Part shown: in pieces, positions 1 through 35,102 of the stretch | Layout: every line of letters begins with the position of its first letter | How positions within the stretch are numbered: position 1 is the first letter of the stretch | DNA from: a virus | DNA length: 35,102 bases | Strand: one strand, 5' to 3' | Virus record (IMG/VR): IMGVR_UViG_3300022929_002751 | Span: 1-35,102 of that record | The notes under the pieces: model-generated | The model's input: the letters and a program-made list of their open reading frames with translations, nothing else | What the model was told of the DNA's origin: nothing | Database searches by the model: none | Program-made: the position numbers and the translations under genes

Positions 1-2
1 TG

Positions 3-947
3 TCACCTGATCCTGCCACTGTGAGATTGATTCAGCAGACGCTTCATCTACACATACTGGGTTGGCAAGAACAAGGAACTGCTCCTCAAGAATACATACG
101 GTCGGTACATCCACGAATACGGCGAGTGATACAATCTCTTTGGCGGTCTGGGCGTGTCACCTATCATTGTAATGCTGTTGTGGGATCACTCACGGAGGTT
201 CATCGCCCTTGGTGGCAGTTTGATCAGTATTTGGCTTATTCAGATCAAACTTGTACGGGTACGCCTACACACCATTATGCTGTACAGAATCTAACCAGCA
301 AACCACATAGACGTTACCTTGTTCGTGAACTGTTGAGTCGTGTGCCCAACCAAGGCAGAATAAGTTTCACAGGCAGAGCTGGCATAGGCGCAGGAGAAGA
401 TCCTGTTGATCATCACTATCCAGATCCTCAAGTGGAAGGCTTTTGGCCACCAGGTACAGATCGTTGGCAGTTGACTGAACACATGGATGTTCCTAGCGCA
501 CCCGTTGGTGTGTGGAACACTGTGGCTCATGTGTTGGTATCTGAAACCATGCGTGATCCTCCTGTGGTACCAACTGAAAAGACTTGGCAGGCAATTGGTG
601 TGGGTAAACCTTTTGTTTGTGTGGGTCCACCTGGACTGAATCAGTGGATGCGTGAACAAGGCTATGAACCTATGACGGGTTTGGACTATGCTTGGGATAC
701 TATAGAGGATTGGCAAGCTCGTATACGTGGCTGTGTAAGGGCGCTACGTGATCATTACTCACGTTATACACCTGAGGAGATACACGAGGACAATCGCCCA
801 GTGGTAAAGGCAAATCTTGCTCGCTATCATCAAGCATTGCTTGAACCATTGCCTGGGGTGTGTGCGAGTCATTATTTAAAAACACCAAGCGCACAAAACT
901 TGGTAGATCATTTATACAAGGTACAGGCACATGTTAGCAGGCAATGA
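3..947 (+). CDS. Glycosyltransferase-like protein, 5' partial
   Basis: The frame is open to the left edge, so the N-terminus is missing; the GTG at 21 is only the first start-like codon in the window. The C-terminal half has the pattern SET...PTEKTWQAIGVGKPFVCVGPPG followed by a GYEP...D segment, which resembles the sugar-nucleotide-binding half of GT10 fucosyltransferases (TEK, then a conserved G-PF---G-PG). It is a diverged paralogue of the next gene, sharing the KPHR, SET/TET, TEK and PG positions in the same order. It overlaps the next gene by 17 bases. A role in glycan modification of virion or host surface is inference. No stop or frameshift is seen inside. Confidence 0.55.
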   Translation, partial: SPDPATVRLIQQTLHLHILGWQEQGTAPQEYIRSVHPRIRRVIQSLWRSGRVTYHCNAVVGSLTEVHRPWWQFDQYLAYSDQTCTGTPTHHYAVQNLTSKPHRRYLVRELLSRVPNQGRISFTGRAGIGAGEDPVDHHYPDPQVEGFWPPGTDRWQLTEHMDVPSAPVGVWNTVAHVLVSETMRDPPVVPTEKTWQAIGVGKPFVCVGPPGLNQWMREQGYEPMTGLDYAWDTIEDWQARIRGCVRALRDHYSRYTPEEIHEDNRPVVKANLARYHQALLEPLPGVCASHYLKTPSAQNLVDHLYKVQAHVSRQ

Positions 948-1995
948 ACTAGATTGGAGACAGTTTGCTGATCTTGAAACAGCTGAATTGCCCAAAGGTA
1001 CAATACACATTGTGGATTGGGGAGAAGAACTACAGAGCATGAACAATTGGGCAGACCATTGTTTCATGTTGGGTCATTACAGTGCTAAAACTAGACATCA
1101 AAGACGCAGAGAACTCAAACAACGAGTGCGTGAACACAGTATACACTATTGGTGTAACAGTGTGGATCCTAGTCTAGCAGATAGAGGCGAGTGGGTTCAC
1201 AGTTGGCCCGAGTATGATTACAGATTAGGATATCAACGTCCTATACCAACAGATCAATTGCCACTAAGACTGTATCACACACAAAATAGACTGCTCAAGC
1301 CACATAGAACACAATTGGTACAGAGTCTATGGGATTGGGATAGGTTTGCGCATGGCACTGTGAGCTACACTCAAACTCGTGAAATACAATATCAACACTA
1401 CGGAGAATATAAACCTTTAAGACTCACTGACAAATGGCAAGATCATGTGTACACTTGGTTGCCCAGTTATGAATCACATGATCCTGAACTGATACCTGAT
1501 GTACACAACAATCCAGCACCACCGTTGGAGTTTTGGTATTCAGCTGCGATCAATATTGTTACTGAAACTCTATTGAGATATCCTAATTGTACTGAAAAGA
1601 TATGGAGTTGCGTATGTTGGGGGCGTCCTTGGATAGCAGTGGCAGCACCTGGAACACATGAACTGTTTGAATCACAGGGCTTTGAACTGTTTCCACATAT
1701 TGATTACAGCTTTGATCACATGCCAAATGTTAATGATAGAATCAAACACATAGTGGGTCAGTTGCGAAGTTGGGCAGACTGTGATCCTACGGAACTATAT
1801 CTAAGCTGGAAACCAACAGCAGAACGTAATAGACGTAGACTATTGGAAAAGATAGCATATGATGATATACCTTACATTATACTAGACGATAAAATTGAAT
1901 TTATGCCAATGGCTCTACGTATGAAAAACTTGGTGTTGAACAGCCAACAACAGGCACAAGACATTTTGAAAGACTACTGTATAAATGATTGGTAA
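931..1995 (+). CDS. Glycosyltransferase-like protein (paralogue of upstream gene)
   Basis: A 354-residue protein starting at an ATG inside the end of the preceding gene, so translation is probably coupled. Motifs near residues 210-260 (TET, CTEKIWSCVCWGRPW, AAPGTHELFESQGFE) resemble the C-terminal domain of GT10 fucosyltransferase-like enzymes. The N-terminal half is rich in Trp, His and Tyr and matches no family I recognise. The order of conserved blocks is the same as in the upstream gene, so the two are tandem duplicates that have diverged widely. No membrane segment or signal peptide is seen, so it should be cytosolic. The enzyme class is a motif-level call and the substrate is unknown. 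Confidence 0.55.
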   Translation: MLAGNELDWRQFADLETAELPKGTIHIVDWGEELQSMNNWADHCFMLGHYSAKTRHQRRRELKQRVREHSIHYWCNSVDPSLADRGEWVHSWPEYDYRLGYQRPIPTDQLPLRLYHTQNRLLKPHRTQLVQSLWDWDRFAHGTVSYTQTREIQYQHYGEYKPLRLTDKWQDHVYTWLPSYESHDPELIPDVHNNPAPPLEFWYSAAINIVTETLLRYPNCTEKIWSCVCWGRPWIAVAAPGTHELFESQGFELFPHIDYSFDHMPNVNDRIKHIVGQLRSWADCDPTELYLSWKPTAERNRRRLLEKIAYDDIPYIILDDKIEFMPMALRMKNLVLNSQQQAQDILKDYCINDW

Positions 1996-1998
1996 ATA
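1991..1998 (+). promoter_or_regulatory. T4-type late promoter, GGTAAATA
   Basis: This variant of TATAAATA overlaps the stop of the upstream gene and would start RNA near 2004, leaving a short leader with a GGAGG ribosome site before the ATG at 2024. Confidence 0.45.
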
Positions 1999-2023
1999 TT
2001 TGTGTAAGCCGGAGGATATTAAT

Positions 2024-2212
2024 ATGAGCAGTTACACTAAATTGACCATTGATCTCGAAGTTGGCCAAACTATCCTAGTAGGAAAGAACAAAGAACCAGC
2101 TACCATCACAAAAATTGAATTTTTTGAACGAACAGGCGAAATCAGTCTGGGCACAACAAAAGGCAAACGAAAGGCAATGACGTTTAGTTTGCCTAAGAGT
2201 GATGCGGCTTAG
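2024..2212 (+). CDS. Small hypothetical protein
   Basis: A 62-residue protein. The start at 2024 is chosen over an in-frame ATG at 1985 because GGAGG lies 9 bases upstream and the earlier start would precede the putative late promoter's transcription start. The sequence alternates polar and hydrophobic residues (TKLTIDLEVGQTILVG, then TITKIEFFERTGEISL), suggesting a small all-beta fold. No catalytic motif is seen. The family is not recognised. Confidence 0.7.
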   Translation: MSSYTKLTIDLEVGQTILVGKNKEPATITKIEFFERTGEISLGTTKGKRKAMTFSLPKSDAA

Positions 2213-2220
2213 AATAAATA
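2213..2220 (+). promoter_or_regulatory. Late promoter AATAAATA
   Basis: One base off the T4 late consensus and only 4 bases before the ATG at 2225, so the RNA should begin at or next to the start codon. Confidence 0.5.
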
Positions 2221-2224
2221 CTGT

Positions 2225-2461
2225 ATGAAGATCATTGATATTACGGGATTGGCTGAATGGAAAGCCAGCAAAGAACTATGTAAAAGTTCAAAACCAGATA
2301 GTGCTCTTGGTGCTAGTGCCTTGAGTAGTTGTAGATCACAAGGACTACGTGCTAGAGATAGTAAGGTTAGTGCCAAGTATGGCGGCAACAAAAAGCGCAA
2401 AAAGATCAAAGGTAAAGTCAAAGGTAAAAAGTACGGCGGATCACTACCAGATTGGAGTTAG
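2225..2461 (+). CDS. Small basic Ser/Lys-rich phage protein
   Basis: A 78-residue protein. The middle carries SALGASALSSCRSQGLRAR, and the C-terminus is a run of Lys and Gly (KKRKKIKGKVKGKK). Short basic proteins of this kind are common near structural genes of marine T4-like phages, and binding to nucleic acid is plausible from charge alone. No ribosome site precedes the ATG, and a late promoter lies 4 bases upstream, so the message may be leaderless. The next gene begins 1 base after its stop. Confidence 0.6.
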   Translation: MKIIDITGLAEWKASKELCKSSKPDSALGASALSSCRSQGLRARDSKVSAKYGGNKKRKKIKGKVKGKKYGGSLPDWS

Positions 2462-2462
2462 G

Positions 2463-2987
2463 ATGTCTAGGGCAGGTAAATTCTTAATAGCAAGTCCTAC
2501 ACTACAAGGCTTCTTTCATCAAAGTGTAATCTTCGTTTATGAAGATAACAATAACGGCAGCGGCGGACTTATAATCAACAGGCCCAGTGGTAGATTTTTA
2601 GCAGACCTATTACAACAACATAGTATACCATATCCTCCTAACATGGATCCAATATTCATAGGAGGTCCAATGCAACCTATGAGCGTGATGATGATGCACA
2701 CAGACGAGTTCTTCAGTTCAAACACGTTAAGAACACCAAGTGGTATAAGTATCAGCAGCGACGACTTTATGATTGATAAAATTGTACAAGGCAATCGACC
2801 AAACGGTTTTAAAATATTTGGCGGTGCCGCAGGTTGGGGACCAGGACAACTAGACAAAGAAATGTCAATGAACAGTTGGTTACTAACAGACTTGCCGCAA
2901 CGTGTAATTTGGGACCGCAAAGCTGGAGAAGTTTGGCAAGCAAGTGTTGATCATGTAAGTAGTTCGATGTTTAACCAATACTTTTAA
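2463..2987 (+). CDS. yqgE: YqgE/AlgH (UPF0301) family protein
   Basis: A 174-residue protein starting at an ATG with GGAG 5 bases upstream; the longer in-frame start at 2349 lies inside the previous gene and adds a Lys-rich tail foreign to the family. Family features are the N-terminal GKFLIASPTL, FHQSVIFVYED, GLIINRPSG near residue 40, and FIGGPM near residue 70; the C-terminal part has GYAGWG-like GGAAGWGPGQLDKE. Length fits YqgE (about 180 residues). The biochemical role of the family is not established. A host-type conserved gene in a phage is unusual, and it lies in line with late genes. Confidence 0.8.
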   Translation: MSRAGKFLIASPTLQGFFHQSVIFVYEDNNNGSGGLIINRPSGRFLADLLQQHSIPYPPNMDPIFIGGPMQPMSVMMMHTDEFFSSNTLRTPSGISISSDDFMIDKIVQGNRPNGFKIFGGAAGWGPGQLDKEMSMNSWLLTDLPQRVIWDRKAGEVWQASVDHVSSSMFNQYF

Positions 2988-2988
2988 T

Positions 2989-3549
2989 ATGAAACACGCA
3001 ACAAATTTAGGAATAATGGACAGTATTAACTGGGAACAGTTTATATCTGATCTAGAACAACAAACACCTGGTACTATTGCTCCGCATACAGGACTAGGAT
3101 ATAGTGATGATGGCAACTTAGAAGTTGTAACCAAGCCTGAAGACCTTGATGCTACTTTGAATACTTGGAATAACGCAGGCTATAAGATTGTTAGCGAAGG
3201 TGGTAGTGCTGAATGGCAGATGTATTACCCAGGCGTTAACTTTGATGAAAGTGTACAAGCAAAACTTATGGAGTACATTGGTGTTGAAGAAGCCAATGCT
3301 TGTTGGGTAAGCATGGTAAAGCCAGGTTTCTGTTGTCCTTGGCATATTGATCAACACGAACTTCGCAGTTTTGGATTAGGAAGATATCATATACATTTAA
3401 CCAATGACATGGGCCATGTGTTTATGATTGAAGATGAATATTATATCAATCAACCCGTTGGCACAGTTTATAAATGGCGTGATCCTTTTATTTGGCATGC
3501 TGGCTTTAATGGCGGCAGGAAAAATAAATGGTTGCTAAATTTTGTATGA
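2989..3549 (+). CDS. 2-oxoglutarate/Fe(II) oxygenase-like (Asp/Asn hydroxylase type)
   Basis: A 186-residue protein. The core resembles the double-stranded beta-helix of aspartyl/asparaginyl beta-hydroxylases: an HxD pair in CCPWHIDQHE near residue 122, RYHIHLTND about 14 residues later, and a distal His in FIWHAGFNGG near residue 171 followed by a basic residue and a terminal beta strand. Those three residues would bind iron. Phage members of this superfamily are common, and their substrates are usually unknown. The start at 2989 follows the YqgE stop by one base; an internal ATG at 3016 is the alternative. No signal peptide is seen. Confidence 0.65.
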   Translation: MKHATNLGIMDSINWEQFISDLEQQTPGTIAPHTGLGYSDDGNLEVVTKPEDLDATLNTWNNAGYKIVSEGGSAEWQMYYPGVNFDESVQAKLMEYIGVEEANACWVSMVKPGFCCPWHIDQHELRSFGLGRYHIHLTNDMGHVFMIEDEYYINQPVGTVYKWRDPFIWHAGFNGGRKNKWLLNFV

Positions 3550-3554
3550 TGTGT

Positions 3555-3562
3555 TATAAATA
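3555..3562 (+). promoter_or_regulatory. Late promoter TATAAATA (perfect)
   Basis: Exact match to the T4 late promoter, 19 bases before the ATG at 3582, with an AGGAG ribosome site in between. Confidence 0.75.
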
Positions 3563-3581
3563 TTCTATAGGAGAATAAAAA

Positions 3582-3947
3582 ATGTTTAGGTTAGCCCTGG
3601 CATTTGTCTTGGGTCTGAACATCGTATCCTCTGCAAGTGCCCAACAGGAATCACAAGAAAAGCGTTTCTTTACTTATCAGAGTTGCGATAACGCATTAAG
3701 AATGACAAACCTTGTAATGAAAAAATACGGGGAACAGGCCTTGTTTCAAGGCACAGGTTTACAATTTCATATGAGCGGACAGCCATACACCAGTTCGATG
3801 ATGTTTTTTGTTAATCAAGATACAGGAAGTTGGAGTTTGATTTCATTATATCCAGATGGAACATCCTGTATGGTTGCCAATGGTAGAGAGTTTACGCCTT
3901 GGAATGGTAAAAAGCTAGATAAAGAACCAATAGGTACTCCTAATTGA
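3582..3947 (+). CDS. Exported small protein, unknown function
   Basis: A 121-residue protein with a clear Sec signal peptide: MFR, a hydrophobic core LALAFVLGLNIV, then SSASAQQ with cleavage expected after ASA. The mature part has two Cys (SCDNALRM and TSCMVANG) that could form a disulfide in the periplasm. AGGAG precedes the ATG and a perfect late promoter lies upstream. The family is not recognised. Its last codons overlap the TTG start of the next gene as TTGA, suggesting paired translation. Confidence 0.75.
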   Translation: MFRLALAFVLGLNIVSSASAQQESQEKRFFTYQSCDNALRMTNLVMKKYGEQALFQGTGLQFHMSGQPYTSSMMFFVNQDTGSWSLISLYPDGTSCMVANGREFTPWNGKKLDKEPIGTPN

Positions 3948-4138
3948 CTTGGGCATTAGTTTTTATCTATTTTTACGACTCAGTTCCTTATGTAGAGTTT
4001 GTAAGTGGACATAAAGATATGTATGAATGTTTTTACGCTAGAGAAGACCTTAGCAAAGAAGTAGGCAAAGGCAATGGTTATTTTGAAGCAGGTCAACAAG
4101 CAATCTGTATTAACATGGTCAAAGGTCTCGAATTATAA
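3944..4138 (+). CDS. Small protein with TTG start coupled to upstream stop
   Basis: A 64-residue protein beginning at TTG in a TTGA overlap with the previous stop. It has a short hydrophobic N-terminus (TWALVFIYFYD), then a Cys (MYECFYARED) and a C-terminal AICI segment. The layout is similar to the 31201-31425 protein (hydrophobic start, then a Glu-Cys about 30 residues in, then a late Cys), so they may be distant relatives. It could be a periplasmic or membrane-anchored peptide with one disulfide. Function unknown. Confidence 0.6.
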   Translation: MTWALVFIYFYDSVPYVEFVSGHKDMYECFYAREDLSKEVGKGNGYFEAGQQAICINMVKGLEL

Positions 4139-4141
4139 ATA
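4134..4141 (+). promoter_or_regulatory. Late promoter TATAAATA (perfect), leaderless spacing
   Basis: Exact consensus, with 5 bases between its last A and the ATG at 4147. In T4 the consensus spans about -13 to -6, so +1 falls on the A of the ATG. Confidence 0.75.
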
Positions 4142-4146
4142 TTGAC

Positions 4147-4662
4147 ATGAGCGACACGTTAGTTATTAATGCCGATGGGCAGCCTGTAAGCTATCTACCA
4201 TTGAGTGCGGTTCAATGGAAAGAAGCAATCCTTTACATGTATCACGATAAATGTACAGTATTAAATTGGTACGACGATTGGGTGGTCCGGAGCCCCCGGT
4301 GGGAAACGAGAGTGCCGGCGGTGATAATGCTGAAAGATTACCTCCGGCGCACACGAAACCCTAGATTCAGCAAAAACAATTTATATCTAAGAGACCAATA
4401 CACATGCCAGTATTGCTCAAACAAATTTCCAAAATCACAGTTAACAATAGATCATGTAGTACCTCTAAGCAAAGGCGGCGGAACATCTTGGCTTAATTGT
4501 GTATGTGCTTGTATGCCTTGTAACAGTACAAAAAGCAATCGCACAGACATCAAGCCAAAACACAAGCCTTACAAGCCTGGATATTATGAACTAGTGAGAA
4601 AGCGTAAACTAATGGACATACAAATTAGACATCCGAGTTGGGAAGCATGGCTAGACTTGTAG
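4147..4662 (+). CDS. HNH endonuclease
   Basis: A 171-residue HNH nuclease. The C-terminal zinc-type HNH core reads YTCQYC, LTIDHVVPLSKGG, W-N, then CMPCN, i.e. two CxxC pairs framing the IDHVVP catalytic His. The N-terminal half (DWVVRSPRWETRVPAVIM) is a conserved preceding region of this subfamily. There is no intron or group I context, so it is not obviously a homing enzyme. The segment 4279-4346 is much richer in G+C than the rest of the gene. No ribosome site precedes the ATG; the message is predicted to be leaderless. It overlaps the next gene by 16 bases. Confidence 0.8.
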   Translation: MSDTLVINADGQPVSYLPLSAVQWKEAILYMYHDKCTVLNWYDDWVVRSPRWETRVPAVIMLKDYLRRTRNPRFSKNNLYLRDQYTCQYCSNKFPKSQLTIDHVVPLSKGGGTSWLNCVCACMPCNSTKSNRTDIKPKHKPYKPGYYELVRKRKLMDIQIRHPSWEAWLDL

Positions 4663-5207
4663 CATTTGGATGTAGTTTTACCCGAGGAGATGGCTTACAA
4701 GATAGAGCCAAACAAGCATGGCCAGCAGTGCTAAGTCAACTGCTAGGGCGCTCCTGTGTGAATATGGGCATCCAAGGTGCGAGCAATAAAGAAATATGGA
4801 ATACATTGGTTGACACACGTTTCAAAGCAAATGATATTGTATTTGTAAATTGGACATTCTGTCATAGGGCTATGTTTAATCAGCAACAGCTTATCGCAAC
4901 AAGAGATCCTATGACCGAAGAAGAAGAGTTTTATTATAAAAAACTATACACCAAAAAACATGGCAAAGATGAATGGATTGTGCTTATGAATCATGCTGGT
5001 AGATATCTACGCAGCAAGAATATAAAAATGTTCAACACAGTAATTGAACGTAATATGGGTAGATGGTTACCTAGATACAATATGGAAACTATACTGCCTG
5101 CTCATTGGGAAAAGTATCAACACAAGTATGAGAAAGCCCTAGACGGATCACATCCAGGGCCACTAGCTCATGCCGCTTTCGCTCAAAGAATCTCTGAACT
5201 TATTTAA
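4647..5207 (+). CDS. SGNH/GDSL-type hydrolase-like protein
   Basis: A 186-residue protein. SGNH blocks are visible: FGCSFTRGDG near residue 8 (nucleophile Ser), NMGIQGASN near residue 36, and DGSHPGPLAHAAFA near residue 165 (catalytic Asp-x-x-His). The family hydrolyses esters, often deacylating lipids or glycans. The start at 4647 is taken as the first ATG after a weak GGGAAG; a TTG at 4638 is possible. The gene ends convergently with the minus-strand YbaN-like gene, their stops overlapping by 8 bases. Phage members may act on surface glycans; that is inference. Confidence 0.65.
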   Translation: MARLVAFGCSFTRGDGLQDRAKQAWPAVLSQLLGRSCVNMGIQGASNKEIWNTLVDTRFKANDIVFVNWTFCHRAMFNQQQLIATRDPMTEEEEFYYKKLYTKKHGKDEWIVLMNHAGRYLRSKNIKMFNTVIERNMGRWLPRYNMETILPAHWEKYQHKYEKALDGSHPGPLAHAAFAQRISELI

Positions 5208-5616
5208 ACCACGCTATCTTTTCTCCGGCAGCTTTACGTCTATCGTACTCTTCAGGTGTGCTTGGATATCTCCAGCAATAAATTGCTACCAATATCATGA
5301 AGCTACCTGTCCAAAGTGCTGCCTTTTCATTACCTGTAGCAAAGTAGGTAAATGCTACTGTGGTAGCCATTGTAGCAACCATAAAGTATTTTAATTTCAA
5401 CGGAAACACTTTTTTACTCTGCCAGTTTGTAAGGAATGGTCCAAACAATTTATGGTTATACAACCAGTCGTGCATTCTTTTGCTGCTTTTGGCAAAACAA
5501 TATGCTGCCATTACAACAAAAATACTCCACGGTAGTCCAGGAAGAATAACTCCTAAATAGGCAATGCCAAGCAATATAAAGCCGGCAGCTGCCCATAACA
5601 TTTTACGTAATTTCAT
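5200..5616 (-). CDS. YbaN-like (DUF454) inner-membrane protein
   Basis: A 138-residue membrane protein. DUF454 features: N-terminal helix [40 protein letters not shown] with the typical PGLP and AxxCFAKSS, then [14 protein letters not shown], and two further membrane segments near residues 78-115. Its ATG lies within the last 14 bases of the hemA-like gene on the same strand, so they form a two-gene coupled operon. The biochemical role of DUF454 is not established. Pairing with ALAS may mean a link to haem or to membrane conditions; that is inference. Confidence 0.75.
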
Positions 5617-6805
5617 CTAATACCTTTCTAACAGCTCTTACACAATCGTCTATCATAGCATCTGTATGAAGAGGTGTAGGAGCAAATCGTAACCTTTCTG
5701 TGCCAACCGGTACTGTAGGATAGTTTATCGGTTGAACGTAAATATTATAGTCTTCTAATAATTTATCACTAATCTCTTTACAGGTCACGGGATTACGAAT
5801 CATAACAGGAACAATATGGGTACAAGATACATCTAAAACTTCAATGTCGTTACACATAAATTTTTGTTTTAATTTCTGTGCTTGAAGTTGGTGTCTATCT
5901 CTTAACTGTTGGTTATCTTTAAGCCATTTAACACTGGCCAATGCGCCAGCACACAACACAGGAGATAAAGATGTAGTGAATATAAAACCAGAAGCAATAG
6001 ATCTTATGGCATCTATCACAATGGAATCTCCGGCAATATATCCACCAGTTACACCAAAAGCCTTGCCTAGCGTACCATTGACAATATCTACACGATGTTG
6101 AATACCTAACTTTTGTAGATACCCTGCTCCATGCTCTCCATACAAACCTACCGCATGGACTTCGTCTATGTAGGTTATTGCCTGGTACTTATCAGCAAGG
6201 TCGCAAATAGCTTCTATTGGACTGACATCGCCATCCATGCTATACACGGATTCAAATACAATGCAGGGGACTTGATTCGCTGCGGTAACCTCTGCCAATA
6301 GATGCTCTAACTGCTCCATATCATTGTGCTGCCAAATGCGTTTGTCAGCACCACTGTGGCGGATACCCTGTATGAGGCTTGCGTGATTCTTTGAGTCACT
6401 CAAAAACACAATGTTGGGAATGATTCGGCTTAAAGCAATTAGACTCCATTCATTTGCGACATAAGCACTAGAAAATAGGAGCGCACTTTCACTACTATGT
6501 AGTCGTGACAGCTCATATTCTAATGCTACATGATAGTGACTTGTGCCGCTTATATTACGAGTACCGCCAGAACCGGCCCCTGTTTGATCTAATGCTGTGT
6601 GCATGGCATCAATTACTATCTTGTGCTGTCCCATTCCCAGATAATCATTGCTACACCAATTTACTATCTCCTTAATAGCATACTTGCCATACCAAATATT
6701 TTTAGGAAACTTACCTCGTTCTCGTAGAATATCGTTGAAAACTCTGTAATTACCTTCTGCTTTTATTTTGTTGATTAGTGTGTCAAACGGTGTTTTATCA
6801 ATCAT
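5603..6805 (-). CDS. hemA: 5-aminolevulinate synthase (C4 pathway)
   Basis: A 400-residue PLP enzyme joining glycine and succinyl-CoA to 5-aminolevulinate, the first step of haem synthesis in alphaproteobacteria. Seen motifs: [49 protein letters not shown], the PLP-binding [15 protein letters not shown], and the lysine loop [13 protein letters not shown] near residue 245, with a C-terminal RLRFAPTP. Length equals bacterial ALAS (about 400). The close alternatives, KBL and BioF of the same fold, are less likely because of the TSHYHVALE and HAVGLYG details, but a search should confirm. A GATAAATA late promoter lies 25 bases upstream; the ribosome site is weak. Confidence 0.88.
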
Positions 6806-6829
6806 TATGTGCTCTGTTAATGGTAAAAA

Positions 6830-6837
6830 TATTTATC
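6830..6837 (-). promoter_or_regulatory. Late promoter GATAAATA for hemA operon
   Basis: On the minus strand, 24 bases before the hemA ATG; RNA would start near 6824. It suggests ALAS is made late. Confidence 0.6.
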
Positions 6838-6901
6838 AAAACTAAAGTTATGTGATACTATATCTAAATCTGTTGGGTTTTATCTGTACATGATTGAGTA
6901 C

Positions 6902-6909
6902 TTAAATAA
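6902..6909 (+). promoter_or_regulatory. Possible late promoter TTAAATAA
   Basis: A weak match to TATAAATA in the 147-base gap before the 6953 gene. It is the only candidate seen there. Confidence 0.3.
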
Positions 6910-6952
6910 TAGGCTACTTTCAATGTAGTCAACAAGAAGGAGGTATTTCGTT

Positions 6953-7183
6953 ATGGAAATGCTTAATAAAGTAAAAGAGTGGGCAGGCGCATTAGCAAAT
7001 GTTGGTGTTAGCATCGCAGCTCTAGCAATCATTCTAGAAGTTCTAGGACTAGGCAACATGCCATTCATGCCTGACATGAGCGTGGTGGCAAACGTGACAG
7101 CTATGTTATCATCACTAGGTTCTGAAGGAATTATGGGCTTGATTGCTGTATGGGTACTATGGGCTATTTGGCAGCACAAGTAA
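6953..7183 (+). CDS. Small membrane protein, two TM segments
   Basis: A 76-residue protein with a very strong ribosome site (AAGGAGGT, 9 bases before the ATG), so it is probably abundant. Two hydrophobic helices at about residues 13-33 (ALANVGVSIAALAIILEVLG) and 58-74 (IMGLIAVWVLWAIW) flank a Met/Pro-rich turn. Similar small two-helix proteins occur in marine T4-like phages. A holin-like or virion-associated role is possible, but nothing here decides it. An intrinsic terminator follows directly. Confidence 0.7.
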   Translation: MEMLNKVKEWAGALANVGVSIAALAIILEVLGLGNMPFMPDMSVVANVTAMLSSLGSEGIMGLIAVWVLWAIWQHK

Positions 7184-7186
7184 ACA

Positions 7187-7363
7187 TCAACTGGAAGGGG
7201 GCTTCGTGTCCTCTTCCTTTTTTTCTAACCATCTATCATATAATTCTTTGTCCCAATAAGTATAACTGCCAAGCATGGTAGTCATGGTAAACAATCCCAT
7301 AAGATTTAATTCTTTTTGAACCGCTTGATAATCTTCGATCCATTCTTTAATAACTTTTAACAT
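7187..7363 (-). CDS. Small acidic/aromatic protein, 58 aa
   Basis: A short minus-strand ORF filling the gap between two plus-strand genes. It begins MLKVIKEWIEDYQAVQ, continues through a Met-rich LMGLFTMTTMLGSYTYWDKE, and ends EEDTKPPSS. Composition is protein-like, with codon use like the neighbours and no stop in 58 codons. No strong ribosome site is seen. The terminator of the 6953 gene overlaps its last codons. It may be a real host-takeover peptide or chance. Confidence 0.45.
   Translation of the reverse strand: MLKVIKEWIEDYQAVQKELNLMGLFTMTTMLGSYTYWDKELYDRWLEKKEEDTKPPSS
7193..7224 (+). terminator. Intrinsic terminator
   Basis: A 9-bp stem (GGAAGGGGG with a GU-containing partner ending CTCTTCC) followed by seven T, 9 bases after the 6953 gene. 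Confidence 0.75.
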
Positions 7364-7373
7364 ATAGTATATA

Positions 7374-7381
7374 GCTAAATA
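7374..7381 (+). promoter_or_regulatory. Late promoter GCTAAATA, leaderless spacing
   Basis: Five bases separate its last A from the ATG at 7387, so RNA should start at the ATG itself. Confidence 0.6.
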
Positions 7382-7386
7382 GTATT

Positions 7387-7653
7387 ATGAGAGCAACAGA
7401 TATTATACGCATGATGCTGGACATCATTGATCAAAAAGAAATACAGCAGCCTGAACCAAGTGAGCCAGTGGCCAGCAGGTTTAAACAGATATATGATGTG
7501 CTGAGTAAACGTGATACTAGGAGTGTAGCCAATGCTCCTAATGAAGTTGTTACATCAATCGATGCTGTTACAACAGATGCTGGTGGCGGCGTAAATGGTC
7601 CTAAGCATCCAGCAGATATTAGAGTGAAGGACCCTTCACCGTATGGCAAATAG
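7387..7653 (+). CDS. Virion-region protein, hypothetical
   Basis: An 88-residue protein. The N-terminus (RATDIIRMMLDIIDQKE) is a likely amphipathic helix, followed by a Pro/Glu linker and a C-terminal Gly-rich segment with GPKHPADIRVKDPSPYG. It overlaps the next structural-type gene by 11 bases in another frame. Such short proteins precede the next gene's family in marine myoviruses, so a neck, tail or decoration role is likely but unproven. No ribosome site; predicted leaderless transcript. Confidence 0.65.
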   Translation: MRATDIIRMMLDIIDQKEIQQPEPSEPVASRFKQIYDVLSKRDTRSVANAPNEVVTSIDAVTTDAGGGVNGPKHPADIRVKDPSPYGK

Positions 7654-8416
7654 AAAACACTACAATCTAAGACAAATGGTAGCCTCAGGCTACAATAGTG
7701 CTGATCACAGTTACATCCACAAGTTTGGACAGATTGCTGAAGCCGCTGACAATCAATTTGGCACAATATGGGATGTTGACGATACAGTTTATCCGTGGGC
7801 AAGTTTTGACACAGCAGGCACACTCAGTGTTGTAAGCGATAGCACTGATGATGTAAACAGCACAGGAACAGGTGCTTACAATATTGTAATAGAAGGACTG
7901 GACAACGACTATAATGTTGTATCAGAAACAATCTTGATTAATGGTGAGACACCAGTAGCAGGCACGGTCAGTTTCAAAAGAGTATATCGTGCTTATGTAG
8001 GTGACGCAGGAAGCACAGGCAATAATGTTGGAAAAATCTCAGTATCAAAAGGCGGTGTAGTGGTATTGTGTATCCGACCGCAACTCAATCAAACACTAAT
8101 GGCTATCTATACTATACCAGCAGGCAAAACAGGATATCTATATCAAGTGACCAGCACAGGTGAGAAAGACGCAGACTTTTCAGGTTATGTGTATGCCCGT
8201 ATAGGAGGCACAGGATTATTTAGAGCCCAGCATGTTTGGGATGTCACAGGCGGCGGACAATATGTATATAACTTTAGTTTTCCTGTCCGTTATCCAGAGA
8301 AGACAGACATTGACATAAGAGTTCTACCACGAGACAACAACCGTAGCACCACAGCTTGTTTTGATATGTTATTAGTTGATGACGAACCAGATCGTCCTGA
8401 TTCCTACGGCGCATAA
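7643..8416 (+). CDS. Virion structural protein (beta-rich)
   Basis: A 257-residue protein, rich in Gly, Thr, Val and Asp, with many short beta strands and few charged helices. Segments such as YPWASFDTAGTLSVVSD and GKTGYLYQVTSTGEKDADF resemble structural proteins of T4-like marine phages. No enzyme motif, signal peptide or membrane segment is seen. Start codon overlaps the preceding gene; a terminator follows. The exact place in the virion cannot be told from sequence. Confidence 0.65.
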   Translation: MANRKHYNLRQMVASGYNSADHSYIHKFGQIAEAADNQFGTIWDVDDTVYPWASFDTAGTLSVVSDSTDDVNSTGTGAYNIVIEGLDNDYNVVSETILINGETPVAGTVSFKRVYRAYVGDAGSTGNNVGKISVSKGGVVVLCIRPQLNQTLMAIYTIPAGKTGYLYQVTSTGEKDADFSGYVYARIGGTGLFRAQHVWDVTGGGQYVYNFSFPVRYPEKTDIDIRVLPRDNNRSTTACFDMLLVDDEPDRPDSYGA

Positions 8417-8422
8417 AGATTA

Positions 8423-8457
8423 CCCCCCGCCTAGTGAAACTAAACGAGGGGCTTTTT
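8423..8457. terminator. Terminator between convergent genes
   Basis: CCCC...GGGG stem enclosing a TAGT-gaa-ACTA inner stem, followed by GCTTTTT. It separates the plus-strand structural gene from the minus-strand cassette. Confidence 0.65.
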
Positions 8458-8508
8458 GTTATAATTACTTGTTGGGCTATGCCCAAATGTACTGACTTTA
8501 TTTTGTAT

Positions 8509-8802
8509 TTATTTCTTAGTACCGCTTACGAAATCGTAAAACATTGTAGCAGCATCTAGCACTTTATCAGCGCCAGGCACTTCAGGCATTGTAACTTCAG
8601 TTACAACTTCGTCACCATCTTTCTTCATAGTGGTTTCAAACTGACCCCACTTTGCGTGATAGTCTTGCCATGCTTGGTTCTGTGCGAACTCTAATACTTT
8701 TGTGCGGATTTCGTAACCGTTTTTATTTGTTTTTACTTGCGGCATGGCTGATTTAAACATTTCTGCCATCTGCTCAAATTGTTTGGTCATTTGTTCATTC
8801 AT
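8509..8802 (-). CDS. Small hypothetical protein, phasin-like
   Basis: A 97-residue soluble protein. The first 20 residues (MNEQMTKQFEQMAEMFKSAM) form a Met/Gln-rich amphipathic helix, then NGYEIRTKVLEFAQNQAW and a terminal helix KVLDAATMFYDFV. The pattern recalls phasins, which coat polyester granules, but similarity is only in helix character and one block. A GGGAGAAG ribosome site lies before the ATG. It has its own promoter region combining sigma70 and late elements. Confidence 0.6.
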   Translation of the reverse strand: MNEQMTKQFEQMAEMFKSAMPQVKTNKNGYEIRTKVLEFAQNQAWQDYHAKWGQFETTMKKDGDEVVTEVTMPEVPGADKVLDAATMFYDFVSGTKK

Positions 8803-8834
8803 AGTCTTCTCCCTGTGTGTGTGACTGTAATACT

Positions 8835-8863
8835 ACTATAACGTAGTATTCTATTTATGTCAA
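8835..8863 (-). promoter_or_regulatory. Fused sigma70 and late promoter
   Basis: On the minus strand TTGACA (8858-8863), 17-base spacer, TATAGT (8835-8840). The late-type CATAAATA (8852-8859) lies inside the same stretch. Both would drive the 8509-8802 gene. The TTGACA overlaps the stop of the upstream gene. Confidence 0.65.
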
Positions 8864-9090
8864 GACTTTTCTATTACTTTACAATCGAAATGGTCTGTTC
8901 CTAGTTGAACTGGAACACCACCTGCTTCTATACAGGCAGCTTTCCAGTTTGGCTGTGGTGTTGAATAGCTATCAAACACAGCATAGAATCCAATAAGGAT
9001 ACAAACCATCGTCAGAGTCGTCATCATTATAAATGAGATAACTCCGAGTTTGTCTACTATCTCAGCAGACAACGGTCCTTGAGCATCCAT
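8860..9090 (-). CDS. Small single-pass membrane protein
   Basis: A 76-residue protein with one membrane helix at about residues 16-38 (VISFIMMTTLTMVCILIGFYAVF) and a hydrophilic tail with two Cys (AACIEAGG and HFDCKV) that could bond in the periplasm. Its ATG is one base past the stop of the ATP synthase c-like gene, so they are co-translated. It is not a known F0 subunit by sequence. An accessory role near the c-ring or another membrane complex is inference. Confidence 0.65.
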   Translation of the reverse strand: MDAQGPLSAEIVDKLGVISFIMMTTLTMVCILIGFYAVFDSYSTPQPNWKAACIEAGGVPVQLGTDHFDCKVIEKS

Positions 9091-9091
9091 A

Positions 9092-9328
9092 TCAACTCGT
9101 GAACATTAACAACAATGCTACTAAGAATGAAAAGATTCCAAGTGCTTCAGCAAAAGCAATACCTACAAATAGGTTTGCGTTTTGTTCATTGCTACGATGC
9201 GGCATAGCCATTGCGGCGTTCAAAAACTGACCTACAATTTGTCCTACACCTATTGCTGCTAGGCCCATGCCCAAGCAAGCAAATCCTGCGCCAATGTAGG
9301 CGCCCATTGTTACGATATCACCTGTCAT
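9092..9328 (-). CDS. atpE: F0 ATP synthase subunit c-like protein
   Basis: A 78-residue hairpin of two membrane helices. Helix 1 ([25 protein letters not shown]) has the Gly-rich face of c subunits, the polar loop contains [11 protein letters not shown] where R is typical, and helix 2 has [22 protein letters not shown] with the ion-binding Glu in FAEA. This is the normal c-subunit length. In the enzyme, 8-15 copies form the rotor ring that moves protons. It overlaps its upstream neighbour by 11 bases. A phage copy could join or alter the host ring; that is inference. Proteolipid of a V-type enzyme is less likely. Confidence 0.88.
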
Positions 9329-9494
9329 TGCGTAATCTTTTTATTTCCATCATACAGTTCTTTGCTTCATCATGTAAGCCTAAACGTGATAGTTCTGATG
9401 CTGCTCTACTATAACCGATGATTTCACAGGTATTATATAATCCGCTCCAAAAACCTTGTAGTGGTGCGAATGTGTATTTCATTACTGTATCCAT
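9318..9494 (-). CDS. Small protein, 58 aa, helical
   Basis: Starts at the ATG in a TAATG junction with the upstream DUF1127 gene; an ATG three codons earlier sits too close to the AAAGG ribosome site. The sequence has [15 protein letters not shown] and then [19 protein letters not shown], a helix-turn-helix-like repeat seen in small alphaproteobacterial proteins. No membrane segment is clear. Its end overlaps atpE by 11 bases, so it belongs to that operon. Function unknown. Confidence 0.6.
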
Positions 9495-9730
9495 TACACC
9501 CATCCTTTCAAGTTTGCGTTTACAACATCATTATAATGTTGGTCAGCTAGATAGCGGATGTCTCCACGTGAAAGGCCAATGTCTGCTAGGTCTTTGTTGT
9601 CTAGTGATGATAGTTCGTTGATTGTTGCTCTACGAACTTGTGCGGCTTGAACCTTTACGGTTAATGTTTTGAGCCATTTGGCAAAGCCGCCGCCAAAAAA
9701 CCCAAGTGTGTTTGCTACTAGTGTAGTCAT
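9494..9730 (-). CDS. DUF1127 (YjiS-like) small protein
   Basis: A 78-residue protein. The C-terminal block RRATINELSSLDNKDLADIGLSRGDI near residues 37-63 matches the DUF1127 pattern (R-t---L--L-d--L-DIGl-r--i). The N-terminal part (NTLGFFGGGFAKWLKTLTV) is amphipathic. The start at 9730 is chosen over an ATG at 9814 because AAGGAAAC lies just upstream. DUF1127 proteins are abundant in alphaproteobacteria and have been linked to phosphate and RNA regulation there; the role in a phage is unknown. Confidence 0.8.
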   Translation of the reverse strand: MTTLVANTLGFFGGGFAKWLKTLTVKVQAAQVRRATINELSSLDNKDLADIGLSRGDIRYLADQHYNDVVNANLKGWV

Positions 9731-9814
9731 TTTGTGTTTCCTTGTATATATGTATATGTGTGATCCGAGTCCAGCAACCGCTGATTTTACTCCTTCTACA
9801 GCTATATTTAACAT

Positions 9815-9900
9815 GTCTAGCCGTGAAAAACAAGTGCGAATAGCGCAGAGACGCTATGCGCTACACGCAACTGTGCGTATGTGCGCAGCACATAACTATC
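9815..9900. other. GC-rich nested inverted repeats, possible structured RNA
   Basis: This non-coding stretch is GC-rich against its neighbours. It has overlapping palindromes: ATAGCG-cagaga-CGCTAT, TAGCGC...GCGCTA and TGTGC-gca-GCACA. It lies between two minus-strand genes of one cassette, so it could be an mRNA processing site, a terminator without U-tract, or a small RNA. Confidence 0.4.
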
Positions 9901-10078
9901 TAATGTTGCGATAATCTATAGGCTGGCCTGTTAGCATACATTCAAGAACGTATGCCTGATCACCCTTTTGAAATTCTGCCTGAACATATTTTTCAATAGG
10001 ATATAAGTTTTCTTTTTGTTTTCTTGGTAGTCTGACCGCAGTCATTACACTACCTAGCAAGTTTGCTATAGTTGTCAT
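9896..10078 (-). CDS. Small hypothetical protein, 60 aa
   Basis: Starts at an ATG with GGAG 6 bases upstream; the longer start is a TTG inside that ribosome site. The protein has a short hydrophobic N-terminus (TTIANLLGSVMTAVRL), a basic patch RKQKEN, and LECMLTGQPIDYRN. It is the first gene of the minus-strand cassette and is divergent from pstS. A GATAAATA promoter lies 100 bases upstream. Not recognised. Confidence 0.6.
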   Translation of the reverse strand: MTTIANLLGSVMTAVRLPRKQKENLYPIEKYVQAEFQKGDQAYVLECMLTGQPIDYRNIR

Positions 10079-10179
10079 TGTTTTCTCCAATATGTAATGC
10101 TGTCTTATATGGCGGACGCCCGTTGTCTTTTCAACGTGTCAGGTCGAAGGTGTGAATAACTTCTCTTTTCTGGCCGTTC

Positions 10180-10187
10180 TATTTATC
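10180..10187 (-). promoter_or_regulatory. Late promoter GATAAATA for minus-strand cassette
   Basis: Lies in the intergenic region between the minus cassette and pstS, immediately beside the Pho box, giving a leader of about 95 bases. Confidence 0.5.
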
Positions 10188-10189
10188 TA

Positions 10190-10229
10190 TTGTCATATTT
10201 CTGTTACAAACTTTTGTTATACTTTTGTG
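10190..10229 (+). promoter_or_regulatory. Pho box array and -10 of the pstS promoter
   Basis: Direct repeats with an 11-base period: TTGTCAT (10190-10196), CTGTTAC (10201-10207), then weaker TTTTGTT (10212-10218) and TTTTGTG (10223-10229). The first two match the PhoB pattern CTGTCAT-n4-CTGTCAY. TATACT at 10218-10223 is a -10 element with 10 bases between it and the box, the spacing of enterobacterial Pho promoters. Host PhoB would activate pstS under phosphate starvation. Confidence 0.75.
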
Positions 10230-10274
10230 TAAATAACGGCGTAAGGATTAGTCCTCCTTACAGTTATTGTGAGC

Positions 10275-10291
10275 GACGGGGTAAAGCCGTC
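10275..10291 (+). promoter_or_regulatory. Leader hairpin with GGTAAAG loop (pstS)
   Basis: A 5-bp stem GACGG/CCGTC with 7-base loop GGTAAAG, followed by AAGCAAAGGAGA and the pstS start. A matching hairpin precedes the PiT gene at 11334-11350. Confidence 0.6.
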
Positions 10292-10308
10292 AAGCAAAGG
10301 AGAAAGAA

Positions 10309-11283
10309 ATGAGACTATTATCGATGATAGTTGCCTTATGGGCAACAGCCACTATGGCACAGGCACGTGACTACGTGCATATTGCAGGATCAAGCACGGT
10401 CCTTCCATACGCTACAATCGTAGCAGAAGCATTTGGAGACAACTTTGATTTTCCAACACCAGTAGTTGAAAGCGGAGGCTCAGGAGCAGGCCGTAAAAAA
10501 CTATGTCAAGGTGTTGGAAGTAACACGATTGATATCGCAAACAGTTCATCACTGATGAAACCAGATGAAGCAGAAAGATGCGCACAAGCAATCAACTTTG
10601 AGAAAGTTCAGATTGGTTATGATGGTATCGTATTTGCGTCACGCTTAGAAACCAAGGGCTTTGAAAATCTAACACCGGCTCAAATCTATTTGGCAGTGTC
10701 AAACAAATCAACAGCAACCAACTGGCAGGATGTAGATCCTTCAATGCCGGATCGTCCTATCAAAGTATTCCTACCAGGCACCAAACACGGCACCCGTGAA
10801 GTGTTTGACAAGAAAGTTATGGTAACAGGCTGTAAGGCAGTTGGATCATACGATGTGTTCAAAGCAGATCTTGGCGACAAGAAAAAAGCAGAGCGTGAAT
10901 GTATGAAAGTTCGCACTGATGGATTGAGTGTAGATATTGACGGTGACTACACAGAAACACTGGCAAGTCTAAGCACAAACCCAAATGGTATTGGCGTGTT
11001 TGGTTTATCGTTCCTGTTGAACAACACAGACACAATCTATGCGGCAACAATCAATGGTGTTGAAGCGACTACAGAAACTATCGCAAGTGGTGAATATCCA
11101 ATCAGCCGTCCACTACAATTCTATGTGAAAATGAATCACCTAGATGCTATTCCAGGTATGAAAGAATATATCCAGTTCTTTGTATCGGATGAGATAGCAG
11201 GACCAGATGGCCCACTAGCAGAATATGGATTGGTAAGCGATCCAGAACTAGCCAAAACACAAGCAATGGTTGACAGCTGGTAA
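10309..11283 (+). CDS. pstS: Phosphate-binding periplasmic protein PstS
   Basis: A 324-residue protein with a Sec signal (MRLLSMIVALWATATMAQA) and a phosphate-binding core: IAGSSTVLPY near residue 27, ESGGSGAGRKKLCQGVG, and DIANSSSLMK. It binds phosphate for the host PstCAB transporter; no pstA/B/C is present here. Length fits PstS. The ribosome site is AAAGGAG, 5 bases before the ATG. It is transcribed from a PhoB-type promoter and followed by a hairpin and the permease gene. Cyanophages carry pstS in the same way. Confidence 0.92.
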   Translation: MRLLSMIVALWATATMAQARDYVHIAGSSTVLPYATIVAEAFGDNFDFPTPVVESGGSGAGRKKLCQGVGSNTIDIANSSSLMKPDEAERCAQAINFEKVQIGYDGIVFASRLETKGFENLTPAQIYLAVSNKSTATNWQDVDPSMPDRPIKVFLPGTKHGTREVFDKKVMVTGCKAVGSYDVFKADLGDKKKAERECMKVRTDGLSVDIDGDYTETLASLSTNPNGIGVFGLSFLLNNTDTIYAATINGVEATTETIASGEYPISRPLQFYVKMNHLDAIPGMKEYIQFFVSDEIAGPDGPLAEYGLVSDPELAKTQAMVDSW

Positions 11284-11297
11284 TAATAATGTATAAT

Positions 11298-11327
11298 AAT
11301 AGGCGTGTGTAACAGCACGCCTATTTT
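11298..11327 (+). terminator. Hairpin with short U-tract, likely partial terminator
   Basis: A perfect 10-bp stem (AATAGGCGTG/CACGCCTATT) and 8-base loop with only four T at its end. It could let some transcripts read into the permease gene and so set the pstS to permease ratio. Confidence 0.6.
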
Positions 11328-11333
11328 GTGAGA

Positions 11334-11350
11334 GCGATGGTAAAAATCGC
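11334..11350 (+). promoter_or_regulatory. Leader hairpin with GGTAAAA loop (phosphate permease)
   Basis: Stem GCGAT/ATCGC, 7-base loop GGTAAAA, then AAACAAAGGAGA. All five stem pairs stay paired relative to the pstS hairpin although several bases differ. Confidence 0.6.
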
Positions 11351-11367
11351 AAACAAAGGAGAGAACC

Positions 11368-12339
11368 ATGGAACTACTCACACTTTGGAGCCTTGTTGGC
11401 TTCTTGCTTGCTGCCTATGCAGTTATAGCAAACGATTCAGTACAAACGCTCGGTACTTGGATGGCATCAAACAATGAGCGATTCAACTACAAAGTACTAT
11501 GGGCAGCCGCTTCGGCTGTTTTATTATATACACTCTGGTATGGGTGGTATATGAACGGAGGCGATATAAGTTACGGCCGCCTAAACAAAATACCTTTCCA
11601 AGAAGTACAATGGTATCACGCAGCCGCACCAGCTATACTTGTTGCACTAACCCGAATGGGTGTGCCAGTTAGCACAAGTTTCCTAGTGCTATCAGTGTTT
11701 GCTAGTACCTTTGTGCTAGAAAAAATGCTGATGAAATCGATTATGGGTTACGGTGTAGCAGCCGCATTTGCATATGTTATTTGGTTTGCTATACACAAAT
11801 ACTTTGGCAAATGGTATGATGAAACACAGCCTGTGAGCGAAGGCAATAAAAAGTTTTGGCGTATAGCACAATGGGTAGCAACAGGCGGACTATGGTTTAC
11901 TTGGTTATCTCACGATGTAGCAAACATTGCAGTGTTCCTGCCTAGACAAATTCCAGTTGATCTAATGGTGTTTATAAGCATTGTGTTTGTTGCTGGCTTG
12001 TTCTTTATGTTTAGAGAGCGTGGCGGTAAGATCCAAAAGATTGTATTGGAAAAACACAACACAAGATATGTAAGAAGTGCGACACTAATTGACTTGTTCT
12101 ATTGGTTATGCTTGTACTTCTTTAAAGAACTAAACGATATTCCAATGAGCACAACCTGGGTCTTTGTTGGCCTATTAGCAGGACGAGAACTGGCAATGGC
12201 TACCTACTTTGGTAAGAAGAAAACCAAATCAGTATTTCCATTAGTTGCAAAAGACTTTGGTAAGATGATGGTAGGATTAGGTGCTTCAGTTGCTCTAGTG
12301 CTAATGGTACATTATATTATCCTACCAAACGGTTTGTAA
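11368..12339 (+). CDS. PiT-type inorganic phosphate transporter
   Basis: A 323-residue membrane protein with about nine hydrophobic helices. PiT signatures appear twice: AVIANDSVQTLGTW near residue 20 and MGVPVSTSFLVLS near residue 95, then LNDIPMSTTWVFVGLLAGRE near residue 255, the second half-repeat. It would move phosphate with H+ or Na+ across the inner membrane, complementing PstS. It is shorter than cellular PiT proteins (about 400-500). The start has a GGAGAG ribosome site. Viral PiT-like genes are rare in bacteriophages as far as I know. Confidence 0.75.
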   Translation: MELLTLWSLVGFLLAAYAVIANDSVQTLGTWMASNNERFNYKVLWAAASAVLLYTLWYGWYMNGGDISYGRLNKIPFQEVQWYHAAAPAILVALTRMGVPVSTSFLVLSVFASTFVLEKMLMKSIMGYGVAAAFAYVIWFAIHKYFGKWYDETQPVSEGNKKFWRIAQWVATGGLWFTWLSHDVANIAVFLPRQIPVDLMVFISIVFVAGLFFMFRERGGKIQKIVLEKHNTRYVRSATLIDLFYWLCLYFFKELNDIPMSTTWVFVGLLAGRELAMATYFGKKKTKSVFPLVAKDFGKMMVGLGASVALVLMVHYIILPNGL

Positions 12340-12375
12340 TACCCATAGGGTCGGGTTGTGACGTAATACACACGA

Positions 12376-12403
12376 GCAGGGCCACGGTTAGCCCTGCATC
12401 TTT
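12376..12403. terminator. Bidirectional terminator
   Basis: GCAGGGC/GCCCTGC stem (12376-12382, 12391-12397) with TCTTTT after it, between the convergent permease and lipase genes. The right arm is inside the lipase end. Confidence 0.65.
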
Positions 12404-13149
12404 TCCAAGTTAGCAATATATTCTGTCATTGAATGATCTCCAAAGCTATCTATTTTGCCTTGCTTTAGACCCATCCATATTCCACGCCATTTATCTTTAG
12501 CTCGTTGCCAAGATGTGAGTTTGCGTTCTAGTCCATACGCATTCATGTAGTGCTCAGTACCATGATGAACATAACCCATTATTTTTAAAGGTACTGTGGT
12601 AACAATATCATTGTTGTTTACCCAACGATGATGAGTAACATTTAAACTCTTACAATACCCACGCCATCCTACTCTAGGAGAACCGTATGTATAAACTTCG
12701 TGTATATCAGGCATGTCAACATCGCAGTTACATCTACTTGCCATTATAGTTGTCATGGCAGCGCCTAAACTATGTCCACAGAACCATACATTCTTGTCAC
12801 GGTTTGTTTTACGAGCTAGGTCTTCTGATATCATAGGCCATAGTTCATCTACTTCTGCTTTGAATCCTCTGTGTACTCTACTTACAGTTTCAGCAACAAC
12901 AGGTGTTGCTTTTAGGTCTGCTTTAATATCGTTAAACTCTGTAGGTTGTGTTCCTCTACAAGCAATTACTAGATCTACTTTATTCATAAAGCGATATGCT
13001 TGTGCTCCTGCTTTATCATAAAACTCAACTGTGGTAAAACCTAATTTACGCACATCTTTTTTTACTTGTTCTACATCATCGCTATATGCTATGCTGGCTA
13101 GTCTCGCGAATAAAAGACTACGCTCATGGAATGTCATTTCAGTTATCAT
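12388..13149 (-). CDS. Class 3 lipase-like hydrolase
   Basis: A 253-residue alpha/beta hydrolase. The nucleophile elbow is VWFCGHSLGAAMTT near residue 125 (Ser in GHSLG); an oxyanion-type ACRGTQ lies near residue 60; later DMPDIHEVYTYGSPRVG, NNDIVTTVPL (acid Asp) and a C-terminal His (GTEHYMN) complete a class 3 lipase set. No signal peptide is seen, so it acts in the cytosol or after lysis. The ribosome site is GAGG, 9 bases before the ATG, and an AATAAATA late promoter lies upstream. A role in membrane lipid turnover or lysis is inference. Confidence 0.82.
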   Translation of the reverse strand: MITEMTFHERSLLFARLASIAYSDDVEQVKKDVRKLGFTTVEFYDKAGAQAYRFMNKVDLVIACRGTQPTEFNDIKADLKATPVVAETVSRVHRGFKAEVDELWPMISEDLARKTNRDKNVWFCGHSLGAAMTTIMASRCNCDVDMPDIHEVYTYGSPRVGWRGYCKSLNVTHHRWVNNNDIVTTVPLKIMGYVHHGTEHYMNAYGLERKLTSWQRAKDKWRGIWMGLKQGKIDSFGDHSMTEYIANLEKMQG

Positions 13150-13171
13150 ATGTTGCCCTCACTTATACGCA

Positions 13172-13179
13172 TATTTATT
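13172..13179 (-). promoter_or_regulatory. Late promoter AATAAATA for lipase
   Basis: Minus strand, 22 bases before the lipase ATG; it is back to back with the plus-strand ACTAAATA at 13190. Confidence 0.5.
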
Positions 13180-13189
13180 ACACAGCCTT

Positions 13190-13197
13190 ACTAAATA
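13190..13197 (+). promoter_or_regulatory. Late promoter ACTAAATA
   Basis: Lies 19 bases before the ATG at 13217, with AAGGAG in the leader. Confidence 0.6.
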
Positions 13198-13216
13198 CAC
13201 ATAAGGAGTTGGAATA

Positions 13217-13468
13217 ATGAAAAAACATACTCGTGGAATACTACAAGAACTTAGTAGCGTAAGTAGTAAAGATCATAATGATGAATTTTTACAAACTACC
13301 GGTACAAACCTAATTGAAAGTGCGTGTAATCTTATATCAAAGATTTACGAAACTTATGATGCTGACACGGCTTTAGAACTTGAACGAAGGTTTTTAAATA
13401 GTATTCGCAGTAACAACCCTAGGAAATTTAAAGTAGGTATTGACAAAGTTATGGAAAGCAAAAAATGA
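13217..13468 (+). CDS. Hypothetical late protein, 83 aa
   Basis: An all-helical 83-residue protein (NLIESACNLISKIYETYD, then ALELERRFLNSI). AAGGAG lies 8 bases before the ATG. Its stop overlaps the ATG of the next gene as ATGA, so the two are coupled. It is part of a run of late genes. No enzymatic motif; not recognised beyond being a typical marine-myovirus small protein. Confidence 0.7.
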   Translation: MKKHTRGILQELSSVSSKDHNDEFLQTTGTNLIESACNLISKIYETYDADTALELERRFLNSIRSNNPRKFKVGIDKVMESKK

Positions 13469-14211
13469 TTACTGAAGGTGGAAACATATTCCAAGGCACA
13501 TCAAACTTTGATCAAAAGATTATTCCAGCGATCCAAAAGCAAATTGATAGTGTAATGGGCAAGACAGGCGTAAAGGCTCTACCAATTGGATCAGGTGCTA
13601 CTCCTAAAGCTGGCAAAGTGTCAGGCGACTTGGACATGATTGCTGATGCTGGTGCTATGGCAAAATACTTTGGAGTCAAAGATGCTAAAAATGCTAGAAT
13701 TGAACTAGAGAAAGTATTTCAAGCAGCTGGGTTTGAAACTAAGAAAACTGGACAAATTGTACATGTTAAAACCAATGTAGCTGGAGGCAGTCAACAGGTA
13801 GACATTATGGTTGTGCCAGGAGGCGATAAAGCACAGAAGTTTCATGTACACGATATTCCAGGCGGCTCTCCTTATAAAGGCATTCATAAGCAAATTATGA
13901 TGGCAAACCTAGCAAAAGAACAAGGTATGAAGTGGAGCCCTTATATTGGTCTTGTCAATAGAGAAACAAACGAATTAGTTTCAAACGATATGGATGAGAT
14001 TGCTAAAATGTTGCTAGGTAAAAATGCTAAAGCAGCAGACCTAGGTAGTGTTGAATCAATGATTAAAGCTAATCCAGCAGTACAAGCCATTGTTGATAAA
14101 GAAGAAGCAAGCGATAATCCTAAGAGTCCTTGGCTAACTAAGAAGGTTGCTCCTACAGAATCATTAGGCGACAAGCATTTAAACCGTATAAAACAGTTAA
14201 TACAGCATTAA
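13465..14211 (+). CDS. Nucleotidyltransferase-fold protein
   Basis: A 248-residue protein. A polymerase-beta-like nucleotidyltransferase pattern is visible: LPIGSGATPKAGKVSGDLDMIAD (GS followed by a D-x-D) near residues 40-60, and QQVDIMVVPGG near residue 110 for the third acidic residue. The rest (HVHDIPGGSPYKGIHKQ, PWLTKK) is not assigned. This fold adds nucleotides to proteins, RNA or small molecules; in late regions of marine phages such proteins appear with structural genes. The start overlaps the previous stop. Confidence 0.65.
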   Translation: MITEGGNIFQGTSNFDQKIIPAIQKQIDSVMGKTGVKALPIGSGATPKAGKVSGDLDMIADAGAMAKYFGVKDAKNARIELEKVFQAAGFETKKTGQIVHVKTNVAGGSQQVDIMVVPGGDKAQKFHVHDIPGGSPYKGIHKQIMMANLAKEQGMKWSPYIGLVNRETNELVSNDMDEIAKMLLGKNAKAADLGSVESMIKANPAVQAIVDKEEASDNPKSPWLTKKVAPTESLGDKHLNRIKQLIQH

Positions 14212-14253
14212 ACCTCGTTTTAGTACCTTTATACACCGTATTTTATATCTAAA

Positions 14254-14261
14254 ACTAAATA
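14254..14261 (+). promoter_or_regulatory. Late promoter ACTAAATA
   Basis: Predicted +1 near 14267, five bases before a stable hairpin in the leader of the 14320 gene. Confidence 0.6.
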
Positions 14262-14273
14262 CAATATAAGAAA

Positions 14274-14290
14274 CTCCACAGAGTGTGGGG
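14274..14290 (+). promoter_or_regulatory. 5' leader hairpin
   Basis: CTCCACA-gag-TGTGGGG, 7 bp with one GU, starting about 7 bases after predicted +1. Such a hairpin near an mRNA end can slow decay. Confidence 0.45.
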
Positions 14291-14319
14291 AGACCATTTA
14301 GAGTATTAAGGAGATTAAA

Positions 14320-14628
14320 ATGGCAGACGTAAGTTCAGTAGCAGTTGGCGCAACAACAGTAGGCGCAAACCACAACCAAGTAACAGCGAGCATGGGTGTA
14401 GGCCCAATTACTCGTGTTGTAACAATGAGTAAGTCAAGCATCACTAACGACGAATCAGTAGCAGCAATCCGTTATGCGGAAGGCGAAGGAAACGTTGTAG
14501 CAGGCGTGATTAAAGAAACAAATGTACACACATTGCTTCTACAAGGCGCTGGCATCACAGATGGTTCTAACTACGGTGTTGGTTCAACAGGCGTGACAGC
14601 AGCAACTACATTAACTTTCACACAGTAA
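14320..14628 (+). CDS. Probable virion decoration or structural protein
   Basis: A 102-residue Ala/Gly/Val/Thr-rich beta protein with no Cys, no Trp and almost no charge clusters (SVAVGATTVGANHNQVTAS). The ribosome site AAGGAG, its own late promoter, a leader hairpin and a strong terminator suggest a highly made single-gene transcript, as for capsid or tail surface proteins. A specific virion location cannot be given. Confidence 0.6.
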   Translation: MADVSSVAVGATTVGANHNQVTASMGVGPITRVVTMSKSSITNDESVAAIRYAEGEGNVVAGVIKETNVHTLLLQGAGITDGSNYGVGSTGVTAATTLTFTQ

Positions 14629-14644
14629 GTTAATATAATAAATT

Positions 14645-14677
14645 AAAGGGTTCAGTTTTTACTGGACCCTTTTTTTG
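14645..14677 (+). terminator. Strong intrinsic terminator
   Basis: A 9-bp GGGTTCAGT/ACTGGACCC stem (one GU) extended by AAA/TTT, then eight T. It ends the 14320 transcript. Confidence 0.85.
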
Positions 14678-14681
14678 TGGC

Positions 14682-14689
14682 TATAAGTA
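14682..14689 (+). promoter_or_regulatory. Late promoter TATAAGTA, leaderless spacing
   Basis: One mismatch to TATAAATA, 5 bases before the ATG at 14695, directly after a terminator, so this gene needs its own start site. Confidence 0.6.
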
Positions 14690-14694
14690 ATACT

Positions 14695-15033
14695 ATGTTT
14701 AGAATGTTTACTATGGTCGATATAACAAAGACAGGTGCCCGTCGAGGAGATGATCCTTTTGCTGTAAAACAACAACAAAATTATCTTACAGCCGAGAACA
14801 CAATTAGTATGCGTTCTAATCCTATTATTAAAAACCTAAGTATTGAGCACGACGAGGACATAGATCAAGATATATGGATATTAGATTTTGATTTTGAAAA
14901 TGAAAATGCTCACAGTATTGAAATGCTTGAAAACGATTTTGATCTAATACCTGTTATTCCTATAAACAATTATAATGCTTTTTTGACAAAATCTGGCAAA
15001 ATTAATACATGGTTTGAGATAAATAAAATGTAG
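14695..15033 (+). CDS. Hypothetical late protein, 112 aa
   Basis: The ATG at 14695 is preferred to a GTG at 14677 inside the terminator T-run. The protein begins MFRMFTMVDITKTGARRGDDP, then has an acidic middle (EHDEDIDQDIWILDFDFENE) and a C-terminal NAFLTKSGKINTWFE. This N-terminal pattern is common among marine T4-like phages, where the function is not known. No ribosome site. The insulated promoter and exact spacing make this the cleanest case for leaderless expression. Confidence 0.65.
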   Translation: MFRMFTMVDITKTGARRGDDPFAVKQQQNYLTAENTISMRSNPIIKNLSIEHDEDIDQDIWILDFDFENENAHSIEMLENDFDLIPVIPINNYNAFLTKSGKINTWFEINKM

Positions 15034-15098
15034 AGATACACTTAGGCATTTAATTAGGTAAACGAAAAGGCTATTTCCTGTCGTAAATGGAGTAATTA

Positions 15099-15329
15099 AT
15101 GTCGACATCTCAAATCGAAAAAGAAAGTTTAGAAGCACACGTAGATTTGTGTGCGTTACGCTACGAGCAATTTGAAAAGCGTCTAAGCAGTGTTGAAGGC
15201 AAGCTCGACGGTATTGCTGATCAAATGACAGCAGGGCAACAAAGCCTAGTTAAAGTAATTATTGGTGCTGCTGGCACCATAGTAGCAGGGCTACTATCAA
15301 CTATTGTAGTAATTATTCTACAACTATAA
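15099..15329 (+). CDS. Coiled-coil protein with C-terminal membrane anchor (XhlA/holin-like)
   Basis: A 76-residue protein: heptad-like helix FEKRLSSVEGKLDGIADQM over residues 24-43, then one membrane segment VIIGAAGTIVAGLLSTIVVIIL to the C-terminus. This architecture matches XhlA-type haemolysin/holin-associated proteins. A GGAG site lies before the ATG. A lysis role is plausible but unproven, and it is far from the SleB-type hydrolase gene. Confidence 0.5.
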   Translation: MSTSQIEKESLEAHVDLCALRYEQFEKRLSSVEGKLDGIADQMTAGQQSLVKVIIGAAGTIVAGLLSTIVVIILQL

Positions 15330-15336
15330 ATTTCCT

Positions 15337-15344
15337 GATAAATA
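15337..15344 (+). promoter_or_regulatory. Late promoter GATAAATA, leaderless spacing
   Basis: Five bases before the ATG at 15350; +1 should be the A of the start codon. Confidence 0.65.
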
Positions 15345-15349
15345 ACTTT

Positions 15350-15631
15350 ATGTTGGTAAGAGACTTATATGAAGAACCTGTGATCGAAAAACAGGTATGG
15401 GCACGATCTGGTAAGAAGGTAGTGCGCAAGTATCGTTGCACTACAGGTAGACGCAAAGGACGTGTGGTATCTAAGATGAGTCAATGCTATGCTCCATTAG
15501 ATATTAAGCAAAGTGTAAGATTTAAACAATCAAAACGAAAACTAGGCAATAGGATGTCTCGTAAAGCAAGAAGAACTAAAAGGACAAACCCTGCTAGTAA
15601 AAGATTAAAGCAGTTAAATAAAAGAAGATGA
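15350..15631 (+). CDS. Basic Cys-pair protein (paralogue 1)
   Basis: A 93-residue, very basic protein. Core: QVWARSGKKVVRKYRCTTG, RRKGRVVSKMSQC, with two Cys about 22 residues apart, followed by an Arg/Lys-rich tail ending LNKRR. It is a tandem duplicate of the next gene, sharing VWAR, KYRCT-G, KGRVV-K and a second Cys. High charge suggests DNA or RNA binding, perhaps within the head, but there is no direct evidence. No ribosome site; predicted leaderless. Confidence 0.7.
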   Translation: MLVRDLYEEPVIEKQVWARSGKKVVRKYRCTTGRRKGRVVSKMSQCYAPLDIKQSVRFKQSKRKLGNRMSRKARRTKRTNPASKRLKQLNKRR

Positions 15632-15921
15632 AGTTCAAAGAGATCATAGAAGGCTACACACAGGTATGGGCTCGCAATAACAAAGGTGGAGTCAAGCGTA
15701 AGTACCGTTGTACCAGTGGACCTAAAAAAGGACGAGTGGTAGCAAAGATATCAACTTGTAGCACTCCTGTATCTCAAAGCAAAAGCACAGCACTAAAACG
15801 CACCCGTAGATCAAAAAGCAGTTTACAAAAAGTTAGACGTAAATATACAATGAAAAGACCTACTACCAAAAGAGTATATAAACTAAACAAGACAAGTGTT
15901 AAACCAAAAAGGCGTAGATAA
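15628..15921 (+). CDS. Basic Cys-pair protein (paralogue 2)
   Basis: A 97-residue duplicate of the preceding gene with an added MKFKEIIEGYT start. It keeps VWAR, KRKYRCTSG, KKGRVVAKISTC and a highly basic tail ending KPKRRR. ATG overlaps the previous stop as ATGA. Divergence from its neighbour is strong outside the core, so the duplication is old. Nucleic-acid binding is inferred from charge. Confidence 0.7.
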   Translation: MKFKEIIEGYTQVWARNNKGGVKRKYRCTSGPKKGRVVAKISTCSTPVSQSKSTALKRTRRSKSSLQKVRRKYTMKRPTTKRVYKLNKTSVKPKRRR

Positions 15922-16454
15922 TGAGATTCGAAGAGTTCACAACTGAAGAAGAAAGAATGGATGAAATCCTTCCTCTCATTCCTGCTATTGCTGGCGGCGT
16001 AGCAAGAGCAGCAGTTGGAGGCGTAGGTAGACTTGCCGGCAAAGCAGCTTTAGGATTAGGTAAAGCAGCAGCAAGAGGCGTAGGCAAAGCAGCAAAAACA
16101 ATTGGTAAAGCAGCAGTAGCACCAATTGTAAATAGAAAAAAAGACGATGAACCAGAACCAACTAATCCAAATGACACAGTAGGTACACAACCTACTACAC
16201 AAGAACCAGCAATTCCAGCACAAAAGACAGGCGCGGCTCCAGCCACACAAGGTGCTGAACCAATGGAGCCACAAAAACTTATCAAAGGTAAAGATGTAGA
16301 ATTACCAACCAAAACCCAGGGCGGACTAGAAAAATACACTGTAACATCTACAGATGGCAAAACAGTAACTATTAAAAAGAAAAATGCTATGAAGGGCGAA
16401 CCAGAGCTCAAATATAGCCAAAAAGATTTTGATAATATGGTATCCGCAAAATGA
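15921..16454 (+). CDS. Ala/Gly-rich protein with amphipathic N-terminus
   Basis: A 177-residue protein. Residues 15-70 are an Ala/Gly/Lys-rich repeat-like run (GGVARAAVGGVGRLAGKAA, KAAARGVGKAAKTIGKAA) of low complexity, able to form membrane-active helices. A Pro/Thr-rich linker follows, then a C-terminal acidic/Lys domain (GLEKYTVTSTDGKTVTIKK). Possibly a virion protein ejected with DNA. Start codon overlaps the previous stop as TAATG. Confidence 0.6.
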   Translation: MRFEEFTTEEERMDEILPLIPAIAGGVARAAVGGVGRLAGKAALGLGKAAARGVGKAAKTIGKAAVAPIVNRKKDDEPEPTNPNDTVGTQPTTQEPAIPAQKTGAAPATQGAEPMEPQKLIKGKDVELPTKTQGGLEKYTVTSTDGKTVTIKKKNAMKGEPELKYSQKDFDNMVSAK

Positions 16455-16657
16455 AGTTAAACGAACTAATAACAGATTTTGAAATCTTTATAACCAATGA
16501 AGAGAAACAGTTGGTTGACAAGATAACAAATCCGTGTTATATTGATATTTTTACTGAACGTGAATTACAAGTAATTGACAATCTTGTTCGTAAAAGTATT
16601 TTGTCAAAAGTCAACTACAAGGGAACAATTTTGGTGGTAGGAAATGAAAAGCCTTAG
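16451..16657 (+). CDS. Small hypothetical protein, 68 aa
   Basis: A soluble 68-residue protein (NELITDFEIFITNEEKQLVDKI, then RELQVIDNLVRKSIL). It overlaps both neighbours (ATGA at its start, 14 bases at its end), typical of a translationally coupled late operon. Not recognised. A two-helix, possibly coiled dimer is likely. Confidence 0.65.
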   Translation: MKLNELITDFEIFITNEEKQLVDKITNPCYIDIFTERELQVIDNLVRKSILSKVNYKGTILVVGNEKP

Positions 16658-17072
16658 CAGCACAGCAACAGAACTAGAAACATTAATTAACAAAGTATTG
16701 CCACAATACAAGTTACCCTATAAGAATGGGCGTAATGTTGTTATTGGTACCATGCTAGTGCGTCCTAGTAAAAAACATGGCTTTGTTATTATTGATAGAA
16801 AAAACAATTCTACTGTAGATGTAGCATTTACTAAAGCAGGAGCAATAGCACTAGCAAAATGCTATGACGAAGATGGAAATAATAATTCACAGTTAAAAAA
16901 GTATGATCAAGATGCCAATAAACATCTTTGTGATACTATATTTTTTAGGAATATTATGAATAAAAGCAAAGATGATGATAAGATAGAAATAGCAGAAACT
17001 AGATTTGAAATTAGTATGATGGCATTTGAACAAATATCTAATCGTCTAGAATCTTATATTATGAAAGTTTAA
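16644..17072 (+). CDS. Hypothetical protein, 142 aa
   Basis: Mixed alpha/beta protein. Central part GRNVVIGTMLVRPSKKHGFVIIDRKN contains beta strands; the C-terminus has a long helix (IEIAETRFEISMMAFEQISNRLESYI). TAGGA precedes the ATG. Similar proteins lie in the late region of marine myoviruses. No motif assigns a function. Confidence 0.65.
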   Translation: MKSLSSTATELETLINKVLPQYKLPYKNGRNVVIGTMLVRPSKKHGFVIIDRKNNSTVDVAFTKAGAIALAKCYDEDGNNNSQLKKYDQDANKHLCDTIFFRNIMNKSKDDDKIEIAETRFEISMMAFEQISNRLESYIMKV

Positions 17073-17073
17073 T

Positions 17074-17081
17074 GATAAATA
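17074..17081 (+). promoter_or_regulatory. Late promoter GATAAATA
   Basis: Precedes the ATG at 17109 by 27 bases, overlapping the end of the preceding gene. Confidence 0.6.
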
Positions 17082-17108
17082 ATATTAAACAAACCCAGGA
17101 AAGAAAAC

Positions 17109-17873
17109 ATGAACATTTCAGAATTCGCACAACCAGTAACATCAAAAACTCTTAATGAAAGTTTGGCCAAACGTTTTGGTAAAAAAATTAACCTAGAGAG
17201 TTATACTTTAGAACAATTACAGAACGCACGTAATAAAATTCGTACACAACTTAGTCAAGTTGAAACAAACGAAAGTTTTGATGCTGTTCACAATGAAACA
17301 TATCAAAAAACAAAATTGATGCTTGACGTATTAAACGCTGAAATAAGTGAGCGTGGACATGTTGAAATTGAAGAGTCACAAATTGTTGAAGGTGCTGAAG
17401 ATCATGCTGAATTGGTTATGGCAGCAAAAGAAATGGTTGACCGTCTAACTGGGTGGATGGAAGACACAGCTGAAATGCAAACTGAAAGCATGTTAGAACT
17501 AGCAGATGCTATCCGTGATGAAATGGGTGCTGAAGCAAGTGAAGCATTTACAAATACAGTAAAGCCTGGACTGGATCAATTATACACAGCAATGGAATCA
17601 ACACGTGAAGCTTTAACAAGTGGCGTAGCTCAAATCACAGGTGACGAAAACGCAATGCCAACTATGGGCGATGACGACATGGGTATGGGTGGTGACATGG
17701 ATGATATGGATATGGAGCCAACTCTTGATGCTGAACCGACAGATGATATCGAAGGCGATGATGACTTTGGAGCAGATGCTGCCGCAGCAGGTGGTGAAGA
17801 GCCAGAAGAAAGAGCCAAGCGTGAGAGCGTTGATCCTCGCAAGCTAGGCAAAATGCTTTCAAAAAAAAAGTAA
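17109..17873 (+). CDS. Acidic coiled-coil late protein (scaffold-like), with -1 frameshift site at its end
   Basis: A 254-residue protein. Long helices with heptads (YTLEQLQNARNKIRTQLSQVE) fill the first half, and the region near residues 180-225 is a Met/Asp/Glu-rich acidic tract; it ends SVDPRKLGKMLSKKK. Shape and composition recall prohead core/scaffold proteins, but no homologue is proven. The final codons TCA AAA AAA AAG TAA hold the heptamer A-AAA-AAG. A -1 slip leads into an open frame without a stop to 18187. The ribosome site is AGGAAAG. Confidence 0.65.
   Translation: MNISEFAQPVTSKTLNESLAKRFGKKINLESYTLEQLQNARNKIRTQLSQVETNESFDAVHNETYQKTKLMLDVLNAEISERGHVEIEESQIVEGAEDHAELVMAAKEMVDRLTGWMEDTAEMQTESMLELADAIRDEMGAEASEAFTNTVKPGLDQLYTAMESTREALTSGVAQITGDENAMPTMGDDDMGMGGDMDDMDMEPTLDAEPTDDIEGDDDFGADAAAAGGEEPEERAKRESVDPRKLGKMLSKKK
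17864..17870 (+). promoter_or_regulatory. Slippery heptamer A-AAA-AAG
   Basis: In the zero frame the codons are AAA AAG directly before TAA, which is the classic dnaX-type -1 slip site. The run has nine A in all, so an assembly indel is an alternative. Confidence 0.5.
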
Positions 17874-18187
17874 CTGAAGCAGTAACAACTGATAAACTTT
17901 ATCAAGTGTTAACTCTATTGAAAGATAGAGGCATGAATGAATTTACTCTTGAACAACTTAATCAATATATGATGAACATAGGCCGTGAGCAGTTTGACTA
18001 TGAAACGCTCAAGGCAGCATATGACAGCGATCCTAGAATCAATGAAATTATCAAAGACTTTACACAAGATACTATCGAATTGAAAACAAGCGAAGTTGAC
18101 GATTTAAAGTTAAAGAAGAAGCGCAGAGATAAGAACAAAGTTAGCACAATGGCAAAGAAAGCAACTGATGTTGGCGATAAACTATAG
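17871..18187 (+). CDS. -1 frame extension of the acidic late protein
   Basis: A frame open from before the slip site to 18187, encoding after the slip VTEAVTTDKLYQVLTLLKD, then MNEFTLEQLNQYMMNIGRE, YETLKAAYDSDPRINEIIKDF and a Lys-rich tail. Independent starts are GTG 17906 and ATG 17933, but neither has a good ribosome site. The residues between slip site and GTG look protein-like and continue the helical pattern. So either frameshift fusion, a gene split by an indel, or weak independent translation. It is all-helical and not recognised. Confidence 0.55.
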
Positions 18188-18188
18188 G

Positions 18189-18217
18189 TTGACTTCTGGA
18201 CCTGATCCAATTATAAT
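18189..18217 (+). promoter_or_regulatory. Sigma70 promoter TTGACT-17-TATAAT, leaderless spacing
   Basis: The -10 ends 6 bases before the ATG at 18224, so +1 should be at the start codon. An early-type promoter for the nuclease. Confidence 0.75.
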
Positions 18218-18223
18218 ATAAAC

Positions 18224-18904
18224 ATGACATTGATAAACCCTAAGTACACCTATGCTAAACTCAAACGTGTTGAAGTAGGTGGTAAGCGCCGTTATGAAAC
18301 TCCAGGCGGTCCTCCAGTAGCAAGTGTTACAACTATACTAGGCGAGACTAAAGACAAGACACACCTTATCGAATGGCGCCGTAGAGTAGGTGAAAAGAAA
18401 GCACAAGAAATTACAACTGAAGCAGCAGGTGTAGGCACAAGGATGCACCACTACTTAGAAAAGTATGTTGAAACAGGAGAATGGCCACAACCTGGTAGTA
18501 ATCCTTATGCTCAACAAGCACACATGATGGCTACACAAATTAAAACAAGTGCTATGGATGATGTAGATGAAATATGGGGCAGTGAAGTGCCATTGTATGT
18601 TCCACAAATGTATGCGGGTACAACTGACCTTGTAGGAGTTTACAAAGGACAGCCTTGTATAATGGACTTTAAACAAACTAACAAGCCTAAGAAACTTGAG
18701 TGGGTTGAGGATTACTTTCTACAACTAACAGCATATGCTATTGCTCACAACGAAGTACACGGCACTAATATACGTGAAGGACATATCTTTATGTGTAGTA
18801 GGGCAGGTGAATACCAGCAGTTTGATATTTGGCCACACGAGTTTGACGAGTGGGAGCAGGAGTGGTGGAAGCGTGTCTATCAATACTATGAGAAGTTTGG
18901 CTAA
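18224..18904 (+). CDS. PD-(D/E)XK family nuclease
   Basis: A 226-residue RecB-like nuclease. Motifs: GVGTRMHHYLEKYVE near residue 70, AGTTDLVGVYKGQPCIMDFKQTNKPKK near residue 130, where D in GTTDLV and D-x-K in MDFKQ form the PD-(D/E)XK metal site, followed by YFLQLTAYAIAHNE (motif QLxxY). It cuts DNA in replication, recombination or host DNA breakdown. It has a strong sigma70-type promoter and predicted leaderless start, so it may be made early, unlike its late neighbours. Confidence 0.85.
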   Translation: MTLINPKYTYAKLKRVEVGGKRRYETPGGPPVASVTTILGETKDKTHLIEWRRRVGEKKAQEITTEAAGVGTRMHHYLEKYVETGEWPQPGSNPYAQQAHMMATQIKTSAMDDVDEIWGSEVPLYVPQMYAGTTDLVGVYKGQPCIMDFKQTNKPKKLEWVEDYFLQLTAYAIAHNEVHGTNIREGHIFMCSRAGEYQQFDIWPHEFDEWEQEWWKRVYQYYEKFG

Positions 18905-18907
18905 ATA
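18900..18907 (+). promoter_or_regulatory. Late promoter GCTAAATA
   Basis: Overlaps the nuclease stop; starts the tail fibre transcript about 20 bases before its ATG. Confidence 0.6.
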
Positions 18908-18933
18908 TATAAAAGATCCTTAGGAGTTTTATA

Positions 18934-20751
18934 ATGGCCGTTGTACAGATTTCTCGTATACAGAACAGACGTGGTAGAGAATTAACAGATGTTGGTATTC
19001 CACAATTAGCATCAGGTGAGATTGGATGGGCAATCGACACACAAAAGATGTATATTGGTAATGGATCAGTATCTGAAGGAGCGCCTGCTGTAGGCAATAC
19101 AGAAATACTCACAGAGTTTTCAGACATATTCAGTTTAGCTGATACTTACACATATAAGAAAACAAGTAACATTTGGGGAAGTACATCTCAACATACTCAA
19201 ACATTACTATCTAAGTTAGATCAAACTGTTACAGTAAAAGACTTTGGTGCGGTAGGAGACGGGCTTGGTACTGATGATACTCCAGCATTCCAAGCAGCAA
19301 TTGATTCATTATATATTAGAGCATTAGTAGCAGGCGATAAGGCAGTGTTGAATGTTCCTCCAGGAGAATACTTTTTACAAGACACAGTCTATCTTCCTCC
19401 ACTGGTAAGTTTAAAAGGCTCAGGTGTAGATAAGACAATACTATATAACGCACTTGATTTTGACACTGTCTCGTCTGCTCGCAAACCAATGTTTAGAACA
19501 GTTAATGGTAACGCTCAACCTGGAGTTTACACAGGCTTAGCAGACACAGTGTCTGTGACAGCAGCAAATACAACACAAGCTCGTCATATCTATATTGAAG
19601 ACATGTCGCTCAATAATAACAGAGCGTCCGAAGTCTTTGTTTTAGATGAATGTGCTAGAAGCACATTTAGAAATTTAAAAATTACAGGAAAATGGCCAGA
19701 AGGGCAAGGTTCAGGGTTTGGCGGCGCAGACTATGGAAACGCTAGTGAAGCAGATATATGTGCTTTTGAATTTATCGGGACTTCAAACGCACAATGTATT
19801 GAGAACCGTTTTGAAAACGTAATGATAAGAAATGTTTATGCTGCCTGTCGAAGCACTCATGATTCCAATAAAAACATTTTTAAAAACGTAGATGTTAATA
19901 CTACGGCTGTAGGATTCCAATGGGGTATAGGAAGTTTAGCACCATTAGATGGTTTCTCAACAGGTCCTAGTTCTAATATTATCGAAGATTGTAAATTTGA
20001 TTTAGTGAGTCAAATTGGTATAGAAATAGAAAACGGTGAATATAATAAAATTAAAAATAGTTATTTTTACACAGTTGGCAATACTAGTGGTGATGCTTTA
20101 GGCGGTAATGACTCGAATCCAGACAATCCAACTGGTTTTGGTTCAGAGGCGTTAGCATCTCACAATATTATTTTGTTTACCAATAATTTTACAAATACTA
20201 GCGAAAATAATTATTTTCAAAGAACGGCTCAACTGAGTCCTCATAGAAGTTCAGGAGATAGCACTATTCTTGATCCTTTTCTACTTACGGATTATATTGC
20301 CGAAGTCGGCGGCAAAGTAAACTACACAAACTACAACCAAACTGAACGTCCTATTGGTTACACATTAAATGATGTAGGCGATGATACGGTTGACATTATA
20401 AAATTGCCGTGCTATAATGATGGTACTGTTACACTTTATTACCAATATGAAGGTGAGAGAGTAAATGGTACAGATCCAGACTTATACATTAGACAAGCAG
20501 GTACAATGGAATTACATTTTTTAGAAGGTGATAGCCAATTAACAGTTTCGCAGGACTTTACGTTCCAAGGTGATGCTGCTTATAGTGATCCTAATTTTGC
20601 GTTCTCGGCTCTTTTAGATGAGATAGAATCAAACCCAGGCCAACGTAGTATTATTATACAATGTAAAAATTTATTTCCAAGTACAAATGACAAGTTTAAT
20701 TGGTATTATAGTGTGAAATCTAGTAACTCAACAACTGACATAAATCCTTAA
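18934..20751 (+). CDS. Tail fibre/spike with pectate-lyase-type beta-helix
   Basis: A 605-residue protein. The N-terminal virion-attachment block (QISRIQNRRG, IPQLASGEIGWAIDTQ, MYIGNG) is typical of marine myovirus fibres. From residue 100 there is a pectate_lyase_3 start VTVKDFGAVGDGLGTDDTPAFQ, then repeating Asn-rich rungs (NNRASEVF, ENRFENVMIRNV, NKNIFKNVDV, YNKIKNSYF) of a right-handed beta-helix. C-terminal part is beta-rich. It likely binds or cleaves a host surface polysaccharide. AGGAG lies before the ATG. Confidence 0.85.
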   Translation: MAVVQISRIQNRRGRELTDVGIPQLASGEIGWAIDTQKMYIGNGSVSEGAPAVGNTEILTEFSDIFSLADTYTYKKTSNIWGSTSQHTQTLLSKLDQTVTVKDFGAVGDGLGTDDTPAFQAAIDSLYIRALVAGDKAVLNVPPGEYFLQDTVYLPPLVSLKGSGVDKTILYNALDFDTVSSARKPMFRTVNGNAQPGVYTGLADTVSVTAANTTQARHIYIEDMSLNNNRASEVFVLDECARSTFRNLKITGKWPEGQGSGFGGADYGNASEADICAFEFIGTSNAQCIENRFENVMIRNVYAACRSTHDSNKNIFKNVDVNTTAVGFQWGIGSLAPLDGFSTGPSSNIIEDCKFDLVSQIGIEIENGEYNKIKNSYFYTVGNTSGDALGGNDSNPDNPTGFGSEALASHNIILFTNNFTNTSENNYFQRTAQLSPHRSSGDSTILDPFLLTDYIAEVGGKVNYTNYNQTERPIGYTLNDVGDDTVDIIKLPCYNDGTVTLYYQYEGERVNGTDPDLYIRQAGTMELHFLEGDSQLTVSQDFTFQGDAAYSDPNFAFSALLDEIESNPGQRSIIIQCKNLFPSTNDKFNWYYSVKSSNSTTDINP

Positions 20752-20754
20752 TAC

Positions 20755-21180
20755 ATGTTTGATAAAAACCCTGAGGATCGGCTTCGTGCCTGGTCTGATT
20801 TTAGAAATAATTTAGAGAGCGAGCCTGACCCTTTTACATGTGCGGTCAAATTATATAATATGGCTCCTCTTTCAGCATACAGCATTGACCCAGATAGTCC
20901 TAATAGCTGGCCTAATCCTTGGGAATTATTAAATGAAAACGAGTATGATGAACTGGGATATATACTTGGTATTGGATACACTTTAGGGTTAACTGATCGT
21001 TTTTCTGAGTGTCCAATTGAGATACATATAACACAAGACAAAGAGAAATCCCGCCAGTATTATTTGTTACACATAGATGATAAAGTTATTGGATTCGATA
21101 GACAGGGTCCTGTTTGCCGCAAAGAATTACCGACCACACTTTTTGTCGAATCAATACATAAGCTACGGCTTGACTACTAA
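20755..21180 (+). CDS. Hypothetical protein, 141 aa
   Basis: A soluble acidic protein (NPEDRLRAWSDFRNNLESEPDP, NPWELLNENEYDELGYILG). It begins 3 bases after the tail fibre stop with no clear ribosome site. The C-terminal half is beta-rich (QYYLLHIDDKVIGFDRQG). Sits between fibre and nrdA. Not recognised; a fibre chaperone is possible from position only. Confidence 0.6.
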   Translation: MFDKNPEDRLRAWSDFRNNLESEPDPFTCAVKLYNMAPLSAYSIDPDSPNSWPNPWELLNENEYDELGYILGIGYTLGLTDRFSECPIEIHITQDKEKSRQYYLLHIDDKVIGFDRQGPVCRKELPTTLFVESIHKLRLDY

Positions 21181-21183
21181 ATA
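21176..21183 (+). promoter_or_regulatory. Late-type promoter ACTAAATA ahead of nrdA
   Basis: Overlaps the previous stop codon, 21 bases before the nrdA ATG. Confidence 0.5.
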
Positions 21184-21204
21184 GAAATTAAAAAGGATAA
21201 GATA

Positions 21205-23514
21205 ATGATTCAAGTTACCAAACGCGATGGACGCAAAGAAACTCTCGATATTGAAAAATTACACAAAGTTGTTTTTCACGCATGTAATGATATTACAGGA
21301 GTTAGTCCAAGTGAGGTAGAAATCAAAAGTCAAATCCAATTTTTCAATGGTATGAAAAGTAGTGAGATCCAAGAGACTCTTATCAAAGCAGCAGCAGATC
21401 TTATCAGTGAAGAAACACCAAACTATCAATATGTTGGCGGTAGACTAATTAACTATCATCTACGCAAAGAAGTGTATGGTGGCTATGATCCGTGTCACAT
21501 TAAAGAACTTGTAGAGCGTAACATTGAACTTGGTTTCTATGATCCAGAACTTATTAATTATTATGACGACGACGAATGGGAAAAGATTAACAATTTTATT
21601 AAACACGAGCGTGATGAGAATCTAACCTATGTTGCTATGGAACAACTTCGTGGTAAGTATCTTGTACAAAATAGAGTTACAGGACATATATTTGAAACAC
21701 CGCAAATGTGCTATGCTTTGATAGCGGCTGTACTGTTCGCAGACTATGACAAAGAAACTAGACTTAAATGGGTAAAAGAGTATTATGACGCAGTTAGTCT
21801 ACATGATATTAGCTTACCTACTCCTGTTATGGCTGGCGTTCGCACGCCACAACGTCAGTTTAGTTCTTGCGTCCTTATCGAATCTGATGATAGTCTTGAT
21901 AGTATCAATGCTACTACTAGCAGTATTGTTAAGTATGTAAGTCAAAAAGCAGGCATTGGCATCGGCGGCGGTAAGATCCGTGCTATTGGTTCACCAGTGC
22001 GTAAAGGCGATGCTTATCACACAGGCATTATTCCATTTTATAAAATGTTTCAGTCGGCAGTAAAGTCATGTAGTCAAGGTGGTGTGCGTGGCGGAGCAGC
22101 AACTATCTACTATCCAATTTGGCATTTAGAAGCAGAAGAAATGCTAGTGCTAAAGAACAACAAAGGCACAGAAGAAAACCGTGTGCGTCATATGGACTAT
22201 GGTGTACAGTTCAACAAACTAATGTATGAAAGACTTATTACAGGCGGCGATATAACTCTTTTCTCGCCTAGTGATGTACCTGGCTTGTACGATGCTTTCT
22301 TTGCGGACCAAGATAAGTTCCGTGAGCTATATGAAACAGCAGAACGCAACACAAGACTAAGAAAGAAAACAGTAAAGGCAAGCGATTTGTTTAGTGCTTT
22401 CATGGAAGAGCGTAAGAACACAGGACGTATCTACTTACAGAATGTAGACAATGCTAACGAGCATGGTAGTTTCTTACCAGAGATAGCGCCTATTAGACAA
22501 TCAAATTTGTGTGCTGAAATTGATTTACCAACAAAACCGTTGTCGTCGTTTGATGATCCAGAAGGTGAAATTAGTTTGTGTACATTGAGCGCAATCAACT
22601 GGGGCAACATTAAACAAGTAAGTGACTTTGAAAGAGTGTGCCGTTTGGCAGTGCGTGGACTAGATGCTTTGTTAAGCTACCAAAACTATCCTGTCATAGC
22701 AGCACAACTCAGCACAGAAAAACGCCGTCCGTTAGGTGTTGGTATTATCAACTTTGCCTACTGGTTAGCAAAGAACAATCTTGACTACCAAAACATAGAC
22801 AGTGACGGATTGGCATTAGTAGACGAGTTCGCTGAAGCATGGAGTTTCTATCTAATCAAAGCAAGTGCTGACTTAGCAACAGAACAAGGTGCGCCAAGTG
22901 GTAACATGGAAACAAAGTATGGACATGGCATTACACCTAACCAAACATATAAAAAAGATGTAGACGAACTAGTTAAACATCAAGAACGTATGGACTGGAA
23001 AGGATTGCGCAAGCAATTAAAAGAAACAGGTATTCGCAACAGTACACTAATGGCACTTATGCCAAGTGAAACATCAGCACAAATAGCAAATGCCACAAAT
23101 GGTATTGAACCGCCTAGAGCCTACATTAGTGTAAAACAATCAAAGCATGGTGTTCTCAAGCAAGTAGTACCAGAGTATAAACGCCTAAAGAACAAGTACG
23201 ATTTGCTATGGGACCAACAGTCACCAGAAGGTTATCTAAAGATAATGAGTGTGCTACAGAAATACATTGATCAAGGTATTAGTGTAAACACAAGCTACAA
23301 TCCACAGTTTTATGACGATGAAAAGATTCCAATGAGTACGATGCTACAGCACATGTTGATGTTTTATAAATACGGTGGGAAGCAATTGTATTATTTCAAC
23401 ACACATGACGGACAGGGAGAACTTGATGTTAGTAAGATGATGTCAAAAGAATCATTGCCTGAATTAGAATCAACAGTTGAAGATGATGAATATTGCGAAA
23501 CTTGCGTAATCTAG
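21205..23514 (+). CDS. nrdA: Ribonucleotide reductase class Ia, alpha subunit
   Basis: A 769-residue enzyme that reduces ribonucleotides to deoxyribonucleotides. Visible: N-terminal ATP-cone (VTKRDGRKETLDIEKLHKVV), FSSCVLIE with the redox Cys, NLCAEIDLP with the radical Cys, EISLCTLSAINWG with the second redox Cys, QLYYFNTHDG with the Tyr-Tyr radical relay, and C-terminal ETCVI with the CxxC shuttle. All key residues are present and the length is full. The nrdB and glutaredoxin genes follow directly, a complete reductase set. Confidence 0.95.
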   Translation: MIQVTKRDGRKETLDIEKLHKVVFHACNDITGVSPSEVEIKSQIQFFNGMKSSEIQETLIKAAADLISEETPNYQYVGGRLINYHLRKEVYGGYDPCHIKELVERNIELGFYDPELINYYDDDEWEKINNFIKHERDENLTYVAMEQLRGKYLVQNRVTGHIFETPQMCYALIAAVLFADYDKETRLKWVKEYYDAVSLHDISLPTPVMAGVRTPQRQFSSCVLIESDDSLDSINATTSSIVKYVSQKAGIGIGGGKIRAIGSPVRKGDAYHTGIIPFYKMFQSAVKSCSQGGVRGGAATIYYPIWHLEAEEMLVLKNNKGTEENRVRHMDYGVQFNKLMYERLITGGDITLFSPSDVPGLYDAFFADQDKFRELYETAERNTRLRKKTVKASDLFSAFMEERKNTGRIYLQNVDNANEHGSFLPEIAPIRQSNLCAEIDLPTKPLSSFDDPEGEISLCTLSAINWGNIKQVSDFERVCRLAVRGLDALLSYQNYPVIAAQLSTEKRRPLGVGIINFAYWLAKNNLDYQNIDSDGLALVDEFAEAWSFYLIKASADLATEQGAPSGNMETKYGHGITPNQTYKKDVDELVKHQERMDWKGLRKQLKETGIRNSTLMALMPSETSAQIANATNGIEPPRAYISVKQSKHGVLKQVVPEYKRLKNKYDLLWDQQSPEGYLKIMSVLQKYIDQGISVNTSYNPQFYDDEKIPMSTMLQHMLMFYKYGGKQLYYFNTHDGQGELDVSKMMSKESLPELESTVEDDEYCETCVI

Positions 23515-23543
23515 TTGACAACTAGAATAAATTATGCTACAAA
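23515..23543 (+). promoter_or_regulatory. Sigma70 promoter TTGACA-17-TACAAA ahead of nrdB
   Basis: Starts at the nrdA stop; the leader then carries AAAGGA before the nrdB ATG. Confidence 0.65.
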
Positions 23544-23562
23544 TATAAAAAAGGATACACAC

Positions 23563-24690
23563 ATGAGCGTTTTTGATACAACGAACAAAACTGATCACAC
23601 CAAAGTTCTAGCGTTTCTAGATCCATCGGGCGGTCCAACTATTCAACGTTATGATACGTTGAAATACAAAACATTTGATAGCCTAACAGACAAACAGCTA
23701 GGATTCTTTTGGCGTCCAGAAGAAGTTGATATCTATAAAGATGCTAAAGACTTTAAAGCTCTCACCGAACATGAGCAGCATATCTTTACAAGTAACTTAA
23801 AACGTCAAATTTTATTAGATAGTGTACAAGGTCGTGCTCCAGTTGAAGCATTTGCTCCAATTGTATCCTTACCGGAGTTAGAAAACTGGATCCAAACATG
23901 GACCTTTAGTGAAACAATTCACTCACGTAGCTACACACATATTATCCGTAACGTCTACAGCAACCCAAGCAAAGTGTTTGACGAGCTTATGGACATTGAA
24001 GAAATTGTAGACTGTGCTGGAGACATTTCAAAGTATTACGATGACTTGATTGAACAAAGCATGTGGTACAACTTGCTGGGTGAAGGTACCCACACAGTCA
24101 ATGGCAAAAAGAAAACAGTTGATTTATATGAACTAAAGAAAAACTTGTGGCTTACATTAATGAGCGTAAATATTCTTGAAGGTGTTCGTTTCTATGTGTC
24201 ATTTGCGTGTAGTTGGGCGTTTGCTGAACTGAAGAAGATGGAAGGTAACGCTAAGATTATCAAGCTGATCGCCCGTGATGAAAACTTACACTTGGCAAGT
24301 ACACAGATGCTTTTAAAAGTACTAAAAACAGATGATCCAGACTATGCTAAAATTGCTGAAGAAACAGAAGAAGAATGTATTCAAATGTTTGTTGACGCCG
24401 TTGATCAAGAAAAGGCATGGGCAGAATATTTGTTTAAAGATGGTAGTATGATTGGGTTGAATACAGAGTTGCTAGGACAGTATATTGAGTTTATTTGTAC
24501 TCGTAGAATGAGCAATGTAAATTTAAAAAGTCCATACAACCAAAAAACAAATCCTTTGCCGTGGACACAGAAATGGATCAGTGGCGCAGATGTTCAAGTG
24601 GCGCCACAAGAAACAGAAATTACAAGTTACGTGTCAGGGGGTACAAAACAAGATGTGGGCCAAGATACATTCAAAGGCTTCAGCCTATGA
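23563..24690 (+). CDS. nrdB: Ribonucleotide reductase class Ia, beta subunit
   Basis: A 375-residue diiron protein. Start at 23563 (AAAGGA upstream) rather than 23515, which falls in the promoter. Iron ligands and radical Tyr are conserved: Asp in ILLDSVQGRAP, SETIHSRSYTHI (Glu, His and the radical Tyr), LEGVRFYVSF (Glu) and ARDENLHL (Glu, His). The C-terminus is Phe-rich (DTFKGFSL), as for NrdA docking. Its own sigma70 promoter suggests early expression. The stop overlaps the glutaredoxin ATG. Confidence 0.95.
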   Translation: MSVFDTTNKTDHTKVLAFLDPSGGPTIQRYDTLKYKTFDSLTDKQLGFFWRPEEVDIYKDAKDFKALTEHEQHIFTSNLKRQILLDSVQGRAPVEAFAPIVSLPELENWIQTWTFSETIHSRSYTHIIRNVYSNPSKVFDELMDIEEIVDCAGDISKYYDDLIEQSMWYNLLGEGTHTVNGKKKTVDLYELKKNLWLTLMSVNILEGVRFYVSFACSWAFAELKKMEGNAKIIKLIARDENLHLASTQMLLKVLKTDDPDYAKIAEETEEECIQMFVDAVDQEKAWAEYLFKDGSMIGLNTELLGQYIEFICTRRMSNVNLKSPYNQKTNPLPWTQKWISGADVQVAPQETEITSYVSGGTKQDVGQDTFKGFSL

Positions 24691-24938
24691 TAGAGATATG
24701 GGGTAAGGACAATTGTATATATTGTACTAGAGCAAAAGCTCTATGTGAGACACGAGGCTATACATTTACCTACAAAATGTTAGGAACAGATTTCATGCGT
24801 GAAGAAGTTCTTGAAGAATTTCCAGGAGCAAGAACCTTTCCACAAATTAAAGTAGGTGGTAGGGCTGTTGGTTCTTATAATGACTTCGTAAAATATTTAG
24901 AAGATACAGGATACAATGGAACTGGGCATAGTCTTTGA
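24687..24938 (+). CDS. Glutaredoxin
   Basis: An 83-residue thioredoxin-fold protein with the redox motif NCIYCTRAKALCE near residue 10, cis-Pro in RTFPQIKVGG and the terminal GSYNDFVKYLE. It would re-reduce NrdA at the expense of glutathione. ATG overlaps the nrdB stop (ATGA). The CxxC is CIYC, close to T4 NrdC-like and NrdH-like types. Length and motif fit glutaredoxin best. Confidence 0.9.
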   Translation: MIEIWGKDNCIYCTRAKALCETRGYTFTYKMLGTDFMREEVLEEFPGARTFPQIKVGGRAVGSYNDFVKYLEDTGYNGTGHSL

Positions 24939-25600
24939 GTTTTATATTTCATAGTACTGAACAAGACGGCGTTTTGTTTTACTTTCATAAGTGCGGAACT
25001 ACAAATATTACTACACCAATGCCTGATAGATCAGTCTATAACTTAATTGGATCTAGTGTTTACACAATGAAAGGTCAAACTGCCTACGAACACTACGCCA
25101 TGCGCTATGTAAATTTTGATCAAAAGAAATATGTGCTGGTAAGGCATCCTATGGAAAAGTTTATAAGTGGTTACCATCATTATCTATCGCTAATTAAATC
25201 TAATCTTGATAACAAAAAAGAATGGATGTCAAAACTTTTAAATAAGAAATTTGGAGAATATGATATTAATTTACATTGTGAGGCAGTCCGTAAACTGTCT
25301 GTATTAAATGAAACTTATGATCATGATTACGGCCATCATTGCTTAGACTTTTATCTACATTGTGTAGAGGATATGGGAGACCATATAACAGACGACATGG
25401 AAGTAATTAGACTAGGTGGCAATTACGAACAACTTAAAAATACATCGTTGTATGAATTATTAGAAGGTAAACATAAAAATCAGACGCAATCACATATCAA
25501 GGAATCAGCTCCTTTGAATTGGACACCTGAAAGTTATAATTATATTACTAAGAAGTATAAGAAAACTATGAAAAGACTAGGATACAAATATGATCATTGA
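24935..25600 (+). CDS. Sulfotransferase-like protein
   Basis: A 221-residue protein with TTG start in a TTGA overlap with glutaredoxin. Features: FYFHKCGTTNI near residue 20, a 5'-phosphosulfate-loop-like K-x-G-T-T; YVLVRHPMEKFISGYHHYL near residue 65, the 3'-phosphate loop RHP--R/K--S-Y; and C-terminal SYNYITKKYKKTM. These are family-2 sulfotransferase features (PAPS-dependent). It may sulfate a glycan or protein of host or virion. No signal or membrane helix is present. Substrate unknown. Confidence 0.7.
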   Translation: MSFIFHSTEQDGVLFYFHKCGTTNITTPMPDRSVYNLIGSSVYTMKGQTAYEHYAMRYVNFDQKKYVLVRHPMEKFISGYHHYLSLIKSNLDNKKEWMSKLLNKKFGEYDINLHCEAVRKLSVLNETYDHDYGHHCLDFYLHCVEDMGDHITDDMEVIRLGGNYEQLKNTSLYELLEGKHKNQTQSHIKESAPLNWTPESYNYITKKYKKTMKRLGYKYDH

Positions 25601-25880
25601 AACACCATACAAAGCAAACGATACTGTTACTATCAAAACTACAGGAGGCGATGAAATTGTTGCCCGGTTTGTAGAGGAAAATGATAAATCAGTTACAGTA
25701 TCAAAACCCTTAGCATTAATGGCAACACAACAAGGCATGGGACTTGCTCCTTATGCGTTTACCATTCCACAGGATAGCAAAGTACACATAAATAAAAGTG
25801 CTGTTGTATTCATTTGTAAAACTGATCCCGAAATGGGCAAACAATATATGACAAGCACCACAGGAATTCAAATGGCTTAG
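25590..25880 (+). CDS. Hypothetical beta-barrel-like protein, 96 aa
   Basis: A 96-residue protein beginning inside the end of the sulfotransferase gene. Segments VTIKTTGGDEIVARFVEEND and SVTVSKPLALM look like an Sm/OB-like small barrel. Similar short proteins occur in marine T4-like phages beside the PAAR gene. Function unknown. Confidence 0.6.
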   Translation: MIIETPYKANDTVTIKTTGGDEIVARFVEENDKSVTVSKPLALMATQQGMGLAPYAFTIPQDSKVHINKSAVVFICKTDPEMGKQYMTSTTGIQMA

Positions 25881-25888
25881 GGGTTTTA

Positions 25889-26239
25889 ATGGGCGGCAAG
25901 GTTGCTAGAAAAACAGATACTACTACAACAGGACATAGTTGTGACACTACAACTACCCTTAACAATGGTCAAGGTAGTGTGTTTGCGGAAAACCAACTTG
26001 TAGCAAGAATCGGCGACCCTACGGTATCACATGATGTTCCAACAGTAATTCAAACAGGAACGGACGAAGACGGCAATCCAACTTTTTCAACAGTGTGTCT
26101 GCCTCATACAGGATCAGTAACAACAGGCAATGGAACTGTTTATGCTGTTGGCAAACTCATTACATTCCTAGGTGAAACTGTTTCTTGTAGCAGCGGATCA
26201 ATTACAAGTTCAGCAAACACAGTTTACGTAGAAAATTAA
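25889..26239 (+). CDS. PAAR-motif spike-tip protein (gp5.4-like)
   Basis: A 116-residue protein: GGKVARKTDTTTTGHSCD at the N-terminus, VFAENQLVARIGDPTVSHD in the middle and VYAVGKLITFLGETVSCSSG near the end, the repeated PAAR elements. His and Cys could bind zinc at the sharp tip of the central tail spike. It fits a contractile-tailed phage. Length is in the normal range. Ribosome site GGGG is 7 bases before the ATG. Confidence 0.85.
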   Translation: MGGKVARKTDTTTTGHSCDTTTTLNNGQGSVFAENQLVARIGDPTVSHDVPTVIQTGTDEDGNPTFSTVCLPHTGSVTTGNGTVYAVGKLITFLGETVSCSSGSITSSANTVYVEN

Positions 26240-26243
26240 TCAC

Positions 26244-26271
26244 TTGACATTATCCATACTTGTGTTATAAT
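26244..26271 (+). promoter_or_regulatory. Sigma70 promoter TTGACA-16-TATAAT
   Basis: Near-consensus promoter in the gap between the PAAR gene and the HAD nucleotidase; leader of about 25 bases with AGAGAGG. Confidence 0.85.
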
Positions 26272-26303
26272 GAAGCACAACTTAGGCAATTAGAGAGGCA
26301 TTT

Positions 26304-26810
26304 ATGAAAATTTATTTAGATATGGACGGCGTTATAGCTGACTTCTTTGGAGGACTACAGAACTACTATGGTGTAGATCATTGGAAGAACTTACCAGATA
26401 AAGAAGAAAGCATTTGGGCACTAAAATACACAAACTTCTTTGATACACTTGAACCATTTCCAACAAGTGCTAGGCTTGTTAACACAGTAAGAGAACTTGC
26501 TGGTGATAATTATGGCATTTGTTCTAGTCCGTTGCGTGGAGATAAGGACAATAGTAGTTACTGGAAGCGTGTATGGTTAACAAGACATAACTTTTTGCCA
26601 AGCCGTGTGCCAAACATTATCTTTACTGGATACAAACCAAAGTATGCTATTGAAGATATTACTGGTATGCCCAACATTCTAGTTGATGATAAACCTAGCA
26701 ATATTGATAGTTGGAAGGCAAAGGGTGGTATTGGTATTAGATATCAAGCTAACGAAGATAGTGTTGATGATCTAATTGAGAACTTAAGAACTTTATACGT
26801 AGGTGATTAG
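26304..26810 (+). CDS. HAD-family 5'(3')-nucleotidase-like
   Basis: A 168-residue haloacid dehalogenase-fold phosphatase. Motif I is IYLDMDGVIADFF at residue 3 (nucleophile Asp and acid Asp), motif II CSSPLRG, and motif IV ILVDDKPSNID. The small size and DMDGVIAD form fit deoxynucleotidases such as NT5C. It could dephosphorylate nucleotides, acting with the reductase and salvage genes. It has a strong promoter of its own. The next gene's GTG overlaps its stop. Confidence 0.8.
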   Translation: MKIYLDMDGVIADFFGGLQNYYGVDHWKNLPDKEESIWALKYTNFFDTLEPFPTSARLVNTVRELAGDNYGICSSPLRGDKDNSSYWKRVWLTRHNFLPSRVPNIIFTGYKPKYAIEDITGMPNILVDDKPSNIDSWKAKGGIGIRYQANEDSVDDLIENLRTLYVGD

Positions 26811-26992
26811 TGGAACAAAAAAACTTGCACGAACAGATAGTTCTTGCTTTTGACATTTATATGAAAGAAAGTGAGAAGTTTGAAAGCGGAGTAAAAGCCT
26901 CTGCTGTTCGTGCTCGCCAAGCCTTATTTGAAATGAAAGATCTGCTTGTACTTCGAAGAAAAGAAATACAAGAAAAGAAAAGAGAAATGTAA
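26810..26992 (+). CDS. Histone H1/Hc1-like basic protein
   Basis: A 60-residue helical protein with GTG start. The pattern EKFESGVKASAVRARQALFEMKDLL, then RRKEIQEKKREM resembles the phage H1/Hc1-like family (basic, Ala-rich, conserved RARxAL). It may bind DNA or act as a coiled dimer. Assignment rests on this block only. It overlaps the nucleotidase stop by one base. Confidence 0.6.
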   Translation: MEQKNLHEQIVLAFDIYMKESEKFESGVKASAVRARQALFEMKDLLVLRRKEIQEKKREM

Positions 26993-26998
26993 TAAATA
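26991..26998 (+). promoter_or_regulatory. Late promoter AATAAATA
   Basis: Overlaps the preceding stop, 17 bases before the ATG at 27016. Confidence 0.55.
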
Positions 26999-27015
26999 CA
27001 GTAGAGGATAATAAA

Positions 27016-27279
27016 ATGGAAACACTTTCAGATTTAAGAAAATATATTTTGTCAAACTACGGTATTCAACCGCATGTGTCTAATGATGATGAATTAACGT
27101 ACAGAGCAATAACCTTTTCACGTAAAGTTACACCAGGTGTTGGTTTCCATGATCCTGGAGACATGTGGGCAGTTAGACGCCACGGCAAAACAGAAGATTT
27201 TATGAGAACAGAAGAATTAGAAAAAGCAGTAGATGCGGGCGGCAGCCTTTTGTACTGGTTTTTTCCTGAAGGCTCTTAA
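27016..27279 (+). CDS. Hypothetical protein, 87 aa
   Basis: A soluble 87-residue protein with AGGATAA before the ATG. Segments LRKYILSNYGI and GVGFHDPGDMWAVRRHGK then LLYWFFPEG suggest a small compact fold. No motif recognised. Sits in a group of small genes preceding the tmRNA. Confidence 0.6.
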   Translation: METLSDLRKYILSNYGIQPHVSNDDELTYRAITFSRKVTPGVGFHDPGDMWAVRRHGKTEDFMRTEELEKAVDAGGSLLYWFFPEGS

Positions 27280-27309
27280 TTCAGTGTTAGCGCTCTATTG
27301 TAACATTTT

Positions 27310-27317
27310 TGTAAATA
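27310..27317 (+). promoter_or_regulatory. Late promoter TGTAAATA, near-leaderless spacing
   Basis: Four bases before the ATG at 27322; +1 would fall on or beside the start codon. Confidence 0.5.
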
Positions 27318-27321
27318 CATT

Positions 27322-27528
27322 ATGTTGCGAAATGATCTCAAAGAAGAATACCGCATTTTCTACATGGTGAAAGGCCACCTCAACGCCTCCCCTGAAACAG
27401 TATTGGACAGCTATAACGGCTATTTTAAACGCCTATGGTATGATGGTGGCGATGGCGCACCCCTTTACGATTACAGTGAACAGTTCGAAGAAGCATGGAG
27501 TAAACACAATGGTCTCGAAACAATTTGA
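27322..27528 (+). CDS. Hypothetical protein, 68 aa
   Basis: A 68-residue acidic-aromatic protein (EEYRIFYMVKGHL, GYFKRLWYDGG). It has no ribosome site and a late promoter 4 bases upstream. It overlaps the next gene by 20 bases in another frame. Not recognised. Confidence 0.55.
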   Translation: MLRNDLKEEYRIFYMVKGHLNASPETVLDSYNGYFKRLWYDGGDGAPLYDYSEQFEEAWSKHNGLETI

Positions 27529-27727
27529 AGCTTTAACTGAGGACGAGCTACAGTTTATGGAAAAACTATTGGCCGAAGCATTAGGTAAAGAAATAGAGCA
27601 AGATAAAACTTGGCAAAATAAGAATGGATATTCTAGACCATTTCAAAAACAGCGCAAAATACTGAACTGTCTTAACGCAATCAAATCACAAAAAAGAGTA
27701 CAAAAGTTACGTGCTACTAAATGGTAA
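27509..27727 (+). CDS. Hypothetical protein, 72 aa
   Basis: Starts at ATG 27509 (MVSKQFEALTEDELQFMEKLL); the ORF is open to 27440 but that would overlap fully with its neighbour. Helical, with KQRKILNCLNAIKSQKRVQKL at the end, a basic helix. No motif. It ends 7 bases before the tmRNA promoter. Confidence 0.6.
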   Translation: MVSKQFEALTEDELQFMEKLLAEALGKEIEQDKTWQNKNGYSRPFQKQRKILNCLNAIKSQKRVQKLRATKW

Positions 27728-27734
27728 TTAAAGG

Positions 27735-27765
27735 TTGACAACCTTTAAATTTTATGTTATAAATA
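27735..27765 (+). promoter_or_regulatory. Fused sigma70/late promoter of the tmRNA
   Basis: TTGACA, 17-base spacer, TATAAA (27758-27763), and the same -10 reads TATAAATA, an exact T4 late promoter. So it could work before and after phage takeover of RNA polymerase. Confidence 0.75.
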
Positions 27766-27769
27766 ACCT

Positions 27770-27823
27770 GTAGGCGTTATAAAGCGTATTTGGACTCCGG
27801 GGCGGTACCGGACGCCTCCACCA
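27770..27823 (+). ncRNA. ssrA: tmRNA, acceptor piece (permuted, 5' in gene)
   Basis: The tRNA-like 3' end. CGCCTCC (27813-27819) then ACCA; a T-arm TCCGG/CCGGA with 7-base loop directly before it; and TTGGA (27790-27794) able to pair with TCCAA (27991-27995) of the coding piece. In alphaproteobacterial two-piece tmRNA the acceptor piece comes first, as here. The loop reads GGCGGTA, lacking the usual TTCRA, which is odd. The 5' end is placed by the promoter. Confidence 0.8.
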
Positions 27824-27852
27824 TAAACACATTTACTGAGTGTGTTTTTGAT
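27824..27852 (+). other. tmRNA intervening spacer with hairpin
   Basis: AAACACA / TGTGTTT inverted repeat with a 9-base loop joins the two pieces; it would be cut out after transcription. Confidence 0.65.
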
Positions 27853-28000
27853 GGGGGCGACATAGGATTCGACAGGTAGGCTAGTTTACAAAACACAAAT
27901 GCAAACGATAACTTTGCACCATCTGGATTTGCCTTAGCGGCCTAATCACAGGGGGTATGGGTTCCACCTAGCAACAGAACGGGCCTGTTTTCCAACTAAC
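27853..28000 (+). ncRNA. ssrA: tmRNA, coding piece (permuted, 3' in gene)
   Basis: Begins GGGGGCG, which pairs in 7 bp (one GU) with CGCCTCC of the acceptor piece, then has the conserved GGATTCGACAGG. The tag reading frame starts with GCA at 27901 and the region around it forms GCAAA/TTTGC. Downstream pseudoknot-like stems include ACAG/CTGT. The 3' end is approximate. It frees stalled ribosomes and tags the peptide for proteolysis. Permease gene follows with its own ribosome site, probably co-transcribed. Confidence 0.85.
27901..27945 (+). other. tmRNA tag peptide frame: ANDNFAPSGFALAA
   Basis: Fourteen codons from resume codon GCA to TAA. Ends ALAA and begins ANDN like alphaproteobacterial tags, as expected for ClpXP/ClpAP recognition. 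Confidence 0.85.
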
Positions 28001-28013
28001 AAGGGAGAAATAT

Positions 28014-29306
28014 ATGTTAGAAAAACTATTTGGGTTGTCAGCAGCAGGAACTACTGTAAGAACAGAAGTAATGGCTGGTTTAGCAACCTTTCTTACAATG
28101 GCATATATTACTGTAGTCAACCCAGCTATTCTTTCAACTGAAGGATCAGGTATGGGTTTTGGTGCTGTGTTTACAGCAACCATTATTGCCGCAGTAATTG
28201 GCACATTGATAATGGGTCTCTGGGCTAATTGGCCAGTAGCACTCGCACCAGGTATGGGACTTAATGCGTTCTTTACTTTTGGTGTTATCTTTGGTATGGG
28301 ATATACCTATCAACAGGCACTTGCCGCTGTATTTGTAGCTGGTATTGTGTTTATTGGACTTAGTGTAACACCAGCACGTAAGTATATTATTAACAGCATT
28401 CCTAAGTCTATGAAACTTGGTGTTGGCGCAGGTATTGGCCTGTTTCTTGCCATTATTGGTTTGAAAAATGCTGGCATTGTAGTTGACGATCCTGCTACAC
28501 TAGTAGGACTTGGAGACGTAACTAGTTGGCCAGTATTGCTAACAGGTTTAGGCTTTGTAATTATGGCAATCCTAGACAAGCGTAAAGTTCCAGGCGCAGT
28601 GATTCTTGGTATTCTAGCTGTATCAGCTATTGCTTGGATCACAGGTATTGCGGACCTAGGCGGAGTAGCTGGTGCTATTCCAAGTCCTGAACATGCCTTT
28701 AGTATGGACTTTAGTGCTCTATTTACAGCAGGATTTATTGGAGTTGCTTTTGCCTTTTTGTTTGTTGACTTTTTTGACACAGCAGGAACACTTACAAGTG
28801 TTGCTAACCTAACAGGAAAAGTTAATGACGATGGCGAAGTAGAGCAAATTGATCGTGCTTTACTTGCTGATTCAGTAGCAACTACAGCAGGTGCGTTAGT
28901 AGGAACATCAAACACTACTTCATACATTGAAAGTGGAGCAGGTATCAAAGAAGGTGGTAAGACAGGACTTACAGCAGTAGTTGTCGCTATCTTGTTCGGT
29001 GCTTGTTTATTCTTAGCGCCACTAGCACAAAGCATTCCAGCTTATGCTACAGCGCCAGCACTAATCTTTATTGCTACATACTTTTTACGCAACATCGCAG
29101 ATATTGACTGGGATGATGTAACTGAGTATGCTCCAGCAGTATTGGCAGCAGTGTTGATGCCACTAACATTTAGTATCGCACACGGCATTGCTATTGGCTT
29201 TGTAGCTTATGCGCTAATCAAAGCATTAAGCGGTCGTACAGACGATCTAAATGGCGGTAGCATTGCTATCGCAGCTATCAGCGTTATCTATTTTATCGCT
29301 GTATAA
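28014..29306 (+). CDS. NCS2-family (AzgA-like) purine permease
   Basis: A 430-residue membrane protein with about 12-14 helices. Signatures of the AzgA/GhxP branch: RTEVMAGLATFLTMAYI at the N-terminus, NPAIL, ALAPGMGLNAFFTF near residue 82, FFDTAGTLTSVANL near residue 255 and SGAGIKEGGKTGLTAV near residue 310. These proteins import adenine, guanine or hypoxanthine with protons. Full length for the family. GGGAG lies before the ATG. The downstream phosphoribosyltransferase would trap the base as nucleotide. I know of no common phage gene of this type. Confidence 0.88.
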   Translation: MLEKLFGLSAAGTTVRTEVMAGLATFLTMAYITVVNPAILSTEGSGMGFGAVFTATIIAAVIGTLIMGLWANWPVALAPGMGLNAFFTFGVIFGMGYTYQQALAAVFVAGIVFIGLSVTPARKYIINSIPKSMKLGVGAGIGLFLAIIGLKNAGIVVDDPATLVGLGDVTSWPVLLTGLGFVIMAILDKRKVPGAVILGILAVSAIAWITGIADLGGVAGAIPSPEHAFSMDFSALFTAGFIGVAFAFLFVDFFDTAGTLTSVANLTGKVNDDGEVEQIDRALLADSVATTAGALVGTSNTTSYIESGAGIKEGGKTGLTAVVVAILFGACLFLAPLAQSIPAYATAPALIFIATYFLRNIADIDWDDVTEYAPAVLAAVLMPLTFSIAHGIAIGFVAYALIKALSGRTDDLNGGSIAIAAISVIYFIAV

Positions 29307-29314
29307 TGATAATG

Positions 29315-29349
29315 GCCGGCTTTGATAAATCAGAGTCGGCTGTTCTTTT
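29315..29349 (+). terminator. Intrinsic terminator after permease
   Basis: A 12-bp stem with GU pairs (GCCGGCTTTGAT/ATCAGAGTCGGC) and a T-rich tail. Confidence 0.65.
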
Positions 29350-29366
29350 GACTAAAGGAAAATATT

Positions 29367-29771
29367 ATGCCTTATATGACATCAGCAAATTTATTTGAAG
29401 TCGGAGACTTTATTAGCCATGCCGGAAACAAACTTGCGTGGAAGATTGAATGTGATGCTATACGACCTGAATGGTGGGACGGACTAGCACGTATGATAAT
29501 GGACTACCAGACGGAGCCATTCAGCAAGGTAGTTGGAATACCAAGAGGTGGACTACCATTACAAAGTGCCATGGAAAAATATGTAACGCCAGGCGATCAT
29601 CCTTGGATGGTAGTAGACGATGTTTACACAACAGGCACAAGTTTTAGAGAATTCTGTACTACAAAAGATACAATGTTTGCCTATAAGTGGACTATCTTTG
29701 CTCGTAAACCAATTGAGTATAACGAGCCAACTGATATCAGAGCATTATTTACGATGCCTGCTACAATTTAA
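29367..29771 (+). CDS. Phosphoribosyltransferase
   Basis: A 134-residue type I PRTase-like protein. The PRPP-binding loop is WMVVDDVYTTGTSFREF near residue 80 (VVDD-TTGTS), and an upstream VGIPRGGLPLQ fits the PPi loop. It would add ribose phosphate to a base, likely a purine given the adjacent permease; but ComF-like or other PRTases cannot be excluded. Short for the family, so the hood domain is reduced. Ribosome site AAAGGAAA. Confidence 0.8.
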   Translation: MPYMTSANLFEVGDFISHAGNKLAWKIECDAIRPEWWDGLARMIMDYQTEPFSKVVGIPRGGLPLQSAMEKYVTPGDHPWMVVDDVYTTGTSFREFCTTKDTMFAYKWTIFARKPIEYNEPTDIRALFTMPATI

Positions 29772-29786
29772 CACACTTCGGCGGGC

Positions 29787-29815
29787 TTGACTTTTGTGGT
29801 TTATCCTGCTATATA
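29787..29815 (+). promoter_or_regulatory. Sigma70 promoter TTGACT-17-TATATA
   Basis: Upstream of the 29843 small-membrane-protein/pseudoazurin operon; AGGAG then precedes the ATG. Confidence 0.7.
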
Positions 29816-29842
29816 TTAATACATACACACAGGAGAATTATT

Positions 29843-30202
29843 ATGAAAAAAGTTAAACCCATTGGTTGGGCAACTACAATATCAGAGCTTGTAAAGATTC
29901 CACGTGAAATGTGGGACAGTGTAATGACAGTAGAAAAGTCACCACTACGTCACTTAGATCCTATGGTAGGACACATGATCTTCCAGTGTTTATTTTTTAT
30001 CTGGAGTGGCATCTTTGCCCTAATGGTAGGAAGTTATATGGCGTTTGGAATTAGCGCAGCCTTTCATTTACTTTTAATTAGTGGTATTACAATTACGGCT
30101 GTAACATTCCGCCAAGCAGAACGCAACCCTGATTCATTAAATGAATTGGTAAAGTCAGGTCGTAAATATGATGGACGTGCAAATGGTGGTGAGCATGAGT
30201 GA
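29843..30202 (+). CDS. Membrane protein, two TM segments
   Basis: A 119-residue protein. The amphipathic N-terminal half (TTISELVKIPREMWDSVMTVE) lies on the cytosolic side; two membrane helices at about residues 50-70 (IFQCLFFIWSGIFALMVGSY) and 74-90. AGGAGAA precedes the ATG. First gene of an operon ending with pseudoazurin; its stop overlaps the next start. Not recognised; a respiratory-complex accessory role is inferred only from context. Confidence 0.65.
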   Translation: MKKVKPIGWATTISELVKIPREMWDSVMTVEKSPLRHLDPMVGHMIFQCLFFIWSGIFALMVGSYMAFGISAAFHLLLISGITITAVTFRQAERNPDSLNELVKSGRKYDGRANGGEHE

Positions 30203-30353
30203 GCAAACCAATTATTGTACGACAAAGGGATTGCTACCAGCATTTCTTATTATCATGTTTTTTATCGTAGGAATACCTTTCCTTCTTGTTGACAATGCCA
30301 AATATTGTAAACAAAGTATTATTCCTTGTTATCCTTGGGTAACACCTGAGTAG
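30195..30353 (+). CDS. Single-pass membrane peptide, 52 aa
   Basis: Starts at ATG 30195 (MSEQTNYCTTKG), within the end of the previous gene. One membrane helix LLPAFLIIMFFIVGIPFLLV, then three Cys/Pro-rich positions (YCKQSIIPCYPW) outside. An upstream in-frame ATG at 30168 exists but lacks a ribosome site. Unknown; looks like a small subunit of a membrane complex. Confidence 0.55.
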   Translation: MSEQTNYCTTKGLLPAFLIIMFFIVGIPFLLVDNAKYCKQSIIPCYPWVTPE

Positions 30354-30355
30354 AG

Positions 30356-30532
30356 ATGTGGGTAGGAAGAGATAAAGAAGGCAAACTTATTTGTATGTCT
30401 CCACGTAGATCGGAGGCATACGAACTTGCTGAATCTAAAGCTGGCAAGGATAATTTTGTTGTAGAAGAAGCGTTAGATCAAGCAGAGCTGTTTGAAATCT
30501 ATCGTTCATATTATGGAACACGGTCAGTATGA
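30356..30532 (+). CDS. Small soluble protein, 58 aa
   Basis: A short ORF that fills the gap exactly: starts 2 bases after the previous stop and its TGA overlaps the next ATG (ATGA). Protein: MWVGRDKEGKLICMSPRRSE, then AYELAESKAGKDNFVVEEAL, ending YRSYYGTRSV. The tight fit with both neighbours supports it being translated. Not recognised. Confidence 0.65.
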   Translation: MWVGRDKEGKLICMSPRRSEAYELAESKAGKDNFVVEEALDQAELFEIYRSYYGTRSV

Positions 30533-30750
30533 CAGATGAAGTTAGAGCTGCCGCACAGGCAGAAGCAGAACGCACATTTGAACAGTTCATGATGTGGACA
30601 AAAAGAGTAACACTATGGAGTATATTCTTTTTGTTAGTTGTCGTTGTTGGTTGTAACAGCGGCGTAGAAACTGGACCTAACGCAACTGGTTCAGGTTATA
30701 ATGGGGAACAATATTCTCCATCAAATCTCAATGTAAAGGATAAAAAATGA
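30529..30750 (+). CDS. Single-pass protein resembling aa3 oxidase subunit IV
   Basis: A 73-residue protein. The start matches bacterial COX-IV pattern: acidic N-terminus, then ERTFEQFMMWTKRVTLW followed by a helix SIFFLLVVVV. The extra tail after the helix (GCNSGVETGPNATGSGYNG) is unusual, and VVGC could be read as a lipobox, so a lipoprotein is the alternative. It overlaps its neighbour by ATGA and precedes pseudoazurin by a stop/ATG overlap, so a shared electron-transport role is plausible. Confidence 0.45.
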   Translation: MTDEVRAAAQAEAERTFEQFMMWTKRVTLWSIFFLLVVVVGCNSGVETGPNATGSGYNGEQYSPSNLNVKDKK

Positions 30751-31178
30751 AGTATAGAATCGCAGCAATAGGCGCATTATTTGCGTTATCGTTTGCTTTA
30801 CCAACAGGTGTGTTGGCAGCAGATATGACTATTGACATGTTAAACAAACGTGATGACGGTGCTAAGATGGCGTACAGCGAAGACATCGCACGTATTGATG
30901 TAGGCGACACCGTCACATGGGTACCAACATCAAAAGGTCACAATGTTGAGTTTATCGCAGGACCAGATGGTTGGGAAGCACCAAAGAAATCCAAACTAGG
31001 CAAAGAATATGCCTACACATTTGATACACCAGGTGTGTATTTGTATCAGTGTACACCACACAAGTCAATGGGTATGATTGCCGTTGTGGTTGTGGGTGAT
31101 GGTGATAACGATATCTCGGGAACTAAAGTACGTGGCAAATCTAAGAAAAAACTTGCTGAGATCTTGGAACAACTATGA
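30747..31178 (+). CDS. Pseudoazurin (blue copper electron carrier)
   Basis: A 143-residue cupredoxin. Sec signal MKYRIAAIGALFALSFALPTGVLAA. Mature domain: TIDMLNKRDDGAKM, DTVTWVPTSKGHNVEFI (ligand His in KGHN), and LYQCTPHKSMGM (Cys, His, Met ligands), the full type-1 copper set. Pseudoazurins carry electrons between cytochrome bc1/other donors and terminal reductases or oxidases in the periplasm. An extra basic C-terminus (RGKSKKKLAEIL) follows the domain. Start codon overlaps the stop of the COX-IV-like gene. Confidence 0.9.
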   Translation: MKYRIAAIGALFALSFALPTGVLAADMTIDMLNKRDDGAKMAYSEDIARIDVGDTVTWVPTSKGHNVEFIAGPDGWEAPKKSKLGKEYAYTFDTPGVYLYQCTPHKSMGMIAVVVVGDGDNDISGTKVRGKSKKKLAEILEQL

Positions 31179-31200
31179 CAGCATTAAGAGGCAATAGAAC

Positions 31201-31425
31201 TTGAAGTTTTTGATTATAGTAACTATGGCAGTAGCAGATCCGTTTATAGTTCCAATACTAGAGTTTAACTCTAAAGACGAATGCGTTAAATATGTTATGA
31301 ATCCTAACAACAGCGACAGACTGGCTGTTGAAGTAATCGCAAAAGCAGGATTTAATGATGAGATAACCGCAGTATTATGTTTGCCAGAAAACCAAAAAGT
31401 TGTGGAGATACCAGATGAAGCCTAA
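31201..31425 (+). CDS. Small protein with hydrophobic N-terminus, TTG start
   Basis: A 74-residue protein (KFLIIVTMAVADPF, ILEFNSKDECVKY, TAVLCLPEN). Architecture resembles the 3944 protein. An AGAGG lies 9 bases before the TTG. Two Cys could pair. Could be a periplasmic or membrane-associated peptide. Overlaps the next gene by 11 bases. Confidence 0.55.
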   Translation: MKFLIIVTMAVADPFIVPILEFNSKDECVKYVMNPNNSDRLAVEVIAKAGFNDEITAVLCLPENQKVVEIPDEA

Positions 31426-31633
31426 CAAAAAGTTTGATCTCAGTGTGCGAGATATTGAAATTATTGAGCAAGCACTAAGAGCCAAAGCAGGGCGCAGAGG
31501 AATGGCAATTGCGCAAGGTGAAACATCGCCTCAACTTAGAGAAGAAATGCTCGAGATACAAAAATTACTCGGCAGATTACACGACCAAAAAGTTTGGTAC
31601 AAACCAAAAAATAAATTTGTACCAGGTGGATAG
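31415..31633 (+). CDS. Helical hypothetical protein, 72 aa
   Basis: Starts at ATG 31415 with GGAG 8 bases upstream, inside the previous gene. Pattern SVRDIEIIEQALRAKAGRRG, then SPQLREEMLEIQKLLGRLHDQ suggests two helices with a loop. Similar small proteins (DIEIIE-AL) are common in marine T4-like phages. Function unknown. Confidence 0.65.
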   Translation: MKPNKKFDLSVRDIEIIEQALRAKAGRRGMAIAQGETSPQLREEMLEIQKLLGRLHDQKVWYKPKNKFVPGG

Positions 31634-31698
31634 TGTTGCTCATTGAACACACTCACCACAAAAGTGTATTAGGATTGCTGCGGCGCAGTAACAAGATA

Positions 31699-31706
31699 CA
31701 TAAATA
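31699..31706 (+). promoter_or_regulatory. Late promoter CATAAATA
   Basis: Predicted +1 is 31712, the base of the hairpin described next. Confidence 0.55.
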
Positions 31707-31710
31707 GAGT

Positions 31711-31745
31711 GTGGGCCGGAATAGTACTCCGAACCCACTTTTTTT
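31711..31745 (+). terminator. Terminator-like hairpin just after a late promoter
   Basis: GTGGG/CCCAC (31711-31715, 31734-31738) with inner CGGA/TCCG, then seven T. It lies between the promoter and the outer-membrane protein gene, so it may end upstream transcripts or form a 5' hairpin. Confidence 0.7.
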
Positions 31746-31774
31746 ACACATAAAATTTGAAAAGGAAAAATATT

Positions 31775-32560
31775 ATGCGCAAGGTATTTACCACACTAGC
31801 AGTGTTTTTAACTGCGGGAACAGCATTTGCTGAAACACCAGCACCAGCACCATCAATTTTGACAGGCGAAGTTGAAATGAAATTCGCACAAGACGCAAAT
31901 GATGACTGGGGTGGAACAATGGGTCTAGAACTAGATATCAATGCTACTGGTTTAGCAAACGTTGATTTAGACTTCAGTGCTACAGATGGCAATGCTGTAA
32001 CATTAGACAGTTGGACAGTTGGTACAACAGTCAATAGTATTGGAATTGCTATGGGTGACGATAATGGCTTAATGCCAGACGCCGAAGGTAACCAAACATT
32101 AACAGCGCCAACAATGACTGAGTCAGTAGCAATTACAGCAGGCGCGGCATCAGTAGCTGTTGGTTTTACAGACTGGAACACAGACATTACAGACATTAGT
32201 AATGTACAAGGTGCTTATACTTTTGGTGTAGGTAGCTTGAGTGTCACAGCAGCTGGCGACTATAACATGGATTCAGAAAACACAGTGCTAGGCGCAGGTG
32301 TATCTGGACTAGATTTAGGAATGGCTTCAATTGGTGGTGCTATGTCATATGACTTAGACGCCGAAGCAATTGGTTATGAAGGTACCGCAACAACAGGTGG
32401 CCTAACAGCATACTTGAATGGTGATGACACAGACACACTACAAAACGTAGGTGGCGAGTATACATACATGTTAAGTGGAGCAGAGCTTGAAGCAGGCGTA
32501 AACTACAACTTGGACTCAGAAGAGTTCACACCAACTGTAACAGTAGGATTTTCTTTCTAA
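31775..32560 (+). CDS. Outer-membrane beta-barrel (porin-like) protein
   Basis: A 261-residue protein with Sec signal MRKVFTTLAVFLTAGTAFA. The mature part is acidic, Gly/Asp/Thr-rich, has no Cys, and runs of alternating hydrophobic residues, ending TPTVTVGFSF with the C-terminal Phe that targets BAM-inserted barrels. Ribosome site AAAAGGAA. The start at 31775 is chosen over a TTG at 31757. It may change permeability or block other phages; that is inference. Confidence 0.65.
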   Translation: MRKVFTTLAVFLTAGTAFAETPAPAPSILTGEVEMKFAQDANDDWGGTMGLELDINATGLANVDLDFSATDGNAVTLDSWTVGTTVNSIGIAMGDDNGLMPDAEGNQTLTAPTMTESVAITAGAASVAVGFTDWNTDITDISNVQGAYTFGVGSLSVTAAGDYNMDSENTVLGAGVSGLDLGMASIGGAMSYDLDAEAIGYEGTATTGGLTAYLNGDDTDTLQNVGGEYTYMLSGAELEAGVNYNLDSEEFTPTVTVGFSF

Positions 32561-32579
32561 GTTACATAAGATATTAAAG

Positions 32580-32605
32580 AAGGTCGCCTAGTGCGGCCTT
32601 TTTTT
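32580..32605 (+). terminator. Strong intrinsic terminator
   Basis: 8-bp stem AAGGTCGC/GCGGCCTT (one GU), loop CTAGT, seven T; ends the outer-membrane protein transcript. Confidence 0.85.
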
Positions 32606-32608
32606 ATG

Positions 32609-32616
32609 ACTAAATA
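32609..32616 (+). promoter_or_regulatory. Late promoter ACTAAATA
   Basis: Starts directly after the terminator and drives the 32640 gene with a short leader. Confidence 0.55.
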
Positions 32617-32639
32617 TACACATATAATGAGGGTTATAT

Positions 32640-32981
32640 ATGTGGCAAAAAATTAAGAAAAAACTGAATATTGATTCCATAGTTGATGTCTCAGTAGACT
32701 TATTTTTAATTTTGTTCGATGTGTTAAGTTCACCTATCTTGATTGTTATGAGGCTTTTAAGATGGTTTGTTGGTAAGTATATGTTAGACGGGTTGAAGAA
32801 CAAAATAAAAAAATTAATACACTGGACAACAGGTAAACATCCATTACTACAAATATGGGTTTGGACATTAACAATATGTGTAGTGGCAGTAATCCTTGTA
32901 TTGATGTGGCTTTTTGGACAAGCGTTCGGAGAAGTAATAATGGAACTATGGGGCGACCAAGCGTTAAACTTGGATGAATAG
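32640..32981 (+). CDS. Membrane protein, two TM segments
   Basis: A 113-residue protein: an amphipathic start (WQKIKKKLN), helix 1 at about 16-40 (VDVSVDLFLILFDVLSSPIL), a basic linker with KNKIKKLIHWTTGK, then helix 2 at about 75-98 (VWTLTICVVAVILVLMWLFG). Holin-like features exist but no family is recognised. Leader GAGGG before the ATG. Confidence 0.6.
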   Translation: MWQKIKKKLNIDSIVDVSVDLFLILFDVLSSPILIVMRLLRWFVGKYMLDGLKNKIKKLIHWTTGKHPLLQIWVWTLTICVVAVILVLMWLFGQAFGEVIMELWGDQALNLDE

Positions 32982-32997
32982 CAATGAGGGTAATAAC

Positions 32998-33477
32998 ATG
33001 CAAAACAACGAATATGACGTGACAGTCATTAAAGTAGTCGACGGAGATACAGTAGATGTAGATATTGATTTAGGATTTGGCGTTTGTTTAAAAGACGAAC
33101 GTGTAAGAATAATGGGTATTGATACACCAGAGTCACGTACTAGCGATAAAGTAGAAGATTTGTTTGGCGAAGCAGCCAAAGCAAGACTTAAAGAACTTAT
33201 GAAAGACGGCGGTAAACTAATTACTACTGAAGATAAAAAAGGTGAAGATATGAAAGGCAAGTTTGGTCGTATCTTAGGAGACTTCAAAGTAAATTACAAT
33301 GGCGAGATGAAAAGGGTTACTGAGATTATGGAAGCCGAAGGACATTGTGTTCCCTACTTTGGCGGATCAAAAGACGATACTCAAGCCGCACACATGGCTA
33401 ACCGTGAGCGTTTACTTAACGAAGGCATTGTAAGTCGCGAAGACTATGATGCCGCAGTAGCTAAAATGACAAAATAA
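32998..33477 (+). CDS. Thermonuclease (SNase-like)
   Basis: A 159-residue OB-fold nuclease. Seen: VVDGDTVDVDIDLGFGV, ERVRIMGIDTPESRT with catalytic Asp/Arg/Glu, LFGEAAKARLKELM, and KFGRILGDF with the second Arg region. Start at ATG 32998 (GAGGG upstream) drops the 8-residue extension. Degrades DNA/RNA with calcium in the family. No signal peptide, so cytosolic. A role in host DNA recycling is inference. Confidence 0.88.
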   Translation: MQNNEYDVTVIKVVDGDTVDVDIDLGFGVCLKDERVRIMGIDTPESRTSDKVEDLFGEAAKARLKELMKDGGKLITTEDKKGEDMKGKFGRILGDFKVNYNGEMKRVTEIMEAEGHCVPYFGGSKDDTQAAHMANRERLLNEGIVSREDYDAAVAKMTK

Positions 33478-33480
33478 AGG

Positions 33481-33508
33481 TTGACATTCGGTAGTATTCT
33501 GTTATACT
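33481..33508 (+). promoter_or_regulatory. Sigma70 promoter TTGACA-16-TATACT
   Basis: Follows the nuclease gene and drives the 33540 gene; TGGAG is the ribosome site. Confidence 0.8.
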
Positions 33509-33539
33509 GTTTATAGATTAAACAAAATGGAGTACCGTT

Positions 33540-33896
33540 ATGACAATGTCTTTAGTAGGTCCTTACCTCACTACAACACGTTATAATCGCAAACAGAAAA
33601 AATCTAAAAATAAGAGACTACAGAAGGCACAAGCCGAACACGAGCAGTGGCTTGCGTCTATGGGTGTTGGTAAGTCAAAGGCACAACACACTAATGAAAT
33701 ACCAGATTACAAAACTAGAGATACAGCACCATTAAGCAACAACATAGCAGGACATGGTCCAGCAAAAGAGTCTATGGTTTATTCAGGCGAACGTAGGTTG
33801 CTTGGTATTGCTACAATGCACAAGAGTAATATGGTACCAGTATTCGCAGACAAAAAAGAAGATGCTAAAGACATCGCTGCGATGCGCAGAAACTAA
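33540..33896 (+). CDS. Hypothetical protein, 118 aa
   Basis: A basic N-terminus (RYNRKQKKSKNKRLQKAQ) is followed by HEQWLASMG and YKTRDTAPLSNNI, AGHGPAKESMVYSGERRLLG. The last half resembles a repeat-rich region found in many marine phage proteins of unknown function. It has its own sigma70 promoter, so is likely early. Cytosolic; no known motif. Confidence 0.65.
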   Translation: MTMSLVGPYLTTTRYNRKQKKSKNKRLQKAQAEHEQWLASMGVGKSKAQHTNEIPDYKTRDTAPLSNNIAGHGPAKESMVYSGERRLLGIATMHKSNMVPVFADKKEDAKDIAAMRRN

Positions 33897-33919
33897 GTAA
33901 AACAACAATTGAGGTAGAT

Positions 33920-34402
33920 ATGAAAAAGTTCTTACTAATCGTAGGAGTAATCCTTGGCAGCACAGGAGTGTCAGCAACCGAAAGTTATTCATTTGATTTG
34001 AATAAGTTTCCACAAGAACATTGCTTGGCATTGAATGTGTATTATGAAGCAAGAAGCAGTAATTTAGCAGATAAATATGCTGTGGCAGATGTGGTTTTGA
34101 ATCGTGTGAACGACAGACGTTTTCCAAACACCATCTGTGGAGTAGTCAAAGACGGCTACAAGAAAGGAAGAAGAGATTGCCAATTTAGCTGGTATTGTGA
34201 TGGTAAGTCAGATGACCCACAAGACCGAGACCGTTGGATTGAAGCGCAAACCATAGCATGGTCAATCAGCAAATGGGACAAGCACAGAGGATTAACCGAA
34301 GGTGCTACCAACTATCATGCTACATATGTGAATCCAAGATGGGCTAAAAAGCTACAAATGGTAGGTAGAATAGGTGCGCATATATTCTACCGATGGGAGT
34401 AA
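33920..34402 (+). CDS. SleB-type cell wall hydrolase
   Basis: A 160-residue protein with signal peptide MKKFLLIVGVILGSTGVSA. The mature domain has CLALNVYYEARSSN with the conserved catalytic Glu (YYEAR), AVADVVLNRVND, CGVV, CQFSWYCDGK and ATNYHA, the Hydrolase_2/SleB set. It cleaves peptidoglycan in the periplasm and so is the best endolysin candidate here. GAGG precedes the ATG. Same strand as its neighbours. Confidence 0.85.
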   Translation: MKKFLLIVGVILGSTGVSATESYSFDLNKFPQEHCLALNVYYEARSSNLADKYAVADVVLNRVNDRRFPNTICGVVKDGYKKGRRDCQFSWYCDGKSDDPQDRDRWIEAQTIAWSISKWDKHRGLTEGATNYHATYVNPRWAKKLQMVGRIGAHIFYRWE

Positions 34403-34409
34403 TTAAATA
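34402..34409 (+). promoter_or_regulatory. Possible late promoter ATTAAATA
   Basis: Seven bases before the ATG at 34417, so any transcript from it would be almost leaderless. Confidence 0.4.
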
Positions 34410-34416
34410 CAATACT

Positions 34417-35102
34417 ATGTTTTTAGGAATACTTGTGCTAATAACGGCGCTGACAATCAGTGCCGTAGCAATATATTACAGCGTTAGTGGTTTAGTCGCA
34501 ATCTTTGCGGCTGCCGCATTGCCAATCATTATCATGGGCGGCGCTTTGGAAATTGGTAAACTGGTCACGGCAGTGTGGCTACATTGGTATTGGGATCGTG
34601 CCAAGTGGTGGTTGAAAACCTACTTGAGCATCAGTGTCCTAGTGCTGATGTTTATTACCAGCATGGGTATTTTTGGCTTCCTATCAAAAGCACACATTGA
34701 GCAAACCAGTGCTGCCGAAGAAGGCATCGCACAAATCGAGCGCATTGAACAGGAAGTTGTCAGGATTGAAGATCTTATTCTTAGAGCAGAAACTAGGATA
34801 CAAGATGCTGAAGCCAGTGTAGGTGAGGGCAATGCTGCCACACAAGCACAGATTGACAAAGAACAAGAAAGGATAGACAGTGCTTACATTCGCATTGAGC
34901 CTGCTATTGCGGAACAAAATCAGATCATACAAACGCAACTTGAAAGACTCGAAGACCGAGTAGGCGTTTATGAAGAAGAAATACAAAGTTTAGACAGCGA
35001 ACTAGAGCGTCTAAAATCAGTAGTAGCAGACTACAGAACAGAGATGGAAAACACCAGTGTAGCAAGTATCGAAGCACAGGTAGAACCATACAACAAACAA
35101 AT
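34417..35102 (+). CDS. Membrane/coiled-coil protein, 3' partial
   Basis: Open to the window end (228 codons seen). Three membrane helices occupy about residues 2-90 (GILVLITALTISAVAIYYS, VAIFAAAALPIIIMGGALEIG, YLSISVLVLMFITSMGIFGF), then from residue 95 a long coiled coil rich in Glu, Ile and Arg (EGIAQIERIEQEVVRIEDLI). Multi-helix membrane start plus long coil is common in marine phages, role unclear. No ribosome site before the ATG. Confidence 0.75.
   Translation, partial: MFLGILVLITALTISAVAIYYSVSGLVAIFAAAALPIIIMGGALEIGKLVTAVWLHWYWDRAKWWLKTYLSISVLVLMFITSMGIFGFLSKAHIEQTSAAEEGIAQIERIEQEVVRIEDLILRAETRIQDAEASVGEGNAATQAQIDKEQERIDSAYIRIEPAIAEQNQIIQTQLERLEDRVGVYEEEIQSLDSELERLKSVVADYRTEMENTSVASIEAQVEPYNKQ

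Follow-up and report, generated by a model that had tools for sequence, protein, structure and literature searches.

A phage 5-aminolevulinate synthase gene overlaps a gene for a DUF454 membrane protein, a candidate partner in tetrapyrrole or iron handling

Introduction

Phages are already known to encode 5-aminolevulinate synthase (ALAS). Wegner et al. (2024, Nat Commun; PMC11480375) found alaS in phages of both marine and fresh waters, sometimes on its own and sometimes accompanied by hemO and pcyA/X. They reported that many phage AlaS proteins lack the haem-feedback residues and, solely for a freshwater phage enzyme related to ours, showed complementation of an E. coli ALA auxotroph. The main text of that study mentions neither DUF454 nor YbaN. 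In E. coli, the DUF454 member YbaN is a Fur-regulated inner-membrane protein whose gene belongs to the Fur iron regulon (PMC7157518), and two further papers report that iron restriction raises DUF454 (PMC7970244) and that T11SS loci contain DUF454 alongside haem oxygenase and TonB genes (PMC12282271). Judged by titles and passages, none of the consulted papers mentioning DUF454 concerns a phage.

Here we analyse a 35,102-base virus record from a marine phage (the window) that encodes an ALAS of the published phage kind, followed by an overlapping DUF454 gene. Both open reading frames lie on the minus strand at 5200–6805, where the initial annotation had placed an ALAS coupled to a YbaN-like gene under a late promoter. 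Phage ALAS is known, and its commonest partner has apparently been overlooked: the coupling to DUF454, which we did not find in the literature, appears to be the new and testable part.

Results

Positions 1777–34754 of the window are 99.9% identical to a 112,976-base virus record (G001, hereafter the 113-kb phage), which adds about 78 kb of sequence. The neighbours of the two genes include an HNH nuclease, a phage structural-type protein, a ribonucleotide reductase (RNR) and an endolysin, and the stretch around them is variable, with HNH and SGNH/GDSL-type genes. Judged by these neighbours and the 113-kb record, the locus is phage DNA. A large protein of this phage best matches Methylophilales phage Melnitz (48.8%) and then HTVC008M; other links lead to cyanophages and to Pseudomonas phages of ~287 kb. 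The T4 major capsid protein Gp23 turned up in just one of 50 related records and was therefore discarded as a lineage marker. Record sizes among the relatives go up to 237 and 275 kb; the two concerned (source records of L025, 236,751 bases, and of L014, 275,366 bases) each contain ALAS, hemO, bilin reductase and DUF454, and jumbo-sized phages, represented by virus records above 230 kb, thus seem to carry the full set.

The ALAS gene (5603..6805, minus strand, ATG start) encodes 400 residues that match the ALAS model TIGR01821 with 563.3 bits (cut-off 338.55) over residues 6–399, i.e. at full length. Rhodobacter capsulatus ALAS (HemA, PDB 2BWN) also aligns full length (443 bits). Its substrate residues R21, T83, N85 and I86 and its pyridoxal-phosphate lysine K248 are all matched in the window protein, as R21, T82, N84 and I85 (the last three in a T-R-N-I stretch) and the catalytic K248. 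Unlike the R. capsulatus enzyme, the window ALAS lacks both haem-feedback residues, H342 and C400: the alignment places T341 at the position of H342, and the C-terminus has no nearby cysteine. The window enzyme may therefore be freed from haem feedback. In a tree of 79 sequences, it falls among phage sequences (support 98), with alphaproteobacterial ALAS outside; two phage ALAS (L092 and L094) branch outside the main phage clade. PHROGs holds a family for neither ALAS nor DUF454, and the INPHARED matches to ALAS are KBL/BioF-like genes of 27–36% identity, mostly in records resembling host contamination.

Two readings would deprive this gene of its status as a phage ALAS, and we consider both highly improbable. 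A KBL- or BioF-type synthase would share the fold family, and the KBL and BioF models do match the protein (322 and 318 bits). Both scores nevertheless fall under the models' own cut-offs and trail the ALAS model by 240 bits; phmmer gives 443–445 bits against solved bacterial ALAS and 212 against KBL, and the KBL-like rows form a distant, fully supported separate clade (100). Profile scores and tree together rule this identity out, and the phylogeny proposed as a check in the initial annotation groups the window protein with ALAS to the exclusion of KBL. The other reading, under which the virus collection would here contain bacterial DNA or the remnant of a prophage, could draw on the fact that ALAS is normal in alphaproteobacteria and on four bacterial-bin contigs nested inside the phage ALAS clade. 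It is countered by the 113-kb record, in which phage genes flank the locus on both sides, and by sequence identity: the closest ALAS in 289 alphaproteobacterial genomes reaches 60%, the maximum for the sampled cellular copies, as opposed to 69–100% for dozens of viral contigs. Contamination is ruled out by the flanking genes and the longer record. Going by its sequence, the open reading frame is a complete, true ALAS, as first annotated, and a member of the published viral kind (valaS): an aquatic phage genome encodes it, it lies inside the phage AlaS clade, the catalytic lysine is kept and the feedback residues are lost.

Three of the phage-type ALAS contigs are binned as Rhodobacteraceae (L154), Neomarinimicrobiota (L151) and Flavobacteriales (L152). 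L154 has ThyX-, RNR- and primase-like genes beside ALAS and L151 carries the HNH family of the window, so both are apparently phage contigs that ended up in bacterial bins; L154 may be the "Rhodobacter-like bin" exception of the published tree. The fourth ALAS nested in the phage clade belongs to Neisseriaceae bacterium PsAf (L153, 5001–6188), a louse symbiont (PMC9376444), and its neighbours, as read from sequence, are bacterial-looking (SurA-like, LptD-like and others). A search for the GlutR domain detected no glutamyl-tRNA reductase in that genome. Subject to genome completeness, this is a possible phage-to-bacterium transfer of ALAS that replaced the C5 route, and the gene looks like a natural complementation.

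The DUF454 gene (5200..5616, minus strand, ATG start) encodes a small membrane protein of 138 residues that scores 103.7 bits against PF04304 (gathering threshold 35.1) and 66.7 bits against the YbaN equivalog NF007818 (cut-off 163). "YbaN-like" is therefore apt, and YbaN itself would be the wrong name. The protein has four long hydrophobic helices and conserved positions H49-x-W51-x3-H55, W65 and K76, the HxWxxxH, W and K positions being common to the aligned bacterial copies of the same Pfam family. Most of those copies lack the C-terminal tail of the phage proteins, EExxRRxxxGxxIAW. The structural model is confident (pLDDT 91), yet it gave no functional clue, as neither the PDB nor the viral library contained a structural relative. 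The start of the gene and the stop of ALAS share a 14-nt overlap (ATGAAATTACGTAA, 5603..5616, minus strand), as had been noticed at the outset, and a Shine–Dalgarno-like GAAAGG (5623..5628, minus strand) within the ALAS frame precedes the start of DUF454 by 6 nt. Overlaps of 4–23 nt between the two genes recur across many related loci.

A T4-like late promoter element, GATAAATA (6830..6837, minus strand), sits upstream of ALAS, 32 nt from its start, and recurs at the same distance from ALAS in seven related loci. The exact form TATAAATA does not occur ahead of ALAS and was rejected as the promoter, its count in the window being that expected by chance. The looser ATAAATA is enriched before genes: in the 113-kb phage, 23 of 40 sites fall in the 60 nt preceding an ORF start (2.7 expected; 4 of 40 in the antisense control), and none of the A/T heptamers counted outranks ATAAATA. 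We thus found NATAAATA placed before genes, in the manner of T4-like late promoters. By analogy, GATAAATA is a well-supported prediction for the late promoter of ALAS, in keeping with the initial annotation.

The 113-kb phage also encodes a haem oxygenase (hemO, G001:73976–74413) and a ferredoxin-dependent, pcyX-like bilin reductase (G001:73197–73751), 33 kb from ALAS, and these two genes overlap each other. The phage thereby has the published hemO–pcyX–valaS set as a broken cassette, in which hemO and bilin reductase are separated from ALAS, as is also described for valaS. The hemO–pcyX cassette of marine phages such as Mosig EXVC030M is similarly overlapping, and the bilin reductase is closest to that of pelagiphage Mosig (53.7% identity), which, in contrast, has no ALAS or DUF454 match. 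Among 50 ALAS phage records, hemO is present in 18 and bilin reductase in 17, all 17 of which also have hemO.

The association that is absent from the main text of the valaS study is the commonest one here. The 50 records were drawn from ALAS and DUF454 scans, eleven of them (L091 on) having been found via DUF454, and 47 contain DUF454; among the ~40 found via ALAS alone, only three are without it. For 75 distinct ALAS genes, DUF454 is placed directly downstream in 42 cases, most with overlapping ends, and otherwise upstream, one gene away or farther; even when non-adjacent, it is still found within the ALAS record (e.g. L018, L064, L070). At one locus (L012, 9588–11606), two different DUF454 genes flank a single ALAS and overlap it on both sides.

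The two genes have not simply travelled together. Their arrangement changes at least eight times on the ALAS tree. The ALAS clade of the window, L003 and L005 is rejected by the DUF454 data (p-AU 2e-76) and the DUF454 clade of the window, L007, L009 and L010 by the ALAS data (p 0.0035); as the tested clades were chosen after the identities had been seen, these p-values are somewhat generous, although the first is so small as to be decisive. The Mantel correlation is near zero, of which a star-like tree may be part of the cause. The strong conflict between the trees means that the pair was re-formed repeatedly, from different DUF454 lineages, and rules out simple hitch-hiking of one ancestral pair. 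Such repeated pairing argues for a shared function.

DUF454 is no general phage feature, since seven matches in 50,697 deposited phage records include none that looks genuinely phage. Nor is the link common in alphaproteobacteria: a single tight ALAS–DUF454 pair among 289 genomes indicates that the association is mainly a phage one. In an alphaproteobacterial genome (G246; L302, 6364–9294), DUF454 lies directly upstream of one of the two ALAS genes of that genome, with a LysR-family regulator adjoining.

Other phage records place DUF454 beside other genes of tetrapyrrole or iron metabolism. In L304, where no ALAS is in view, hemO and bilin reductase are followed by DUF454 in a run of three overlapping genes (6013–6567, 6564–7250 and 7213–7638), and L305, again with no ALAS in view, has a like run by position and similarity. 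A NifU/IscU-like gene overlaps DUF454 in L308 (4592–5369), near an aminotransferase class V gene (IscS/SufS-like), so that phage iron–sulphur genes are tied to DUF454 there. Some DUF454 phage records of at least 30 kb, possibly fragments, have neither ALAS nor hemO.

Discussion

We propose that the two genes form an auxiliary metabolic cassette, in which a late-promoter ALAS is coupled to DUF454 as a membrane partner for tetrapyrrole or iron flux, and we judge this reading to be probable. Late in infection, host RNA polymerase would be redirected to GATAAATA and would co-transcribe ALAS and DUF454, the overlap of which would couple their translation; late timing and co-translation are both predicted from the arrangement. 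ALAS would raise ALA, host enzymes would convert it to haem, and the distant phage hemO and bilin reductase would divert part of the haem into bilin and free iron. DUF454 presumably takes part in the handling of tetrapyrroles or iron at the inner membrane, where it could bind, move or export haem or porphyrin, or aid iron supply. A broader proposal, that DUF454 is a dedicated tetrapyrrole or iron membrane component (e.g. a carrier of haem or porphyrin) that phages have recruited repeatedly as the companion of ALAS or of hemO–bilin reductase, seems to us evenly balanced.

That DUF454 is instead a passenger in an auxiliary-gene hotspot, its proximity to ALAS reflecting a shared position and not a shared function, is in our view unlikely. 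Such an origin would suit the variable surroundings of the cassette, where HNH and SGNH/GDSL-type genes occur, as well as a locus (L307) where DUF454 adjoins the same HNH family with no ALAS in view. A passenger would hardly be expected, however, to overlap the ALAS stop codon with its start codon in several DUF454 lineages, to be kept in the pair despite conflicting gene trees, to remain in the record when displaced from ALAS, or to join hemO–bilin reductase and NifU/IscU operons elsewhere, and the literature on iron regulation of DUF454 and ybaN speaks independently against it. As to the fate of the ALA, the initial annotation had named haem or bilin synthesis, which suits a phage that also has hemO and bilin reductase, and had suggested that haem may be limiting for respiration in infected cells; because the phage has a bilin reductase, bilin output or iron release is equally plausible. 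The stricter alternative, that ALA serves bilin formation and iron release via HemO and the bilin reductase and not respiratory haem, is tentative and somewhat less probable than its negation: it is favoured by the overlap of hemO with the pcyX-like gene, by the kinship of the latter to the Mosig reductase and by the constant company of hemO and bilin reductase in 17 ALAS records, whereas the majority of ALAS records, including some of 90–100 kb (G004, G010 and G032), have no visible hemO. ALAS is thus seemingly kept without hemO too, with the caveat that records may be incomplete.

If the broader proposal, of DUF454 as a dedicated tetrapyrrole or iron component, is true, it would provide the first function for a widespread bacterial family that includes E. 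coli YbaN. Should DUF454 handle haem, porphyrin or iron, phages would reveal the role of a common Fur-regulon membrane protein. The pairing further adds to the phage tetrapyrrole genes a membrane step that can be tested, and it might explain how porphyrin damage is avoided or haem is moved under forced ALA synthesis.

Other genes of the phage

Three further genes of the window stood out. The product of 28014–29306 bears a PHROG label of tail protein that looks wrong, as it matches PF00860 with 186 bits and is accordingly a xanthine/uracil-type permease; a nucleobase permease is unusual in a phage. A plastocyanin/azurin-type copper protein (PF00127, 30747–31178) is encoded by the same phage as the haem genes and is a possible electron-carrier auxiliary gene. 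Finally, a class 3 lipase gene (PF01764; 12388–13149, minus strand) is preceded by AATAAATA 29 nt upstream, an arrangement like that of the ALAS cassette.
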